Positions 1 to 64,000 of a DNA stretch of 64,000 nucleotides are shown here, piece by piece. Source of the stretch: Balneolaceae bacterium (lineage in GTDB: Bacteria; Bacteroidota; Rhodothermia; Balneolales; Balneolaceae); contig JAEPQH010000005.1 in assembly GCA_017640605.1 (NCBI GenBank), forward strand, positions 62,001-126,000, given 5' to 3'. How positions within the stretch are numbered: the first letter of the stretch is position 1; every line of letters begins with the position of its first letter. The notes beneath the pieces were generated by a model. It had not been told where the DNA came from, ran no database searches, and worked only from the letters and a program-made list of their open reading frames with translations. A program made the translations under genes and the position numbers.

Positions 1-1255
1 ATAACCCTTTATCGTTTACAGGATCGTATCCTTTAAAGCCATTACGGAGTTTATCATTCCAACTTGCCCAGCCATGCTCCGAAAATCCTGCCGGTTTATA
101 TTCTCCGCCCCAAGGCTCTGCGATAAGAATAGCATTAGGATTGATTTTTTTTGCTTCTTGTTTGATCTGATCTACCGTTTCCCAATCAATAATTCCGGCC
201 AGATCGAATCGAAACCCATCAATATGAAACTCTTCCATCCAATATTTCACCGATTCCACGATTAGTTTTCGGGCATTTGGATTTCGTGTGTTGATGTCGT
301 TACCCGTCCAACTATCGTTTAAATAGTTCCCATGATCGTCTAACCGGAAGTACTCATCTTTAGCCGTGTATTTAAGTGGATTCAAATCATATTGCGAAGC
401 ATGATTGTAAACCACATCCATAATTACGGATATTCCTTCGGCATGCAGGCGTTTAACTAATTCCTTTAATTCGTTTATGGCATTGATATTACGCCCTACA
501 GCTGAACCATGATTTAGGCTTCCATCCGATGCATAAATAGTCTCCGGACAGAAGAAAAAGGAAGTCATATATCCCCAATAATTCTTGCTGTAATGGTTCC
601 AGGTATTTGTTAAACCGGATGAGATAGTTGTACCAAAAGGCGGTTCGAAGTAGGCAAATTTTTGAAGGGGTAGAAACTCAACACAATTTACGCCCAGCTT
701 TTTTAGATGTTTGATTCCGCCAACTTCTGCTTGCCAAAAATCGTTGTACACGCCCTGTACGTATGTTTTTGCTGATGGGTGTGCGACTAAATCCTTGATG
801 TGTGTTTCGTAGATTACTAAATCACGAATATCTTTCGGTGCCTGAAAAGTATCATCTTCCCAGTCAAATACGTGCGGCTTTATAATCTTTGTTTTAGCAA
901 AACCCAGATAATGGTTTCGAGAGGTTACAAGCTTGCTGAATGGATCAGCTATATATTTATCGGTCCATTCAAATTTTGGCGATTTCTCATTTACATCCAA
1001 CTTGTAGGCATACCATGAATCAACGATATCAAGGGAAGGGAAGAAGTAATTCCAAATTCCTTCGTCATCTTTAAGCATTTTAAAATCAGTGCCATACAAA
1101 TGCTCATAATTATCATAAAAAACGATTTGTACCTGATCGGCTTTAGGAGCAAACAATCGGAATACAATACCGTCTTCCAGAATGGTATAGCCAAGTGCGT
1201 AATTTTTAAAATCGATGGTGCGGGTTGATCTCTCTTTGAGTTTAATTGCTACCAT
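1..1255 (-). CDS. Pullulanase / GH13 debranching-type alpha-amylase, C-terminus cut by window edge
   Basis: Partial gene reading leftward off the window; 418 codons are open from the ATG at 1253-1255. The N-terminus (about residues 20-125) looks like the CBM48/early-set beta-sandwich of type I pullulanases. The GH13 barrel follows: NYWGY near 225, region I DVVYNH at 280-285, region II DGFRFDLAG at 346-354 with the nucleophile Asp351, and region III IAEPWG with the general acid Glu380. Region IV lies outside the window. The expected role is hydrolysis of alpha-1,6 branch points in glycogen, starch or pullulan. No signal peptide is visible, so I infer a cytoplasmic enzyme. The ATG is 1 bp after the metG stop, so the two are very likely co-transcribed. 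A cyclomaltodextrinase or other GH13 is possible but less likely. Confidence 0.9.
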   Translation of the reverse strand, partial: MVAIKLKERSTRTIDFKNYALGYTILEDGIVFRLFAPKADQVQIVFYDNYEHLYGTDFKMLKDDEGIWNYFFPSLDIVDSWYAYKLDVNEKSPKFEWTDKYIADPFSKLVTSRNHYLGFAKTKIIKPHVFDWEDDTFQAPKDIRDLVIYETHIKDLVAHPSAKTYVQGVYNDFWQAEVGGIKHLKKLGVNCVEFLPLQKFAYFEPPFGTTISSGLTNTWNHYSKNYWGYMTSFFFCPETIYASDGSLNHGSAVGRNINAINELKELVKRLHAEGISVIMDVVYNHASQYDLNPLKYTAKDEYFRLDDHGNYLNDSWTGNDINTRNPNARKLIVESVKYWMEEFHIDGFRFDLAGIIDWETVDQIKQEAKKINPNAILIAEPWGGEYKPAGFSEHGWASWNDKLRNGFKGYDPVNDKGL

Positions 1256-1256
1256 T

Positions 1257-3290
1257 TTAGGAGATAGAACTTCCATTTTCGGCCTCGGTCTCGACAAACT
1301 TCAGATTACCTTCACTATCTTCGGCCATTAAAATCATCCCTTTGCTTTCTACACCCATCAATTTTTTGGGAGAAAGGTTTGCAACCACACATACTTTCTG
1401 GCCAACCAGAGTCGACACATCAACATGTTTTGCAATACCTGAAACAATGGTTCTTGTTTCAATGCCAATATCTACATGAAGTTTGAGTAGTTTATCGGAC
1501 TTAGGAATGCGTTCTGAAGCTAAAATTTCGCCTGCTCGCAAATCAATATTCATAAAATCCCCAAACTCAATATTCTTTTTGAGTGGCGGGTAGTTAATGG
1601 CAGGATCATTTGCTGCAGCACGTTCTTCTAATCGTTTAATTTGAGCTTCGATTTGTTCGTTTTCAACTTTTGTGAATAGTACTTCGCCCGCATCAACAGC
1701 TGTTCCGGCGGGAATCATTTCCTCAGTAATTTGAACCCAAGAAATTTCATCATTCATCCCAAGTTGTGTTCGTAATTTTTTCATGGAATCCGGGAGTACG
1801 GGATCCATTAATACACCAAGCGCTGCACAAATTTGATTACTCACGTACAACGTATTGTTACATGCCTGTGGATTGTCCTTTCGGGTTTTCCATGGCTCTG
1901 TCTCGGTAAAATATTTGTTACCAACACGAGCTAAATTCAAGCTTTCCTGAATGGCTTCTTTGAATTTAAAGGATTCAAATGCAGCGGTGACTTTTTCTTT
2001 CTGCTGTTGAATCGCTTTTAAAGCTTCCAAATCAGTTTCTGATGGATTTACCAATTCCGGTACTTTACCATCTGCAAATTTTTGGGTGAAGGAAAGCGCG
2101 CGAAACACAAAATTACCCAACACAGCAGCTAGTTCGTTGTTCACGCGTGCTTGGAAGTCGCTCCAGGAAAAATCAGAATCTTTACTCTCTGGGAGGGTGG
2201 TCCCTAAGGCATAGCGAAGTAAATCAGGTTCAAAATCCTCTAGATATTCGTGTAACCAAACTGCCCAACCGCGTGATGTGGATAGTTTCTTGCCTTCTAA
2301 ATTCAGAAATTCATTAGCAGGAACATTCTTTGGTAATACATATTCGCCATGTTCCATTAACATGATGGGAAACATGATGCAATGAAATACAATATTGTCT
2401 TTCCCGATAAAATGATAAAGCTCGCAATCTTGATTCTGCCAATAGTCTTTCCAAGCTTCGGGGTTTCCTTGCTCTGTCGCCCATTCTTTGGTAGCTGAAA
2501 TGTATCCGATAGGCGCATCGAACCAAACGTATAGTACTTTGCCCTTGGCTTCTTCTAACGGAACCGGTACTCCCCAGCTTAAATCTCGCGTTGCCGCCCG
2601 ATCTGCAAGACCATCCTGCAACCAACTTTTAACCTGACCCATTACATTGGGTTTCCAATTCTCCCGAGTGTTTAGCCACTCTTCAAATTTGGGCTGAATA
2701 TCTCCCAATGGCATATACCAGTGCTCCGTTTCTTTGAGCTCGGGTTTTTCACCACTAAGCGCACTCACTGGATTTATCAACTCGGTAGGAGAGAGACTTG
2801 CTCCACATTTCTCGCACTGGTCCCCATAGGCTTCCTCGTATCCACAATTAGGACAGGTTCCTTTCACATAGCGATCGGGCAAAAACATGTCTGATTTGGC
2901 ATCATACAATTGCTGCTCAGTTTTCTTTTTGAAGAAGCCTTTATCGTAGAGCGTTGTAAAAATCGCCTGCGATGTTTCGTGATGTACTTTGGATGAGGTC
3001 CGGCCATAATAATCGAAGGCAATTCCGAAATCCTCGAATACCTTTTTGTTCATCTCATGATAGCGATCCACAATATCTTGCGGCTTTACGCCTTCCTTTT
3101 CGGCTGCAATGGTAATGGGAACTCCATGTTCATCAGATCCACAAATAAAAACGACATCATCGCCATTTAAGCGCTTGTATCGGCAGTAAAAATCTGGGGT
3201 AAGGTAGGCCCCGGCAAGGTGACCTAAATGAAGTGGACCGTTTGCATAGGGGAGCGCCGCGGTAACTAAAATCTTTTTCTTTTCGTTCAT
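1257..3290 (-). CDS. metG: Methionine-tRNA ligase
   Basis: Class I aminoacyl-tRNA synthetase that charges tRNA-Met, 677 residues. Visible landmarks are the HLGH signature at 21-24, a zinc knuckle with Cys146, Cys149, Cys159 and Cys162, the substrate-pocket stretch YVWFDAPIGYISA, and KLSTS as the KMSKS-type loop. The last ~100 residues form the EMAP/Trbp111-like tRNA-binding domain (FMNIDLRAGEI onward) found in long dimeric MetG proteins. Length and domain order are normal. It is the first gene of a minus-strand pair with the pullulanase gene. Its 5' side is a 375-bp repeat-bearing gap. Confidence 0.98.
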   Translation of the reverse strand: MNEKKKILVTAALPYANGPLHLGHLAGAYLTPDFYCRYKRLNGDDVVFICGSDEHGVPITIAAEKEGVKPQDIVDRYHEMNKKVFEDFGIAFDYYGRTSSKVHHETSQAIFTTLYDKGFFKKKTEQQLYDAKSDMFLPDRYVKGTCPNCGYEEAYGDQCEKCGASLSPTELINPVSALSGEKPELKETEHWYMPLGDIQPKFEEWLNTRENWKPNVMGQVKSWLQDGLADRAATRDLSWGVPVPLEEAKGKVLYVWFDAPIGYISATKEWATEQGNPEAWKDYWQNQDCELYHFIGKDNIVFHCIMFPIMLMEHGEYVLPKNVPANEFLNLEGKKLSTSRGWAVWLHEYLEDFEPDLLRYALGTTLPESKDSDFSWSDFQARVNNELAAVLGNFVFRALSFTQKFADGKVPELVNPSETDLEALKAIQQQKEKVTAAFESFKFKEAIQESLNLARVGNKYFTETEPWKTRKDNPQACNNTLYVSNQICAALGVLMDPVLPDSMKKLRTQLGMNDEISWVQITEEMIPAGTAVDAGEVLFTKVENEQIEAQIKRLEERAAANDPAINYPPLKKNIEFGDFMNIDLRAGEILASERIPKSDKLLKLHVDIGIETRTIVSGIAKHVDVSTLVGQKVCVVANLSPKKLMGVESKGMILMAEDSEGNLKFVETEAENGSSIS

Positions 3291-3433
3291 AGATGCTATT
3301 TGAAACGTTCTGGTGCGCGAAGATAATGAAAGGATGGGTTAATTATGAATGGTGAGTGTGGGAATTTTGGTATTGTGAGATACGACGAACGAAAAACGAC
3401 TAACGACGAATGACAAACGTTTGGCTTGAAATA

Positions 3434-3571
3434 TTATAACTGTTCCAAGCTAGCCTGAACAGTCTTTTTAAAATTTTCACTGTTAATGCAAGGCTCTTTG
3501 TAGCTGAATTCATTTACAGACATTATATTATTACGGATTTCCTCCCACGTTGGTCGTTCGTCATATACCAT
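3434..3571 (-). CDS. Possible small ORF or gene remnant (45 aa)
   Basis: An ATG at 3569-3571 opens a 45-codon frame ending in TAA at 3434-3436. The product is acidic and protein-like (it includes DERPTWEEIRNN and FKKTVQASLEQL) with no low-complexity bias, which is unusual for chance ORFs in this AT-rich gap. Its start lies inside an AACGA-type repeat. I recognise no family. It may be a genuine small gene, the C-terminal relic of a lost gene with a fortuitous ATG, or chance. Confidence 0.25.
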   Translation of the reverse strand: MVYDERPTWEEIRNNIMSVNEFSYKEPCINSENFKKTVQASLEQL

Positions 3572-3630
3572 TCGTCGATAATTACTCAGCTGTATGGATG
3601 TTAATTCTAATGGTAAATTTAATCATAAAA

Positions 3631-3649
3631 CGATATCATTATGATATCA
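3631..3649. promoter_or_regulatory. Palindromic operator candidate upstream of the FitA-like antitoxin
   Basis: The dyad GATATCATTATGATATC lies roughly 15-20 bp before the antitoxin ATG at 3666. RHH antitoxins of the FitA/VapB type, with their toxin, repress their own promoter by binding such inverted repeats. The site is seen in the sequence; the function is inferred from position. Confidence 0.4.
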
Positions 3650-3665
3650 ATTAAAATGTAGATTT

Positions 3666-3905
3666 ATGCCAGACGTATTAATTCGAAATATTGATGAAAA
3701 AACACTTGAAAAGTTAAAAGCTAAAGCCGCCGCCAATAATCGATCGCTACAAAATGAGCTTCATGAGATGATTGCAAGACATGCAGGTTATGATTTAGAG
3801 AAATTCAAAAATATCGTTAAAGAAACAATTGAAGATTACAAAGCCAATGGAATCAAACATTCCGACAGTGTTGAAATTATTCGAGAATTGAGAGATAGTC
3901 GATGA
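3666..3905 (+). CDS. FitA/VapB-like ribbon-helix-helix antitoxin
   Basis: A 79-residue protein. The N-terminal ~40 residues (MPDVLIRNIDE, then RSLQNELHEMIARHAG) match the FitA-type ribbon-helix-helix DNA-binding fold. The rest would be the toxin-wrapping tail. It overlaps the following PIN-domain gene by 4 bp (ATGA), the usual layout of type II toxin-antitoxin operons with the antitoxin first. The expected role is to neutralise the PIN ribonuclease and repress the operon, probably through the palindrome just upstream. Confidence 0.88.
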   Translation: MPDVLIRNIDEKTLEKLKAKAAANNRSLQNELHEMIARHAGYDLEKFKNIVKETIEDYKANGIKHSDSVEIIRELRDSR

Positions 3906-4315
3906 ACGCAGTTCTAGATGCTTCTGTGGTTGCAAAAATGTTGTTTTATGAGGAGGGTACTGAACTTGTTCAGGAGTTGTTAGCCAATATTCAGGAACTT
4001 TACCAACCAGCGATTTTCCCTATCGAAATGAACGCAATCATTTCAAAAAAGTATCGAATACGTGAGATAGATCTTGAAATTGCAGAATTAAAGCATGAAG
4101 AGTTAAAACAACATGAATTTGAACTCATAACTCACGCTTTAATTCTTGATAAAGCTTTTGAAATCACTACGCAGTTACCTGTTTCCTACTACGATGCCCT
4201 TTATGTGGCAACAGCAGTGTTCACCGAATCGACTCTTTATACCGCCGATGAACGTCTCGTCCGAGGGCTTTCGACTACCAAATTATCTAAATATGTGAAG
4301 AGTGTTTATGGGTGA
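3902..4315 (+). CDS. PIN-domain ribonuclease toxin (VapC/FitB-like)
   Basis: A 137-residue PIN-domain protein. The four acidic residues expected for Mg2+-dependent RNA cleavage are present: Asp6, Glu42, Asp98 (in YYDALYVA) and Asp116 (in TADERL). Length and spacing are typical of VapC/FitB toxins, which cleave tRNA or rRNA when released from the antitoxin. It is translationally coupled to the RHH antitoxin. Nothing suggests inactivation. The RNA target cannot be read from sequence. Confidence 0.88.
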   Translation: MNAVLDASVVAKMLFYEEGTELVQELLANIQELYQPAIFPIEMNAIISKKYRIREIDLEIAELKHEELKQHEFELITHALILDKAFEITTQLPVSYYDALYVATAVFTESTLYTADERLVRGLSTTKLSKYVKSVYG

Positions 4316-4414
4316 TCATTTCGAAGCTCGAGTTTATGAATTGCTTGCCCGACTTGTACATTGGAAAGGAAGGGAAAGTTTGACGGCACCTGAGCAATGA
4401 AATTCAAATTTTAA

Positions 4415-4519
4415 GCTGGTTTTGTGGATGAACCTGATCATTGGAGATATTCTTCAGCCAGAAATTACAAATCGATGAATGGATTGATTAAAGTAAGTAT
4501 CTCTGATGAGCGAAAATGA
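4415..4519 (+). pseudogene. C-terminal relic of a REP-associated tyrosine transposase (RAYT / IS200-like)
   Basis: In frame from 4415 to a TGA at 4517-4519 the translation begins AGFVDEPDHWRYSSARNY and continues for about 34 residues. This is the conserved end of the Y1/RAYT transposase family, which typically reads NPVKAGFV, a short acidic segment, then W-x-x-SSA-x-x-Y. The codon before the Ala is TAA where the family usually has Lys or Arg, and nothing upstream matches the catalytic HUH/Tyr part. It is therefore a broken fragment. REP-like palindromes lie within 70 bp downstream, as expected for a RAYT locus. Confidence 0.75.
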
Positions 4520-4538
4520 ACGAAGGAATTGTAACCTC

Positions 4539-4583
4539 GAAGCTGGAGCTTCTAGACTGTATTCCCAACGAGGACGTTGGGAA
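4539..4583. repeat. REP-like double palindrome
   Basis: There are two adjacent hairpins. The first (4539-4552) has 6-bp arms GAAGCT/AGCTTC around GG. The second (4562-4583) has 8-bp arms TTCCCAAC/GTTGGGAA around a 6-nt loop GAGGAC, followed by CGAGG. Hairpins of this kind followed by a short conserved tail are the substrates and signatures of RAYT transposases, and a RAYT remnant sits just upstream. Confidence 0.65.
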
Positions 4584-4629
4584 CGAGGTGAAGTTTAACT
4601 TTACAGGAGTATGTGGTTATCAAGTTTTG

Positions 4630-5016
4630 CTATTCAATTAACTCAAAGTACAAGTGCTTTTGCATTAATTTAAAATGCTTATCAAAAGTGAATAAAGTCA
4701 GCTTATTCTGGATTACCTGATTAAGAATGATGAGGTCAGGTATTCCAACATTATTAATTTCATTCTTTAGATTCATGAGCTGGTATTCTCGTATAATATC
4801 CCAATCAATGTTTAACGGAATTCTATTTACTGCTTGAAGTTCTTCAACTACAGAATCATGGTTTTGATGAATTAAAAAAGGTATGAGTTCTGTGAGAATT
4901 AAATCATTTGTACAAATTAAATCTTCTTCGATAAGTCTATCAAGAATATCGTTATTACCCTTTTTGAAGTAATCAATCCAAACGGAAGAATCGACTATTA
5001 CCTGATAACTTTGCAT
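4630..5016 (-). CDS. vapC: PIN-domain ribonuclease toxin (VapC-like)
   Basis: A 128-residue PIN-domain protein with the acidic residues Asp9, Glu43, Asp94 (in GIPDLIIL) and Asp112 (in TFDKHF). It is the second gene of a minus-strand pair. Its ATG overlaps the stop of the VapB-like antitoxin by 1 bp (TAATG), implying translational coupling. The expected activity is endoribonuclease against tRNA or rRNA. It is not a close duplicate of the PIN toxin at 3902-4315; only the fold motifs are shared. Confidence 0.9.
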   Translation of the reverse strand: MQSYQVIVDSSVWIDYFKKGNNDILDRLIEEDLICTNDLILTELIPFLIHQNHDSVVEELQAVNRIPLNIDWDIIREYQLMNLKNEINNVGIPDLIILNQVIQNKLTLFTFDKHFKLMQKHLYFELIE

Positions 5017-5207
5017 TACCGCTGGCGGTTTTTATCAAGATCGATGTTCAGATCGATGGTTCCTTTTCTTGTCAGTAAACGCTTTCTCTTTGCGCGTTGA
5101 ATCTGACTCTTTAGCGCTTCATTTACCGCCTGATTTTTGGTTTTTGCACCGGTCAATTTCATTACTTCATCTAATAATTCTTGCTGTATGTCAATGGTAG
5201 TTCTCAT
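5016..5207 (-). CDS. vapB: VapB-type antitoxin
   Basis: A 63-residue antitoxin. I place the start at the ATG at 5205-5207 because MRTTIDIQQELLDEVMKLTG is the standard start of this VapB family. The longer frame to 5270 adds 21 residues that do not look like it. The N-terminal ribbon-helix-helix half should bind DNA and the basic then acidic C-terminal tail should occupy the VapC active site. Upstream, short TGATG direct repeats (about 5212-5243) may contribute to autoregulation. Confidence 0.85.
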   Translation of the reverse strand: MRTTIDIQQELLDEVMKLTGAKTKNQAVNEALKSQIQRAKRKRLLTRKGTIDLNIDLDKNRQR

Positions 5208-5286
5208 ATATAATGATGTATTGATGCATAAATAATGATGCAAATTATATGATTTAGCTTCAAAAAACAATCAACAGGATTTAAAC

Positions 5287-5412
5287 ATTCACGATCTCGA
5301 TAGTTTCCCGGAAATTTGGTTCCTGAATCTTTAGCTAGAGAACGCTTCGTCGCGAGCTCCCCGAAACTAGATACATTCACGAGCGGAGCGACGTGATCTA
5401 TAGATTGTGAAT
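5287..5412. repeat. Imperfect 126-bp palindrome
   Basis: The outer arms ATTCACGATCT (5287-5297) and AGATTGTGAAT (5402-5412) are inverted repeats matching at 10 of 11 positions. Inside them GATAGTTTC (about 5300-5308) faces GAAACTAGAT (about 5363-5372). There is no coding capacity. The shape suggests a degraded MITE-like or REP-cluster element. Confidence 0.45.
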
Positions 5413-5500
5413 ATTAGTTGGCTAAATGAAACTGAGATTTCCAGGGAATCTTTTCACTGAGTTCATTGGATTCCTCGCAAATAGTAGCAACAATCTTGCG

Positions 5501-5565
5501 CAAGCGTCCGCTTGTGCAAAATCAAATTCATTTAATGTAGAGGGCATGGTCCAAGCGGACGCTTG
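5501..5565. repeat. Facing pair of REP-like units (BIME-like)
   Basis: CAAGCGTCCGCTTG at 5501-5514 and CAAGCGGACGCTTG at 5552-5565 are exact reverse complements over 14 bp. Each unit is also a near-palindrome (CAAGCG-TC-CGCTTG). Two REP units in opposite orientation separated by ~37 bp is the layout of bacterial interspersed mosaic elements. The pair lies about 1 kb from the RAYT remnant, but its unit differs from the hairpins next to that remnant. Confidence 0.6.
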
Positions 5566-5644
5566 AACCAGCTTAGGGAATCGTAGGAAATTTTATTCGA
5601 CTTTCATCTTCAACCAATCGTCGTTCGTCGTTAACCTTTCGTCA

Positions 5645-7201
5645 CTACGGATATACATAACTTGCTTCGAAACTCAATGGAATTCCTATCCACCAGTACA
5701 CGAGTAGGAAGATTGTCCATGTGATTCCGAAGATGATGGAGTAGGGGAGCATCATCGAAATGAGAGTTCCAATACCGGTATTTTTTACGTACCGCTGACA
5801 GAAAACCACCACTAAGGGAAAGTAGGGCAATAATGGAGTGATGATATTGGAAACCGAATCGCCCACACGATAAGCAGCTTGGGTTAAATCAGGAGAAATT
5901 CCCAATTGCATCAACATAGGGACAAAAATTGGAGCAATAAGCGCCCATTTTGCGGATGCTGAACCTACCAGCAAGTTTACCGAAGCACTTAGAATTATGA
6001 TTCCAACAATGGTTATTTGTCCGGGAAGGGCTAATGATTGCAGGAATTGAGCACCTTTTAAAGCCACTAATAATCCAATATTAGAGGTCGCAAAGGCATC
6101 AATAAACAAGGCACAGAAAAAGGCCATTACAATATAATATCCCATGCTCTGCATCGATTTGGTCATATTATCGATCATGTCTTTGGAGCTGGAGTATTTA
6201 CCGGAAACAATGCCATACACGACGCCCGGAATCAACAGAAAAACGAAAATAAGCGGTACAATGGCTTGCATTAACGGAGCATTGAACGAAGTAAGCGACA
6301 TCAACTCTGGATCCACCATGTCGGGACCACGAAGGGCAGAATCAGCGGGAACGGCCCAAGCAATTAAGCCAACAACACCAAGTAGCATAGCACCGAAACC
6401 CATCCAGAAAGCTCGGGATTCTTTGGCAGATACCTCTTCCATTTGAGGCATTTCTTCTTCATCGCCATCTACTTTGGTATCTGCTAAGCGTGGTTCCACA
6501 ATTTTATCGGTTACAAACCAACCAACGGATACAATTAGCACGGAAGAAATCCCCGTAAAATAAATGTTGTTCAATGGATTCAGAGCGATTTCCGGATCTA
6601 AAATCCTTGCAGCCTCTAAGGTGAAGCTCATAATAAGTGGATCAATAGCAGAAGGGATAAAGTTGGCTGCAAATCCACCGGAAACTCCGGCAAATGCAGC
6701 TGCAATACCGGCTAATGGATGTCTACCAGCCGCATAAAAAATCACTCCACCTAATGGAATCACCAAAATATAACCGGCATCAGCGGCAGTATGACTCACA
6801 ATCGCAATTAAAATAAGCATTGGAGTGAGCAACATTTTTGGAGTGACGTTCAACAGCTTTTTTAGCCCGGCATCAATCCAACCGGAATTTTCAGCGACTC
6901 CAACACCAAGCATGGCAACCAAAACAATTCCTAGTGGAGCAAATCCGGTAAATGTGCCCACCATGGTAGCGAAGAAGTTGGCCAATGCTGTACCTGTGAG
7001 TAGGTTATTTACTCGAAGTTCGTCGCCAGTAAGAGGATGGACTTCCCCAAAATCGATGGGAGCGAGTAAGGCGGATAATACCCAAACAAACACCATCAAA
7101 TAGAAGAAGAGGATGGCCGGATCAGGGAGTTTATTCCCACTTTTTTCAATTGCATTTAAAAATCGATTAAATAATGTGGGCTTAGCGGCTTCCGTACTCA
7201 T
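5645..7201 (-). CDS. AbgT-family transporter (p-aminobenzoyl-glutamate transporter-like)
   Basis: A 518-residue inner-membrane protein with about 11-13 hydrophobic segments. The start (FLNAIEKSGNKLPDPAILFF) is the AbgT signature. The conserved GSASAKWALIAPIFVPML and the late VGDSVSNIITPLLPYFPLV segments also fit the family. AbgT proteins import p-aminobenzoyl-glutamate or export antimetabolites such as sulfonamides, using ion gradients. Which applies here cannot be told. It stands alone on the minus strand, 104 bp after mscS, and ends in an AACGA-type repeat. Confidence 0.92.
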   Translation of the reverse strand: MSTEAAKPTLFNRFLNAIEKSGNKLPDPAILFFYLMVFVWVLSALLAPIDFGEVHPLTGDELRVNNLLTGTALANFFATMVGTFTGFAPLGIVLVAMLGVGVAENSGWIDAGLKKLLNVTPKMLLTPMLILIAIVSHTAADAGYILVIPLGGVIFYAAGRHPLAGIAAAFAGVSGGFAANFIPSAIDPLIMSFTLEAARILDPEIALNPLNNIYFTGISSVLIVSVGWFVTDKIVEPRLADTKVDGDEEEMPQMEEVSAKESRAFWMGFGAMLLGVVGLIAWAVPADSALRGPDMVDPELMSLTSFNAPLMQAIVPLIFVFLLIPGVVYGIVSGKYSSSKDMIDNMTKSMQSMGYYIVMAFFCALFIDAFATSNIGLLVALKGAQFLQSLALPGQITIVGIIILSASVNLLVGSASAKWALIAPIFVPMLMQLGISPDLTQAAYRVGDSVSNIITPLLPYFPLVVVFCQRYVKNTGIGTLISMMLPYSIIFGITWTIFLLVYWWIGIPLSFEASYVYP

Positions 7202-7305
7202 CTAGTTGATTTGGTTGATTAAAATTTTGGCTAAAAATAAGCGGATTTATAGAATTGACAAGACAAAAATACTTGTTATTTGATGATCGAAATAGAGAAG
7301 CTAAT

Positions 7306-8172
7306 TCATTGCTCGGCAAAAGTCTGAACTTTTAAAGGTTCGATAGTAATAGTTTCAAAAGGCATAGCAATATTATGTTGATTGAAGGCCTTAAAAATCT
7401 GCTCCCTTAATTTTGCTTTAAGAGAAAGATGTTCCCTTTCGTGATGAATCCATGCCCGTAGTTCCAGTAACACATTGTAATCATTCAACGCTTTTACGAT
7501 AACTTCGGGTTGTGGGGTAGTCATGTAGACATCAGTATTTTCAACTAATTCAAGAAGTATAGCTCTGGCTTTGTCGATATCTTCCTCAACACCAATGGTT
7601 ACTTCAATATCAATTCTAAGGTGCGGGAAGTTGGTGTAAGAACTCACGGTTTTGTTGATTACATCCACATTGGGAACGGCCAGCATTTTACCATCTACCG
7701 TGACAATTCGGGTACTCCTTAATGTGATACGATCTACTTTTCCATATTTACCGTCAATTTCCACCAGATCACCAATCACGAAGGGGCGATCAAGAAAAAT
7801 GATGATTCCTGAAATGATGTTTGAAAGTGAGTCGCGGGCAGCAAATCCAATCGTTAAACCAACAATACCAAGAGAAGTAAGAATAGCCGAAGTTTTAATG
7901 CCTATTGAATCAAGAGCTGTAACCGCGCCAAAAATTAAAATGGTGTACTTAATAATGGAATTAATGAAAATACTGCTGGTTTCATCGAGTTTGGATCGTT
8001 CAAAAATGGGTTTCGAAGCAAATTTGATGATCCTCCACACCAAATAAAAGACTGCGAATACGCTTACTGCAATCAAGAGATTTACAACGGCATCTGCGAG
8101 CCAACTACCAATCAGTTCCGGGTCGAATATCGAGGATAGCTTATCGGTTAATGAAGTAAGAAATTCGTTCAT
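7306..8172 (-). CDS. Small-conductance mechanosensitive channel (MscS family)
   Basis: A 288-residue MscS-type channel. An N-terminal amphipathic segment is followed by membrane helices near 25-50 and 65-90. The pore-lining TM3 (residues ~95-130, with LGIVGLTIGFAARDSLSNII) leads into the beta-domain (DRPFVIGDLVEIDGKYGKV) and the alpha/beta C-terminal domain. Length matches E. coli MscS. The role is release of solutes during hypo-osmotic shock. It follows the SpoU methyltransferase by 23 bp on the same strand and may share its transcript. Confidence 0.93.
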   Translation of the reverse strand: MNEFLTSLTDKLSSIFDPELIGSWLADAVVNLLIAVSVFAVFYLVWRIIKFASKPIFERSKLDETSSIFINSIIKYTILIFGAVTALDSIGIKTSAILTSLGIVGLTIGFAARDSLSNIISGIIIFLDRPFVIGDLVEIDGKYGKVDRITLRSTRIVTVDGKMLAVPNVDVINKTVSSYTNFPHLRIDIEVTIGVEEDIDKARAILLELVENTDVYMTTPQPEVIVKALNDYNVLLELRAWIHHEREHLSLKAKLREQIFKAFNQHNIAMPFETITIEPLKVQTFAEQ

Positions 8173-8195
8173 AATTTTTAGAATTACGTTATCAG

Positions 8196-8732
8196 TTACA
8201 GGCGATGGAATTTATCCAGCAGTGCATAAAAAGTAACTCCGGTTGCCACAGAAACGTTTAGGGAGTGTTTTTGCCCGAATTGTGGGATAGCAACGAAGGT
8301 GTCTATCAGCCGAAGTAGCTGGTTATCGATTCCTGAAACTTCATTACCCATTACGATACATATTTTTTGGTCAGGCTCGATGTTTAAATCCAACATCGAA
8401 ATACTGTCGTTGGTTTGTTCCAGTCCAATAATACGGTATCCCGATGTTTTTAAGTTTTCAATTTCGTTGAGTACATCCTCAACATATCGCCAGTTTACAA
8501 ATTCTTCGGCGCCAATGGCCGTTTTGGTGATTTCATCACGTGGAGGAGTAGGGGAATAGCCGGATAGTATTATTTCTGAAATACCAAATGCATCAGCAGA
8601 ACGAAACACCGATCCCACATTATGCATACTTCGAATATCATGAAGAATCACTTTTACTTTTTCCATCCCTTTGGGCGGTTTTTGTGCCAGGTTTTCTTCT
8701 AGAATCTCTTTGGTAGATAATTTTCTAAGCAT
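8196..8732 (-). CDS. SpoU/TrmH-family RNA 2'-O-methyltransferase
   Basis: A SPOUT-class RNA ribose methyltransferase of about 178 residues. The three SpoU motifs are present: HDIRSMHNVGSVFRSADA near the start, VMGNEVSGI in the middle, and IPQFGQKHSLNVSVATGV near the end, where the knot binds S-adenosylmethionine. I use the ATG at 8730-8732 (MLRKLSTKE); a TTG at 8754-8756 would add eight residues. It lacks the long N-terminal domain of the 23S rRNA enzyme RlmB, so a tRNA or small rRNA target is possible. It is divergent from the MFS gene across 70 bp. Confidence 0.9.
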   Translation of the reverse strand: MLRKLSTKEILEENLAQKPPKGMEKVKVILHDIRSMHNVGSVFRSADAFGISEIILSGYSPTPPRDEITKTAIGAEEFVNWRYVEDVLNEIENLKTSGYRIIGLEQTNDSISMLDLNIEPDQKICIVMGNEVSGIDNQLLRLIDTFVAIPQFGQKHSLNVSVATGVTFYALLDKFHRL

Positions 8733-8802
8733 ATTTTTTTGGCTGAATTTAGGCAATCATTCTATTCCAAATAACCCTATCATTGGGCTCATTTTTTTTA
8801 CT

Positions 8803-10035
8803 ATGAGCCGGAAAAAACCCAGAAAAGCAGCACTTACTTTTATTTTCATCACCGTTGTAATTGATACCATCGGTCTTGGAATTATTATTCCGGTGATCCC
8901 GGCTCTAATCATGGAATTAACCGGTGAAGGTTTAGGAAAAGCAGCTATTTACGGTGGTTGGCTGATGTTTGTTTATGCCGGAATGCAGTTTCTCTTAGCA
9001 CCGATTATTGGCGGACTGAGTGATCGTTTTGGTCGACGACCGGTATTATTACTGTCCCTTGCCGGATTTGGTATAGACTACATCATTACAGGATTTGCAC
9101 CCAACATTTATTGGCTTTTTGGAGCCAGAATTTTAGCTGGAATTTTCGGAGCCTCACATACCACAGCAACTGCTTACATCGCCGATATCAGCGAGCCGGA
9201 GAAAAGAGCACAAAACTTTGGCCTAATTGGTGCTGCTTTTGGGATGGGATTTATATTAGGTCCTGTAATTGGAGGATTATTGGGTGAATATGGCGCACGA
9301 GTGCCGTTTTTTGCCTCAGCTGGTTTAGCATTTTTGAATTGTGCCTATGGATACTTCATCCTGCCTGAGTCCTTATCAGAAGAAAATCGTCGGCCATTTG
9401 AATGGAGGCGTGCTAATCCGTTGGGTTCACTACTTCAAATCAAGAAGTTTCCCGCAATATCCGGATTAGTAGTCATTTATTTTGTTTTATACTTATCGCA
9501 TCATGCTACACAAAGCACCTGGACGTACTTCACTATGCTCCGGTTTGATTGGAATGAGGCTATGGTTGGCTTTTCGTTGGGAATAGTTGGAGTGTGTGTT
9601 GCCGTAGTTCAAGGTGGATTAACCCGGGTGTTTATTCCAAAATGGGGTGAGCAAAAATCGGTTTATATTGGTTTGATTTTCTACATCTTCGGGTTTCTTG
9701 GTTTTGCTTTTGTCCCAAGCGGTTGGATGCTTTTGGTAATGATTGCGCCATTTGCACTTGGTGGTTTTGCCGGACCTGCATTACAAGGCATCATTTCAAA
9801 TGGAGTTCAGAATAATCAACAGGGAGAATTGCAAGGGGCCTTAACCAGTTTGATTAGCTTGTCCGCGATAATTGGTCCGCCAATGATGACAGGCCTATTT
9901 GGTTACTTTACCTCACAAAGTGCGCCGTTCATATTGCCGGGCGCTGCATTTATTGCAGGTTCTATTCTATGTGTGATTTCATTAGCCGGAGCTTATTGGG
10001 TGATGAGGAAATGGAAATTGCAAACTGCGAACTAG
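8803..10035 (+). CDS. MFS exporter of the TetA-like (DHA1) type
   Basis: A 410-residue major facilitator with about 12 membrane segments. The start at ATG 8803 gives MSRKKPRKAAL followed by TM1 (TVVIDTIGLGIIIPVIPALI), the usual TetA/DHA1 opening. The loop 2-3 motif A (GGLSDRFGRRPVL) and the TM5 region FILGPVIGGLLGEYG are clear. These proteins expel drugs by proton antiport. Substrate cannot be inferred, and similarity to tetracycline pumps is family-level only. No TetR-type repressor is adjacent. A strong terminator follows at 10097-10130. Confidence 0.9.
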   Translation: MSRKKPRKAALTFIFITVVIDTIGLGIIIPVIPALIMELTGEGLGKAAIYGGWLMFVYAGMQFLLAPIIGGLSDRFGRRPVLLLSLAGFGIDYIITGFAPNIYWLFGARILAGIFGASHTTATAYIADISEPEKRAQNFGLIGAAFGMGFILGPVIGGLLGEYGARVPFFASAGLAFLNCAYGYFILPESLSEENRRPFEWRRANPLGSLLQIKKFPAISGLVVIYFVLYLSHHATQSTWTYFTMLRFDWNEAMVGFSLGIVGVCVAVVQGGLTRVFIPKWGEQKSVYIGLIFYIFGFLGFAFVPSGWMLLVMIAPFALGGFAGPALQGIISNGVQNNQQGELQGALTSLISLSAIIGPPMMTGLFGYFTSQSAPFILPGAAFIAGSILCVISLAGAYWVMRKWKLQTAN

Positions 10036-10096
10036 GGTTATTCTGCCAGAAAGATTAGAAAAACAGTTGGAAAGGCTGTATTTTCCGCTCTCAATT

Positions 10097-10130
10097 AAAG
10101 AAGCATTCCGACCTCGGCATGCTTCTTTTT
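10097..10130 (+). terminator. Rho-independent terminator after the MFS gene
   Basis: A 10-bp perfect stem AAAGAAGCAT/ATGCTTCTTT (10097-10106 and 10119-10128) encloses a 12-nt loop and is followed by a T-rich tract. It lies 60 bp after the MFS stop and 32 bp before greA, so it separates the exporter from the greA operon. Confidence 0.8.
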
Positions 10131-10161
10131 ATTTATATCAGCAACCGAACAGAAAAAGAGT

Positions 10162-10635
10162 ATGAGTAAAGTTCAATATTTGTCGCAAGAAGGTTACGAT
10201 AAGCTTGATGCAGAGCTAAAGGACTTGAAAACCAGGGGACGTCGTGAAGTGGCCGCAGACATTGCCGAAGCACGTGCAAAAGGAGATTTGAGTGAGAATG
10301 CCGAATATGATGCCGCGAAAGAAGCGCAAGGCCACATGGAAGATCGAATCACCAAATTGGAAGACATTCTTGCAAATGCTCGAATTATTGATGCGAAAGA
10401 TCTGGATTTATCAAAAGTTCGTGTATTAACTAAGGTTACCATCTTAAACAAAAAGATGAATAAAGAGATGCAGTATACCTTAGTATCAGCGAACGAAGCA
10501 GATTTTAAGAAAGGAAAAATTAGTGTGGATTCACCCATAGGAAAAGCACTGCTGGGCCGTGAAGTGGGTGAAACTGTGGAAGTCAAAGTACCTGCTGGTA
10601 TTTTACAACTTGAGATTAAGAAGATCGAAATATAA
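10162..10635 (+). CDS. greA: Transcription elongation factor GreA
   Basis: A 157-residue GreA. The N-terminal coiled coil carries the acidic tip in GDLSENAEYDAAKEAQ, with the catalytic Asp and Glu that stimulate transcript cleavage by backtracked RNA polymerase. The C-terminal FKBP-like domain ends in LQLEIKKIEI. Length is standard. It begins right after the terminator of the MFS gene and is followed by the Nudix gene with a 6-bp gap, so it is probably the first gene of a long plus-strand run. Confidence 0.97.
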   Translation: MSKVQYLSQEGYDKLDAELKDLKTRGRREVAADIAEARAKGDLSENAEYDAAKEAQGHMEDRITKLEDILANARIIDAKDLDLSKVRVLTKVTILNKKMNKEMQYTLVSANEADFKKGKISVDSPIGKALLGREVGETVEVKVPAGILQLEIKKIEI

Positions 10636-10641
10636 GCCACG

Positions 10642-11091
10642 ATGAAAAAGCTCATCGATGTGTATGTGTACAAAATGAACTCCGGAATTCCGGAGTTTTT
10701 GCTATTACTACGTTCAAAAAAGAAAATTTACGCCAATCAGTGGCGCATGGTGGGCGGGAAAGTGGAAGCAAACGAAGCATCTTGGCAAGCTGCGCTTAGA
10801 GAACTAAAAGAAGAGTTAGATGTTTTTCCAGAAATCTTTTGGACAATTCCATCAGTAAATAGCTTTTATGAAGCATCTTCGGATCAAATTCATCACATAC
10901 CGGCCTTTGCTGCCGAGCTGCCACCATCTGCATCCATTATTCTAGACGACGAGCACACCGAATACCGTTGGGTAAAGGCTGATGAAATTGATGCTATGAT
11001 CGCATGGCCGGAACAAAAACGCCTGATACGACTAACAGATCAGTTGTTACGAAATCAACAAATACTACCCGAGTGGCACATCGAGCTTTAA
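10642..11091 (+). CDS. Nudix hydrolase
   Basis: A 149-residue Nudix protein. The Nudix box (residues ~34-56) reads GGKVEANEASWQAALRELKEEL, retaining the REL-x-EE metal-binding core, although the first Glu of the classical box is replaced within the NEAS segment. Family members hydrolyse nucleoside diphosphates linked to other groups. The overall shape resembles dihydroneopterin triphosphate or dATP pyrophosphatases, but the substrate is not determined. Its 3' end overlaps the likely start of the outer-membrane protein gene by 19 bp. Confidence 0.85.
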   Translation: MKKLIDVYVYKMNSGIPEFLLLLRSKKKIYANQWRMVGGKVEANEASWQAALRELKEELDVFPEIFWTIPSVNSFYEASSDQIHHIPAFAAELPPSASIILDDEHTEYRWVKADEIDAMIAWPEQKRLIRLTDQLLRNQQILPEWHIEL

Positions 11092-12371
11092 TTGCAATCA
11101 TATTTTTTGTTGGCTTTGGGTCATTTTCAACCAATATAGAAGCTCAACCCTACGAGTTTGCCATTTACCCTGACGCTTGGTTCAACTCAACCGATGGCGT
11201 TCGGTTAGGGGCTCGTTTTTTAGGCGAAATGCAGGGCACATTTAAAGATGGTCCGCACAGAGTGGATGCCGGAATTTGGTTAGCAACCAAACTTCCGGAA
11301 AAACCTGTTAGTTATTATTTATCATACACAAATCCTATCCCTGCCATTAGCAGTTATATGAACGAAGGGAGTGTTCAACTGATTTCATCTGTTCGCACCG
11401 GGTATTCGGTTCATAAACTTCAAATAAATAAGCGCTGGCAGCGAGGTTTTCAGGAGTTGGATTATATTGAGGCTTCGATGTTTACCTCACGACAAGGCCA
11501 TTTTGACGCCGAATATCAACCGTATCGATACTTGTGGCAACAAGGTTGGAGAACGATGATTGGAGCCAATATTAGGATTAGTGAAAAGTTTGATAGAAGT
11601 CAGTTTTTTGGGGATATCACCGTTCAAAGAAATGTTGATAATAATACCATAAATTATTCTACTGCAACGATTACACTAAATTATGTAATTAATTATTCAG
11701 GTGATTATAAAATCAGGCTCAGGAATTTTCTTGGGTTTACTTCTGATTTAGCAACTCCTGAATTTAAGTTTCTTTCCACAAATGGAGCTCCGGTAGAATG
11801 GCAATGGAATGCATTTTCAAGAGCCTCAGGAACGGTTCCTACTACCTGGCTGAATGATGGCTTTATTCACATTGAGGGAGGGGCTAATTTAAGAGGATAT
11901 CAAGCTTACATGTCAGAGTTGTTAGCAACTATTGAAAATTCTCCTGGTGGGCAGTTTGAGTTTCCCTTGCATCATCAAAGTATCGCATTAAATGCAGAAA
12001 TTGATTTTCCGAATCCTCTTCATAATAAATTAACAAACATCAAATATCTTGGTGACCTGATTGAGTTCAGAACGTATACATTTATTGATGTTAGTAGAGG
12101 TAAAGGCACCACTGTGCTTAGCGATCCAAATGTCGAAGTATTTCCGGCCGTAGTTCCACCAAAAGTTGAGAGTGTTTTTGAGTCGGAACAGTGGTTAGCG
12201 GATGCAGGACTCGGCTTTCAGTTTTCGATCAACATTCCTGATTATTTAGGTAAAGATCGAGGTATTTTTGTCCGATACGATCTACCATTATGGCTTTCAT
12301 CAACAATGAATAACGAAAGCAATTTTAAATTTAGAAACGTAATTGGCTTCGGTGCCATTTTCAATTTTTAG
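11073..12371 (+). CDS. Outer-membrane beta-barrel protein, function unknown
   Basis: The most plausible start is the GTG at 11073-11075. It gives a clean signal peptide (MAHRALIAIIFFVGFGSFS, cleaved near NIEAQ) and a ~432-residue protein; the only upstream ATG lies deep inside the Nudix gene. After cleavage the protein is rich in alternating aromatic/polar strands and ends in Phe (FGAIFNF), as outer-membrane barrels do. The start (YPDAWFNSTDGVRLGARF) resembles the barrel-like region that follows M1-type peptidase domains in this phylum. That is a family impression only, and no peptidase motif is present here. Residues such as GANLRGYQAY recall BamA-like surface antigens. Confidence 0.7.
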   Translation: MAHRALIAIIFFVGFGSFSTNIEAQPYEFAIYPDAWFNSTDGVRLGARFLGEMQGTFKDGPHRVDAGIWLATKLPEKPVSYYLSYTNPIPAISSYMNEGSVQLISSVRTGYSVHKLQINKRWQRGFQELDYIEASMFTSRQGHFDAEYQPYRYLWQQGWRTMIGANIRISEKFDRSQFFGDITVQRNVDNNTINYSTATITLNYVINYSGDYKIRLRNFLGFTSDLATPEFKFLSTNGAPVEWQWNAFSRASGTVPTTWLNDGFIHIEGGANLRGYQAYMSELLATIENSPGGQFEFPLHHQSIALNAEIDFPNPLHNKLTNIKYLGDLIEFRTYTFIDVSRGKGTTVLSDPNVEVFPAVVPPKVESVFESEQWLADAGLGFQFSINIPDYLGKDRGIFVRYDLPLWLSSTMNNESNFKFRNVIGFGAIFNF

Positions 12372-12373
12372 TC

Positions 12374-13588
12374 ATGAAGATTTTTGTCATAAACTGCGGT
12401 AGTTCATCTATTAAGTATCAATTAATAGACACAGAGAACAGAGAGACTCTTTGTAAAGGATTAGTAGAACGGATAGGAGCAGTAACCTCCATTATAAAGC
12501 AAGAGTTTAAGGGTGAGAAACCCATCAAAAAATCAATCGCTCTTGAAAACCATGCAGCAGCCCTAAAAACTATCATGGAACTTCTAATTGCTGCAGATAA
12601 CGATTATTTGCATTCACTGGATGAAATTGAAGCGGTTGGCCACCGAGTGGTGCATGGTGGGGAAACATTCAAAGACTCGGTACTTATTGATGAAGACGTA
12701 GAAGAGGCAATACAAGCTGCATTCGATATCGCTCCGCTTCACAATCCTCCAAACTTACAGGGCATCAGAGCAGCGAAAAAACATTTGCCGAATGTACCTC
12801 ACGTAGCGGTATTTGATACGGCTTTTCATCATTCCATCCCTCAGCATGCGTTTTTGTACGGCATCCCAAACCGTTTATACCGCAGGTATAAAATCCGACG
12901 ATACGGTTTTCACGGGACAAGTCATTATTATGTAAGCCGGCAGTATTACAAACTCGCTGAGAAGAAAAAAGATGGCACTAAAATAATTACCTGTCATTTA
13001 GGTAATGGTGGATCTATTACAGCCATCAAAGACGGACTTTCCATCGATACCAGTATGGGATTTACCCCATTAGAAGGTTTGGTGATGGGAACGCGAAGTG
13101 GTGATATCGATCCATCGATCATGTTTTATTTAATTGAAAAAGAAGAGCTTTCGCTGGCTAATGTTCATGCTCTCCTTAATAAGCATTCCGGTTTGCTTGG
13201 CCTAAGTGGATATGCGGGCGATATGCGAGATCTACTTGAAGAAGCCGAAAATGGCGATCGACGTTGCCAGGAAGCTATCGACGTTTTTTGCTACCGAGCT
13301 AAAAAATATATCGGCGCCTATATTGCGGCAATGAATGGGGTGGATGCAATTATTTTTACCGGTGGTATTGGAGAGAATTCAGCAAAAATTCGCGAGTTAA
13401 TCCTCAAAGACATGCAATATGCAGGTGTTAAGCTAGATGCAGATCGAAATGCTGATCGAGGTAATACTGTAATTTCAACGGATGATTCTCAGGTAGAAGT
13501 GATGGTAATTCCTACCAATGAGGAATTAGTAATTGCCATAGATTCTGCTAAAATTGCGCTGGCATCGAAACAAACACCCTGGGCATGA
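12374..13588 (+). CDS. ackA: Acetate kinase
   Basis: A 404-residue acetate kinase that interconverts acetyl phosphate plus ADP and acetate plus ATP. Landmarks are the N-terminal NCGSSSIKYQL phosphate loop, GHRVVHGGETF, HLGNGGSITAI, the long DTSMGFTPLEGLVMGTRSGD stretch, and FTGGIGENS. Catalytic residues appear intact. It starts 2 bp after the outer-membrane gene stop and overlaps the next gene by 4 bp. The partner pta lies 2.5 kb downstream, with two unrelated genes between them. Confidence 0.97.
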   Translation: MKIFVINCGSSSIKYQLIDTENRETLCKGLVERIGAVTSIIKQEFKGEKPIKKSIALENHAAALKTIMELLIAADNDYLHSLDEIEAVGHRVVHGGETFKDSVLIDEDVEEAIQAAFDIAPLHNPPNLQGIRAAKKHLPNVPHVAVFDTAFHHSIPQHAFLYGIPNRLYRRYKIRRYGFHGTSHYYVSRQYYKLAEKKKDGTKIITCHLGNGGSITAIKDGLSIDTSMGFTPLEGLVMGTRSGDIDPSIMFYLIEKEELSLANVHALLNKHSGLLGLSGYAGDMRDLLEEAENGDRRCQEAIDVFCYRAKKYIGAYIAAMNGVDAIIFTGGIGENSAKIRELILKDMQYAGVKLDADRNADRGNTVISTDDSQVEVMVIPTNEELVIAIDSAKIALASKQTPWA

Positions 13589-15285
13589 TCCGACTTCGGA
13601 ACATTTTGATTCTATTTTTATTGATTGGTTCTGCTTGCTCCAGTTCAAAATGGGTAGTTGAGAATCAATATGAGATTGATCGTAATGATTTTGAATTACT
13701 TTCTTCCGATCAGTTTTTAACCCGAGTTGGCTCAGTTTCACCTCAGAATCCGGTGATTCAATTCGAAATAAAATCAGCCAATACCTTCGAGTATACGCAA
13801 AGAGTACGAACAGATCGATACATACAACGCTATCGGCCTAGTTTTAAATCGGTATTACTTGGATTAGGCGGTGCTTCGCTTGCTACTTCTGCCGCTTTGC
13901 TTATCGATCAACCAAAATCGACTCAACAAGCACTTTTTGGTACAGCTGCATTGGTATCATTAGCATCTTTCCTCAATATGAATCCTACCGGAAATCCAAC
14001 TCCAACAGGCGAAGTTCGATTACTTCGGAGAACAGGTTCTGTTACAGAAACGGATACCGTGAGTGCATCCCCTGATCTATCCACCGATATATCCTATACA
14101 ATGTACCACGATGGAGAAATCGTAGCTTTTGGCGATGATCTCGAATATAGAAACAGTCGGTTTACCATAAATTTGCTGGAAAGTTTTAATCCGGAAGAAT
14201 CCGAGTATCAGGATGATGATGTAATTACGGTTGAAATCTATTTTAACGAGGATATTTACGTAAACACCGTTCCCATTTCATCGTTTTTAGAGCAGTTTGT
14301 TGTTATTGATACCGAAGTTACTGCTTTACGTGATGAGCCTGTATTGGAATCGAGAACCATATTAACGGATCTGGCGCAGGGAAGTCAGCTAAGATTCGTG
14401 GAAGAAGACAATTTATGGTACAAAGTATTGTTTGGTATCTCTGAAACCTATGTTTCTAAGTCAGATGCTTACTTAATTTGGCGTCCAACAGAATTCGCAT
14501 CACAACTTTCAATTGTTACGGTACCCAATATTCCATTTGGAAATATCGATGTTGAATCGGATATCCCCACACATGTCGATCAAAATGAACGAAGCTACGG
14601 CTTTGTACTTGCCAACAGAGAATATCAAGGTGAATTATCTGAACGAAATTATGCCGAGCGTGATGCTCAGTTAATGTCGGCTTACCTAGAGAATGCATTT
14701 TCTTTTCGTAGCGGAAACATCAGAACCGTTACCAATGTCGAGAATCAACAGCAACTTGTATTGGCTTACAATCGATTAGCCAACGACATGCGTGGTGATC
14801 AAAAACATCTGGTAGTTTATGTTTCTGGATATGTAACATCAGGAGAAAGTAGCGAAATGCTGCTTTATGGCACTGGCGGCAGCACCTCGAGCATGATCAA
14901 TCTTAATTCCTTTTTTAGCGGGATTTCTCGATTACTTGTTGAAGAACTAATCATTTTGCTCGATATCGATAACATTGATGATCAGGACCAGATTCTTATC
15001 GAACCGCTTGCTAATCAAATACTAGAGAATAATCCCAACAGTGCAATTATCGTTAGTTCGTCCGAAACTCAACGATCAAGAAATTACTCACGTAGCGGGG
15101 GGGAACAAAAACGACACAGTATCTTTAGTTACTTTATTGCAGATGCTATAAAGCAAGGTGCAACTACGGTTTCTGAAATAGTAAATCATTTACAACGAAA
15201 TGTTGATTACACCAGCCGAAGGTTACACAATCAACCGCAACATATACTGTTTTTTGGTGAATCCGGAATCAGTTTGATTGAATAA
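13585..15285 (+). CDS. Lipoprotein with SH3-like and catalytically dead caspase-like (C14) domains
   Basis: A 566-residue protein. The N-terminus is a lipoprotein signal (LIGSAC, lipid Cys18). Residues ~90-130 include a hydrophobic stretch. Residues ~237-300 resemble a bacterial SH3 domain (ALRDEPV, NLWYKVLFG, ETYVSKSDA). Residues ~335-560 follow the caspase/metacaspase fold: RSYGFVLANREYQ, NYAERDAQLMSAYL, LVVYVSGYV and LIILLDIDN. The catalytic His of the usual YYSGHG is Tyr416, and the Cys of the usual LDAC is Asp462, so proteolysis is not expected. I infer a non-enzymatic binding role in the periplasm or outer membrane. It is coupled to ackA (4-bp overlap) and to the EamA gene (1-bp overlap). 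Confidence 0.75.
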   Translation: MIRLRNILILFLLIGSACSSSKWVVENQYEIDRNDFELLSSDQFLTRVGSVSPQNPVIQFEIKSANTFEYTQRVRTDRYIQRYRPSFKSVLLGLGGASLATSAALLIDQPKSTQQALFGTAALVSLASFLNMNPTGNPTPTGEVRLLRRTGSVTETDTVSASPDLSTDISYTMYHDGEIVAFGDDLEYRNSRFTINLLESFNPEESEYQDDDVITVEIYFNEDIYVNTVPISSFLEQFVVIDTEVTALRDEPVLESRTILTDLAQGSQLRFVEEDNLWYKVLFGISETYVSKSDAYLIWRPTEFASQLSIVTVPNIPFGNIDVESDIPTHVDQNERSYGFVLANREYQGELSERNYAERDAQLMSAYLENAFSFRSGNIRTVTNVENQQQLVLAYNRLANDMRGDQKHLVVYVSGYVTSGESSEMLLYGTGGSTSSMINLNSFFSGISRLLVEELIILLDIDNIDDQDQILIEPLANQILENNPNSAIIVSSSETQRSRNYSRSGGEQKRHSIFSYFIADAIKQGATTVSEIVNHLQRNVDYTSRRLHNQPQHILFFGESGISLIE

Positions 15286-16136
15286 TGACTGGTTTCTTTT
15301 ACATCATTGCAAGTGTAATTTGCTCTATTGCAATCGCTCATTTACTGAAACTTGCTCGAAATAAAGAGCTGTCTATTGTACCTATACTTACAGTAAACTA
15401 TGCCGTAGCCAGCTTAATCAGTGGGTTTCAAATAGAGCATTTAGATGTAATTACTGATGCCGCTCCTGCAACATTGGTTTTTGCTCTTTTCACGGGCGCA
15501 CTGTTTATCATAAATTTTTTCCTGTACAGCTTTTCATTGCACAAAAATGGGGTTGGGGTAAGTGTAGCAGCTATGCGTTTATCGTTGGTATTACCTGTTT
15601 TAGTGAGCTTATTTTGGTATAAAGAGTTTTTAAACTCAGTGAATTATTTGGGGATTTTTATCGTGTTTGTGGCACTGGTTCTGTTGTTGCCGAAATCACA
15701 AAAATCGAATACCAATAGAGTGTTTTCGTATTCTTTATTACTTCTCTTTTTCTTGAATGGACTCGTAGATGTGCTTTTAAAAATTTACGATCGCGAGTTT
15801 ACTTCGGCCTTACCAAAAGAGGCTTTTTTAGCTTTGATATTTAGTAGCGCCTTTATTTTGGGACTTTCATACATGGCGTTAAAAGGGAGAGTTAAGTTTT
15901 CGAGAAAACATTTATTTTATGGTGTTCTTGTTGGAATTGTGAACCTCTATTCGTCCTATTTTATCTTACTCGCCCTCGAAATGCTGGAAGGGGCTTTGGT
16001 ATTTTCATTAACAAATATTCTGAATGTATTGTTAGGCACTCTTCTGGGTATTTTTTATTGGAAAGACCTACTTTCTCGTACCCAAATTTTTGGGTTAATC
16101 GCAGCTATAATCGCAATCATTTTACTCATCATCTAG
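15285..16136 (+). CDS. EamA/DMT-superfamily permease
   Basis: A 283-residue protein with about ten hydrophobic helices and two similar halves, the layout of EamA (drug/metabolite transporter) proteins. The loop WYKEFLNSVNYLGIFIVFVALVLL and the second-half WKDLLSRTQIFGLIAAIIAIILL are the paired helix-9/10 signatures of the family. Substrate is unknown; related proteins move amino acids, nucleosides or sugars. It overlaps the pseudo-caspase gene by 1 bp and ends 1 bp before pta, so it lies inside the acetate operon. Confidence 0.85.
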   Translation: MTGFFYIIASVICSIAIAHLLKLARNKELSIVPILTVNYAVASLISGFQIEHLDVITDAAPATLVFALFTGALFIINFFLYSFSLHKNGVGVSVAAMRLSLVLPVLVSLFWYKEFLNSVNYLGIFIVFVALVLLLPKSQKSNTNRVFSYSLLLLFFLNGLVDVLLKIYDREFTSALPKEAFLALIFSSAFILGLSYMALKGRVKFSRKHLFYGVLVGIVNLYSSYFILLALEMLEGALVFSLTNILNVLLGTLLGIFYWKDLLSRTQIFGLIAAIIAIILLII

Positions 16137-16137
16137 T

Positions 16138-17082
16138 ATGAACATCATAGAGAGCATTCGAAAAAGAGCATCTGAAAAAAAAGCTATCATTGTATTCCCC
16201 AGATCCAGCGATCCAAGGGTGGTTCAAGCAGCAGAATTTCTAGCTGATCATCAACTTTGCACTCCTGTACTTCTAAGTAATAACAATGAGGTGAATACAA
16301 AGCTCGATATACTGAATATCGACACGCACCCAAAATTGAGTGTTTACGCGCAATCTTTTTTTGAAAAAAGGAAGCACAAAGGAATTACGCTCGCCCAAGC
16401 CACTGAACAAGTAAAAGATCCTCTCTTTTTTGCGGCGTCCATGCTTGCAGCAGGTGATGCAGATGGAGCTGTGGCCGGATCAATATCAACAACCGGCGAT
16501 GTACTCAGGGCAGCTATACAAACAATTGGGCTAAAACAAGGCTCAAATGTAGTATCATCTACCTTTTTGATGAGTTTCGAAGATGGCAGAGTATTTACTT
16601 ATGGAGATTGTGCTGTTGTGCCTTATCCTACTCAAGAACAATTGGCAACTATTGCAACCGATTCCGCCGAGACTCACCGAGCATTAACAGGAGATCCAGC
16701 AAAAGTTGCTATGTTATCATTTTCATCAAAAGGAAGTGCAAATCATGAACGAGTAGACTTGGTTAGAGAAGCACTCGAAATTGCCAAAACCAACGCGCCA
16801 ACTCTAGATATTGATGGCGAACTTCAGTTCGATGCAGCATTAATTGAGCGTATTGGTCAGCAAAAGGCCTCAGGCTCCCCCGTAGCAGGAAAAGCAAATG
16901 TGTTCATTTTCCCTAATTTGGATGCTGGAAATATCGGGTATAAAATTACCGAACGTCTAGCAGGAGCCACCGCAACCGGACCGGTAATTCAAGGTTTAGC
17001 AAAACCAATGATGGATTTATCGCGAGGATGCTCTTGGGAAGACATCGTGAATACCGCATGTGTGGCTGCTTTATTGTCTTGA
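16138..17082 (+). CDS. pta: Phosphate acetyltransferase
   Basis: A 314-residue short-form phosphotransacetylase that converts acetyl-CoA and phosphate to acetyl phosphate and CoA. The PTA_PTB fold is recognisable from IIVFPRSSDPRVVQAAEFL at the start, DGAVAGSISTTGDVLRAA, VFTYGDCAVVPYP, and the late GSPVAGKANVFIFPNLDAGNI block that binds CoA and phosphate. It lacks the N-terminal regulatory domains of enterobacterial Pta. With ackA upstream it completes the acetyl-CoA/acetate branch. Confidence 0.95.
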   Translation: MNIIESIRKRASEKKAIIVFPRSSDPRVVQAAEFLADHQLCTPVLLSNNNEVNTKLDILNIDTHPKLSVYAQSFFEKRKHKGITLAQATEQVKDPLFFAASMLAAGDADGAVAGSISTTGDVLRAAIQTIGLKQGSNVVSSTFLMSFEDGRVFTYGDCAVVPYPTQEQLATIATDSAETHRALTGDPAKVAMLSFSSKGSANHERVDLVREALEIAKTNAPTLDIDGELQFDAALIERIGQQKASGSPVAGKANVFIFPNLDAGNIGYKITERLAGATATGPVIQGLAKPMMDLSRGCSWEDIVNTACVAALLS

Positions 17083-17168
17083 TATAGATGGAATATCACA
17101 TTTCGCATCCTTTAAAAACGAACTCTGAATCTAAAGAAATTAACCTACCTGAAAATCGAGCGTTAGTT

Positions 17169-18152
17169 ATGAAAAAACTATATCCCTTAAAATTCACTCC
17201 CATCATAAAAAACAAAATTTGGGGTGGCCAAAAGCTTGAATCCGTTTTGGATAAACCAACTGGTGGATCGAAAACGGCGGGTGAATCCTGGGAAATATCA
17301 GGAGTAGAAGGAAACATTTCGATTGTTTCTGAAGGTGCTTTGAAAGGAAAGTCCTTAGTAGAACTGATTGATGAATATAGAGGCGATTTGATCGGTGAAT
17401 CCGTATTTGAACGATTTGGTAATAAATTCCCGCTGTTAATTAAATTTATTGATGCCAATGATGATCTAAGTATTCAAGTGCATCCTGATGACAAGCTTGC
17501 AGGAAAACGTCACAATTCGTTCGGTAAAACTGAAATGTGGTATGTGGTATCTGCCGATGAAGGAGCTACACTAATTTCCGGGTTTAATAAAGAAACATCT
17601 AAAGACGAATACCTTTCGTATTTCGATGCCGGAAAGCTCATCGATTTACTAAACAGGGAAGAGGTTAACAACGATGATGTTTTCTTTCTTCCAGCAGGGC
17701 GAGTTCATACGATTGGAAAGGGATTATTGATTGCCGAGATTCAACAAACCTCGGATATTACATACCGCATTTATGACTTCGATCGCGTGGATGAAAATGG
17801 AGTTGGCAGAGAGTTACATATTGAAGAAGCTGTAGATGCTATTGATTATAATTTCTACGATGAATACAAAACGATGTATGACAAAAACGCATCCGACACC
17901 GAAATTGGGAACTGTCAGTATTTTGTAACTCGTAGACTCACTACAAAAGAGAAACTCACTCGCGATTACGGTAACTTTGATTCCTGCGTAATCTTAATGT
18001 GTTTACAGGGTAATGGGTTGCTTCGTTTCGAAGGTGGGGAAATAGAATACCAGCTTGGCGATTCCATCTTAGTACCAAATGCGCTTTCCGGTGTTGAAAT
18101 CGAGCCAAATTCAGAATCTAAATTGTTAGAAGTGAGGATTCCAGAGAACTAA
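17169..18152 (+). CDS. manA: Mannose-6-phosphate isomerase, class I
   Basis: A zinc-dependent cupin isomerase interconverting mannose 6-phosphate and fructose 6-phosphate. The zinc ligands appear in IQVHPDD, GKTEMWYV and AGRVHTIG. I prefer the ATG at 17169 (MKKLYPLKFTPI), which matches the usual short class I enzymes and gives 327 residues. An ATG at 17088 would add 27 residues of unrelated polar sequence. It supplies mannose for GDP-mannose and envelope glycans. A 3-bp gap separates it from the tautomerase gene. Confidence 0.93.
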   Translation: MKKLYPLKFTPIIKNKIWGGQKLESVLDKPTGGSKTAGESWEISGVEGNISIVSEGALKGKSLVELIDEYRGDLIGESVFERFGNKFPLLIKFIDANDDLSIQVHPDDKLAGKRHNSFGKTEMWYVVSADEGATLISGFNKETSKDEYLSYFDAGKLIDLLNREEVNNDDVFFLPAGRVHTIGKGLLIAEIQQTSDITYRIYDFDRVDENGVGRELHIEEAVDAIDYNFYDEYKTMYDKNASDTEIGNCQYFVTRRLTTKEKLTRDYGNFDSCVILMCLQGNGLLRFEGGEIEYQLGDSILVPNALSGVEIEPNSESKLLEVRIPEN

Positions 18153-18155
18153 GCT

Positions 18156-18377
18156 ATGCCATACGTAAATGTTAAAATCACCAAAGACGGTGTTACGAAA
18201 TTACAGAAGCAGCAAATTGTTGAAGACATCACACAATCGCTGGTGAATAGGTTGGGTAAAAAACCTGAACACATACACATTGTGATTGATGAAGTTGAAG
18301 TCGAAAATTGGGGATTTGCCGGGATGTTGACCTCCGAATACCGATCAGCGCCAAAATCAGACAGCAAAAAGCTGTAA
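18156..18377 (+). CDS. 4-oxalocrotonate tautomerase-family protein
   Basis: A 73-residue protein of the 4-OT superfamily. It begins MPYVNVKI, so the mature N-terminus is the catalytic Pro expected after Met removal, and it keeps the VIDEVEVENWGFAG segment of the active-site rim. The arginines that bind the dicarboxylate in classical 4-OT (positions 11 and 39) are not Arg here, so the substrate is probably different. Closely similar family members open with MPYVNIKIT. It is the last gene of the greA-to-tautomerase run. Confidence 0.88.
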   Translation: MPYVNVKITKDGVTKLQKQQIVEDITQSLVNRLGKKPEHIHIVIDEVEVENWGFAGMLTSEYRSAPKSDSKKL

Positions 18378-18437
18378 ATAAATACTTTTCTATTCCGCTG
18401 ATAAGATTTCTCAATTAGTTCTGAGACAGCGATTTAT

Positions 18438-18445
18438 TATCTTTG
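18438..18445 (+). promoter_or_regulatory. Candidate -7 promoter box for the suf operon
   Basis: TATCTTTG matches the Bacteroidota-type -7 consensus TAnnTTTG exactly and lies 90 bp before sufB. The -33 region is poor (TTAG). The leader downstream (about 18476-18501) contains a short hairpin, CGCCA facing TGGCG, that could affect expression. The match is by eye only; an iron-sulfur regulator site was not recognised. Confidence 0.35.
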
Positions 18446-18535
18446 GACAGTGTCTAAATAAGAGTTTTATGTCTGAACGCCACGCATTAAATGGCGGTTA
18501 GAAATTGTAAGTAATTAACGACAAATAAAGATTAC

Positions 18536-19981
18536 ATGAGCGAAGAGGTTAAAGCATTAGAATCAATGATCGGTGAAGAATATAAGTATGGCTTCACAAC
18601 CGACGTTGAATACGAAGATTTCCCTAAAGGTATTAGTGAGGAAATTGTTCGTGAATTATCAAAAAGAAAAAATGAACCGGAGTGGATGACTGACTTCCGT
18701 GTGAAGGCATATCATGCGTGGAAAGAAATGGAAGAACCAACTTGGTTCAATGCTACGTACAAAAAGCCCGATTACGAAAATCTACTTTATTATTCAGCTC
18801 CGAAGAAAAAGCCCCAATTGGATAGTATGGATGATGTAGATCCGAACATCCGCGAGACTTATGAAAAATTGGGTATTCCTCTTGAAGAGCAAAAAATGCT
18901 TGCAGGTGTTGCAGTTGATGCTGTTTTTGATAGTGTTTCTGTCTTTACCTCATTCAAAGAGAAACTTGCAGAAGCAGGTGTAATATTTTGCTCGATGAGT
19001 GAAGCTATTCAAGATCATCCTGAGTTGGTGAAGAAGTACATGGCTTCGGTTGTTCCGGTGCGTGATAATTATTTTTCAGCATTAAACTCTGCAGTATTTT
19101 CTGACGGATCATTTTGCTACATCCCTAAGAATACTAAATGTCCGATGGAACTAAGTACCTATTTTCGTATCAATAATATGGAATCGGGACAGTTCGAGAG
19201 AACATTAATCGTAGCAGAAGAAGGCTCAAGTGTTAGTTATTTGGAAGGTTGTACTGCGCCCATGTACGACGAGAATCAATTACATGCTGCTGTTGTTGAA
19301 TTAGTGGCCTTAGATAATGCCGATATCAAATACTCGACCATTCAAAACTGGTATTCCGGTGATGAAAATGGAAAAGGTGGTATCTACAATTTTGTGACCA
19401 AACGCGGTATTTGTAAAGGTAGAAATTCAAAAATCAGCTGGACTCAACTAGAAACCGGTTCTGCTGTAACGTTGAAATACCCGAGCGTTATTCTGCAAGG
19501 TGATAATTCCATTGGCGAATTTTATTCGGTGGCAGTTACTACTAAAATGCAGCAAGCTGATACCGGTACTAAAATGATTCACTTAGGCAAAAACACCAAA
19601 AGTACCATCATATCAAAAGGTATTTCTGCCGGACGTTCACAAAATAGTTACCGAGGCGAAGTTAAAATCGGTAAGAAAGCACATGGCTCAAAAAATTACT
19701 CAGTGTGTGACTCTATGTTGATTGGGCAAGAGTGTGGCGCTCATACTTTCCCATACATCTCGAGTGAGAATCCAAGTAGTAGTGTGGAGCATGAGGCAAC
19801 TACATCGCGCGTTGGTGAAGAACAAATCTTTTATTTGATGCAACGTGGTATTAGTGAGCAAGATGCAATCTCGATGATCATCAACGGATTTGTAAAAGAT
19901 GTATTAAAAGAGCTTCCGCTTGAATTTGCTGTGGAAGCTAACAAACTCCTTGACGTGAAATTAGAAGGTAGTGTAGGATAA
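18536..19981 (+). CDS. sufB: Fe-S cluster assembly scaffold SufB
   Basis: A 481-residue SufB, the scaffold on which SufBCD builds iron-sulfur clusters. Typical segments are the early [39 protein letters not shown], the beta-helix core with [23 protein letters not shown], and [20 protein letters not shown] near the end. Length is normal. It opens the suf operon, with a 119-bp gap carrying a palindromic element before sufC. Confidence 0.98.
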
Positions 19982-19999
19982 ATCTACATGCCGGTAATT

Positions 20000-20056
20000 A
20001 GGTCATTCGTAGCAAATTGAAGAATCATTTGTGGTTCTCGAAGCACAAAATGACCT
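20000..20056. repeat. 57-bp palindrome-bounded repeat between sufB and sufC
   Basis: AGGTCATT (20000-20007) and AATGACCT (20049-20056) form perfect 8-bp inverted ends, and the inner sequence is partly self-complementary. The ends are related to GTCATCCTGAG at 24409, so this looks like a copy of a dispersed element sitting inside the operon. It could form an mRNA hairpin that sets the SufB:SufC ratio; this is inference. Confidence 0.5.
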
Positions 20057-20100
20057 CGCAAAACGAATTTAAATAAACAAAAAAGCAAAAAATCAGAACT

Positions 20101-20874
20101 GTGTTAGAGATCAAAAATTTACACGCCGTAGTTGAAGGCGAAGACATCGAAATTCTCAAAGGCGTTAATTTGAAAGTAAACGCCGGTGAAATCCATGCAA
20201 TCATGGGACCAAACGGAAGTGGTAAAAGTACCCTTTCAAAAGTGGTATCAGGTCATCCCGAATATGAAGTAACAGAAGGTGAGATTCTATTTAATGGCGA
20301 AGATATTACAGAACTTGATGCCGATGAGCGAGCTCATTTGGGATTGTTCTTAGCATTTCAATACCCGGTTGAAGTTCCAGGAATTACTAATCGAACACTA
20401 CTACGCGAAGCTTACAACACCATTGCTCGTGCGAACGACCGGGAAGAATTAGATCCTCTCGAGTTCGAAGATTATATCGAAAGTAAATTGGATGTAATCG
20501 ATATGAAGGATGAGTTTCTGAATCGATCTATCAACACTGGTTTTTCTGGTGGAGAGAAAAAGAAAAACGAGATTTTTCAAATGGCCGTTTTAAATCCTGT
20601 TTTATCATTTTTAGATGAAACTGACTCAGGATTGGACATTGATGCACTTAAAGTAGTTTCAGATGGCGTAAACAAAATTGCGAACGATGAAAATGCTATC
20701 GTTATGATTACGCATTATCAGCGATTACTAAATTATATCAAGCCTGATTTCGTGCACGTAATGATGGATGGTAAAATCATCAAGTCGGGCGATATCAGCC
20801 TTGCAGAAGAATTAGAAGCAAACGGCTACGACAAAATGGAAAAGGAATTAGCACTAAATGGTGAGGCTCAGTAA
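20101..20874 (+). CDS. sufC: Fe-S cluster assembly ATPase SufC
   Basis: A 257-residue ABC-type ATPase of the SufBCD complex. It starts at GTG (20101-20103). Walker A is GPNGSGKST, the signature is SGGEKKKNE, and Walker B is [12 protein letters not shown], with the SufC-typical DETDSGLD. The H-loop His is in MITHYQRLL. It overlaps sufD by 1 bp (TAATG), coupling their translation. Confidence 0.98.
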
Positions 20875-22178
20875 TGAGTGAAGTAATTCAAAAAGACACT
20901 ATGCTTTCTTACATCAATGGTGAAATACAAAGCAATGCCAATTCGGTAGCTATTCGAGCCATTAATGTTCGTGGGAAAGATGCGTTGGAAAACACTCCAT
21001 TTCCAACCCGAAAAGACGAAGATTGGAGATTTATTGATCTAAATGCTATCAAGAAAAACCGATTTACTTCTGTTTCATATGCAAATGCAGCCGAAGTCGG
21101 TGATATCTCGAAGCATTATTTGCCGGAAGCACTAAATACTCGCTTGGTATTTGTGAATGGAATCTACAACGAAGAACTATCTTCGATCAGCGATTTACCC
21201 AACCACGTAATTGTGGGGAATATGAGCGAATATGGTGATCACGATGCGGTAAAAGAGCATTTAGGAACCATCACCAATTATGATGATGATGCATTTGCTC
21301 CCTTTAATGATGCCGCATTCGAGGATGCAGCTTTTATTTATCTACCGGAAGAAACTTCAGTAGAAGCGCCAATTCATATTCTTAACCTCTTTACGGATGC
21401 TGAGAAAGCTTTCTACGCAACGCCTCGACTTCTTTTTGTAGGGGAGATGTACTCAAAAGCAACTATTATTGAGGAACACATTGGCTTAGCAAACAACGTT
21501 TACCTGAATGTTCCTGTTACTGAATTCCGTTTATTTGCAGGTGCGCATGTACATCACGCCAGAATCCAGCGCGATTCGAAGCAAGCAGCTCATGTTTCAC
21601 GCCCAATTGCGATGATCGACCGAAATGCAGAGTATCATTCATACACTATTTGTTTGGGTGCAAAACTGTTCAGAAACGATCCCCGCGTTATCCAAAACGC
21701 AGAAGAAGTTGATTTCACCGTTGATGGTCTGGTACTTATTGATGGAGATCAAATCGCTGATACTCATTCAATTATGGATCACCGATATGCACATGGAAAT
21801 AGCCATCAGTTGCACAAAGTAGTAGTAAACGATAATGCACATTCGATTTTCAACGGAAAGATTTTTGTAGCGAAGGATGCTCAGAAAATCGACTCTTTCC
21901 AGGAAAACCGAAACCTATTGCTTTCTGATGATGGTAAAGTGAACACTAAGCCTCAATTAGAGATTTTTGCAGACGATGTTCGCTGTTCGCATGGCGCAAC
22001 TATCGGTCATTTAAATGATGAGGAAGTTTTCTATCTACATTCACGTGGACTAACAGAACAAAAGTCACGCGAATTATTAGTGTACGCATTTGCACTAGAA
22101 AGTGTGGAAAGCATGGAAGTTGAATCGGTAGAAAAACTACTTCTCGACGAGGTAATTAAATATACAACCAGAGACTAG
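20874..22178 (+). CDS. sufD: Fe-S cluster assembly protein SufD
   Basis: A 434-residue SufD, the SufB paralogue that pairs with it in SufBC2D. The N-terminal NTPFPTRKDEDWRF motif and the C-terminal VRCSHGATIGHLNDEEVFYLHSRG block are characteristic. The latter contains the Cys and His implicated at the SufB-SufD interface. It starts inside the sufC stop. A 60-bp gap with an AACGA-type inverted repeat follows before sufS. Confidence 0.97.
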   Translation: MSEVIQKDTMLSYINGEIQSNANSVAIRAINVRGKDALENTPFPTRKDEDWRFIDLNAIKKNRFTSVSYANAAEVGDISKHYLPEALNTRLVFVNGIYNEELSSISDLPNHVIVGNMSEYGDHDAVKEHLGTITNYDDDAFAPFNDAAFEDAAFIYLPEETSVEAPIHILNLFTDAEKAFYATPRLLFVGEMYSKATIIEEHIGLANNVYLNVPVTEFRLFAGAHVHHARIQRDSKQAAHVSRPIAMIDRNAEYHSYTICLGAKLFRNDPRVIQNAEEVDFTVDGLVLIDGDQIADTHSIMDHRYAHGNSHQLHKVVVNDNAHSIFNGKIFVAKDAQKIDSFQENRNLLLSDDGKVNTKPQLEIFADDVRCSHGATIGHLNDEEVFYLHSRGLTEQKSRELLVYAFALESVESMEVESVEKLLLDEVIKYTTRD

Positions 22179-22186
22179 TTAGTTAA

Positions 22187-22233
22187 TTGTTATTCGTTAT
22201 TAGTTCAAACGATTAACAATTAACGAATAACAA
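22187..22233. repeat. AACGA-type inverted repeat between sufD and sufS
   Basis: TTGTTATTCGTTA (22187-22199) and TAACGAATAACAA (22221-22233) are perfect 13-bp reverse complements with a 21-nt spacer. The element fills most of the sufD-sufS gap. A 19-bp piece (22208-22226) recurs in reverse complement at 25095-25113. Confidence 0.6.
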
Positions 22234-22238
22234 CATAT

Positions 22239-23486
22239 ATGGCAGAGACTTTAAAAAATATCGAGACCAAAATTGATTGGGAAACAATCAGAAACCAATT
22301 CCCGGTACTTCAGCAAGAAGTAAATGGAAAATCATTGGTGTATCTCGATAATGGAGCTTCAAGCCAAATGCCGCAATCTGTGATTGATCGCTTGAATGCA
22401 TATCACTCCAACGAACATGCCAATGTGCATCGCGGTATTCATTCACTCAGTCAAAAAGCTACCGACGCCTACGAGGCAACACGTACCAAAGTAAAAGACT
22501 TCATCAATGCGAGTTCATTGGAAGAAGTAATTTTTACAACCGGTACTACTGATTCTATTAATCTTGTTGCAAGTAGTTATGGTAGAACTTTCCTGAAAGA
22601 AGGTGATGAAATCATTGTTTCCCAAATGGAACATCATGCGAATATTGTTCCTTGGCAGATGGTTGCTGAGCAAACCGGAGCCGTTCTTAAAGTGATTCCG
22701 ATGGATGAGAAAGGCAACTTGATGATAGATGCTTTCCATGCTTTACTTTCAGAAAAAACGGCTATTGTAGCGTTGATTCATGTCTCAAATGCTTTGGGAA
22801 CCATTAATCCTGTGGAAGAAATCATCGAAGCAGCACATTCTAAACATGCCGTTGTTTTGATCGATGGAGCACAATCTGTACCTCATACAAAAGTGGATGT
22901 ACAGGCTTTAAATGCTGATTTCTATACATTCTCTGCACATAAAATGTGCGGACCAACCGGTTTCGGCGTTTTGTACGGTAAAAAAGAATTACTGAATATA
23001 ATGCCACCATACCGAGGCGGAGGGGATATGATCGACAAAGTGACCTTTGAAAAAACCACTTATAACGATCTGCCACACAAATTCGAAGCTGGAACTCCGC
23101 CCATAGCTGCAGGCATTGGTTTAGGCGCCGCTATCGATTTCTTAAACGAAATTGGAATGGAAAATATCGCGGCACGTGAAGCTGAACTATTAGATTACGC
23201 AACGAAAAAATTGTCTGAAATTGATGGTTTTCGATTTGTGGGTGAAGCTAAACATAAAGCTAGTGTAATTTCCTTTTTGCTGGATGGTATTCATCCAACC
23301 GATGCCGGAACTATTATGGATAAAGAAGGAATCGCTGTTCGTACCGGTCACCACTGTGCCCAACCGGTTATGGATTATTATAAAATACCGGGCACATTGC
23401 GAGCTTCCATTTCATTTTACAATAATGAAGCCGATATTGATCGCCTCGTAGACGCAATTATTTATACAAAAGAATTTTTCGCATAA
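22239..23486 (+). CDS. sufS: Cysteine desulfurase SufS
   Basis: A 415-residue group II cysteine desulfurase that supplies sulfur for cluster assembly, releasing alanine. The PLP lysine lies in FSAHKMCGPTG and the persulfide cysteine in RTGHHCAQP. The N-terminus (IRNQFPVLQQEVNGKSLVYL) is standard. No SufE or SufU gene is adjacent in this operon, so the sulfur acceptor must be elsewhere or direct. It ends 12 bp before the NifU-like gene. Confidence 0.97.
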   Translation: MAETLKNIETKIDWETIRNQFPVLQQEVNGKSLVYLDNGASSQMPQSVIDRLNAYHSNEHANVHRGIHSLSQKATDAYEATRTKVKDFINASSLEEVIFTTGTTDSINLVASSYGRTFLKEGDEIIVSQMEHHANIVPWQMVAEQTGAVLKVIPMDEKGNLMIDAFHALLSEKTAIVALIHVSNALGTINPVEEIIEAAHSKHAVVLIDGAQSVPHTKVDVQALNADFYTFSAHKMCGPTGFGVLYGKKELLNIMPPYRGGGDMIDKVTFEKTTYNDLPHKFEAGTPPIAAGIGLGAAIDFLNEIGMENIAAREAELLDYATKKLSEIDGFRFVGEAKHKASVISFLLDGIHPTDAGTIMDKEGIAVRTGHHCAQPVMDYYKIPGTLRASISFYNNEADIDRLVDAIIYTKEFFA

Positions 23487-23498
23487 ACAGATAGAAAG

Positions 23499-24050
23499 AT
23501 GGCTAAAATTAAAGAGATAGAACGTACACCCAATCCCGATGCAATGCGTTTTGTGTTAGCAGAACCGCTCACAAATGGCGTTACTCGCTCATTCGAAAAC
23601 AGCGTTGAAGCTGAAAATGATGAGTTAGCAAAAGCGTTATTTGCTATTGAAAACGTGATTAACGTTTATTATGTGGATAAATATATTACAGTTACCCAAG
23701 ATGGAAAAGCTGTTTGGTCAGAGTTACTTCGTAAACTCGCTCCACCAATTCGCGAAGCAAAACCACAATTAGATTTAGAAGCCGATGACGCCGTTCACGT
23801 AAGCGAAGAAGCTGCAAATTCGGATGATCCTCGACTCCAAGAAATTAACCGAATGCTTGACGAACAAGTACGTCCGTATTTATTGGCTGATGGTGGTGGA
23901 TTGAAAGTATTGAGTTTAGACGACAATCGATTGAAAGTTCACTATCAAGGTGCTTGTGGAACTTGTCCTACAGCAACTACAGGTACTTTATATGCCATCG
24001 AAAGTATGGTGAAAAGAATCGATCCGGAAATTCAAGTAATTTCAGTTTAA
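23499..24050 (+). CDS. NifU-like Fe-S scaffold/carrier (Nfu type)
   Basis: A 183-residue two-domain protein. Residues ~1-90 match the Nfu N-terminal domain (RTPNPDAMRFVLAEPL and related). Residues ~105-183 match the NifU C-terminal domain, with the cluster-binding CxxC in QGACGTCPTATTGTL. It should carry Fe-S clusters from SufBCD to target proteins. The DxR...YLLADGGGLKVLSL segment is typical. It is tightly linked to sufS and the SufA-like gene. Confidence 0.94.
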   Translation: MAKIKEIERTPNPDAMRFVLAEPLTNGVTRSFENSVEAENDELAKALFAIENVINVYYVDKYITVTQDGKAVWSELLRKLAPPIREAKPQLDLEADDAVHVSEEAANSDDPRLQEINRMLDEQVRPYLLADGGGLKVLSLDDNRLKVHYQGACGTCPTATTGTLYAIESMVKRIDPEIQVISV

Positions 24051-24062
24051 ATAAAATCAACG

Positions 24063-24401
24063 ATGGGCGAGATTACCATTAGTGAACGCGCTTATCAACG
24101 AATAGAAGAGATTCGTAGTGAGCAAAATATACCAAACGATGCCTATCTCAAAGTGGGCGTTGTTTCTGGTGGTTGCTCGGGATTAACCTACAATCTCGAT
24201 TTTGCTTCTGACGCACAGCCTGGCGATAACGATCAAGTATTCGAATTAAACGGACTGAAAGTATTCGTGGATATGCGCAGTTTCCTTTATTTGGCAGGAA
24301 CGGAGCTCGATTTCACCGATGGACTCGAAGGGCAAGGATTTCATTTTCATAATCCAAATGCCAGTCGCACTTGTTCGTGTGGGGAAAGCTTTAGTGTTTG
24401 A
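24063..24401 (+). CDS. A-type Fe-S carrier (SufA/IscA/ErpA family)
   Basis: A 112-residue A-type carrier. The three cluster cysteines are present: one in SGGCSGL and two in the C-terminal CSCGESF. It would accept clusters from SufBCD and deliver them to apo-enzymes. It lies 12 bp after the NifU-like gene and closes the core suf operon. The name SufA is by context; ErpA is equally possible by sequence. Confidence 0.93.
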   Translation: MGEITISERAYQRIEEIRSEQNIPNDAYLKVGVVSGGCSGLTYNLDFASDAQPGDNDQVFELNGLKVFVDMRSFLYLAGTELDFTDGLEGQGFHFHNPNASRTCSCGESFSV

Positions 24402-24408
24402 CATTTAG

Positions 24409-24561
24409 GTCATCCTGAGGATACTTCCGAAGGATCTGAACGGATAAAGGAATCGATTTTAATCTTAGTAAAAGACGAAAATCAACGTTGATATAATAAT
24501 AGTCTTATAAATTGAGAGCAGCATTAATCCGTCTAGGTTCATCGCTTTCGCTCTGAATGAC
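24409..24561. repeat. 153-bp imperfect palindromic element
   Basis: GTCATCCTGAG (24409-24419) faces CTCTGAATGAC (24551-24561), inverted and matching at 9 of 11 positions. Inner portions are also partly complementary; ACGGATAAAG near 24439 faces TTAATCCGT near 24524. The element fills the gap between the SufA-like gene and DUF2480. The terminal sequence belongs to the GTCATYCTGAG kind of dispersed repeat and resembles the ends at 20000-20056. Confidence 0.55.
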
Positions 24562-24591
24562 TCTTTTAAAATAACGACCAAACTGTAAAGC

Positions 24592-25101
24592 ATGTCCGAA
24601 ACAATCATCAACAAAGTAAAAGCGAATACCAAGCTGATCACCCTTGATTTGGCTAAGCTTTTTCATGATGAAAAACCCATCGCTGACCTGGATATTAAAC
24701 AGTTTCTGCATATGGAATTACTCCTCAAAGAAGCTGATTTCAGAGCTCATCTTATTGAGTTTGATTGGTCGCAGTTCGAGGGAAAATATTTGTCGGTATT
24801 TTGTTCTACCGATGCCATCATTGCACCTTGGGCTTGGATGTTGATTACAACTCATGCTTCAGAGTTTGCCAAAGAAGTTTTTCATCTCACAAAGTATGAG
24901 GTAACCTACGAACTTTACCGCAGAAGGGTGGATAATCACGAGTGGAGCCAATATCAGGACAAATTTATTCTGCTAAAAGGCTGTGGAGATATCCACGTAC
25001 CTGATTCAATCTATTTATTGGTCACCAACAAGTTACAGGGAGTAGCAAAAAAGATTATGTACGGCGAAGCGTGTAGTTTTGTGCCGGTTGCTTCTCGTTA
25101 A
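24592..25101 (+). CDS. DUF2480 family protein
   Basis: A 169-residue protein of unknown function. It fits DUF2480, a family largely confined to Bacteroidota-like genomes and often encoded near Fe-S assembly genes. Recognisable segments are LLLKEADFRAHLIEFDWSQF, FCSTDAIIAPWAWMLI, LLKGCGDIHVPDSIYLLVTN and the C-terminal KIMYGEACSFVPV. A conserved Cys lies in each of three segments (VFCST, LKGCG and GEACS). The cysteines and the position suggest an Fe-S-linked role, which is inference. An AACGA-type repeat overlaps its stop. Confidence 0.82.
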   Translation: MSETIINKVKANTKLITLDLAKLFHDEKPIADLDIKQFLHMELLLKEADFRAHLIEFDWSQFEGKYLSVFCSTDAIIAPWAWMLITTHASEFAKEVFHLTKYEVTYELYRRRVDNHEWSQYQDKFILLKGCGDIHVPDSIYLLVTNKLQGVAKKIMYGEACSFVPVASR

Positions 25102-25113
25102 TTGTTAATCGTT
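25095..25113. repeat. 19-bp dispersed repeat copy
   Basis: The reverse complement of this segment is identical over 19 bp (AACGATTAACAATTAACGA) to 22208-22226 between sufD and sufS. It spans the DUF2480 stop codon and the leader of the SDR gene. Confidence 0.6.
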
Positions 25114-25123
25114 ACTAGTATAA

Positions 25124-25843
25124 ATGAAAACACTACTAACAGGCTCTTCTCGCGGAATAGGAAAGGCAATTTGTAATTCGTTACTCGTTAATGGTTATTC
25201 GGTGATCGGCACCTCAACCAAACCGATTAACGATTATACGAATAACGAATACCGCCATATAGCCTGTGACTTATCTAAACCAGATGAAGTTCAGAAACTG
25301 AAGCAAATCTTCTTCGAAGACTCCATTCCTGAGGTATTAATAAACAATGCAGGGATGTTTCGGGATGCGGATTTTGAGATATCTGATGAGGAATGGCTCG
25401 AAACGTGGGACATCACCCAACAAGTAAACCTGCGATCCGCAGCTTTGTTATGTAAATGGGCAATAAATGCGTGGACAGAAAAAAGAATCGAAGGGAGAAT
25501 CATCAATATTTCGAGTAGAGCAGGTATGCGTGGCGATACTCAGGAATATGCGGCATATTCTGCCAGCAAAGCAGGTATGATCGGACTTACCAAAAGTATC
25601 GCACGAAGTATGGGTAAGAAAGGAATTACAGCCTATACCATCGCTCCCGGATTTGTGGAGACCGACATGGCTCGTGAATCTATTGAAGTTTATGGAGCCG
25701 AATATTTAACTCAAGGACTAGCATTAAATGAAATCGCTCCACCCGAAGAAATTGCAAATTTGGTGCTTTTACTTGCCCAAGGTAAACTAAAACACTCTAC
25801 CGGACAGACATTCCATATCAATTCGGGCAGTTATTTGATCTAA
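25124..25843 (+). CDS. Short-chain dehydrogenase/reductase
   Basis: A 239-residue classical SDR oxidoreductase. The Rossmann motif TGSSRGIG is at residues 6-13, NNAG follows near 76, and the catalytic Ser, Tyr and Lys lie in NISS and YAAYSASKAG. The C-terminal ETDMARES and HINSGSYLI blocks are FabG-like. The substrate is unknown. Codons ~18-43, which encode the alpha-B/beta-2 region that selects NAD or NADP, are built from an imperfect inverted AACGA-type repeat and look unlike other SDRs. It follows DUF2480 by 22 bp. Confidence 0.88.
   Translation: MKTLLTGSSRGIGKAICNSLLVNGYSVIGTSTKPINDYTNNEYRHIACDLSKPDEVQKLKQIFFEDSIPEVLINNAGMFRDADFEISDEEWLETWDITQQVNLRSAALLCKWAINAWTEKRIEGRIINISSRAGMRGDTQEYAAYSASKAGMIGLTKSIARSMGKKGITAYTIAPGFVETDMARESIEVYGAEYLTQGLALNEIAPPEEIANLVLLLAQGKLKHSTGQTFHINSGSYLI
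25175..25250. repeat. AACGA-type inverted repeat inside the SDR coding region
   Basis: The left arm (25175-25203) and right arm (25222-25250) are imperfect reverse complements over about 29 bp, with an 18-bp spacer. Both are rich in TAACGA/TTCGTTA words like the intergenic copies at 22187-22233 and 25095-25113. The frame stays open through the element. Confidence 0.55.
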
Positions 25844-25900
25844 ATTATTGAACAGTGGAATTTGTTTGGATTTTGATTCTTGGAATTTGATTTTTAAGTC

Positions 25901-26923
25901 ATGTCACATATTTCCACACGCAAAAAAGACCACGTTGATCTAACTATTACTGATCAAACCCAATACGGCATTTCAACCGGATTCGATCGATATTACTTCA
26001 ATCATAACGCACTTCCCGAAGTAAACTTCGATGAAATTTCTACGCAAGCAAGTTTACTCGGAAGAAGCTTTTCTTTTCCGTTGATGATTTCTTCTATGAC
26101 AGGCGGCTATTCCGATGCAGGCCCTGTAAATGCAATTATTGCAGAGTTTTGTGAAGAACATGACCTTCCGTTCGGTGTAGGGAGTCAACGCGCCATGTTG
26201 GTTGACGAAACTCAAATCGAGTCTTTTGCGGTAGCTAGAAAAAAAGCCCCGAATGCTTTTATCGCCGGTAATATTGGTGGAGCGCAGCTTATTGGCGGAC
26301 TAGATAAAAGTGAGTTAAAACTCATCATCGATACCATTCAAGCCGATGCAATGATTGTGCATCTTAATCCGCTGCAAGAAATGATGCAACCCGAGGGCGA
26401 TCGCAATTTTAAAGGGGTGTTAAGTGGTATTGAACAATTGGTAAAAGACGCATCAATTCCGGTAATTGCAAAGGAGACAGGAGCAGGGATTTCATCCTAC
26501 ACAGCAAAACGTTTATTGAATGCAGGTGTTCAAGCCATTGATGTAGCCGGGGCAGGTGGGACAAGCTGGGCAAAGGTTGAAAATCAACGAGAGGATAATG
26601 AGATAGCAAATTTCGAATTTGATGATTGGGGCGTTCCTACTACCGTTTGTTTACAGCAAATTTCAGCATTGCAATGGGAGCGAAGTTTTGAGCTTATCGC
26701 TTCCGGTGGGATTCGTTCGGCAAGCGACATTGCTAAGTCTTTGTGTCTGGGAGCTACTTTTTCGGCAACGGCTCAACCTATTATCAAAGCCATAAAAAAA
26801 GGCGGTGCGAAACAATTAGAAACCTATTTTGAGCATCTAAAACACACTTTTAAAACACTCATGTTATTGCTTGGGTGTTCATCCATTCAAGAAATGAATC
26901 GATCGCTATTAATTGAGAAATAA
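25901..26923 (+). CDS. fni: Type 2 isopentenyl-diphosphate delta-isomerase
   Basis: A 340-residue FMN-dependent IDI-2 that interconverts isopentenyl and dimethylallyl diphosphate. Typical features are the N-terminal RKKDHVDL, the flavin-site MISSMTGG, the GSQRAML loop, HLNPLQEMMQPEGD, and the phosphate-binding GGTSW and ASGGIRS motifs. It is followed 57 bp later by a polyprenyl synthase, forming an isoprenoid pair. Confidence 0.96.
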   Translation: MSHISTRKKDHVDLTITDQTQYGISTGFDRYYFNHNALPEVNFDEISTQASLLGRSFSFPLMISSMTGGYSDAGPVNAIIAEFCEEHDLPFGVGSQRAMLVDETQIESFAVARKKAPNAFIAGNIGGAQLIGGLDKSELKLIIDTIQADAMIVHLNPLQEMMQPEGDRNFKGVLSGIEQLVKDASIPVIAKETGAGISSYTAKRLLNAGVQAIDVAGAGGTSWAKVENQREDNEIANFEFDDWGVPTTVCLQQISALQWERSFELIASGGIRSASDIAKSLCLGATFSATAQPIIKAIKKGGAKQLETYFEHLKHTFKTLMLLLGCSSIQEMNRSLLIEK

Positions 26924-26980
26924 ATACTCAATACGTTAATATTATCAGTATCTTTAAAGCTGTTCTAAAGTATATATCGT

Positions 26981-27976
26981 TTGAAAAACCAAGATTTAAG
27001 AAGCCAGCTTTTACATCAGATAGAAGAGAAAATTCAGCGCATTGAATTTTCTAATGAACCCGCAAGTTTATACCAACCATATAAATACACTATGGATGGT
27101 GGTGGTAAACGTATACGCCCTTTGTTAACGATGCTTGCTGCTGGAATGTGTGGTGGATCGGTAGAAGCTTCGGTTCCGGCCGCTCTGGCAGTAGAAGTGC
27201 TCCATAATTTTACCTTGGTTCATGATGATATCATGGATTCGGCCGATACACGAAGAGGCAGACCAAGCGTGTTTAAAAAGTGGGACGAAAATGTAGCCAT
27301 TTTATCCGGCGATTTGATGTTTGCCGATGCCATGCGCTTCTTGCATCCTTATGGCGCTGATGAAAATTACTCCAAACAAGAGTATTTCGATTTAAACTCT
27401 ACCTTTTTGAACGCGATCGTTACTGTGTGCGAAGGTCAGGCCTTTGATATGGAGTTTGTAAATAGAGAGGATGTCACCCTTGACGAATACATTCGCATGA
27501 TCAGTGGTAAGACAGCAGCTCTTCTTGCAGCTTCGCTTAAAATGGGTGGAATTACTGCACATGCCACCACTGTACAGAAGGATGCATTATTTCAACTTGG
27601 TATGGAAATGGGGATTGCTTTTCAAATTCAAGATGACCTTTTAGACGCCACAGCTGATCCTGAGAAATTTGGTAAACGTCCAGGAGGAGATATTTTCGAA
27701 GGCAAGAAAACATATCTCACTATACTTGCGTTAGAACGAGCGAATGAGGAACAATCAAACATCATTACTTCTACTTTAGAGGCTTCAAATCCAGATGAAA
27801 AAAAGGTGGATGAAGTTCTTTCAATTATGAAAGAATTGAATGTGATGAATGATGTGGCCGAAATCTTACAAAATTACTATTCACATACTTATCAATTACT
27901 TGAACAATTTGAAGAAAACGAGTACAAGAAAGAACTCGAAAATCTGCTTATCTTCTTACAAAATCGTGATCACTAA
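26981..27976 (+). CDS. Polyprenyl diphosphate synthase (FPP/GGPP type)
   Basis: A 331-residue trans-prenyltransferase. The first Asp-rich motif is DDIMDSADTRRGRP and the second is DDLLD, both intact. KRIRPLL near the start and the GKTAALLAASLKMG segment are also family features. The start codon is TTG (26981-26983), with no better ATG nearby. Chain length is not certain. Small residues precede the first motif less clearly than in octaprenyl synthases, so a C15-C20 product is my guess. It works downstream of the neighbouring Fni enzyme. Confidence 0.92.
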   Translation: MKNQDLRSQLLHQIEEKIQRIEFSNEPASLYQPYKYTMDGGGKRIRPLLTMLAAGMCGGSVEASVPAALAVEVLHNFTLVHDDIMDSADTRRGRPSVFKKWDENVAILSGDLMFADAMRFLHPYGADENYSKQEYFDLNSTFLNAIVTVCEGQAFDMEFVNREDVTLDEYIRMISGKTAALLAASLKMGGITAHATTVQKDALFQLGMEMGIAFQIQDDLLDATADPEKFGKRPGGDIFEGKKTYLTILALERANEEQSNIITSTLEASNPDEKKVDEVLSIMKELNVMNDVAEILQNYYSHTYQLLEQFEENEYKKELENLLIFLQNRDH

Positions 27977-27995
27977 AGAGTTTACATCATCTACT

Positions 27996-28823
27996 ATGCG
28001 CTATTTATCTATCGCACTATTATCGCTAATCGTACTAACAGGCGCATGCCGAAACAAAGATCTTATTCGTCCGGGAGACCCTTTAAATGTTGCTTACGAT
28101 AAATCTCTAGCACTTTATGAAGCAGGTAAATACGACGATGCTGCTTATGGCTTCGATTTAGTTACCAGAATGGGTAGGGGGACAAACTTCTCGAAAGATG
28201 CGCAGTTTTACCTTGCTGAAAGTTATTACAATGATAATCAGTACATACTAGCGGCCTCAGAATATCAGCGATTTATCAGTTACTATCCGCGTGATGAAAA
28301 AAGACAGGAAGTGGAGTATAAACTAGCCATGTGTTATTACCAACAATCTCCCCGATATCGCTTGGACCAAACCCCAACTCGAAGAGCTATTGAATTATTT
28401 CAACTTTTCAACACAAAATACCCTGATAGTGAGTTGGTAGTAGAATCTGCCGAAAGAATCGATGAATTACGTAATAAACTAGCACGCAAAGCTTATGAAG
28501 CCGGTGAGTTTTACTTGCGAACCGACCGCTATCTAGCTTCAACCATTTATTTTGATCAGGTGATCGACCAGTATCCTGAATCTATTTGGGCTGAACGCGC
28601 TCTTCTGAAACAAATTGAAACCTATATTGTTTATGCAGACAACAGTATAGAATCGAAGCAAGCTGAGCGATATAACAACGCTATATCCAATTACGAAAAA
28701 TACTTACAGCTCTTTCCTCAAAGTAATAATCGAGCAGAAGCAGAAGCGCTTTATCTGGAAGCAGTGGATAAGTTAGCAGATGTTGATCCAACCGCTACCG
28801 GAGACTCTATTGGTAGCAACTAA
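27996..28823 (+). CDS. bamD: Outer-membrane assembly lipoprotein BamD
   Basis: A lipoprotein of 275 residues. The ATG at 27996 gives a short signal ending in LTGAC (lipid Cys16); the longer in-frame ORF starting at 27849 lies inside the upstream gene. Residues ~30-250 consist of TPR-like helical repeats (ALYEAGKYDDAAYGFDLV, QFYLAESYYNDNQY, EYQRFISYYPRD). This is the BamD fold, which works with BamA in folding beta-barrels. It overlaps nadD by 1 bp. Confidence 0.9.
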   Translation: MRYLSIALLSLIVLTGACRNKDLIRPGDPLNVAYDKSLALYEAGKYDDAAYGFDLVTRMGRGTNFSKDAQFYLAESYYNDNQYILAASEYQRFISYYPRDEKRQEVEYKLAMCYYQQSPRYRLDQTPTRRAIELFQLFNTKYPDSELVVESAERIDELRNKLARKAYEAGEFYLRTDRYLASTIYFDQVIDQYPESIWAERALLKQIETYIVYADNSIESKQAERYNNAISNYEKYLQLFPQSNNRAEAEALYLEAVDKLADVDPTATGDSIGSN

Positions 28824-29410
28824 TGGCTAATCGAATAGGATTGTTAGGTGGAACCTTCGATCCCGTTCATAACGGCCATATTTCAATTTTCAGATCATTT
28901 ACTGAATCTGATCTCATCGATCAATTGTGGGTTCTTTTAACACCCGATCCGCCTCACAAAGCAGATAAGAATCATGCGAAGTATAGCAATCGGATAGCGA
29001 TGCTGCATCTTGCTATTGAGGATTTGAGTGCGGTATCTATTTCTACCATCGAGCAAGAACTGCCTAAACCTTCCTACACCATCCAAACGATTCGGGCTTT
29101 AAAAGATAAACATCCAGATTTCGATTTTAGTTATTGCTTGGGTGGCGATAGCTTGCAGAACTTTCATTTATGGAAAAACTATGACCAAATATTGAACGAA
29201 GTTGATCTGTTAGTAGCAGAGCGACCGGAATTTCATCATCAAAATGTTTCTGAATCCATACTCAAAAAAACCTCGTTCATTGCTCATCAACCGGTTTCTG
29301 TGTCGTCTTCATTAATCCGAGAACGATTAAATGAAGGAAAATCAATTTCTGATTTGGTTCCTCAACAAGTGGAAGACTATATTCTCTCCGAAAAATTATA
29401 CTTCCAGTAA
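28823..29410 (+). CDS. nadD: Nicotinate-nucleotide adenylyltransferase
   Basis: A 195-residue NadD forming nicotinate adenine dinucleotide from NaMN and ATP in NAD synthesis. The nucleotidyltransferase motif GGTFDPVHNGH is at the start, and the SSSLIRERL version of the ISSTxIR motif is near the end. The substrate-pocket LGGDSLQNFHLWKNY is also standard. It starts within the bamD stop codon (TAATG), so the two are coupled. Confidence 0.95.
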   Translation: MANRIGLLGGTFDPVHNGHISIFRSFTESDLIDQLWVLLTPDPPHKADKNHAKYSNRIAMLHLAIEDLSAVSISTIEQELPKPSYTIQTIRALKDKHPDFDFSYCLGGDSLQNFHLWKNYDQILNEVDLLVAERPEFHHQNVSESILKKTSFIAHQPVSVSSSLIRERLNEGKSISDLVPQQVEDYILSEKLYFQ

Positions 29411-29419
29411 TTTCAGCTC

Positions 29420-30445
29420 ATGAGCATATCAAGACGCCAATCTATTCAGCTATTAGGGACAACTATAGTGGGGATTCCATCCATCATTCATGGTTTATCA
29501 AAATCAGAGAATCTTTCTAAACGACACGTAATCCCAAAAGCATTACCAAAAAACGCAACTCTCGGATTAGTGGCTCCAGCCAGCCCAATTTATTCGAAAA
29601 CTGAATTTGATCAGATGATTGTCGATCTAAACGACTTAGGCTATAACTTAGTTTTAGGCAATCATGTAGATGATCGTTACGGATATTTGGCAGGCAAAGA
29701 TGAAGATAGAGTGGAAGATCTACATCAAATGTTCAGCAATCCTGCAATTGATGGAATCTTATGTATAAGAGGAGGTTATGGAAGTAATCGAATTCTAGAA
29801 TTAATTGATTTCAATTTGATTGCAGCCAATCCAAAACCCTTTATTGGCTTCAGTGACATCACCAGCTTACACATGGCCATTTATAAAAATACGGGCTTAA
29901 TTACTTTTCATGGACCGGTTGGGAAATCCAGTTGGCCGGAGTACACAAGAAATTCTTGGGTAGATGTGCTGCAAGATGCGAAAAATCCTCTTTATGAAAT
30001 CCCATCAGAACAGAAAGATGCTGCATACACCATCAATTCAGGGAAATCTACCGGTATTTTACTCGGTGGAAATTTAACGGTTCTTACTTCCTTGTTGGGT
30101 TCCGATTATTTACCGTCCTTCGACAATGCCATTCTGTTTTTGGAGGATGTGGGGGAGGATATTTATCGCGTGGATCGGATGTTTTCTCAGCTTAAACTCT
30201 CTGGTATCCTAAATAAAATAAATGGTTTAGCTTTTGGTAAGTGTACTAATTGTGATGAATCAGCGAATGGATTGAGTTTACAGCAAGTATTTGATGACTA
30301 TTTATCAGACTTAGAGATACCAGCTTTTTATGGAGCTATGATAAGTCATGAGGAACTTAATCTAACGATTCCCGTTGGAGTACAGGCTACCATCGATGGA
30401 GATGCAAAAACCATTGAATTACTTGAGCCTGGTACACTCAAATAA
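29420..30445 (+). CDS. LD-carboxypeptidase family protein (peptidase S66) with Tat-like signal
   Basis: A 341-residue S66 peptidase, the family of LdcA and MccF, which cut D- or L-amino-acid ends from muropeptides or peptide antibiotics. The nucleophile Ser is expected in CIRGGYGSNRIL. The N-terminus SRRQSIQLLGTTIVGIPSI resembles a twin-arginine signal, suggesting export, which is unusual for cytoplasmic LdcA. It is followed by DUF5686 on the same strand. Confidence 0.88.
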   Translation: MSISRRQSIQLLGTTIVGIPSIIHGLSKSENLSKRHVIPKALPKNATLGLVAPASPIYSKTEFDQMIVDLNDLGYNLVLGNHVDDRYGYLAGKDEDRVEDLHQMFSNPAIDGILCIRGGYGSNRILELIDFNLIAANPKPFIGFSDITSLHMAIYKNTGLITFHGPVGKSSWPEYTRNSWVDVLQDAKNPLYEIPSEQKDAAYTINSGKSTGILLGGNLTVLTSLLGSDYLPSFDNAILFLEDVGEDIYRVDRMFSQLKLSGILNKINGLAFGKCTNCDESANGLSLQQVFDDYLSDLEIPAFYGAMISHEELNLTIPVGVQATIDGDAKTIELLEPGTLK

Positions 30446-30472
30446 GTAGAACTTCATTTTAACGGCTATTCT

Positions 30473-32899
30473 TTGGGACGGATTTTTTATTTCACGTGGT
30501 TAAGCATACTTGCAGGGTGCATAGCAACCGGTTTTAGTGCGCAAAGTATTGCTCAAAGAGCATCAATTTCCGGGGTGATTTTAGATGCAGAATCCGGCGA
30601 AACAATTCCTTTGGTTAACATTGTGAAAGAGGGCACAACCATCGGTACCAATAGCGATGAAAATGGATTGTTCGAACTTGAATTAGGTCCGGGTATTCAT
30701 ACTCTTCAGTTTTCATCCATGATTTATGTAGATACCTTAATCCAAGTTCGATTAGCTCCCCTAGAACAAAAAAATTTGACACTGCAGTTACAAGAAGATC
30801 GGCTGGTTTTGGGAGAAATTGTGGTTAGTGCCGATCGAGTAACTCGAATGGTTCAACAACTGGCCGTTTTCAGAGAGCAGCAAAATGAGGGTTTAACTTC
30901 CTATCGAGCCGACGTTTATAAGCTGGCAATACTGGGCACACAAGATTCTGAAATAGATTCTGTAGCACCTATTGCATTCTCGGAGCGAGTATCAGAAATA
31001 AAACATGTGATTTCACCGGAGAGATTCTCGGAAACTACGGTAGCTAATCGATCGAGTAAGAATTTTTTTAGCGAATACGATTTCTTCTCAACCGGAGGAC
31101 CTCCTCTAAATCTTAATCAGGAACTAGTACCACTTAGTATTCTCTCTGAAGATATTACGGTAATTGGTCCGATTTCTAAGAGAGCTGGAAGGTTTTATTA
31201 TTTAAGTGATCAAACCGCTGACTCCACGTGGCCTTCCGGTACCATTGAAATAAGTTTTACTCCAAAAAATAACAATCGGCCTTTGTTTGAAGGTAGCGTT
31301 TGGGTGCAGCAAAGTACGAATTCAATTCTTGGAATTGATGTGCGCTTAAACGACTACGCCAGTACCAATACAGGCTTATTTAGCATACAAAATCTACGCT
31401 ATAAACAGAGTTATATGAAAGTTGGTGACTTTTGGTTACCTGAAAACACCAAACTTTCGGCAACTTTAGATTTTCTCGCATCAGCCAAACCCATTCAATA
31501 TTTAGATGAGTGGGCATGGTCGGGACATGAAGTGAATCCAAAACTTTCGTTGGGTGCACTCGATTTAAATACTTCGGTAATGGTAGCAGGTTCTCATCGT
31601 AAAAGTGGCACTTATTGGGACAGTGTTTCAACCGCTGCTGCTAACGATAACCTCAGCTATCTGGATAAAGCAAAAACGTACACCGAAAAGAATCGTACAC
31701 TTCGACTTGGTATGAGCGTGATGAGTAATTTCTTTCGATTACCATACGAATTAGAACGTTTCTATCTCACCAATATCAGCGATATTTATCGATTTAACCG
31801 TGTAGAAGGGCATACACTTGGGCTGGGAATCCGAACGCCCGTACATCCAAATTATCAATATCGTGCGGTTACAGCCTATAGTTTCGGGCAAAAAGATTGG
31901 ACCTATACATTATCAGGACTTCAATTTATTCCGGGAACAGCCTTTGCACCGGAAATAATTGTTCAAAAAGACGTTGTGCAGCAATATCAGGATTACGAAT
32001 ACAATCGTACTCCACTCGATTTCTTCGAATTCAGACATACTCTGGCTCAATTACTCGATAGCGAACCTGTGAACAATTATTTCTTACGAAAAGGGATCGC
32101 ATCCGGTTTTCGATATCGCTTTGATATAGAATCGTTTTTCCGTGTGCTCTATCTTAATGAAAGTCATTCTGCCTTACTGACAACAACGAATAAGAATTTA
32201 TTGGGACAGTCTGAACTTATGGGATCTATACCCAATAATGACCCGATTTATCCGATGCAAAATGGATCTTTAACCGGAGTATCATTCCATTTACATCATG
32301 ACACCAGAAAATACCTACGAACTCAGTTTCTAAGAGATTATAACATCAGAGATTTCGGCTGGCTGGGAGATGTAGTTTGGGAGATGGGTACATCAAACTG
32401 GGGCGGAGATTTTGATTTTCATCGATATAGATTGGGATTGAAGTTTAACATCCCTGTATTTAGTTCTCACTTTATCCAAACAGATATAATAGCTGGCGCT
32501 TCGAGTGATGGCACGCCTTCGCAGCGCTTGTTTACTTACAATGGATTTGTGCTAGATGATTATGTACGCGAACGCCCATTTAATACCGTGAGTTTTCGGG
32601 AACCGATTGGCCACAGAGTTTCTGTATTAAGGCTGAAGTACAAATTCGGTAGTTCGCTAACTCGAAAATCTCCTTTACCACTTTTGCAAAAGAGTGGAAT
32701 TCATTTAGCCACCTTTCTAACCGTTGGTACAATCGACGATAAAGCTAGTTTAGAGCCTTTATTACCATACTCTAATTCTAAAACACAAGCTGAGATAGGT
32801 ATTGCAGCTTTTAAGATCTTCGGTTTCTTATACGCGGAATTTAGTCAGCGAATTGCGGGAGATTATGGCAATTCAGTTGGCTTTCAAATTCTTTTCTAA
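30473..32899 (+). CDS. DUF5686 / carboxypeptidase-regulatory-like outer-membrane protein
   Basis: An 808-residue protein with a TTG start (30473-30475) and a signal peptide ending near GFSAQSIAQ. Residues ~32-115 are a CarboxypepD_reg-like beta-sandwich (SGVILDAESGETIPLVNIV, EDRLVLGEIVVSADR). This domain is common at the N-terminus of SusC/TonB-dependent receptors and DUF5686 proteins. The rest is beta-rich and ends VGFQILF, as for an outer-membrane barrel. No plug domain is evident, so DUF5686 fits better than a TonB receptor. Its stop overlaps that of the convergent downstream gene by 4 bp. Confidence 0.78.
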   Translation: MGRIFYFTWLSILAGCIATGFSAQSIAQRASISGVILDAESGETIPLVNIVKEGTTIGTNSDENGLFELELGPGIHTLQFSSMIYVDTLIQVRLAPLEQKNLTLQLQEDRLVLGEIVVSADRVTRMVQQLAVFREQQNEGLTSYRADVYKLAILGTQDSEIDSVAPIAFSERVSEIKHVISPERFSETTVANRSSKNFFSEYDFFSTGGPPLNLNQELVPLSILSEDITVIGPISKRAGRFYYLSDQTADSTWPSGTIEISFTPKNNNRPLFEGSVWVQQSTNSILGIDVRLNDYASTNTGLFSIQNLRYKQSYMKVGDFWLPENTKLSATLDFLASAKPIQYLDEWAWSGHEVNPKLSLGALDLNTSVMVAGSHRKSGTYWDSVSTAAANDNLSYLDKAKTYTEKNRTLRLGMSVMSNFFRLPYELERFYLTNISDIYRFNRVEGHTLGLGIRTPVHPNYQYRAVTAYSFGQKDWTYTLSGLQFIPGTAFAPEIIVQKDVVQQYQDYEYNRTPLDFFEFRHTLAQLLDSEPVNNYFLRKGIASGFRYRFDIESFFRVLYLNESHSALLTTTNKNLLGQSELMGSIPNNDPIYPMQNGSLTGVSFHLHHDTRKYLRTQFLRDYNIRDFGWLGDVVWEMGTSNWGGDFDFHRYRLGLKFNIPVFSSHFIQTDIIAGASSDGTPSQRLFTYNGFVLDDYVRERPFNTVSFREPIGHRVSVLRLKYKFGSSLTRKSPLPLLQKSGIHLATFLTVGTIDDKASLEPLLPYSNSKTQAEIGIAAFKIFGFLYAEFSQRIAGDYGNSVGFQILF

Positions 32900-33975
32900 T
32901 ACAGTTGATAAGGCGCACCTGAACCAAATTGCGAAATCACTTCACCGGTTTTAGTTACATATTCACGCATGAGATTGGCAGTCAAGCAAGAATGTATGGG
33001 ATAAAACTCAAGCACATCCCCAACTGAGATTAGCTCTATTGTTGATTTTGAACATGAAACTATACCATGTTCTTGTGAAAGTGATTTTATATAGGATGGA
33101 GAATTACTCTGACAATCATCCACTAAAACCCCATAAATCGGCTCATTATCATTGTTTAGGATGAAATCCTTCGAAAAATGAACCGCTCCACCATGAATTA
33201 AAACTTCATTTCGTTGCTCGTATTTAGCAACTACTTCGCAATGCATAGTAACGGCTATTTCTTCTGGGTTACACGAACCGATGTGGTATTGCATCCAATC
33301 ATAGAACGCAAAATTACCAGGACTAATCTGATCAATTCCGTCAAAATGTTCGAGTATTGAACAGGAGGGAGTATCCCCAAAACAAATCTTTCCTCCGAAA
33401 GTTTGCTTTAAATTGCCTAGGCTTGCGAAAATGGGCTCGATAAGTGATTTAACAGCATCTTTTGATCTACATTTATAAGTATGTCCACAGTGTGTATAAA
33501 AGCCCTCAAATGTTAAGTTTTTGCACGACTCAAGGGTAGACTTGAGTTCTTTGATAGCATCAAAATCATCGAATGCTAATCCACTACGACCATAACCTGG
33601 GTCAATTTCTATATACACAGAAACAGGGGAGTTCAACTTGGAATCGAGCTTTTTTGCTACTTCCGAATCCGTCAAAAGCAAGGTTAACGAGCAATTTTGA
33701 AGCAGTTTGTTATACAATGGTGCAAACGAAACACTAGCCGGGAAAGCAATGGTAATATCTTTCCAACCATGAGATGAGAAATAGTCGGCCATATAAACTG
33801 AAGATACGGTAATCCCTTTAACTCCTTGCTCTTTATACAATTGACCAATCTGTTTAGATTGATGCGTTTTAAAATGAGGGCGAAAATCTAAACTATTTTG
33901 AACAGCTTTAGATACCATTTTTTTAATGTTGGCTTCAACTTTCTCTGTATCAATACTTAAATATGGTAGACGCAT
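32896..33975 (-). CDS. PLP-dependent D-serine dehydratase / D-threonine aldolase-like enzyme
   Basis: A 359-residue fold-type III PLP enzyme. The lysine is expected to be Lys36 in FRPHFKTHQS. An alanine-racemase-like barrel follows (IEIDPGYGRSG, FEGFYTHCGHTY, PSCSILEHFD). The C-terminal beta-domain keeps His328 and Cys330 in YPIHSCLTANL, the metal ligands of DSD1-type D-serine dehydratase and D-threonine aldolase. It should act on a beta-hydroxy D-amino acid; which one is not settled. It is a single minus-strand gene. Confidence 0.88.
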   Translation of the reverse strand: MRLPYLSIDTEKVEANIKKMVSKAVQNSLDFRPHFKTHQSKQIGQLYKEQGVKGITVSSVYMADYFSSHGWKDITIAFPASVSFAPLYNKLLQNCSLTLLLTDSEVAKKLDSKLNSPVSVYIEIDPGYGRSGLAFDDFDAIKELKSTLESCKNLTFEGFYTHCGHTYKCRSKDAVKSLIEPIFASLGNLKQTFGGKICFGDTPSCSILEHFDGIDQISPGNFAFYDWMQYHIGSCNPEEIAVTMHCEVVAKYEQRNEVLIHGGAVHFSKDFILNNDNEPIYGVLVDDCQSNSPSYIKSLSQEHGIVSCSKSTIELISVGDVLEFYPIHSCLTANLMREYVTKTGEVISQFGSGAPYQLY

Positions 33976-34047
33976 GTGGATTTTTTTTCGAATGATATAA
34001 AATTATCCTCATTGTTATGAGATAGTGCATAATTAGAGTTATTTTTG

Positions 34048-34503
34048 ATGCGATCAATGAAGAAGATGAAACGACATACATTAGGAAGAACAGAACGCGT
34101 AGACTTACCTCTCTGGAACATAGAAAATATCGAAGCTAAGATAGATACGGGTGCATTCACTTCGAGTGTGCATTGCCACCACATCGAAGAAGTTCACAAA
34201 AGTGGAGCTACTTTTATTCAATTCAATTTATTAGATCCGGAACATCCTGCGTATAACGAGCAATTATTTGTATTTCCCATTCATGATAAGCGAGAAGTAA
34301 AAAGCTCTAATGGACAAAGGGAGCTACGTTACTTTGTGAAAACTAAAATTCTGCTTTTTGAGCATGAATACGATATTGAGCTATCACTTACTGATCGTTC
34401 AGAAATGAAGTTTCCTATCCTAATTGGTAGAAAATTTATTCGAAGAAATCATTTTCTGGTTGATGTAACCAAGAAAAATCAATCACTAAAACAAAGAAGT
34501 TAA
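34048..34503 (+). CDS. Retropepsin-like aspartic protease of the RimK-associated family (PF05618)
   Basis: A ~151-residue protein. The aspartic-protease signature is KIDTGAFTSSVH, and the family C-terminal block is FPILIGRKFIRRNHFLVDV. These proteins were once called ATP-dependent zinc proteases but have a retropepsin fold. The exact start is uncertain: in-frame TTG 34045, ATG 34048, ATG 34057 and ATG 34066 all precede KRHTLGRTE. It lies 4 bp before rimK, and the two families are repeatedly found together. Confidence 0.85.
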   Translation: MRSMKKMKRHTLGRTERVDLPLWNIENIEAKIDTGAFTSSVHCHHIEEVHKSGATFIQFNLLDPEHPAYNEQLFVFPIHDKREVKSSNGQRELRYFVKTKILLFEHEYDIELSLTDRSEMKFPILIGRKFIRRNHFLVDVTKKNQSLKQRS

Positions 34504-34507
34504 CAGA

Positions 34508-35437
34508 GTGCAGCTTACCATAGGTATTTTATCAAGAAACGCAGCTTTATATTCCACTAAACGGTTAGTAGAGGCCATCGAAAAGGCCGGACATACCCCA
34601 AAAGTAATCGATCATTTAAAATGTGATATCGTTATTGAGCAGGATAATCCGACGATTTACTACAATAAAGAAAACTTAGACTATGTGGATGCAGTAATCC
34701 CGAGGATTGGTGCTTCGGTAACATTTTACGGTACAGCGGTGGTTCGTCAATTCGAAATGATGAATACCTTTACAGCGGTTCAAAGTCAGGCCTTGGTGCG
34801 TTCCCGTGATAAATTGAGAAGTTTACAAATATTGGCAAGTTCCGGAGTTGGTCTGCCTAAAACAGTATTTACCAATTACTCGAAAGAGGTAAACAAACTG
34901 ATCGAATCGGTAGGTGGAGCTCCTCTAATCGTTAAATTATTAGAGGGAACTCAAGGTTATGGGGTAGTTTTAGCACCCACCAAAAAAGCGGCTCAATCCA
35001 TTATTGAAGCCTTTCACAGCATGAAAGCACGAGTTATTGTTCAGGAATATATTGAAGAGTCGAAAGGAGCCGATATTCGAGCATTTGTTGTAGATGGGAA
35101 AGTAGTTGGAGCCATGAAAAGGCAGGGCAAAGAAGGTGAGTTTCGTTCAAATCTACATCAAGGAGGTAGTGGATCCTTAATCAAACTCTCAAAAGTTGAA
35201 CGAGAAGCCGCATTAACTGCTGCCCGAGCTATGGGTTTACCAATTGCCGGAGTTGATATGTTGCAATCGGAGCGGGGACCATTAATATTGGAAGTGAATT
35301 CTTCTCCAGGACTTCAAGGAATCGAACTAACTACAAAAAAAGACATTGCTTCAAGTATTGTAAGATATGTTGTTAAGCAAACTGAAGCGATGAAATCGAA
35401 GTCTACTAAACGTCGTAAAATTAAAAGTAATGCCTGA
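34508..35437 (+). CDS. rimK: RimK-type ATP-grasp alpha-L-glutamate ligase
   Basis: A 309-residue RimK with a GTG start (34508-34510). The N-terminal IGILSRNAALYSTKRLVEA domain is followed by an ATP-grasp fold: LIVKLLEGTQGYGVVLAPT, IVQEYIEES-x-GADIRAFVV, RSNLHQGGSGSLI, and the metal-binding ILEVNSSPGLQGIE. RimK adds glutamates to the C-terminus of ribosomal protein S6 or makes poly-glutamate. It overlaps the next gene by 8 bp. Confidence 0.93.
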   Translation: MQLTIGILSRNAALYSTKRLVEAIEKAGHTPKVIDHLKCDIVIEQDNPTIYYNKENLDYVDAVIPRIGASVTFYGTAVVRQFEMMNTFTAVQSQALVRSRDKLRSLQILASSGVGLPKTVFTNYSKEVNKLIESVGGAPLIVKLLEGTQGYGVVLAPTKKAAQSIIEAFHSMKARVIVQEYIEESKGADIRAFVVDGKVVGAMKRQGKEGEFRSNLHQGGSGSLIKLSKVEREAALTAARAMGLPIAGVDMLQSERGPLILEVNSSPGLQGIELTTKKDIASSIVRYVVKQTEAMKSKSTKRRKIKSNA

Positions 35438-36371
35438 TATCATCTCGATTAATGGCTTGGATGTAAAACTTGGTGAGCATAAATCATTCACAATGAATGT
35501 GGCCAAGTTACCAACGCACACTAACATTGATTTATCGGTACAGGTATTTCGTGCAAAAAAAGATGGTCCGGTACTTTTGCTTACCGGTGGCTTACATGGT
35601 GATGAAACCAATGGCATAGAGATCATCCGGCGAATGATTGAATCAAAGTCGCTACAACCTGAAATTGGAACAGTGATTGCTATCCCTATCGTAAATGTAT
35701 ATGGATTTATTTTTAACGAGCGTGGCGTGCCCGATGGAAAAGATATTAATCGGAGTTTTCCCGGTGCAAAAGATGGATCATTAGCAAGATTGCTCGCTTA
35801 TACGCTCATGCAATCCATACTACCCGTAGTTGATTGCGGCATTGATTTCCATACCGGTGGTGCAAGCAGAGCCAATTTCCCGCAAGTTCGTTGTACGTTT
35901 AATCAACCTGATGCAAAAATCTTAGCTAAAGCTTTTGGTGCACCTGTAATGTTGCACTCTGCGTTAATCAAGAATTCTTTTCGAATGGCAGCGCACAAAA
36001 AAGGGAAGCCTATCATTGTTTATGAAGCAGGAGAAACCCTAAGGTTTGATGAATTTGCGATTTCTGAAGGCATTGAAGGTACGATGCGTGTGATGGCACA
36101 TCTTGGAATGAAAACTCTAGATCAAGAAAAACCTACCACAAAGATGTTTAAGAAATCGATGTGGGTACGAGCCAAAAAATCAGGGTTATTTAATGCCACG
36201 ACTTCTTTGGGAGACATGGTACTTCCTAAACAAGAATTGGGGTATATTAGTGAGCCATTTGGTGGTAGAAAAGCAAGAATGTTATCTTCACAAAAAGGGA
36301 CTATCATCGGCTTGAACAATAACCCAATTGTTCATAAAGGCGATGCAATCATTCATTTAGCATATAATTAG
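35430..36371 (+). CDS. Succinylglutamate desuccinylase/aspartoacylase-like zinc hydrolase
   Basis: A 313-residue M14-like metallohydrolase. Zinc ligands are expected in GLHGDETNG (His and Glu) and DFHTGG (His), and the catalytic Glu in VYEAGE. RSFPGAKDGSLARLLAY is also typical. The beta-rich C-terminal ~80 residues are found in the AstE/AspA-like group that travels with RimK. It overlaps rimK by 8 bp, so a joint function is likely, perhaps hydrolysing an amide on a RimK product. Confidence 0.88.
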   Translation: MPDIISINGLDVKLGEHKSFTMNVAKLPTHTNIDLSVQVFRAKKDGPVLLLTGGLHGDETNGIEIIRRMIESKSLQPEIGTVIAIPIVNVYGFIFNERGVPDGKDINRSFPGAKDGSLARLLAYTLMQSILPVVDCGIDFHTGGASRANFPQVRCTFNQPDAKILAKAFGAPVMLHSALIKNSFRMAAHKKGKPIIVYEAGETLRFDEFAISEGIEGTMRVMAHLGMKTLDQEKPTTKMFKKSMWVRAKKSGLFNATTSLGDMVLPKQELGYISEPFGGRKARMLSSQKGTIIGLNNNPIVHKGDAIIHLAYN

Positions 36372-36381
36372 CAGCAATATT

Positions 36382-36729
36382 TTGGAATACGATTTACTAT
36401 TTACTTTAATCGATCACAGCGAATGGAAACAACTAACTGAAAAGGGCACCTTTGAGCCTCAGTCAATGATAGAAGATGGCGTTATTTACACTTATGAGGG
36501 CAAAAATATAGAGGCCGTTGCTAATTCAGAATTTCTTGATGCCACTAAGCTATTTTTATTGGTCATTGATCCACTGCGTATCCATGCACCAATAAAAAAA
36601 GTGAAAAAAGACTCTATAGAACTCCTTGAGATAAAAGGCACCTTCTCTATTGATGCTATTATAGATCGAATTCCTGTTTCAAAAAATAAAAAGGGCAAAT
36701 TCGAGATCAATATTAAGCATTTCGATTAA
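36382..36729 (+). CDS. DUF952 family protein
   Basis: A 115-residue protein with a TTG start. The early LFTLIDHSEWKQLTEKGTFEPQSM, the middle YTYEGKNIEAVANSEF and LFLLVIDPLRIHAPIKK follow the DUF952 pattern. DUF952 has an ADP-ribosyltransferase-like appearance to some annotators, but its role is unknown. The usual His in the FIHCS segment is not present here (VIYTYE), so activity may be altered. It sits 10 bp after the AstE-like gene. Confidence 0.7.
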   Translation: MEYDLLFTLIDHSEWKQLTEKGTFEPQSMIEDGVIYTYEGKNIEAVANSEFLDATKLFLLVIDPLRIHAPIKKVKKDSIELLEIKGTFSIDAIIDRIPVSKNKKGKFEINIKHFD

Positions 36730-36734
36730 GCTCA

Positions 36735-37631
36735 CTGAACCAACCGTTTACATATTATTTTATCGTAAATAGTCGCGCAAATTCGGGGCGTGCCACTCGT
36801 CGATTTGAAGAATTAAAACCCATAATCGACGCAAAATTTGATCAATATGAAGCTTTTCATACCAACACAGTTGATGAAATAGTGGAGATTGTAGCGTCTA
36901 ATGATTCACCGACATCAGTGTTTGTTGCTTGTGGTGGAGATGGTACTGCCCAAGCTGTTGCCAAACAATTGATTGGTAAAAACTCGATGTTAGGTATTAT
37001 ACCAATAGGGAGTGGTAACGATTTCGCGAAAATGTTGGGAAATGAAACGGATCAAATTGCGTATTTAGATATCCTTTTAAATGGTGTACCTGTAGCTTTC
37101 GATTCTATTACGTGGGACAAGGGCGTTTGCATTAACACTTTAGGGATTGGCGTTGATGGCTTGACCAACAAATATGCTGCAAAAAGTAAAGTTCTTAGAG
37201 GAAAGCTGAAGTATGTGTTTGCGGCTGCTAAAGCTATTCTTTCCATTTCGAAATCTAAAGTTAAAGTAAAGATCAATGATGAAACTCATGAAGAGAGCTT
37301 TGATACGTACCTTGCGTTAGCAACCAATGGCCGTTGGGAGGGAGGTTCTTATCAGTTATCTCCTAATTCCAGTTCAAGCGATGGAATTTTTGAATTACAT
37401 GTTGCTGCCATCAAGAGCCGAATTCAATTGTTTTATCAATTTTTGAGGTTGTCTTTTTTTGGATCGTTCTCTCAGCACATCCTCAAAACATATACATGTA
37501 CAAAAGCTAAATTACAGTTTGATCGGTCTTTTCCGGCTCACTGTGATGGGGAAGACATTGGTTTCATTACAGATATTGAGTTTATTATGAACCCGGGTTC
37601 TTTAAAGGTTATTACAAAGGGTAACAATTAA
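36735..37631 (+). CDS. Diacylglycerol-kinase-family lipid kinase, apparent CTG start
   Basis: The conserved N-terminal strand of the DAGK catalytic domain (FTYYFIVNSRANSGRATRRF) is encoded in frame upstream of the first canonical start (GTG at 36882). The frame is open back to a stop at 36714-36716, with no ATG, GTG or TTG before 36882. CTG at 36735, 5 bp after the DUF952 stop, gives a 298-residue protein of normal family length. Other motifs are ACGGDGTAQAVA and GSGNDFAKMLG. The family phosphorylates diacylglycerol, ceramide or related lipids. Confidence 0.8.
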   Translation: MNQPFTYYFIVNSRANSGRATRRFEELKPIIDAKFDQYEAFHTNTVDEIVEIVASNDSPTSVFVACGGDGTAQAVAKQLIGKNSMLGIIPIGSGNDFAKMLGNETDQIAYLDILLNGVPVAFDSITWDKGVCINTLGIGVDGLTNKYAAKSKVLRGKLKYVFAAAKAILSISKSKVKVKINDETHEESFDTYLALATNGRWEGGSYQLSPNSSSSDGIFELHVAAIKSRIQLFYQFLRLSFFGSFSQHILKTYTCTKAKLQFDRSFPAHCDGEDIGFITDIEFIMNPGSLKVITKGNN

Positions 37632-37707
37632 TTTACACACCCTTCGCAACTTAATAATGTTCTCTTCGGATAATTGCCCGTTATCAAAAATCACATTTAT
37701 TATCGCT

Positions 37708-38379
37708 ATGAGAGAACCTGTCAAAAAAATAAAACGCTATAAAGAATATCATCGCAATCATTATGGCTTAAAAATCCAGATTGGATTAATTGCAAGTTTA
37801 GCCATTTTTGTAATTGTATTTAATCTAAACCTGACTTCCGCTCCGCCCGAAGCTATGATTTTAGAACTTCCTGAAGAAGTATTTATGGAAGAAGTTGTAC
37901 AGACTAAACAAGTCTCTACGCCACCACCGCCACCAAGGCCACCGGTTCCGGTTGAAGTTCCAAATGATGAAATTATAGAAGATGATATTGTAGCTCTAGA
38001 TCTGGAATTCGATTTAGACGGACCTATGGATTTACCACCTCCGCCGCCACCGGCTAGCGACGAAGAAGAAGCAGAAATATTTGTAGTTGTAGAACAACCA
38101 CCAGTGTTGATTGGAGGAATCGCAAGCGTGCAGAAACGAATAAAGTACCCTGAATTGGCCAGAAATGCCGGTATTGAAGGACGTGTTGTTATACAATTTG
38201 TTGTAACTAGCGAAGGTGAGGTTATTAATCCTCGAGTAGTAAGAGGTATTGGCGGAGGCTGTGATGAAGCAGCACTCGAGGCTTTAAAGTACGCTAAATT
38301 TGAACCCGGATATCAGCGGGGTAGACCCGTAAATGTAAGTTATAGCTTACCCATTACATTTTCTTTGAATACAAAATAA
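37708..38379 (+). CDS. tonB: TonB energy transducer (first of tandem pair)
   Basis: A 223-residue protein starting at ATG 37708 (MREPVKKIKRYKEYHRNHYG). One membrane helix lies at ~26-44. A Pro-rich periplasmic linker (PPPPPRPPVPVEVP and DLPPPPPPAS) follows, then a C-terminal TonB domain (YPELARNAGIEGRVVIQFVV, VRGIGGGCDEAALEAL, FEPGYQRGRPV). It couples the proton-motive force to outer-membrane receptors. No exbB or exbD gene is nearby. It is highly similar to the next gene, and a terminator at 38402-38429 lies between them. Confidence 0.93.
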   Translation: MREPVKKIKRYKEYHRNHYGLKIQIGLIASLAIFVIVFNLNLTSAPPEAMILELPEEVFMEEVVQTKQVSTPPPPPRPPVPVEVPNDEIIEDDIVALDLEFDLDGPMDLPPPPPPASDEEEAEIFVVVEQPPVLIGGIASVQKRIKYPELARNAGIEGRVVIQFVVTSEGEVINPRVVRGIGGGCDEAALEALKYAKFEPGYQRGRPVNVSYSLPITFSLNTK

Positions 38380-38401
38380 AGAGCCAAAGTCTTTAATTAT
38401 T

Positions 38402-38429
38402 AAATAGCCCTTAAGAGGGCTATTTTTTT
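38402..38429 (+). terminator. Rho-independent terminator between the two tonB genes
   Basis: A 10-bp perfect stem AAATAGCCCT/AGGGCTATTT with loop TAAG (38402-38425) is followed by a T run. It ends the first tonB transcript 23 bp after the stop codon, so the second tonB must have its own promoter. Confidence 0.88.
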
Positions 38430-38487
38430 ATGAAAGCGATTTCATCAAATCTTCATACATCTCTGTTATCATCTATTAACAATTGAT

Positions 38488-38494
38488 AGGAGGT
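38488..38494 (+). promoter_or_regulatory. Strong Shine-Dalgarno site for the second tonB
   Basis: AGGAGGT lies 5 bp before the ATG at 38500. Perfect SD sequences are rare in this window, where most genes have poor or no SD. The second TonB may therefore be translated especially well. Confidence 0.7.
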
Positions 38495-38499
38495 ATATT

Positions 38500-39183
38500 A
38501 TGAAAGAGCCAATCACAAGAATGAAACGTAACAGCACCCTACGTAAAAACTATTTTATCAGTATAGAATTGGGATTAATATTTTCGTTAGCCCTGTTCAT
38601 TTTTCTGTTTAAGATGGATTTTTACCCACAACAAGGCGACGAACAAGTATTTTTTGAAGTTCAGGAAGAAGTATTTGTAGAAGAAATAGTTCAAACTAAA
38701 CAAACCGACACACCGCCACCGCCACCAAGACCGCCGGTTCCGGTTGAAGTTCCTAATGATGAAATCATTGCAGACGACATCGTTGAGCTTGATTTAGAAT
38801 TTGATCTTGATGGACCGATGGATTTACCACCGCCACCACCAAAACAAGCTGAAGAAGAAATTGAAGACGAAATATTTGTTGTTGTTGAGCAGCCACCTGT
38901 TTTAATAGGTGGAATAGCAGGAGTTCAAAAACGCATTGTTTATCCTGAGCTTGCACTAAAAGTAGGAATCGAAGGTAGAGTAGTAGTTCAATTCGTTGTA
39001 GATAGAGAGGGTAGAGTTGTAAATCCTGTTGTGATGCGAGGAATTGGAGGTGGATGTGATGAAGAAGCTATCAGAGCTGTAAAAACTGCGAAATTCCAAC
39101 CCGGTATGCAACGTGGTAGACCAGTATCAGTTAGATATTCACTACCGATTACATTTAAAATCTACAATAAAGACAGTAAATAA
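38500..39183 (+). CDS. tonB: TonB energy transducer (second of tandem pair)
   Basis: A 227-residue TonB with the same architecture as its neighbour: basic N-terminus, one membrane helix at ~19-38, Pro-rich linker (PPPPPRPPVPVEVP, DLPPPPPKQAEEE) and TonB domain (YPELALKVGIEGRVVVQFVV, VMRGIGGGCDEEAIRAV). The linker and C-terminal domain are near-identical to the first copy, whereas the N-terminal helix differs. This pattern suggests duplication with ongoing exchange. It has its own strong SD and, because of the terminator, its own promoter. Its stop is 3 bp from that of the convergent receiver gene. Confidence 0.93.
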   Translation: MKEPITRMKRNSTLRKNYFISIELGLIFSLALFIFLFKMDFYPQQGDEQVFFEVQEEVFVEEIVQTKQTDTPPPPPRPPVPVEVPNDEIIADDIVELDLEFDLDGPMDLPPPPPKQAEEEIEDEIFVVVEQPPVLIGGIAGVQKRIVYPELALKVGIEGRVVVQFVVDREGRVVNPVVMRGIGGGCDEEAIRAVKTAKFQPGMQRGRPVSVRYSLPITFKIYNKDSK

Positions 39184-39186
39184 AGA

Positions 39187-39546
39187 TTAGGAAAGTTTGT
39201 CGACGGAGTCTTTAAGTATAGAAAAACTAATAGGCTTCACCAAATAATCCACATAGTTTACAGCTTCAGCTCGATCCCGGTTATAAGAATCAGAATTACC
39301 AGTGATGAAAATAACCGGGCTTTTTATGTCTTCTTTTTGAATGGTAATCATTGCTTCGATTCCATCAATATCATCTTCGAGCATAATATCCATTAAGATA
39401 AGATCCGGTGTTAACTCTTTAGCTAATCGAATAGCTTCACCGCCTTCAGTAACTGTAGCAATTACTTCCATATCCATTTTCTCCATCATTTTTGTGAGGA
39501 GTAATGAAAGTACTTTATCGTCTTCTACAATTAGAACTTTTCTCAT
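39187..39546 (-). CDS. Stand-alone response-regulator receiver domain
   Basis: A 119-residue CheY-like receiver. The start at ATG 39544-39546 gives MRKVLIVEDDKVLSLLL; the longer frame to 39612 adds residues with no family match. Asp-Asp of the acidic pocket is in VEDD, the phospho-acceptor Asp is in LILMDIML, the conserved Thr is in IFITGNSD and Lys is in YLVKPI. There is no output domain and no histidine kinase nearby, so it probably acts in a phosphorelay or by protein contact. Confidence 0.9.
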   Translation of the reverse strand: MRKVLIVEDDKVLSLLLTKMMEKMDMEVIATVTEGGEAIRLAKELTPDLILMDIMLEDDIDGIEAMITIQKEDIKSPVIFITGNSDSYNRDRAEAVNYVDYLVKPISFSILKDSVDKLS

Positions 39547-40003
39547 AACACACCGTGCGAAATTACCTACATAGTTTTTATACCGAGCAAATGTAAGAGG
39601 ATACACTCGCAATTGCTAAGGCTAGACCTAAGATTATATGAAACTAACCAAGTTTAAAATTTCGAAATGTAAACTCTACAATTTCAACTTATCGGCATTG
39701 ATTGATAAAGGTTAAGTGACTATCCCAGAATTACTAATTATTCAAGCAATACATAGTGGACTAATTTGGTGGATTAAGTCTATGAAAAGTTTTTTGATGA
39801 GTTCTGGATTTAAAGTGAGTTAATTAGTTATGAAAGCTTTGCCCGGCAAAAGCTAATCAGTAATAAAAGTGGAGTAATCTATTTGTCTGCTTTTATAAAA
39901 CTAAATGTCCGCTGATATAAATATTCAAATCAAACCAAGCATTAACACGGTAAATAATTACCCTATAATATATATTATGTAAAGTTGTTATGATAAAGGG
40001 AGA
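39547..40003. other. 457-bp gap with small hairpins
   Basis: This lies between the receiver gene and the peroxiredoxin gene, both on the minus strand. No gene is supported on either strand. A near-palindrome AGCTTTGCCCGGCAAAAGCT (39836-39855) and the hairpin at the peroxiredoxin stop (39998-40014) are the only structures I can point to. The remainder is AT-rich and probably contains the promoter of the receiver gene. A small regulatory RNA is possible but not shown. Confidence 0.4.
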
Positions 40004-40014
40004 TCAAATCTCCC
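39998..40014 (-). terminator. Weak hairpin terminator overlapping the peroxiredoxin stop
   Basis: A 7-bp stem GGGAGAT/ATCTCCC with a 3-nt loop spans the TGA stop codon (40004-40006). On the minus strand it is followed by TTTAT. The stem is GC-rich but the T run is short, so this is only a possible terminator for the der-membrane protein-peroxiredoxin transcript. Confidence 0.45.
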
Positions 40015-40468
40015 CTAGAATGCGTTGTATTGCATTGAAGTTTGGTAATTGATCGCTTGTCTCATGAATTTCTTCATACCTTACAAACCCATTCTTATCA
40101 ATTACGAATGCAGATCTTTTGGACACGCCATGCATTCCAAAGAAATCTTCATCAAAAACTCCATAAGCTTTCATCGCATCTTTGTTGAAATCGCTCAACA
40201 ACTCAAAGTTCAAATTCTGAGCTTTTTTAAATGTTTTCTGAACAAACAATGAATCTACACTGATACCAAACACTTTAGCGTCTAGTGCCTCATAAATTTT
40301 CATGTTATCTCGTACAGAACATAATTCTTCGGTACATGTACTTGAAAATGCCAAAGGATAAAACAATAGAACAATGTTCGTCTCCCCGATTAGATTATTT
40401 AAACTTATCTGCTCGAACTCACCATTCTGTAATTCGAAATTCGGTGCTTTTTTATTTAATAAGCTCAT
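40004..40468 (-). CDS. Peroxiredoxin (AhpE-like)
   Basis: A 154-residue thioredoxin-fold peroxidase. The peroxidatic Cys is in PLAFSSTCTEELCSVRD, with Ser in place of the first Thr of the PxxxTxxC motif and a second Cys five residues later. SAFVIDKNGFVRYEE is the usual C-terminal strand. The form resembles AhpE-type 1-Cys peroxiredoxins. It should reduce H2O2 or organic peroxides. It overlaps the upstream membrane protein gene by 1 bp. Confidence 0.9.
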   Translation of the reverse strand: MSLLNKKAPNFELQNGEFEQISLNNLIGETNIVLLFYPLAFSSTCTEELCSVRDNMKIYEALDAKVFGISVDSLFVQKTFKKAQNLNFELLSDFNKDAMKAYGVFDEDFFGMHGVSKRSAFVIDKNGFVRYEEIHETSDQLPNFNAIQRILGEI

Positions 40469-41082
40469 TAACTTTGATTTTCGATTTTTGTTTTAGCTAC
40501 TTTTTTAAATCCAATAGATCCTACCAGCATTCCCAAAGCAAATAATGCAAGCGCAATATTTTGAGTAAACAGAGTATCACCAATGTTTACAAACCAATAA
40601 AGTGCAAATGCAATTGCTAATATAATGCATGCTAATAATAGTAAAGTTCTATGCTTATATAAGAAGTGATTGATGCTGATTACAAGCAAAGCTACAATTA
40701 ACGCCCCACCCTGATACGTAATCCAAAGCAATTCTTTTATTACATCTGCTTGGTTAATCATTGGATAAAACAAGACACCCAATATTGGCAGCAACGTCAT
40801 CGGTAAAGGAAATCTGGCAAATATCGGTTTAGAGTTCCGGGTTTTGACGAATAAGCCACATAATAAGCTTGCCATGGCCAACAACTCTCCCCACTCGTTA
40901 GCAACGTCTGTGTAGTCAGTCACAATCATTCCCGTAATTATACCTATCAGTAAAAACAAAATCGAAAGCCCAAAAAATAAATTCGACAAAGATTTTGCTT
41001 TATAAGCCACATTAAATAAAAGTATCGAACTTATACACCCGGAAATAATCAGAAGTATATTTATCCAATTTATAGATAACAT
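40468..41082 (-). CDS. Membrane protein of unknown function, six to seven helices
   Basis: A 204-residue very hydrophobic protein with about six or seven predicted helices (for example LLIISGCISSILLFNVAY, LIVALLVISINHFLY and LLACIILAIAFALYWFV). No motif or family is recognised with confidence. It lies between der and the peroxiredoxin gene with 8-bp and overlapping junctions. It is therefore in their operon, but that context does not suggest a specific role. Confidence 0.75.
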   Translation of the reverse strand: MLSINWINILLIISGCISSILLFNVAYKAKSLSNLFFGLSILFLLIGIITGMIVTDYTDVANEWGELLAMASLLCGLFVKTRNSKPIFARFPLPMTLLPILGVLFYPMINQADVIKELLWITYQGGALIVALLVISINHFLYKHRTLLLLACIILAIAFALYWFVNIGDTLFTQNIALALFALGMLVGSIGFKKVAKTKIENQS

Positions 41083-41090
41083 TTGCGTAC

Positions 41091-42398
41091 TTACTTCTGC
41101 TTAAAAGTCATTGTTATGGGTACACCTGTAAATCCATATTTATCACGAATTTTATTCTCCAAATATCGGCGATAATTAGGTGGTAAATCTTGCGGACTAT
41201 TCATGAAGAATTTGAAAACCGGTGGATTTGATTTTACCTGACTCGCATAGCTAATTTTGAGTTGTTTCCCGCGCTTCATGGGTAACGGGCGAGCGTGTAG
41301 AATTTCATCCAGGAAATTATTGAATTCTGAAGTACTAATTTGCTTAGCACGTTCTCTCAGTACCTCATCGGTCATTTCAATAACTCTGTGAATCCTTTTC
41401 TTGTTAACCGCTGAAATAGTTACAATTGGCACGTAATTTAGCTGAGGTACCGACTCATAGATGTAGGTCTCAAACTCTTTTACAGTGTTTGTGTCTTTGT
41501 CATCTATCAAATCCCACTTATTTAATACGATAATCAAGCCTTTATTAAATTTTTCGGCTTCTCGTAGTACTCGCTTATCCTGATCCTCAAATCCACGAAC
41601 TGCATCTAAGATTAAAACAGCTACATCGCACTCTCTAATTGCTTTTTCAGTTCTAACCGTAGAATAAAACTCAATGTTTTCTTTTACTTTAACCCTCTTT
41701 CTTAAGCCTGCAGTATCAACCAGAATGTACTCTCTCCCATCAAATTCCAGCTTACTGTTGATGGTATCACGAGTTGTTCCTGCTATATCAGTTACGATGG
41801 ATCGTTCATCATTTAACAATGCATTAACCAAGCTGCTTTTACCCACGTTCGGTCGACCTACGAATGCAAGTTTAGGTGCAGTTTCTTCTTGTTCAGGCTC
41901 TTTTTCTGGTAGTAATTCTACCACTCGATCGAGTAAATCTCCACTTCCTGACCCGCTAATCCCAGAAATGGGGAAAATTTCATCAAATCCTAACTCATAA
42001 AACTCTGATGCATTTAACCTTCTCATCTCATTATCGGCCTTATTGGCTACTACCAATACCGGTTTTTCTTGCTGACGAAGTAGATTCGCTACTGATTTAT
42101 CAAGAGTATTAATACCAGATTCCACATCAACAACAAAAAGAACTAAATCTGATTCTTCTAGTGCTATGTGAACTTGCTCCCGAATTCCCACTACCATCAC
42201 ATCCATGTCGTCGGGTAAATAGCCGCCGGTGTCAATTACAGTAAAATCAACGCCATTCCAATACGATTCTCCATAGTGTCGATCGCGGGTTACTCCATAT
42301 TCATCGTGAACAATGGCACGTCTTTCACCAATCAAGCGATTAAAAATTGTAGATTTACCAACGTTTGGACGTCCAACTATAGAAACAACAGGAAGCAT
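41091..42398 (-). CDS. der: Ribosome-assembly GTPase Der (EngA)
   Basis: A 435-residue Der with two consecutive GTPase domains and a KH-like C-terminal domain. The two P-loops are GRPNVGKST (near 8-16) and GRPNVGKSS (near 180). DTGGY and DTAGLR are the G3 motifs, and NKAD and NKWD the G4 motifs. The C-terminus ([19 protein letters not shown]) is standard. It acts in 50S subunit maturation. It is the first gene of the minus-strand trio ending with the peroxiredoxin. Confidence 0.97.
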
Positions 42399-42459
42399 TT
42401 AATAAATTGAATTAGTAGTTTTTGCCTAAAAGTACGCATTTTTCAAACAACACTTAGCC

Positions 42460-42699
42460 ATGCTTAGCAGCTTATACGAAATACTTGGTTTTTTTGGAGC
42501 ACTTGGCCTATCGCTCGTCATTTTTATTCTATCGATTTTCTGGATTGCTGGCCTTGCTGGAATTACGCTTCCTGTAGACGGCGGAAAACCAAAATTTAGT
42601 GGCTGGAAGGTTGCTTTAGCTTTGTTCGTTCCTATTTATCCTATCTATTGGTTAATTAGGGATATCATTGAGCAGCATATGTTTATGAAGAAAAACTAA
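42460..42699 (+). CDS. Small two-helix membrane protein, unknown function
   Basis: A 79-residue protein with two hydrophobic segments (about 7-35 and 48-66) joined by a short loop, ending in a Lys/His-rich tail. The family is not recognised, but the composition and the clean start make it a believable gene. It is divergent from der by 61 bp, and its stop directly abuts the stop of the convergent helicase gene. Confidence 0.7.
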   Translation: MLSSLYEILGFFGALGLSLVIFILSIFWIAGLAGITLPVDGGKPKFSGWKVALALFVPIYPIYWLIRDIIEQHMFMKKN

Positions 42700-44718
42700 T
42701 CAATCCGTTAAGTAATTTTCTTGATTTTCTAGCAAATCTACATCGGGTTCTTCAGTTAATATCCAAGGTTCTAATACATCTTCCGGCAACTGTTCAATAA
42801 ATCTGCTTGGTTTCGTGAAATAATCCCCATAACTAGATTGTGCCAAAGCCGGATAAGTGAAATACAACATTTGCTTTGCCCTAGTTGATGCTACGTAAAG
42901 CAATCGCAATTCCTCGTCAAGCTGTTCCTCATCTTCTACCGAATACGACGAAGGAATAACGCCATCTAAGCATTGCATGATAAATACGTGCTCCCATTCC
43001 AATCCTTTAGCCGAATGAATTGTACTTAAAACTAAAGGCGCCTCATCATGTTGTTGTTGCTCAGTATCAATGGCTGTGGCATTGATAGGATCTAGTGCTA
43101 AGTCGCGGAGCATATTCGAAAGCGAACTAAAACCTGCAGCAATACCGATAAATGTTTCTAAATCTTTGAGCCGTTTAGGGTAATCATCATACCTCTTTTC
43201 GCAAAACACTTTATAATATTCTACTACACTTGATATAGTTTCTGATACAGTTAAATCACTGGACTTCAATTCAATAAGGAGCTTACTTAAGGCTTTGATT
43301 TGCTTCATGTAGCTTTTACTTACAACCTCCGATGCCTCCAACGCGTAAGGATTTGAAGCCAATCGAATCCATTCAAATAAGTCTTGAGCAGTTTTTGGAC
43401 CAATCCCGTCAATTAGTAACAGAATTCGATTCCAGGCTAGCGTATCCATCGGATTAACTAAAACGCGTATGTGAGCTAGTACATCTTTAACATGTGCGGC
43501 TTCTGTAAATTTTAGTCCCCCAAATTTTACAAACGGAATGTTCTTTCGGTTTAATTCTATCTCAAGATCAAATGAATCTCTCCCATTCCTGAACAAAACG
43601 GCAATTTCATTTAACCCAATCTCTTGCTCTCTTAGTTGTAATATTGCTTGTGAAAGAAATCGACTTTGTTCGTTGTCGGATGCGGCTTTAACCAATGCCG
43701 GCTTATCACTATCTTCTTTTCGCGAAAACAACTGCTTATCAAATTTATGATACGCTTGTTTTAGTAATTCATTCGCTACGTCAAGAATTTGAGGAGTTGA
43801 GCGGTAATTCTCCTCGAGTTTGATCAGCGTGCAATTATCATAAAGTGTTGGGAACTCTAAGATGTTACGATGATCAGCGCCCCGAAACGCGTAAATACTC
43901 TGCGCATCGTCGCCCACGGCCATCACGTTTTTATGAACACTTGAAAGTAACTGTGTAAGAGTAGCTTGCAGTTTATTGGTATCCTGATATTCATCAACCA
44001 TTATAAACCTATGCTGCGCTGCCACTTTGATTCTTACCTCTTCGTTAGATTGGAGTAATTGAACAGATTTTTCCAGCAAATCATCAAAATCCATTACAAA
44101 GTTCTTCTCTTTATATATTTGATATCCCTCATACACTTGCTGAATCTGCTCGATATTCTCCATAAACTGAGGATATTGATCCCCTACCACAACACGCATA
44201 TCCAAGTGTTTATTTTTGACCGCCGAAATAATGGATAGCAGGGTATTTTTATTCGGAAATCGTTTGCTCTTTTTATGTAAACCCAATTGTGTTCTTACAT
44301 GCTGAATCACATCCAATGCATCGGCTGTATCGATAATGGTAAAGTTATCCGGGTACCCAATTTCCCCGGCATATTGATGCAAGAGTTGGCTGCAATAATA
44401 GTGGAAAGTCCCTCCTTTTACGTGTTTGCACCGATCGTCCAGAATTGAGCTTGCGCGACTAATCATCTCTTGTGCAGCACGTCGGGTAAATGTAAGCAAC
44501 AGAATTGATGAAGGGTGCACACCGGATTCTACTAAGCGAGCTACTCGATAAACTAGGGTTCGTGTTTTGCCAGTTCCTGCACCAGCAATAACTAATGCAG
44601 GTCCATGATCATAAAAAACAGCCTTTAACTGTTCGGGATTCAATAAATCTTTATAGTTTATTGAGTAATCTTCAGGCTTTGGAGTATGATGATCTTTTTT
44701 GAGTACAAACTTCTTCAT
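42700..44718 (-). CDS. UvrD/PcrA-type superfamily I DNA helicase
   Basis: A ~672-residue SF1A helicase starting at ATG 44718; a TTG two codons upstream is possible. Motifs in order: AGAGTGKTRTL (I), TFTRRAAQEM (Ia), VDEYQDTN (II), VGDDAQSIYAFRGA (III), ENYRSTPQIL (IV), STIHSAKGLEW (V) and RLLYVASTRAK (VI). It unwinds DNA 3' to 5', probably in repair or replication restart. It is shorter than the ~720-750 residues usual for UvrD/PcrA and lacks an obvious C-terminal RNA-polymerase-binding tail. Confidence 0.93.
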   Translation of the reverse strand: MKKFVLKKDHHTPKPEDYSINYKDLLNPEQLKAVFYDHGPALVIAGAGTGKTRTLVYRVARLVESGVHPSSILLLTFTRRAAQEMISRASSILDDRCKHVKGGTFHYYCSQLLHQYAGEIGYPDNFTIIDTADALDVIQHVRTQLGLHKKSKRFPNKNTLLSIISAVKNKHLDMRVVVGDQYPQFMENIEQIQQVYEGYQIYKEKNFVMDFDDLLEKSVQLLQSNEEVRIKVAAQHRFIMVDEYQDTNKLQATLTQLLSSVHKNVMAVGDDAQSIYAFRGADHRNILEFPTLYDNCTLIKLEENYRSTPQILDVANELLKQAYHKFDKQLFSRKEDSDKPALVKAASDNEQSRFLSQAILQLREQEIGLNEIAVLFRNGRDSFDLEIELNRKNIPFVKFGGLKFTEAAHVKDVLAHIRVLVNPMDTLAWNRILLLIDGIGPKTAQDLFEWIRLASNPYALEASEVVSKSYMKQIKALSKLLIELKSSDLTVSETISSVVEYYKVFCEKRYDDYPKRLKDLETFIGIAAGFSSLSNMLRDLALDPINATAIDTEQQQHDEAPLVLSTIHSAKGLEWEHVFIMQCLDGVIPSSYSVEDEEQLDEELRLLYVASTRAKQMLYFTYPALAQSSYGDYFTKPSRFIEQLPEDVLEPWILTEEPDVDLLENQENYLTD

Positions 44719-44819
44719 ACCCAAAAAGTACGAAAACCCGAACGTATGTAAAAATTATGTGTAGGTTTGCGAATACAATCTAATCCATATTAGCTCTTTC
44801 CATTCATAACTTAGCCCAA

Positions 44820-44827
44820 TATATTTG
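44820..44827 (+). promoter_or_regulatory. Candidate -7 box upstream of tdk
   Basis: TATATTTG fits the TAnnTTTG consensus of Bacteroidota-type primary sigma factors and lies 33 bp before the tdk ATG. A TTTC at 44797-44800, 19 bp upstream, could be a degenerate -33 TTTG. The match is by eye only. Confidence 0.4.
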
Positions 44828-44860
44828 GAGTTTTAAAAGGCATCTATCAAAGATTAATTA

Positions 44861-45517
44861 ATGATTAACGAACCCTCGCTAGCCCCCAAAGAATTTGGCT
44901 GGATTGAAGTTGTATGTGGCGGAATGTTTAGCGGAAAAACCGAAGAACTAATTCGAAGAGCTAAACGAGCGCATATTGCAGGACAGAATGTAATTGTGGT
45001 AAAACCGGCTATCGATAAAAGATACAGCGAAACAGAAGTTGTATCTCATAATGAAACCGCACTTCCTAGTATTTTGGTAGATACCGCCGATCAAATTGTT
45101 TTACTTACCGGTAATAGTGATGTGGTTTGTATAGATGAAGCACAATTTTTTGATGAGCGCATTGTTGATGTAGCGAATTCTTTAGCAAATGACGGTAAAA
45201 GAGTAATTGTTGCAGGATTAGACATGGACTTTGAAGGAAAACCATTTGGTCCTATGCCCTTCTTGTTAGCCATTGCAGAATTTGTAACCAAATTACATGC
45301 TGTTTGCAGCGAAAGTGGTGTAATGGCTAATTTTTCTCAACGTGTTGTTGAAAACGAAAACACTGTTTTAGTTGGCGAATACGATGCATACGAACCTCGT
45401 GCCCGGCATTGTTTCAGGCCATCGGTAGATAAGAGACGAGGAAAACCAATTCGCCCCTTCATCTTACCCAACAAGGTGGTAGATGAAGAAGAAATCGAAA
45501 ACCAAACCCATTCTTAA
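44861..45517 (+). CDS. tdk: Thymidine kinase
   Basis: A 218-residue type II thymidine kinase that phosphorylates thymidine to dTMP. The P-loop is GGMFSGKTEELIRR, the Walker B-like segment is VVCIDEAQFF, and GLDMDFEGKPFGPMP is the family hallmark. The C-terminal lasso domain keeps only single cysteines (VCSES and RHCF) where many bacterial enzymes have two CxxC-type pairs, so a structural zinc is not expected. Relatives in Bacteroidota also lack them. It is coupled to the nucleoside symporter gene by a 1-bp overlap. Confidence 0.95.
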   Translation: MINEPSLAPKEFGWIEVVCGGMFSGKTEELIRRAKRAHIAGQNVIVVKPAIDKRYSETEVVSHNETALPSILVDTADQIVLLTGNSDVVCIDEAQFFDERIVDVANSLANDGKRVIVAGLDMDFEGKPFGPMPFLLAIAEFVTKLHAVCSESGVMANFSQRVVENENTVLVGEYDAYEPRARHCFRPSVDKRRGKPIRPFILPNKVVDEEEIENQTHS

Positions 45518-46848
45518 TGGAAAATATTTTACGCGGTCTCTTAGGTATGGTCGCAATTATCGGGGTATCATACCTGCTTAGTAAAGATCGAAAAAGCATA
45601 AACTGGCGACTTGTAATCACCGGTTTATCCATTCAATTCATTTTGGCGATCTTCATCCTGAAATCAGATTTTTTAACCGAGCTTTGGAGTCCTTTAGGCT
45701 GGCCCATGCGATTGTTTGAGGTGATTGCAGGTTTTTTTGTAGTTGTGTTACGATATACAACCGAAGGCGCTGCTTTTTTGTTTGGTTTCTTGGGCCGTGG
45801 TCCGGAATATGAAGACAGTGTTGGCGTAATTTTCGCCTTTCAGATTTTACCAACCATTATCTTTTTCGCTTCTCTAACTTCAATTTTATACCACTATGGT
45901 GTATTGCAAGCCATTGTTCGTTTTCTTTCTAAAGGGATGCAAAGATTATTAGGAACTTCGGGAGCAGAGACTCTTTCTGTTATCTCAAATATTTTTGTAG
46001 GTCAAACAGAAGCGCCACTTGTGATAAAGCCTTTTATCGATAAGATGACGAAATCGGAATTGCTCGCTGTTATGACGGGTGGTATGGCAACTATTGCCGG
46101 TGGTGTGATGGCTGCCTATGTTGCAATGCTTGGTTCTTCATTTGCGGCTGCTAACGGATTAGAAATTGAAGTTGCACAACAGCTCTTTGCCGAACGACTC
46201 TTAGGAGCTAGTTTAATGGCTGCACCGGCTGCACTTGTAATCGCGAAAATTCTACAACCGGAAACTGAGCAATCGGTTACGGCAGGCGATGTAAAAATGG
46301 TAGTAGAAAAGACTGACGCAAACGGCATCGATGCCGCTGCTAGTGGCGCAGGTACCGGACTACACTTGGCATTAAATGTAGGTGCAATGCTACTGGCTTT
46401 TGTTGCATTATTGGCAATGTTAAACGGCTTCACTGGATGGGTAAGTAACATTACGGGACTTACACAAGTAATTGGGAGCGAACTAACTATCGAAATGTTA
46501 TTAGGATGGGCGATAGCTCCAATTGCATGGATAGTTGGAGTGCCTTGGGAAGATGCTACCAATATGGGAGCTTTATTAGGTACGAAAATAGTATTAAACG
46601 AATTTGTGGCTTATTTAAAATTAGCCGAAGAAGTGGCTGCGGCCAATCTGGGACCTAAAACTATTGCAATGGCTACCTTTGCTCTTTGTGGCTTTGCGAA
46701 TTTTTCATCCATTGCGATACAAATTGGTGGTATTGGCGGGTTAGCACCTTCAAGAAAATCTGAACTGGCTAAATTTGGTTTGAAAGCTGTATTTGCCGGA
46801 ACAATGGCTAATTTAATGACAGCCACCATCGCAGGAATGCTTTTTTAA
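45517..46848 (+). CDS. Concentrative nucleoside transporter (CNT/NupC family)
   Basis: A 443-residue membrane protein of the CNT family. Typical features are the gate domain FVGQTEAPLVIKPF, the TGGMATIAGGVMAAYVAML segment with the substrate-site residues, and the C-terminal FALCGFANFSSIAIQIGGIGGLAPSRK. It imports nucleosides with protons or sodium ions. Overlap with tdk makes a salvage pair: uptake followed by phosphorylation. Confidence 0.94.
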   Translation: MENILRGLLGMVAIIGVSYLLSKDRKSINWRLVITGLSIQFILAIFILKSDFLTELWSPLGWPMRLFEVIAGFFVVVLRYTTEGAAFLFGFLGRGPEYEDSVGVIFAFQILPTIIFFASLTSILYHYGVLQAIVRFLSKGMQRLLGTSGAETLSVISNIFVGQTEAPLVIKPFIDKMTKSELLAVMTGGMATIAGGVMAAYVAMLGSSFAAANGLEIEVAQQLFAERLLGASLMAAPAALVIAKILQPETEQSVTAGDVKMVVEKTDANGIDAAASGAGTGLHLALNVGAMLLAFVALLAMLNGFTGWVSNITGLTQVIGSELTIEMLLGWAIAPIAWIVGVPWEDATNMGALLGTKIVLNEFVAYLKLAEEVAAANLGPKTIAMATFALCGFANFSSIAIQIGGIGGLAPSRKSELAKFGLKAVFAGTMANLMTATIAGMLF

Positions 46849-46886
46849 TAATCAAAACTATAAAACATCATTATTCATCAACAGAT

Positions 46887-48827
46887 ATGAACAGAAACAT
46901 CTTACAAGTAGTATGTGTAGGTTTTCTATTAACTGCCTCCGCTTGTTCTGGGAGTAAATCATCTCAAGCAGATCGAATCCCCCCTCCTGATGCCGTAGGA
47001 GTAGTTGGTGGTAATTTTATAACATTTGAGGAGGTTTACGACAATTTTGTAGCCGGAAGCAACGAAGAAAGTACCGAAGAAGATTTAGTAGAATTCTTAC
47101 CAATATATCTCGACTATCGTGCAAAAATTCTGGATGCTAAACGAGCTGGTTACTATCAAAATGAAGATATTGAAAGCGAGTTCCAGCTGTATGCAAAGCA
47201 AGCTTCTTATGCGTATTGGATGGATCAGGTGATTAAACCCGCAAAATTCAACGAATTCAAGAATCGTTACGAACAGGAACTTAAGAGTCGACACATTCTT
47301 ATTTCCCTCCCTCCGGGCCCCTCACCAGCCGATACTCTTGCAGCATTTGAACGTATTACAGAGGCCAGAGAACGGTTAGCCAATGGCGAAGACTACGAAG
47401 AATTAGACGCACAGTACTCTACAAAAAGAAACGGCCGATCTATGGGAGGCGAACTGCCTTGGTTTTCTGTTGGTACAACGGTAGCGCCTTTTGAAGATGC
47501 ACTTTACAATTTAGAAGTAGGCGAAATTAGTAAACCTGTTCGAACTCAATTTGGTTACCACGTTATTCAACTACTTGACAAACGTGAGCGCCAAGCTGAT
47601 CGTAGAGTGTATCATGTGTATGTTCGTCCGAATTCTAATCCATCAAAAATAGAAGAAGCTTATAAAGCACTGGAACTTGGTGGCCCGTGGGACGCGGTGG
47701 TACGCGAATTCTCAGAAGATACTCCCTCCATTCAAAACGAAGGGTACATTGGATGGGTCAATTATGGCTCTAGGTACAATGCCGCTTTTGTTGACACATT
47801 AATGGGATTAGATGCTTCTCAGCCATATACAAAGCCCATAACTACGAATTATGGGGTTCACATCTTCAGAATTGATAGCGTGCGTAGCTTTAATAATGAT
47901 GCAGCACGTGATGATTACCTAATGGATTTACTCCAGGAATCGGATGCATTTCAAGAAAACAATGGTTTTGTAATCGATTACTTACAACATAAATATAATG
48001 CACAATCCAACCTACGTGCTCATGCTGAGGTTAAATCTTACATTCAAGAAATAGATTCTACTAGTTACAGCGAATTAACCGTTCCAAGCGAATTGGGTAA
48101 TGCACATATTTATTCATTCCGAGATAATAGCTTTACCGTTAACGATTATGTTGCTTACCTAAACGAAACTCGAGCAAATGAAACAACTCCATTTTATACC
48201 GATAATTGGTTTAATCGTTTTAAGGAAGCTCAAGTTGATCAAAGAATACTTGAACTTACAATCACTGAATTCCCAGAGTTTGAACCACAGGTAAATAGTT
48301 ATAAAGAAGGTTTAGTGGTGTATCAAATTAATGAGGATTCAGTTTGGAGTACTGCGACCATTGACACTTCTGCCCTACTTAATCGCTACGAGAATAATCT
48401 TGAGGATTATCGTTTCGATACGCGATTTTATTATTACATGATTACCTCCAGCAGAGATACCGCATTAAATCGTGCCATAGCATATTTGGAAGAAGGAAAC
48501 CATCCCGACTCCTTATTAACTAATGGCTTTAGAGTAGGAGTTACAAGCGACTCTACCGGAGCATTTAGAGGAGAACCATTTACAAAGTTAGATAGCATGG
48601 CTGTTGGAACTTTATCTGAAAGATTCGAATATGGAAACCGTAAAGCACATTTTTATCTGGTAGATATTTTACCTGCTCGCACCATGACTTTCGACGAGGC
48701 CTTCTTCCGATTAGCTTCAGAATATCAACCTATTCGTGAAGAAAATTGGTTGAACCGACTTAGAGAAACGTACGAAATTGAAGCTTATCCGGAGAAATTG
48801 AGAGAACTATATCAGCAAAAAGAATAA
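46887..48827 (+). CDS. Lipoprotein peptidyl-prolyl isomerase/chaperone (SurA/PpiC-like)
   Basis: A 646-residue lipoprotein (LLTASAC, lipid Cys20). Residues ~30-125 look like a SurA-type chaperone segment. A clear parvulin-like rotamase domain lies at ~135-232 (RHILISLPPGPS, GELPWFSVGTTVAPFEDAL, YHVIQLLDKRE), and a second, less regular one at ~233-335 (GPWDAVVREFSED, GVHIFRIDS). The remaining 300 residues are novel. It likely guides outer-membrane proteins. It begins a four-gene run with two more SurA-like genes and MoxR. Confidence 0.85.
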   Translation: MNRNILQVVCVGFLLTASACSGSKSSQADRIPPPDAVGVVGGNFITFEEVYDNFVAGSNEESTEEDLVEFLPIYLDYRAKILDAKRAGYYQNEDIESEFQLYAKQASYAYWMDQVIKPAKFNEFKNRYEQELKSRHILISLPPGPSPADTLAAFERITEARERLANGEDYEELDAQYSTKRNGRSMGGELPWFSVGTTVAPFEDALYNLEVGEISKPVRTQFGYHVIQLLDKRERQADRRVYHVYVRPNSNPSKIEEAYKALELGGPWDAVVREFSEDTPSIQNEGYIGWVNYGSRYNAAFVDTLMGLDASQPYTKPITTNYGVHIFRIDSVRSFNNDAARDDYLMDLLQESDAFQENNGFVIDYLQHKYNAQSNLRAHAEVKSYIQEIDSTSYSELTVPSELGNAHIYSFRDNSFTVNDYVAYLNETRANETTPFYTDNWFNRFKEAQVDQRILELTITEFPEFEPQVNSYKEGLVVYQINEDSVWSTATIDTSALLNRYENNLEDYRFDTRFYYYMITSSRDTALNRAIAYLEEGNHPDSLLTNGFRVGVTSDSTGAFRGEPFTKLDSMAVGTLSERFEYGNRKAHFYLVDILPARTMTFDEAFFRLASEYQPIREENWLNRLRETYEIEAYPEKLRELYQQKE

Positions 48828-48833
48828 GTGTTT

Positions 48834-49682
48834 ATGAACCAACACCTACTGCTTATATTATTGGTACTTACTTTCTTTAGTTGTACAAGAAAAGCTGAAT
48901 TTGATGAGCCTGCTTTAGCAAAAGTGGGCTCTTCCGTTTTAACCTTTTCTGAGGCAAGAGCAAATATTCCCCCTCATTTGTTTGAGCAAGATAGTGTAGG
49001 TGCCTACGAAAAATACCGTGAAGATTGGATCAGAAAACAAATTCTTTTGCAGGAAGCATACCGATTAAGAGTACATCGTGAACCGGATGTTGTTCAACGG
49101 CTCTCAAACATCCGAGACAATTATATCGCCAAGGCAGCGCAGGAATACATCATCGCAGAGTTAGGCGAAGAACTTACCGTATCGGATGAAGAAGCCCGTT
49201 CCTATTATCTCGAAAACAGAGACAGCTTTGTACTCGAAGAACGTTATGTTCGGTTTAGACATGTAAGAGCTGCAACATTACAGGATGCTGAAGACGCACG
49301 AGAAGATTTATTAAGGGGTATTGAATGGGAAGTAGTCGCACAAAATTTCACCATCAATCCCGATTTAGCAATCCGAGAGTCGGAACGGTTTTGGCCAGTT
49401 TCTATCGCAGCTAGCGATTATCAGATTCTTAATAGATATCTGCAACTTATTGGGCAATCAGAAATTTCAGTGATTGAGCAAATAGGTGATGAATATCATT
49501 TTGTACAATTACTTGAAGAACGTGCTGCCGGCGAACACCCTGATTTAGAATGGCTCATCGACCAAATAAAAGACTGGTTAATCCTTGAAAAAAAGCGAAT
49601 AGCATTCAACACCTATGTAAAGAATCTTTATCTTCAGGCGCAGGCAAATAATGAAATAGAGAGCTACTCCGTTCAACAGTAG
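48834..49682 (+). CDS. SurA/PpiC-like lipoprotein, degenerate isomerase domain
   Basis: A 282-residue lipoprotein from ATG 48834 (lipid Cys in LTFFSCTRK). Residues ~25-115 form a SurA-like helical chaperone segment (VGSSVLTFSEARANIP, RKQILLQEAYRL). A parvulin-like region follows (RYVRFRHVRAAT) but lacks the usual GDLG and FGYHV motifs, so isomerase activity is doubtful. It starts 6 bp after the upstream stop, implying coupled expression. Confidence 0.75.
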   Translation: MNQHLLLILLVLTFFSCTRKAEFDEPALAKVGSSVLTFSEARANIPPHLFEQDSVGAYEKYREDWIRKQILLQEAYRLRVHREPDVVQRLSNIRDNYIAKAAQEYIIAELGEELTVSDEEARSYYLENRDSFVLEERYVRFRHVRAATLQDAEDAREDLLRGIEWEVVAQNFTINPDLAIRESERFWPVSIAASDYQILNRYLQLIGQSEISVIEQIGDEYHFVQLLEERAAGEHPDLEWLIDQIKDWLILEKKRIAFNTYVKNLYLQAQANNEIESYSVQQ

Positions 49683-49713
49683 CAAATAGCAAAATTCGAA
49701 CACAATTTATTCA

Positions 49714-51069
49714 ATGAAATATACTTTTTTAGCGCTGATTATCACTTTTCTTGGGCTTAACAGCTCTCTTGTAAGCGCTCAGCAACCGGCCGATCAAATT
49801 GTAGCCATCGTAAACGACAACATCATTTTAAAGTCCGACATCGATTCTGATGTATCCGCTTATCTCAGACAAGCACAAAATATGGGGCAACCTATCTCTT
49901 TTTCTGAAGGTTTGTGGTACGACTTTTTAAATGCATCTATCGAGAACAAACTACTAATTGAGAAAGCAAAGATAGATTCTATTGTAGTGCCAGACGAACG
50001 CGTAAACCGACAAATGGATCAACGAGTTGATCAACTAATACGCCAAGCAGGCAGTGAACGCGCATTGGAGCAAGCCTTCGGCAAATCGATCATCCAATTA
50101 AAAGAAGACTTTAGGGAAGATTTTAGAGAGCAAATGCTTACCGAAATGGTTCGCATGGGTAAGTTTGAAACGGTTAAAATTACTCGTCCTGAAGTACAAG
50201 AGTTTTTCAATTCAATTCCTAAGGATTCACTTCCTACAATACCTGAACAAGTTTCGCTTTCTCAAATTGTAATTGTACCACCTGCAAAAGCAGATGCAAA
50301 AAATGCCGCTTTTCAGCTTGCGCAATCACTAAGAGATTCGATTTTAAATCATGGCAAAAGTTTGGAAGAACTTGCACGCCGCCATAGTGATGGTCCTTCT
50401 GGTCCACGTGGTGGACTTCTCCCATTAATGGGATTAAATGAATTAGTAAGCGAATACTCTGCTGCTGCTGCTGCCCTTCAGCCCGGTCAAATTTCGGAAG
50501 TTGTGGAAACAAGCTTTGGCTTCCATGTGATTGAATTAATCCGTCGAGTTGGAGATCAAATCGAAACACGCCACATCCTCATTTCTGTAGATAGTAATGA
50601 GTTGGATGATGAATATGCTCAACAGCGCTTGATCGAAATAAGAGATTCCATCCAAACCAACAACGACATCACTTTTTCGATGATGGCTAAGGCCAGAAGT
50701 GAAGATCCAGCAACCAAAGTTACGGGCGGTAAAATTCTGGACCCACAAACCGGTGAACGATTAATTCCATTGAATCGATTAGATCCATCGTTATACAGAG
50801 TTGTTTTATTGATGGATGAAGTTGGGACAATTTCTGAACCTCGCCCTTTTAATCTACAATCTGGGAATGGTGGGAAGGCTTACCGCATTGTTCGATTAGA
50901 TCAACAAATACCAGAGCATGTGGCAAATATGGAACAAGACTACGAGCGATTAAAAAGCATTGCGCTTCAGCGTAAGCAAGTGGAAGAATACACCAATTGG
51001 ATCGAAGAATTGAAAGAAGATGTATACATCGAGTATCGTATACCCATGCCAAATAAGGAGAATAATTAA
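49714..51069 (+). CDS. surA: Periplasmic chaperone SurA
   Basis: A 451-residue SurA-type protein with a cleavable signal ending in LVSAQ. The N-terminal chaperone module is QIVAIVNDNIILKSDIDSDV. Two parvulin domains follow. The first contains VSLSQIVIV, HSDGPSGPRGGLLPLMG and GFHVIELIRRV; the second starts at ETRHILISVD. It acts on unfolded outer-membrane proteins passing to the Bam complex. Its TAA overlaps the moxR start by 1 bp. Confidence 0.9.
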   Translation: MKYTFLALIITFLGLNSSLVSAQQPADQIVAIVNDNIILKSDIDSDVSAYLRQAQNMGQPISFSEGLWYDFLNASIENKLLIEKAKIDSIVVPDERVNRQMDQRVDQLIRQAGSERALEQAFGKSIIQLKEDFREDFREQMLTEMVRMGKFETVKITRPEVQEFFNSIPKDSLPTIPEQVSLSQIVIVPPAKADAKNAAFQLAQSLRDSILNHGKSLEELARRHSDGPSGPRGGLLPLMGLNELVSEYSAAAAALQPGQISEVVETSFGFHVIELIRRVGDQIETRHILISVDSNELDDEYAQQRLIEIRDSIQTNNDITFSMMAKARSEDPATKVTGGKILDPQTGERLIPLNRLDPSLYRVVLLMDEVGTISEPRPFNLQSGNGGKAYRIVRLDQQIPEHVANMEQDYERLKSIALQRKQVEEYTNWIEELKEDVYIEYRIPMPNKENN

Positions 51070-52064
51070 TGAGCGTTGAGCTAAATGATCCGGTTCAGTT
51101 GGCCGATGAATTTAAAACTGCTTTCGATAACATTAAATCGGAAATTCATAAAGCTGTAATAGGACAAGAAGATATAATTGATCTTTTACTGATAAGTCTA
51201 TTTTCTAAAGGTCATTGTGTGTTGGTTGGAGTACCGGGACTAGCTAAAACATTGCTCATCAGAACATTAGCGGATTCACTCAATCTATCTTTTAACCGAA
51301 TTCAATTCACTCCGGATCTAATGCCAGGCGATATAACCGGAACAGAAGTTATTGAAGAGAACGTTGATAAAGGAACTAAAGAGTTCAAGTTTATAAAAGG
51401 ACCTATCTTCGCAAACATCGTATTAGCGGATGAGATCAATCGTACACCGCCAAAAACACAAGCGGCCTTGCTAGAAGGAATGCAAGAGTATCATGTAACC
51501 GCATCAGGAACAACCTACGACTTAGATACGCCTTTCTTTGTGTTAGCTACACAAAACCCGATTGAGCAAGAAGGAACCTACCCTCTTCCCGAAGCGCAGC
51601 TGGATCGTTTTATGTTCAACATTTGGGTGGATTACCCAAGCTTTGAAGAAGAAAAACAGATTGTGAGTCAAACTACATCACGGCAAAATATTCAGATCAA
51701 CTCCATGCTTGATCGCGAGAAGATTAATCAATTACAATCGTTGGTGCGCGAAGTACCTGTTCCTGATAGTGTGTTAGATTATGCGGTGAAATTAGTGGGA
51801 ATGACTCGTCCGAATTCGGAAATGGCTCCTGATTATATCAAAAAATATATGAGTTGGGGCGCAGGACCTCGAGCAAGCCAATATTTGATTTTGGGTGGTA
51901 AAGCCCGAGCGCTTTCAAAAGGCCGATATAATGTAACCGAAGAGGATATTAAAGCCTTAGCTGTTCCTGTACTGCGCCATCGTATCGTAAATAATTATGC
52001 AGCCGAGGCCGAAGGATTCACCACCATCAAGCTAATTGAGCGATTATTGGAAGATGTAAATTAG
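51069..52064 (+). CDS. MoxR-family AAA+ ATPase
   Basis: A 331-residue MoxR. Walker A is GVPGLAKTLLIR (with Leu-Ala in place of Gly-x-Gly), Walker B is ANIVLADEINRTPPKTQ, and sensor 1 is FVLATQNPIEQEGTYPLPEAQLDRF (a stretch present in all MoxR). MoxR ATPases act as chaperones for VWA-domain partners. The next gene has a VWA-like domain, which fits. The surA-moxR coupling ties it to envelope protein handling. Confidence 0.94.
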   Translation: MSVELNDPVQLADEFKTAFDNIKSEIHKAVIGQEDIIDLLLISLFSKGHCVLVGVPGLAKTLLIRTLADSLNLSFNRIQFTPDLMPGDITGTEVIEENVDKGTKEFKFIKGPIFANIVLADEINRTPPKTQAALLEGMQEYHVTASGTTYDLDTPFFVLATQNPIEQEGTYPLPEAQLDRFMFNIWVDYPSFEEEKQIVSQTTSRQNIQINSMLDREKINQLQSLVREVPVPDSVLDYAVKLVGMTRPNSEMAPDYIKKYMSWGAGPRASQYLILGGKARALSKGRYNVTEEDIKALAVPVLRHRIVNNYAAEAEGFTTIKLIERLLEDVN

Positions 52065-52068
52065 AAGG

Positions 52069-54180
52069 ATGACATTTATGGACTTTCAAGGTTTCCAGTC
52101 TTCTTTCTCTACCATCGCAATTTTATCAGTAATTGCAATTCTGATTTGCCTAGCTCTTTACAGCTACCATAAACAAAAGAGCTTACCTGTAGGCTCTAGA
52201 TGGTTATTAGGAACCTTACGGGCAATCACATTAACCATTATTGCTTTACTCATTTTTAATCCTGTATTCTTTAAATCGGAATTGGTTGAGCGTGAACCTA
52301 AGTTGTTAGTGCTATTCGATAATTCTGAGTCTTTAGCGATTGAAAAAGGAGACTATAGAGGAATACAGTCTATAAATGAGTTGCTTACTGAGCTGGCTTT
52401 TGAAACTCGAACTGAAGCGAGCATTGATTTCTTTTCTTTCGGTAACGACACTCGACCGGTCTTATCACCTGATTCTTTGAGATTTTCGGAATCGCAAACC
52501 AATTTTACCGAAGCGATAACACAAATTGAAGAATTACAGGACGATTACAATGTTGCCATAATAATCAGTGACGGCATTATTACTATCGGTCGAAACCCAC
52601 TTATTCAAGCGGCAGGACTTGGAATTCCTGTTTTTACCATCGCTACCGGTGATACCTCGGCAGTACGTGATGTTACCATCAACAATATTCTAACTAATAA
52701 TACAGGCTACACAGAAAGTAATCACATTGTAGAAGTTGAAGTTTCACAAAACGGGTTTTCCGGCTCAGAGACTGTACTAACTATTTTTGATGGACAAAAA
52801 AATGCGGTTACTTCCGAAGAACTTTCGTTTTCAGCCTCAGAAGAAGTACAAACCATTCAACTGGAGCTCCCGCTTAAAGAAGAAGGCTTACAGGCTTTTC
52901 AAGTGCAAATTGAAGCATTAGATGAAGAATGGTCCACTGAAAATAACACAAGAACGTTTAGTATAGATGTATTAGATAGCAAAACGCGGGTACTTCATAT
53001 TGCGAGCGAAATTCACCCCGATGTTAAAGCAATTCGTTCACTTCTTCTCTCTGATCCTTCCTACGAACTAAGTACGTTAACTTGGTTAGGAGGTAATTCT
53101 TTTGTTGAGACAGAATCTCCAAATGTTGATGACCTAGATCTGATCGTACTTCATGGAATGGTACAAGGTGATTGGTTACCAAATCAGGAAGAGCTCATCA
53201 CACAAACACCCACTTTATATATAGAACTGCCCCGGACCAGACGAAACTCAGTAGAAAGACTTCCTATTCGATTACTAAATAATCAAGGAGCTCAGATCTT
53301 TGAATTGAATATTATTCCGAATGCAAACAACGAAGATCACCCTATTCTGGAAGTAAGCGAAGTTAATTATGACGCCTTAGCTCCAATACTAACTTCATTG
53401 CGCGCAACCGTTAACGGTGTTGACATTACTTCGTTACTGAATACTCAATTTCAAAATATGGTCACCCCAAATACGGTACTCGCCATTGCTGACAGAGGTA
53501 ATTCGCGTCGTGCTCATATCGCTGCCTGGGGTTGGCATCGGTTATTTCAAAGTACCAATGAAACGGAGCGATTATTTGCCGAAGAATTATTCTTAAATAC
53601 AATTACCTGGGCATCTAATAATCCGGATGAACGATTACTCACCATAACACCATCAAAATCTGTATTCAACAGTTCTGAGTCGGTAATAATTAATGCGAGC
53701 TTGGTGAACGAAAGTGGTGAATCTGAATCGGATGCAGCTATCGAATTTCATTTGATCGACGAATCGGGCAATGATCGAGTATTCAATATGACGAATAATG
53801 GTGCCGGGCGGTATTCCATTCAATTTGAATCATTGAGTAATGGTTTATACTCTTTCTCAGCAACTGCACGAAAAGGCTCTAGAACATTGGATGAACAAAC
53901 CGGGGAGTTTTTGGTGGAAGACTCCAGTTCGGAACTTATAAACACCGTTAGAAACGATCCATTTCTAAACTCATTGGCACTAGAAAGTGAGGGAAGTTTC
54001 TTTATCTATAACCAAATACAAAACTTCTGGGAAACCCTTCGCGATAAAGGAACCCTAACCTCAACCGAAGAACTAGTGGAAGCCTACATCCACCCTATTC
54101 GATCTATATTTTGGTTTGTATTGGTTATTCTCTTGTTGGGTGCAGAGTGGTTATTACGCAAAAATTATTCGTTGCCTTAA
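52069..54180 (+). CDS. Large VWA-like membrane protein (BatA/GATase-like family)
   Basis: A 703-residue protein with two N-terminal helices (~15-30, ~50-67), a VWA-like domain at ~75-210 and a C-terminal helix near 680-697. In the VWA-like region, LLVLFDNSESLAIEKG is the MIDAS-like start and VAIIISDGIITIG follows. The middle is a beta-sandwich region followed by an alpha/beta segment (LDLIVLHGMVQGDW) seen in proteins of this type near MoxR. The MIDAS motif DxSxS is altered to DNSES, so metal binding is plausible. It is probably the MoxR partner. The start could also be ATG 52078. Confidence 0.78.
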   Translation: MTFMDFQGFQSSFSTIAILSVIAILICLALYSYHKQKSLPVGSRWLLGTLRAITLTIIALLIFNPVFFKSELVEREPKLLVLFDNSESLAIEKGDYRGIQSINELLTELAFETRTEASIDFFSFGNDTRPVLSPDSLRFSESQTNFTEAITQIEELQDDYNVAIIISDGIITIGRNPLIQAAGLGIPVFTIATGDTSAVRDVTINNILTNNTGYTESNHIVEVEVSQNGFSGSETVLTIFDGQKNAVTSEELSFSASEEVQTIQLELPLKEEGLQAFQVQIEALDEEWSTENNTRTFSIDVLDSKTRVLHIASEIHPDVKAIRSLLLSDPSYELSTLTWLGGNSFVETESPNVDDLDLIVLHGMVQGDWLPNQEELITQTPTLYIELPRTRRNSVERLPIRLLNNQGAQIFELNIIPNANNEDHPILEVSEVNYDALAPILTSLRATVNGVDITSLLNTQFQNMVTPNTVLAIADRGNSRRAHIAAWGWHRLFQSTNETERLFAEELFLNTITWASNNPDERLLTITPSKSVFNSSESVIINASLVNESGESESDAAIEFHLIDESGNDRVFNMTNNGAGRYSIQFESLSNGLYSFSATARKGSRTLDEQTGEFLVEDSSSELINTVRNDPFLNSLALESEGSFFIYNQIQNFWETLRDKGTLTSTEELVEAYIHPIRSIFWFVLVILLLGAEWLLRKNYSLP

Positions 54181-54183
54181 TCC

Positions 54184-54705
54184 CTAAAAAGAGCTAACCG
54201 TCAGTTCTCCCTCTCCCATAGATTTGATATATACCCAAAATAAATCACCGTATTGCTTCTCGTCAATTTGACTGAGTTTATCCTCCCTTAAAACCATGTT
54301 AATTAATCGCGGCGTGGTGTTGGAATGTCCTACAATCAACACAGCATTACCTCTGTTTTCAGCAATTACTCCATCCAAAAATGCATCAAGATTGTTAAAA
54401 TCATAAGTTAGCACCGGTAATTCGAAATGGAATGCAGTTGGGGTAGCTGTCATAATTGTTCGTTTATAATCGGTACTATAAATCGCTGCCAGTGGCGTAT
54501 TCACTAGTTTAGATACCAATGCATTTGCTCGTTCAATTCCTTCAAAACTTAAAGGCGGATTCCGAGTACCGTCGTCCGCCTTTTCTGTATGCCTAACAAA
54601 GATTAGTAGTGTTTCATCAGCTTGTATTGGCTTATTCTGAAAACCAAATACAGAGTTGCTAATTAGTACAAATAAGATGCAGGAAAAGATTTTAAAAGAT
54701 TTCAT
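54184..54705 (-). CDS. Exported histidine-phosphatase (SixA/PGM-like) protein
   Basis: A ~173-residue protein with a signal peptide (MKSFKIFSCILFVLISNSVFG); an ATG at 54720 would add five residues. The catalytic RHG of the histidine phosphatase superfamily is RHTEK here, and the second His is in IVGHSNTTPRL. The core is therefore present, although the third motif residue is Thr. Substrate is unknown; export suggests a periplasmic phosphatase. It converges with the VWA gene, stops 3 bp apart. Confidence 0.78.
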   Translation of the reverse strand: MKSFKIFSCILFVLISNSVFGFQNKPIQADETLLIFVRHTEKADDGTRNPPLSFEGIERANALVSKLVNTPLAAIYSTDYKRTIMTATPTAFHFELPVLTYDFNNLDAFLDGVIAENRGNAVLIVGHSNTTPRLINMVLREDKLSQIDEKQYGDLFWVYIKSMGEGELTVSSF

Positions 54706-54744
54706 TCCTGATAGTAGCATTTAATCGTCCATGCTACAAATGTA

Positions 54745-55977
54745 TCAACCTTTTTTACTTGCCTTTCCTGATTTGAACATTACCAAAACGAATCCTGTAA
54801 GGCTAACCACAGTAAGTGCTAACAATGCCGCCAACATAGGATGGATTGGGCGTGCAGTTTCTTCCCAGTTTGTGATTGCAACATCAATAGTGGCAATTTG
54901 CTCCTCATTCAATAAAACTCCCTCAGGCATTTTTGGCATCCAACGTGTTTTGAATGTTTCATTCCAAAATTTCTCGAATTCTACGAACTGTTGATAACTA
55001 TCTGAAACCAGAAACTCCTCTTTACTCAACTCATGACCTTCAGCAATAAATGTATCCATAGCGGAATAAAAACTCTGAGTGTTATCAAAGGCGTCTACAT
55101 CAATTTGATGGTGAGCAAGATATTGGTCTACCGATTGCCACATTTTTTTTGATGCAATCATTCTCCATTGCTTTAAGGACGTATCAATACGTGCTTCCCA
55201 TTGCTCCTCCGGTTCACCATAAATCGCAATGAAATCGTCTTTAATTTGATCCCAAGTTCTTTCGAATTGCACCTGCAAGGCTCGCATTCTTAAATGATCA
55301 TTAACCGAAAGCATCGCATTGTTCGCGTGGGTAGCCTCTATATTTTGATCTATCAGATGTTGAATCATTCCTAAAGGATTATCTCGGTCTTCTATGGTAT
55401 AGATACTTAATTGCTGTTCTCCTTTAGTTGATGACTGAATTTTTTGATGAGTAACCAATAAAGAATCAATCATACCGAATAATAAACGATCCCGCTCTTC
55501 TACACTTTTTCTATAATTACTTACTAACTCTGATAAACGTGCTTCACTTGCTTGAGAATAGGTGATTTCCTGATTTAACGAATCAACCTGAGTGTATAAC
55601 CGGTTTATTTCCGCTCGATGTGCCATCACCTGATTGCTCAGATCAAACAATTGTTCTCTCTGATTTTCGATGAGATATAATCGATGTTCATTATTAATCA
55701 AGGCAGCACGAAGGTTTTCAATCTCCTTAGAGTATGTTGCCGGATACACTGCATGATTTATGATGGATGAATGCTTATCAAATGCTTGTTCTAGTGAGTC
55801 TAATTCTTGCTCGATTAGCTGAATTTGAGTGGTAGTGATTGCATTTTGAATCTTCTGCTCAAGTTGATCGGTGTTGAGTCTAAATTCTTCAACAATTTCG
55901 TAATCACTTTCTTGGGCCATAACAGAGCCAAGAATAAGCATGATCAATGCTGGAAGTATTACGGTTAATTTTTTCAT
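54745..55977 (-). CDS. Coiled-coil exported protein with C-terminal membrane anchor
   Basis: A 410-residue protein of unknown family. It has a signal peptide (LPALIMLILGSVMAQ), extended helical and coiled-coil segments at ~30-150, a globular helical part, and a final transmembrane helix with a Lys-rich tail (MLAALLALTVVSLTGFVLVMF). This suggests a periplasmic protein held in the inner membrane. It overlaps the preceding lipoprotein gene by 4 bp. No enzymatic motif is visible. Confidence 0.75.
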   Translation of the reverse strand: MKKLTVILPALIMLILGSVMAQESDYEIVEEFRLNTDQLEQKIQNAITTTQIQLIEQELDSLEQAFDKHSSIINHAVYPATYSKEIENLRAALINNEHRLYLIENQREQLFDLSNQVMAHRAEINRLYTQVDSLNQEITYSQASEARLSELVSNYRKSVEERDRLLFGMIDSLLVTHQKIQSSTKGEQQLSIYTIEDRDNPLGMIQHLIDQNIEATHANNAMLSVNDHLRMRALQVQFERTWDQIKDDFIAIYGEPEEQWEARIDTSLKQWRMIASKKMWQSVDQYLAHHQIDVDAFDNTQSFYSAMDTFIAEGHELSKEEFLVSDSYQQFVEFEKFWNETFKTRWMPKMPEGVLLNEEQIATIDVAITNWEETARPIHPMLAALLALTVVSLTGFVLVMFKSGKASKKG

Positions 55978-56447
55978 GACTTGCTCTCCTGATTTTTAAT
56001 TACTCCTTTTTCAGTTATGTAAAGAGGGGATTCTGTGTTATAGGCAATAATTTGTATATAGGGTGCTCTCCAATTTAGTGCCGGATGTTCCAAACCACTT
56101 TCTGATATTTGAATACTTTTTTTGAGTTTTAGCTCCCCTCTTTTTGGTTCGAACACATACACATTTTTAAATCCATTGGCGGTAATGAAATAGAACCCAT
56201 CAGCATTTCTCAATATTCGTACAAATTCCACAGATTGTGCAGAATCAGCGCCGAACTCTTCGTTTAAAAGCGGAAGAACCGAAAAACGGATATTGTTTCG
56301 TTGATCGCTTACTATGCCTTCTTCGTTTGGCGCTACAACCGACTCAACGTGTTGTGCATAGTTTACATCTTCAATTATCAGCGCGTTATTGCAGTTATAA
56401 CTCACGGCTGACACCATGATCAGAACTAGTATTTTTATAGAATTCAT
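55974..56447 (-). CDS. Small putative lipoprotein, unknown function
   Basis: A 157-residue protein with a signal and a lipobox-like VSYNC (Cys19). The rest is beta-rich and has no recognised motif. It is followed, overlapping by 4 bp, by the coiled-coil exported protein, and the histidine phosphatase gene comes next. It is probably an envelope component working with them, by context only. Confidence 0.7.
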   Translation of the reverse strand: MNSIKILVLIMVSAVSYNCNNALIIEDVNYAQHVESVVAPNEEGIVSDQRNNIRFSVLPLLNEEFGADSAQSVEFVRILRNADGFYFITANGFKNVYVFEPKRGELKLKKSIQISESGLEHPALNWRAPYIQIIAYNTESPLYITEKGVIKNQESKS

Positions 56448-56507
56448 GACTTTTCCTCTTGTGATATAGATTCACAAAATTGAAGCCATCAAAACCAACT
56501 TTGTTCC

Positions 56508-57050
56508 TTAAATAATCAGAATTGATTCGATTGGAGCTTCTTTCTCAAGCAGTGCCCGGCCGTTTAAAAAACTAAGCTCCATAATGAATGAGTAACCAAC
56601 AACTATTCCGCCTAATTCTTGTACTAATTTTGTAGCGGCAACAGCAGAACCCCCGGTGGCAATTAAGTCATCGTGAATTAATACTTTGGCACCCGGTGTT
56701 ATTGCATCTGCATGCATCTCAAGGGTATCCATTCCATATTCCAATTCGTATTGCTGAGAAATGGTATCTGCCGGTAGTTTGCCCGGTTTTCTAACAGGAA
56801 CAAATCCCGCATTTAAATTCTGTGCAATGTTGGTTCCAAATAAAAACCCGCGTGATTCTAGGCCAACTACTACATCCACTTCTTTTTCCAGATAGGGCTC
56901 GGTGAGCAAAAAAGTAGTGAGTTGTAATGCTTTTTTATTCGATAATAACGTAGTTATATCTTTGAACTGAATGCCTTCTTTGGGGAAATCAGGGATGGTT
57001 CGAATATTATCGAGCAAATATTCTTTAATACTTTCTTCTACTTTTTGCAT
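56508..57050 (-). CDS. apt: Adenine phosphoribosyltransferase
   Basis: A 180-residue Apt that converts adenine and PRPP to AMP. The start at ATG 57050 gives MQKVEESIKEYLLDNIRTIP, the expected N-terminus; the longer frame to 57107 adds unmatched residues. The PRPP-binding motif is VLIHDDLIATGGSA, and GLESRGFLFG is the flexible loop region. It is divergent from tadA by 62 bp. Confidence 0.96.
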   Translation of the reverse strand: MQKVEESIKEYLLDNIRTIPDFPKEGIQFKDITTLLSNKKALQLTTFLLTEPYLEKEVDVVVGLESRGFLFGTNIAQNLNAGFVPVRKPGKLPADTISQQYELEYGMDTLEMHADAITPGAKVLIHDDLIATGGSAVAATKLVQELGGIVVGYSFIMELSFLNGRALLEKEAPIESILII

Positions 57051-57112
57051 AAACTTGATGTTATAAAATTCGACCCGAAAGTAGAGATAATTACCTACAT
57101 CAATCAAGCAGA

Positions 57113-57595
57113 ATGAGTAATTCAGAAAAACCGATTTGGCAGGTTCATCAACAGTATATGGCTAAGGCTTTGCAATTAGCTGAACGTGCTTTCGAAGAAG
57201 GCGAGATTCCTGTTGGCGCAATTGTTGTGCATGAGAATCAAATTGTGGGCAAAGGATACAATCAGGTTGAACGTTTAAACGACCCAACAGCTCATGCCGA
57301 AATGTTAGCGATTTCTGCAGCTTGCGATACGATTGACTCCAAATACTTAAGTGATTGCACCTTATATGTTACGCTAGAACCATGCCCGATGTGTGCAGGT
57401 GGTATTGTTTGGTCGAAATTAGGTACGGTGGTTTTTGGTGCTTCGGATCCTAAATCAGGAGCCTGTGGCAGCATGTTTAATATTGCCGACAACGAGACTT
57501 TGAATCATAGAGCCAAAGTAATTCAAGGTGTGCTAGAACACGATGCGGAATATCTGCTTAAAGCATTTTTTGCGAGTAAAAGACAAAAATTCTAG
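57113..57595 (+). CDS. tadA: tRNA-specific adenosine deaminase
   Basis: A 160-residue cytidine-deaminase-fold enzyme. The catalytic HAE is in DPTAHAEMLAI and the zinc cysteines are in LEPCPMCAGGI. TadA converts A34 to inosine in tRNA-Arg. VVFGASDPKSGACGS is the typical TadA segment, distinguishing it from guanine deaminases. Its TAG stop shares the palindrome CTAG with the stop of the convergent large fusion gene (4-bp overlap). Confidence 0.94.
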   Translation: MSNSEKPIWQVHQQYMAKALQLAERAFEEGEIPVGAIVVHENQIVGKGYNQVERLNDPTAHAEMLAISAACDTIDSKYLSDCTLYVTLEPCPMCAGGIVWSKLGTVVFGASDPKSGACGSMFNIADNETLNHRAKVIQGVLEHDAEYLLKAFFASKRQKF

Positions 57596-60015
57596 CCAAA
57601 GAGTTTAATAAGTGCTCTAAGCGAAGGTATTTTTTTTTCTGGCTGTTGGATGTTTACCTGGTTCGCAATTTCGTAGGCCATTTTCCATTGCCTACACAAA
57701 GTTTTAACCGCATACCAATATGGATATCTAGGATCGTAAATATGAGTCGCTTCGGATGTAATCCCATTTAACTCCAGCACTTTGAGGTTATTCCCTTCTT
57801 TGAAATGTGTTTCATCCGGAACTTTGATATCAAATCGGCCAAAATAAAAACCATCAAAACTCTTACTAATATCATCTATTCGATCTACCAATGCTCTAGT
57901 TTTAAGATGAATTCCATCTCTAAAAATAGCTCCTCGCGAATGGGTACCAACTTCAACAAGCTTAATCAATTTTCCTTTGGGAATAATGTTAAATAAATGA
58001 TCCGCATGTTGTTCAAAATGAGTATTAGCCATGCACACTGCGCGCTCATCTTTAAGTATTAATTCTTCAAGAGTATGTTTTCCATCACCTGTTATCCATA
58101 AATATTCTTTTTGGGTGATGGAAATAATATCACCATTCTCTTGATTTGGATAGCGAGCATAAAATACACCGTACTCCTCTCCATCTATATATTCCTGAAT
58201 TATAAATGAACTCGAAAACTGAGTTATCATCCGCTTCAATTCCATTTCATTTTTAGGGATTACCACTTGCTTGCCTCGTTCCCCTATATCCGGTTTTAAG
58301 ACAACAGGAAAAGTGAGTTTATTATCTGATATAAAAGTCAGACAATCAGAAAATGCACGTTCATCAGCATTAATAACACGAAAATTTGCTACGGCATCTT
58401 GTTTTTGAATGGCACATAGAATTTTGGATTTAGACTCTCTCACAAGTCCCCCATATTCGATTCCGGGGTTCGCTAATGTGACTAAAGCAATACTTTTGTG
58501 TTTGATCCATAATCCAATGATATAAATCACAACAGGTACGTAAAGTGCAACAGGTGTCCAGAATTCCCACTTTGTTTTTCTCCGAAATCGGCCAACTAGA
58601 AGTCTTCTACCTTTATAGGTAAACGAAGGGATAATGATTTTGATCAGAATATAAAATACAGCAAATAGCCCAATCAGAGCCCAGATTGCATACTCTTGAT
58701 ACACCGAGAAATATTCAATCATCTCATTTCCTAGTACCACTGCAAGACCTACTAAGATTGGAGTCCACATTAAAGAGGCAATTCCGAAATAAAAGATGAA
58801 GGTAAAGAAGTTAGCTCCGATCGCACCTGCACTTACGTAGGTTGGAAATCTCGATCCAGGAATAAATCTACTGGCGATTATTATAGCCGGACCTTTTGCT
58901 TCGAACCAGTAATAAGATAGTTCGAGATCTTTTTCAGAGATAAACCATTTTAGAGGTGCTTTATTGATTGTGCCTTTGGCAACCCATCGTCCCATCAAAT
59001 AAAGTAGAATATCACCCACGAAAATACCGATCAGGCAAGCGAGCACCCCAGGAAAAAAGCCTATCATTCCGCGTGCGATCAATAATCCAGTTCCAATACA
59101 AGTAAGATCTTCGGTAATAAAGGTGGAAAAAATAATAACCAGCATTAAGATGATTAGAGCTTTACCCTCGGCTTTTATGCTGTTAGAAGCATCAAAAGGC
59201 TGTTTAGAGAGTATATCTGCCGCCATCGAAACTTCTGAGCGAACTTTCACATCTTGCGTATCCACTCGCTGATGAAATGCGGCAATTGTTGAATCAATCT
59301 CATCTCGACTTAATACCTGCAACTCACTTTGTGGGAGCAATCGATGAAGTTCAGTGGCAACTTCCTTTCTAACTTCAGCATCAGCAGTATGAATCACAGA
59401 AATAGGAAGCTGGATAGTTTTAAGTATTTCCCTGATTTCTTGGTGATCAGATTTAACCTGAATCTCTGCTCTCGTGATATGATTGTTTAAAAAGTCTAAC
59501 GAACCAAAATGCGGAACTAACGCCTTTAGAAGTTGAAAACCTATTTTTTTCCCTTGATAAATAGCTTGGTTCAAGAATGCTCCACCGAGTAATTCAAGCT
59601 CTACTATTCCAGTAGAGTTAATCAACGTTAAAGACTGAACCGTATCATTTAATGAAGCCTGTGCAGTAATATGCATAGCAACGCTTCCACCTATTCCCTC
59701 TCCAATCAAATGATATCGAACTATTTCTAATGAATCTGTGAGCTGAATAACTTTAGTTGCTTGATCTTTGATACTCTCTCGCTCCAATTCTATGATCAAA
59801 AATTCATCATCAAAACTCTCAAATTGTTTAAGATTTGAGTAAACCGGATCAGCGATGTAAATCGTAGTTATGCTATCATAGTTGAGAAATGTAAGCTTAT
59901 CGTTTTCCCCATTAAATAATATTTGATATCCGAACGAAGCTGCCAGAAGTACAAAGTAACAAACCGTAGTAACTACCCATTTCTTAGAAATAAAACGGTT
60001 CGTTGATTCAGACAT
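57592..60015 (-). CDS. Fusion: dead alpha/beta-hydrolase-like domain + DedA/VTT membrane domain + ATP-grasp ligase
   Basis: An 807-residue protein. One membrane helix lies at ~13-30. Residues ~40-270 follow an alpha/beta-hydrolase pattern (LIGEGIGGSVAMH, LTLINSTGIVELELLGG), but the nucleophile elbow is GEGIGG instead of G-x-S-x-G and the catalytic His is not evident, so it should be inactive. Residues ~285-435 are a DedA/VTT domain (ARGMIGFFPGVLACLIGIFVG, SRFIPGSRFPTYVSAGAIG). After more helices, ~540-790 form an ATP-grasp ligase (VVLKPDIGERGKQVV, FIIQEYIDGEEYGV, metal site VLELNG). It is last in the GNAT-PlsC-DinB operon. I infer synthesis and movement of an amino-acid- or peptide-linked lipid. 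Confidence 0.8.
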   Translation of the reverse strand: MSESTNRFISKKWVVTTVCYFVLLAASFGYQILFNGENDKLTFLNYDSITTIYIADPVYSNLKQFESFDDEFLIIELERESIKDQATKVIQLTDSLEIVRYHLIGEGIGGSVAMHITAQASLNDTVQSLTLINSTGIVELELLGGAFLNQAIYQGKKIGFQLLKALVPHFGSLDFLNNHITRAEIQVKSDHQEIREILKTIQLPISVIHTADAEVRKEVATELHRLLPQSELQVLSRDEIDSTIAAFHQRVDTQDVKVRSEVSMAADILSKQPFDASNSIKAEGKALIILMLVIIFSTFITEDLTCIGTGLLIARGMIGFFPGVLACLIGIFVGDILLYLMGRWVAKGTINKAPLKWFISEKDLELSYYWFEAKGPAIIIASRFIPGSRFPTYVSAGAIGANFFTFIFYFGIASLMWTPILVGLAVVLGNEMIEYFSVYQEYAIWALIGLFAVFYILIKIIIPSFTYKGRRLLVGRFRRKTKWEFWTPVALYVPVVIYIIGLWIKHKSIALVTLANPGIEYGGLVRESKSKILCAIQKQDAVANFRVINADERAFSDCLTFISDNKLTFPVVLKPDIGERGKQVVIPKNEMELKRMITQFSSSFIIQEYIDGEEYGVFYARYPNQENGDIISITQKEYLWITGDGKHTLEELILKDERAVCMANTHFEQHADHLFNIIPKGKLIKLVEVGTHSRGAIFRDGIHLKTRALVDRIDDISKSFDGFYFGRFDIKVPDETHFKEGNNLKVLELNGITSEATHIYDPRYPYWYAVKTLCRQWKMAYEIANQVNIQQPEKKIPSLRALIKLFG

Positions 60016-60026
60016 ATTTAATCCTG

Positions 60027-60572
60027 CTACGAAACCCTCTCAACGGTATTGCTCAATTTCTTGTGCTTTAATGTAGAGGGTGCTACACCAAAATCCTCAT
60101 CTGGAATATACCCCATCGTTTTTAATATCAGACCTATAAGCGCGTAATGATGTACCGTATGACTGATTAGGAATTGTAATTCTCTCACAATTGATGAGCT
60201 ACTAATTAAACTATTTTCCGAATCATTACCTTCATTGCAAACAATCTCTACATGATTTTGCAGTAATTTGGGTGAGTCTGCAAGTTTTTTTAAAGCTTCA
60301 ATTACTTCTTGAAGCAATTCTATCATGAATAATCGATCATTTTCTAATCGTAGATCCCGTTTACGAAGATCATAATTGATTATCCCGGAATACTCTGAAT
60401 TGATCAAACTAAAATAATGCTCAATAATGTGTCGAAAATGAACCCCTATTCCACTTTTATGATAGGCTCCATTATTCTTTTTATATAGTTCATCAGTAAT
60501 GGACGTCAGTAATTCGATGCCTTGCTCTAAAAAATGGATATTAGACTGTAATACTTCCGGTGTCTGCTTCAT
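60027..60572 (-). CDS. DinB-superfamily metal-binding protein
   Basis: A 181-residue four-helix DinB/YfiT-like protein. Two His-containing helices (GVHFRHIIEHYF and SHTVHHYALIGLIL) supply the three-His metal site typical of the fold. Related proteins are thiol S-transferases or unassigned. Its start overlaps the PlsC gene by 32 bp, and it ends 11 bp before the fusion gene. It therefore belongs to this lipid-type operon, where a DinB protein is not a standard member. Confidence 0.85.
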   Translation of the reverse strand: MKQTPEVLQSNIHFLEQGIELLTSITDELYKKNNGAYHKSGIGVHFRHIIEHYFSLINSEYSGIINYDLRKRDLRLENDRLFMIELLQEVIEALKKLADSPKLLQNHVEIVCNEGNDSENSLISSSSIVRELQFLISHTVHHYALIGLILKTMGYIPDEDFGVAPSTLKHKKLSNTVERVS

Positions 60573-61338
60573 GTATTTCCGATTGATTTACCGGTTTAAA
60601 TTGATCTCTTACGAGTTTATAACTTTGAAGTGCTAGTTCTTTACGGTTAGAACTCCTGATTTTATCCGGGATAAAAGTTATGTGAGCATCAAATTGTTTA
60701 ATCTTTAGCACATTCCAAAAATGCTTTGGGAATGGTGTATCATCCCACCAGCATAATTCACGGCTACAATCAACCTCCTTATGCTCACAGGAATAGCTGA
60801 TGGATGCTGCAGAAACAGGAATATCTACTTGTGCCGGATATTGAAAAAGCGAAGACTTGAAAGGTAGAACATCCTCTCCACTACTGGTTGTACTTTCCGG
60901 AAATAAAAAAATCCCTTGAGAAGGCGTCAAATGAGTAGTGATTTCTGCATTCACGCGGGTTACATCACTTTTTTTGGATCGATCCACAAAAATCAAACCA
61001 GATGTTGAAAGCACGAAGCCAGCAATAGGCCAATCTTTAATATCACTTTTGGCAATAAAAGTACCTTTCGCAGCAGAGAATAACACCCAAACATCGATAT
61101 AGCTAAGATGATTAGCTACTAAAAAAAATGGAGGCTTCGGAGCTTCGCCGTTTATTTGAATACGCATTCCAATTATTCTTGCTACTGCTTTGCCCCATTT
61201 ATGCCTGGCATATGAGGCCCAGCCTTTCCTGTCTGCACCAAAAATGGACAAAACATTCCCAAAAAGTATCACAGAATAATAAATAAGGGTAGCCAGTATA
61301 AATCGAATTAATCGAAATGCTGCTCTCAAATTCGCCAT
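60541..61338 (-). CDS. 1-acylglycerol-3-phosphate acyltransferase-like protein (PlsC/OlsA type)
   Basis: A 265-residue acyltransferase. An N-terminal hydrophobic segment (~12-35) precedes the catalytic NHLSYID (the H-x4-D block). LIFVDRSKK follows, then FPESTTSSGEDVLPFK, where the usual FPEGTR-type motif has Ser in place of Gly. PlsC adds the second acyl chain to lysophosphatidate. OlsA adds it to a lyso-aminolipid made by OlsB. The neighbouring GNAT gene favours the OlsA-type role. Confidence 0.88.
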   Translation of the reverse strand: MANLRAAFRLIRFILATLIYYSVILFGNVLSIFGADRKGWASYARHKWGKAVARIIGMRIQINGEAPKPPFFLVANHLSYIDVWVLFSAAKGTFIAKSDIKDWPIAGFVLSTSGLIFVDRSKKSDVTRVNAEITTHLTPSQGIFLFPESTTSSGEDVLPFKSSLFQYPAQVDIPVSAASISYSCEHKEVDCSRELCWWDDTPFPKHFWNVLKIKQFDAHITFIPDKIRSSNRKELALQSYKLVRDQFKPVNQSEIHEADTGSITV

Positions 61339-61355
61339 ACATCAAAGTATGAAAA

Positions 61356-62141
61356 CTATCGCAAAAAAAGTGCCTTAGATTGTTCCGAAAGCCCTTCTTT
61401 ATCTAAAAGAATTAAGAAATCTATCGTTTTAAAAGTGGTGTCTATTGCCGGCTTACTACACACCTTAGTGCCTAATTCGATGTATAGTTTAAACAATTGC
61501 GGAAGCTTCACTTCTTCATCGAATTCAAAACTATTATCGGAATTGATGCATTTATATTTTGGCTGCACATCAATTAGAAATTCTGAATGATAGGCATCGG
61601 TTTGTTTCAAATAATGATAGAATGCTTCTCCTTCAGCCGGATTTTGACTGGTAATTGAACAGCACCCAAAAAGAAATCTTTTACCCGATAAGGCCAAATA
61701 CCGTGCGAGTCCCCTCCATAATAAATATAGCACTCGTCCACTTCGATGATCTCTATGGATACACGCTCTCCCTAATTCTACAGAATTAGATAAAACATAC
61801 TCCGGAAATTGAGAAATATCGAACTCCTGCTCGGTATAAAAACCATTACCTTTCGCGGCCATTTGATCGTCTTGCATACGATAGGTACCGATAACATTGG
61901 AAGTTGCATTCTCAATTACCAATAAATGATGACATTGTTGATCGTATTCATCTTCATCCATAAACGTTTGAAAAGACGAATCTAACCCTTCTCCCAGTTC
62001 AATATTGAACACTTCAAATCGTAAACGGAGTGCTTTTTCAACCTCTGTTCTGTCGGAAGCAATTTTAACAGAATATTTTTGTCCCGGAATTGAAAAGTCT
62101 GATACTTTTGTTGAAGATATATAATTGTTGATGAGGCTCAT
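61356..62141 (-). CDS. GNAT-fold acyltransferase of the OlsB/hemolysin-like family
   Basis: About 261 residues from ATG 62141; a TTG at 62162 is a poorer start. The family pattern is present: ALRLRFEVFNIELGEGL, EDEYDQQCHHLLVIE, VIGTYRMQ, NGFYTEQEFDISQF, VELGRACIHRDHR, LLWRGLARYLA and FGCCSI. OlsB-type enzymes N-acylate an amino acid such as ornithine, glycine or lysine with a 3-hydroxy fatty acid, giving a lyso-aminolipid for OlsA. It opens the minus-strand operon and is divergent from the alpha/beta hydrolase gene. Confidence 0.85.
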   Translation of the reverse strand: MSLINNYISSTKVSDFSIPGQKYSVKIASDRTEVEKALRLRFEVFNIELGEGLDSSFQTFMDEDEYDQQCHHLLVIENATSNVIGTYRMQDDQMAAKGNGFYTEQEFDISQFPEYVLSNSVELGRACIHRDHRSGRVLYLLWRGLARYLALSGKRFLFGCCSITSQNPAEGEAFYHYLKQTDAYHSEFLIDVQPKYKCINSDNSFEFDEEVKLPQLFKLYIELGTKVCSKPAIDTTFKTIDFLILLDKEGLSEQSKALFLR

Positions 62142-62245
62142 TCTGCTTAGTTTTAATAACAAGTAAAAATAGAGGTGAACTGTTATTTAACTATTAACAG
62201 TATATAAATTCATCACAAAAAAGTAATGTAAAATATTAGTACTAA

Positions 62246-63028
62246 GTGCTTTACTATAAAAAATACGAAAAGGACGAAAGCAAAGAATGGGTGGTTTTTG
62301 TACACGGCGCAGGGGGAAGTTCGTCTATATGGTTCCAGCAGTTAAAGGCATTTAAAAGTGTATTCAATGTTCTTCTGGTTGATTTACGAGGACATGGTAA
62401 ATCGAAAGATGCCTTACAAATGTACTACGAAGAAGAATATACTTTTGATGATATCAGTAAAGATGTACTACAAGTCCTCGATCACCTTAATATACAAAGA
62501 GCTCATTTTGTGGGGGTTTCTCTTGGTACTATTATCATTAGAAACTTAAGCGAACTTGCTCCTGAAAGAGTCAAATCTGCTATCCTTTGTGGAGCAATTA
62601 CACGGCTTAATGTTCGCTCCAGATTACTCGTTTTTTTGGGCAATACCTTTAAAAAATTCGTGCCATACATGTGGTTATATCGCTTTTTTGCATGGATAAT
62701 TATGCCTCGAAAGCGCCATGAAAAAGCACGCAATCTATTTATTGGTGAAGCCAAGAAACTGTATCAGAAGGAATTTATGAGATGGTTTAAATTAACCAAC
62801 TCAGTAAATCCGTTGCTTAAATATTTTAAAGAAAAAGAAATCGATACTCCTATGCTTTATGTGATGGGAAGCGAAGACTACATGTTTTTGCCACCGGTTC
62901 AGCAAATAGTAGCTGATCACAAGCAGTCATTTCTTGAAGTAATCGATAATTGCGGACACGTTTGTAATGTAGAAAAGCCGAGGATATTTAATAAAATATC
63001 CATCGACTTCATCAAAAAAAATGTGTAA
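62246..63028 (+). CDS. Alpha/beta-fold hydrolase
   Basis: A 260-residue protein with a GTG start (62246-62248). FVHGAGGSSSIWFQQL gives the oxyanion region, GVSLGT the nucleophile Ser, the Asp is in YVMGSEDYMF and the His is in DNCGHVCNVEKP, so the catalytic set is complete. Substrate is unknown. It is divergent from the OlsB-like gene (104 bp), so a lipase or thioesterase role with that pathway is possible but unproved. It ends 4 bp from the convergent secretin gene. Confidence 0.88.
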   Translation: MLYYKKYEKDESKEWVVFVHGAGGSSSIWFQQLKAFKSVFNVLLVDLRGHGKSKDALQMYYEEEYTFDDISKDVLQVLDHLNIQRAHFVGVSLGTIIIRNLSELAPERVKSAILCGAITRLNVRSRLLVFLGNTFKKFVPYMWLYRFFAWIIMPRKRHEKARNLFIGEAKKLYQKEFMRWFKLTNSVNPLLKYFKEKEIDTPMLYVMGSEDYMFLPPVQQIVADHKQSFLEVIDNCGHVCNVEKPRIFNKISIDFIKKNV

Positions 63029-63032
63029 AGCT

Positions 63033-64000
63033 TTACTTAGGTAAGGTAAATAGCCACGCTTCTTGGTTAACGGTTTCTCTGATCGACATTAGGTAACTAA
63101 CCGCTTCGTCAAAAGTAGCGAAGCCTTGATATGCCACATAATTGAAACGGCTTTCGGGATGAAATAAGATTCGTGTATCATAGCCTTCATCCATTAACGA
63201 TTCATTAAATCGATTTGCATTATTTCTTACGATGAATGAGCCCCCAATAACGAAGAACCTTTTATCTTCGCTTTCATAGGATTCCTGTTCCTCTCCTCCA
63301 TTCTGCTGTTGTTCTAAATATTCATTTAGACTAAACGCACGTGGCACAAGAACCATAAGTTCTGGGTTTTCAACCGGCATGCTTAACTCATCAGCTAGTC
63401 GCTGCTGTTCCGGAGTAAGTTCATTGCCCTCTGATGATTCATTTTCGTTATTCACAGTATCTGCTTCATCTACAACTTCCTCGGGCATTTCGTCTTCCGA
63501 ATCACCTTCAGTATTATCAGTTGAGGTATCCGGTGATTCTACTGGAGCTTCTTCTGAAGTTTTAGAAGGCTCCGTTTTCATTTCTTGATTCTCGTTAGAA
63601 ACAAAATCATCTAAATCTTCCAGTAGTTTTACAGGAGTTGTTAGCAGATTGTTATTGAAGACTGCATCCAGATTGCTTCTCAAATAGTCTCTTTCGGCAT
63701 CTAATAAGGTTTGTTTAGTTGCAAACTTCTCATTTGCTCGTTGTTTAACTGTTTTTTCGAGTGAAGCTTGAACTATAATAATTAGCTCATTTTCCAGATA
63801 ATCGTTGGAATTGTATCCAAATAAATATCGAAGTCCGAAGAACCATGGTGGTAAATCTTTTAAGATCGGAATTCCTCTTCGAACTTTTGATTCTTCGGTT
63901 CTGTACAATCCTGCTATCGTTGTTGCTTCCCCGTCTAATAAAAGTGCCTGCGTGGATGCTTGTTGCTTATTGATGATTGTACTTACCGCATCTGGTTGAG
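63033..64000 (-). CDS. Secretin (type II/IV-system) C-terminus fused to an SPOR-like domain, N-terminus outside window
   Basis: The frame is open to the right edge. The upstream part carries the end of a secretin domain: LLDGEATTIAGLYRTEESKV, then RRGIPILKDLPPWFFGLRYLFGYN and ENELIIIVQASLE, matching the usual GVPxLxDIPxLGxLF and ELxIxxTP. An acidic, low-complexity linker of about 90 residues follows. The last ~75 residues (RFFVIGGSFIVRNNANRFNESL, then RFNYVAYQGFATFDEAVSYL and AWLFTLPK) resemble an SPOR peptidoglycan-binding domain. Secretins form outer-membrane pores; the tail may anchor this one to the cell wall. Confidence 0.75.
   Translation of the reverse strand, partial: QPDAVSTIINKQQASTQALLLDGEATTIAGLYRTEESKVRRGIPILKDLPPWFFGLRYLFGYNSNDYLENELIIIVQASLEKTVKQRANEKFATKQTLLDAERDYLRSNLDAVFNNNLLTTPVKLLEDLDDFVSNENQEMKTEPSKTSEEAPVESPDTSTDNTEGDSEDEMPEEVVDEADTVNNENESSEGNELTPEQQRLADELSMPVENPELMVLVPRAFSLNEYLEQQQNGGEEQESYESEDKRFFVIGGSFIVRNNANRFNESLMDEGYDTRILFHPESRFNYVAYQGFATFDEAVSYLMSIRETVNQEAWLFTLPK

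Follow-up and report, generated by a model that had tools for sequence, protein, structure and literature searches.

Amino-lipids whose head groups consist of two residues have been known for decades. Ornithine-taurine and glycine-serine are among the head groups described, and "taurine transfer" is named as one of the modifications (PMC12493201). The lipids themselves are made either by OlsB and OlsA or by OlsF, which yield ornithine, glycine and glutamine lipids; as presented in the accessible parts of two accounts, the pathways end in two acyl transfers together with hydroxylation, methylation or taurine transfer (PMC11631085, PMC12493201), and the accessible part of the 2024 review lists no ATP-grasp or VTT step among them (PMC11631085). 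In Vibrio cholerae, the available section of one report describes the OlsF gene VCA0646 as the last of four genes in a putative operon (PMC12186959). Within the open-licence literature, we found no ligase named for two-residue amino-lipid head groups and no treatment of the passage of amino-lipids across the inner membrane.

Domains of the VTT (DedA) type that have been characterised are lipid movers (PMC10127716). In the Escherichia coli protein YghB, two acidic residues and the pair Arg130/Arg136, located at the tips of re-entrant helices, are essential and have been proposed to serve the proton-driven flipping of undecaprenyl phosphate (PMC10127716). A survey of the family published in 2023 found fusions of COG0586 only with rhodanese and PAP2 domains (PMC10127716). 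In open-licence PubMed Central literature, no description was found of an ATP-grasp enzyme fused to DedA, acting in ornithine-lipid extension or associated with TANGO2/DinB. Here we analyse a protein encoded in a stretch of 64,000 nucleotides of a Balneolaceae contig (JAEPQH010000005.1; hereafter the window) that carries both candidate activities, head-group ligase and lipid mover, on a single chain; separate-gene versions are present in Vibrionaceae.

A genuine three-part fusion

The original prediction was that one 807-residue protein joins a hydrolase-like domain, a DedA/VTT domain and an ATP-grasp ligase. Its coordinates held; it gave no strand, and the single open reading frame lies on the minus strand (Table 1), the plus strand being closed by stop codons over the same interval. 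Profiles or folds identified all three parts. About 25 other genomes of the order encode full-length orthologues devoid of inner stops, at 44-60% identity, and because the fusion is uninterrupted in these genomes and in many phyla, it is not the product of a frame error joining two genes. A Pfam scan of the entire protein returned the VTT and ATP-grasp domains only, and an AlphaFold2 model of the whole chain, built with 50 relatives, had a mean pLDDT of 90.3.

Table 1. Features of the fusion gene and of its operon (window coordinates; residues are those of the fusion protein)
Feature	Coordinates	Strand	Basis
Hydrolase/VTT/ATP-grasp fusion gene	57592..60015	minus	single ORF, 807 aa
N-terminal membrane anchor helix, residues 11-34	59914..59985	minus	helix in AlphaFold2 model; charge pattern
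Alpha/beta-hydrolase domain, residues 36-255	59251..59910	minus	fold match, weak NCBIfam matches, elbow alignment
VTT/DedA domain, residues 284-464	58624..59166	minus	PF09335, 59.4 bits; invariant columns
Hydrophobic helix at the start of the ligase part, residues 486-506	58498..58560	minus	helix 488-506 in model
ATP-grasp ligase domain, residues 520-795	57631..58458	minus	PF08443, 30.0 bits; AlphaFold2; fold; invariant columns
DinB-like protein, 181 aa	60027..60572	minus	PF05163, E 1.1e-4, just under cut-off
OlsA-like O-acyltransferase (lyso-aminolipid acyltransferase), 265 aa	60541..61338	minus	PF01553, 66.5 bits
OlsB-like amino acid N-acyltransferase, 268 aa	61356..62162	minus	PF13444, 106.8 bits

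The N-terminal helix is preceded by positive charge and followed by negative charge, and the segment 466-489 contains eight K/R residues. This charge pattern, taken with DedA topology, suggests that the anchor is oriented N-in, which would put the hydrolase domain on the periplasmic side and the ligase on the cytoplasmic side, with access to ATP.

The ligase domain

The ligase had been described as intact-looking, and profile, fold and catalytic residues agree in placing it in the ATP-grasp superfamily. The RimK-type profile (PF08443) matched residues 543-613 with 30.0 bits (cut-off 21), and AlphaFold2 modelled the domain alone with a pLDDT of 93.9 and a pTM of 0.91. Among 50 relatives from many phyla, no variation was seen at K574, D576, G581, D729, E748 and N750, which indicates that the ligase is under strong constraint. 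The closest fold was cyanophycin synthetase 1 (Z 17.6, 4.3 A over 267 residues, 17% identity), followed by bifunctional glutathione synthetase (Z 15.2), with LysX, Ddl and RimK ranking lower (Z of approximately 12.5-14.6). Cyanophycin synthetases were also the top matches of the ligase in a profile search against PDB sequences, and the score against the full-length cyanophycin synthetase equivalog was 30.4 bits, compared to a cut-off of 850. Cyanophycin and glutathione synthetases activate a C-terminal carboxylate by phosphorylation before linking it to an amino acid through the amine of the latter.

The hydrophobic helix that opens the ligase part probably serves as a membrane attachment. Its motif is common to 36 stand-alone ligase relatives, in which the helix has a moderate mean hydropathy of 1.42 compared to a mean maximum of 1.03 over the rest of the chain. 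Retention of the helix in ligases that stand alone suggests that the substrate is membrane-bound.

The VTT domain

VTT_dom (PF09335) matched residues 308-424 with 59.4 bits, above the curated cut-off of 33.9, and 50 relatives all share the residues E302, D303, D335, R383 and R389. R383 and R389 are spaced by six residues as are R130 and R136 of YghB; an acidic pair is kept as well, with a tentative counterpart of the second acid (D51). The best NCBIfam match was UptA (E 3.4e-15). The predicted DedA/VTT domain is upheld at the level of the family but not at that of UptA, the scores of 56.6 and 23.5 bits being under the curated equivalog cut-offs of 250 and 300, respectively.

The number and spacing of the arginines, identical to those of undecaprenyl phosphate flippases (PMC10127716), and the UptA match would be expected if the VTT domain flipped undecaprenyl phosphate and the ligase were a D-Ala-D-Ala-like enzyme of peptidoglycan synthesis; in addition, some relatives are automatically annotated as D-alanine--D-alanine ligase. 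We nevertheless hold such a role in the cell wall to be quite improbable, as the UptA score is far below its cut-off and the fold of the ligase is nearer to cyanophycin synthetase than to Ddl. Furthermore, no recurrent cell-wall genes were seen among the neighbours of the ligase, whereas amino-lipid genes recur.

The hydrolase domain

Residues 37-255 adopt an alpha/beta-hydrolase fold that matches a thermophilic esterase (Z 19.0, 3.2 A over 202 residues); the matches listed for the full model were mostly hydrolases, so that this search hardly probed the VTT part and the lack of DedA structures among its matches is uninformative. By sequence, the domain of the window protein is sub-threshold: the Pfam scan revealed no hydrolase family above threshold, and NCBIfam alpha/beta-hydrolase models matched weakly at residues 77-138 and 190-236. 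In relatives, Abhydrolase_1 is clear by profile (2.5e-34).

The absence of the nucleophile Ser from the GEGIGG elbow, from which a dead hydrolase had been proposed, was confirmed by alignment: Gly107 (window 59695-59697), in the elbow starting at G105, occupies the position of the nucleophile. The description holds only locally. Among 66 aligned hydrolase-VTT proteins, the nucleophile column is Ser in 27 and Gly in 29; when split by origin from the listing of this alignment, Ser is kept in 26 of the 31 fusions outside Balneolaceae, nearly all of which also have the Asp and the His, and in a single Balneolaceae sequence (L044). Given this retention of the three residues in most fusions outside Balneolaceae, the ancestor probably had a catalytic domain, which then decayed in Balneolaceae.

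The operon and its association with amino-lipid genes

The surroundings of the gene, which the original prediction had left unused, contain genes for two acyltransferases that resemble those of amino-lipid synthesis. On the same strand, the OlsB-like gene is separated by 17 nts from the OlsA-like gene, which overlaps the DinB-like gene by 32 nts, and a gap of 11 nts leads to the fusion. The order OlsB-OlsA-(DinB)-fusion recurs across Balneolaceae and the class; DinB neighbours are present at 35 ligase loci and recur in other phyla. The OlsA-like protein matched the OlsA model with 120.9 bits (E 5e-35, curated cut-off 300) and the OlsB-like protein the OlsB model with 134 bits (E 7.5e-39, curated cut-off 350). 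The family domains PF01553 and PF13444 are therefore present in the two proteins without the ornithine-specific equivalogs being reached, and as both scores are under the curated ornithine cut-offs, the amino acid of the head group is not fixed as ornithine.

Among 92 Balneolaceae genomes, 26 carry the ligase (called at E < 1e-100) and all 26 carry OlsB; OlsB without ligase was found in 29 and neither in 37, these tallies being counted by hand. The sampled genomes are related and phylogenetically nested, so that the 26 cases are not independent and the tallies are descriptive. In two ligase-bearing genera, the species that lack the ligase (G008 in one, G012 and G017 in the other) also lack OlsB. 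This one-way dependence, OlsB being common without the ligase and the reverse never occurring, suggests that the ligase acts downstream of OlsB.

The same observations bear on the possibility that the ATP-grasp domain forms the first amide, between a free fatty acid and an amino acid, as for the acyl-histidine of Legionella. N-acylation of an amino acid by an ATP-grasp enzyme is indeed described in the accessible part of the review (PMC11631085). However, the operon already contains OlsB for that bond, every ligase-bearing Balneolaceae genome sampled also has OlsB, and the Nitrospira ligase adjoins a complete OlsF that scores 760 bits, over the curated cut-off of 620. We therefore consider this first-amide role very unlikely.

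Balneolaceae devoid of the ligase keep the hydrolase-VTT protein, or the VTT domain alone, next to the OlsA-like gene. Such relatives without ligase beside an acyltransferase, together with the loss of the hydrolase nucleophile, could mean that the protein is involved in transport only, the VTT domain scrambling amino-lipids and the ligase and hydrolase parts being structural or regulatory here. The invariance of the ATP-grasp core in 50 sequences from many phyla, which implies strong constraint, makes a purely structural or regulatory ligase highly improbable.

The association extends beyond Balneolaceae. Of 44 loci in which the ligase is flanked on each side by 5 kb or more (four of them from Balneolaceae), OlsB or OlsF is located within 5 kb in 22 cases, and none was found in 360 kb farther out; when DinB and NRDE are included, 34 of the 44 loci have such a neighbour. 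The figure of 22 is probably an underestimate because the ORF caller missed genes approximately 3 kb from the fusion (L119, L126, L130 and L155). OlsF adjoins the ligase in Vibrio, Photobacterium, Desulfobacterales and Nitrospira. In genomes without a called neighbour, PF13444 is encoded in 24 of 25, mostly in frames of the size of OlsB or OlsF, compared to 2 of 14 control genomes, the yardstick being these controls and not phylum base rates. The recurrence of the amino-lipid link with OlsF, a different synthase, in several groups supports it further. Combined, these strong but genomic data make it likely that the ligase, or the fusion, is tied to amino-lipid metabolism. About half of the far ligase loci have no OlsB or OlsF within 5 kb, some of these genes having been missed by the ORF caller.

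Distribution of the fusion and phylogeny of the ligase

Genome contigs scanned with the window protein as a single sequence gave no match, and an alignment of the ligase domain retrieved 80 loci from many phyla. Fusions of the hydrolase-VTT-ligase or VTT-ligase type are present in Acidobacteriota, Verrucomicrobiota, Planctomycetota, Thermodesulfobacteriota, Calditrichota, Krumholzibacteriota, Spirochaetota, Gemmatimonadota, Pseudomonadota and others, about a dozen phyla overall; single phylum labels may be wrong as many of the source genomes are metagenome bins. In Azospirillum, VTT and ligase are fused without the hydrolase. The parts are also found as separate genes, in the order VTT, ligase, DinB, NRDE in Salinivibrio and, on one strand, VTT, ligase, DinB, NRDE, YHS, DoxX, OlsF in Vibrio sp. 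THAF191d. These clusters indicate that the fusion unites parts that already travel together. The relatives seen in Acetobacteraceae are only stand-alone ligases carried by Komagataeibacter plasmids. Two apparently split ligases (L045 and L058) were due to contig ends and are not separate genes.

A ligase tree of 127 rows has two fully supported parts, one of 28 Bacteroidota rows and one of 99 other rows. In the latter clade, which contains the window, the VTT domain is fused in 83 rows and adjacent in 3 (86/99); co-occurrence of the domains, which the prediction had proposed to survey, is thus recurrent for VTT and ligase, with or without the hydrolase. In the Bacteroidota sister clade, the ligase stands alone or is fused to NRDE. 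Its neighbours there are YHS-DoxX-DinB-NRDE and often a LysE-like membrane protein, and no OlsB or OlsF was seen next to the ligases of this clade, which is the main caution on the amino-lipid reading. Among 16 Bacteroidota genomes with a stand-alone ligase, searches revealed no OlsB or OlsF at all, which rules out a link between ligase and OlsF throughout Bacteroidota. All 16 have GH3 (OlsH-like) proteins; so have both OlsF-bearing genomes tested, and GH3 presence is therefore non-discriminating.

DinB, NRDE, YHS and DoxX neighbours are outside the explanatory reach of the amino-lipid scheme. DinB families are often thiol-dependent, and this property, the OlsB/OlsF-less clusters of the sister clade with their LysE-like genes, and the NRDE-ligase fusions (L192, L200) would all fit a ligase making a small soluble or secreted compound, peptide-like or thiol, with these four partners. 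The VTT or LysE-like protein would then be an exporter, and amino-lipid genes would be adjacent for regulation only. Such a product appears unlikely given the presence of OlsB or OlsF in every ligase-bearing Balneolaceae genome and in nearly all of the distant genomes without a called neighbour, and given that the link recurs with two unrelated types of O-acyltransferase. Moreover, the stand-alone ligase retains its hydrophobic helix, and lipids are what characterised VTT domains move (PMC10127716).

A possible role in amino-lipid tailoring and translocation

The fusion may be a protein of amino-lipid tailoring and translocation, with the ligase extending the head group and the VTT domain moving the lipid; we give this function about even chances. 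By homology, OlsB would acylate an amino acid with a 3-hydroxy fatty acid, and the product would receive a second fatty acid from OlsA; elsewhere, OlsF would supply the lipid in their place. The ATP-grasp domain, predicted to be cytoplasmic and held at the membrane by its hydrophobic helix, would use ATP to activate a carboxylate, most likely the one left free on the head group of the OlsB/OlsA lipid, and couple it to a second amino compound, resulting in a dipeptide-type amino-lipid. The fused VTT domain would receive this product and move it across the inner membrane, although its cargo may be another lipid since the basic pair of phosphate-lipid flippases is present. The predicted periplasmic hydrolase domain, probably catalytic in most relatives, has lost its nucleophile here and would have at most a lipid-binding or structural role. 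The domains, their conserved motifs, the operon and the association with OlsB or OlsF in many phyla are observed, whereas we infer the reaction, the group added, the topology, the direction of movement and flipping itself.

The original prediction that an amino acid or peptide is attached to a lipid and the product moved fits both the olsB/olsA neighbourhood and the wider linkage to olsB and olsF. The likely lipid is of the N-acyl amino acid type and not a phospholipid, in contrast to MprF.

Extended to all relatives, the proposal would be that amino-lipid metabolism has a widespread branch, spanning about a dozen phyla, that has gone unrecognised, in which a membrane-bound ligase, usually fused to VTT and often to a periplasmic hydrolase, would convert OlsB or OlsF lipids into two-residue lipids that are then moved, with DinB and NRDE/TANGO2-like members; this generalisation is tentative, a little short of even odds. 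The link to NRDE offers a bacterial context for the NRDE/TANGO2 protein family.

Comparison with known systems

With the OlsB/OlsA and OlsF routes, the locus shares its OlsB-like and OlsA-like enzymes and, elsewhere, its OlsF neighbours; unlike these routes, it would include a ligation and a translocation step. Cerilipin, the ornithine-taurine lipid of Gluconobacter cerinus, has a two-part head group of the kind that the ligase could make (PMC4484230), and no gene for its synthesis is named in open-licence PubMed Central literature.

The nearest folds and profile matches of the ligase are the ATP-grasp domain of CphA1/CphA2 and bifunctional glutathione synthetase. Unlike CphA1/CphA2, to which its identity is low, the window ligase is probably attached to the membrane and is devoid of a Mur-ligase-like partner domain. 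With the DedA/VTT flippases (COG0586, UptA), the fusion shares the VTT domain and the spacing of six residues between two Arg, and its conserved acidic pair may correspond to theirs; it differs from them by its score under the UptA cut-offs and by a ligase partner that is outside those surveyed for COG0586 (PMC10127716).

Finally, MprF, an aminoacyl-phospholipid synthase joined to a flippase, is alike in concept, as a head-group synthase and a lipid mover are carried by one chain. The resemblance drawn in the original prediction holds as an analogy between unrelated domains and not as family membership, the scan of the whole protein having revealed none of the synthase or flippase Pfam domains of MprF. 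In contrast to MprF, the fusion likely uses ATP instead of aminoacyl-tRNA, and its substrate is probably an amino-lipid.

Gene neighbourhood of the fusion and its ligase-less relatives

Genes flanking the fusion operon and a further gene pair in the window
Window position	Genes	Location	Retention
51069-54180	MoxR-like ATPase, then a 703-aa protein of von Willebrand-like appearance	elsewhere in the window	
56508-57595	tadA-like deaminase and apt-like phosphoribosyltransferase	adjoining the fusion	position retained in much of Balneolaceae
62246-63028	alpha/beta-hydrolase	divergent, beside the fusion operon	kept in Balneolaceae even without the ligase

The divergent alpha/beta-hydrolase matched the O-acyltransferase OlsI only weakly (40.7 bits, below the cut-off of 385). 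Related Balneolaceae that lack the ligase retain a hydrolase-VTT protein roughly 530 aa long (loci L046-L053, L059-L064, L070 and L073); an OlsA-like gene lies alongside and an adjacent OlsB is mostly missing.

Stand-alone and plasmid-borne ligase relatives

In Bacteroidota, stand-alone relatives of the ligase belong to a conserved YHS-DoxX-DinB-NRDE-ligase gene cluster (L191-L224; for example L191, L199, L203 and L221), in which a LysE-like membrane protein, not VTT, often adjoins the ligase (13 loci). Because the NRDE (TANGO2-like) proteins neighbouring the ligase begin with Met-Cys, their sequences suggest that NRDE may be an N-terminal-nucleophile hydrolase acting as partner of the ligase. 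At L192 and L200, ORFs of about 590 aa carry an NRDE domain joined to the ATP-grasp ligase.

Ligase relatives are also carried by large plasmids of Salinivibrio, Vibrio, Azospirillum, Paracoccus and Komagataeibacter (plasmid records L074-L080). Their annotated names vary between hypothetical, VTT domain protein and D-alanine--D-alanine ligase, the last of which is probably wrong.
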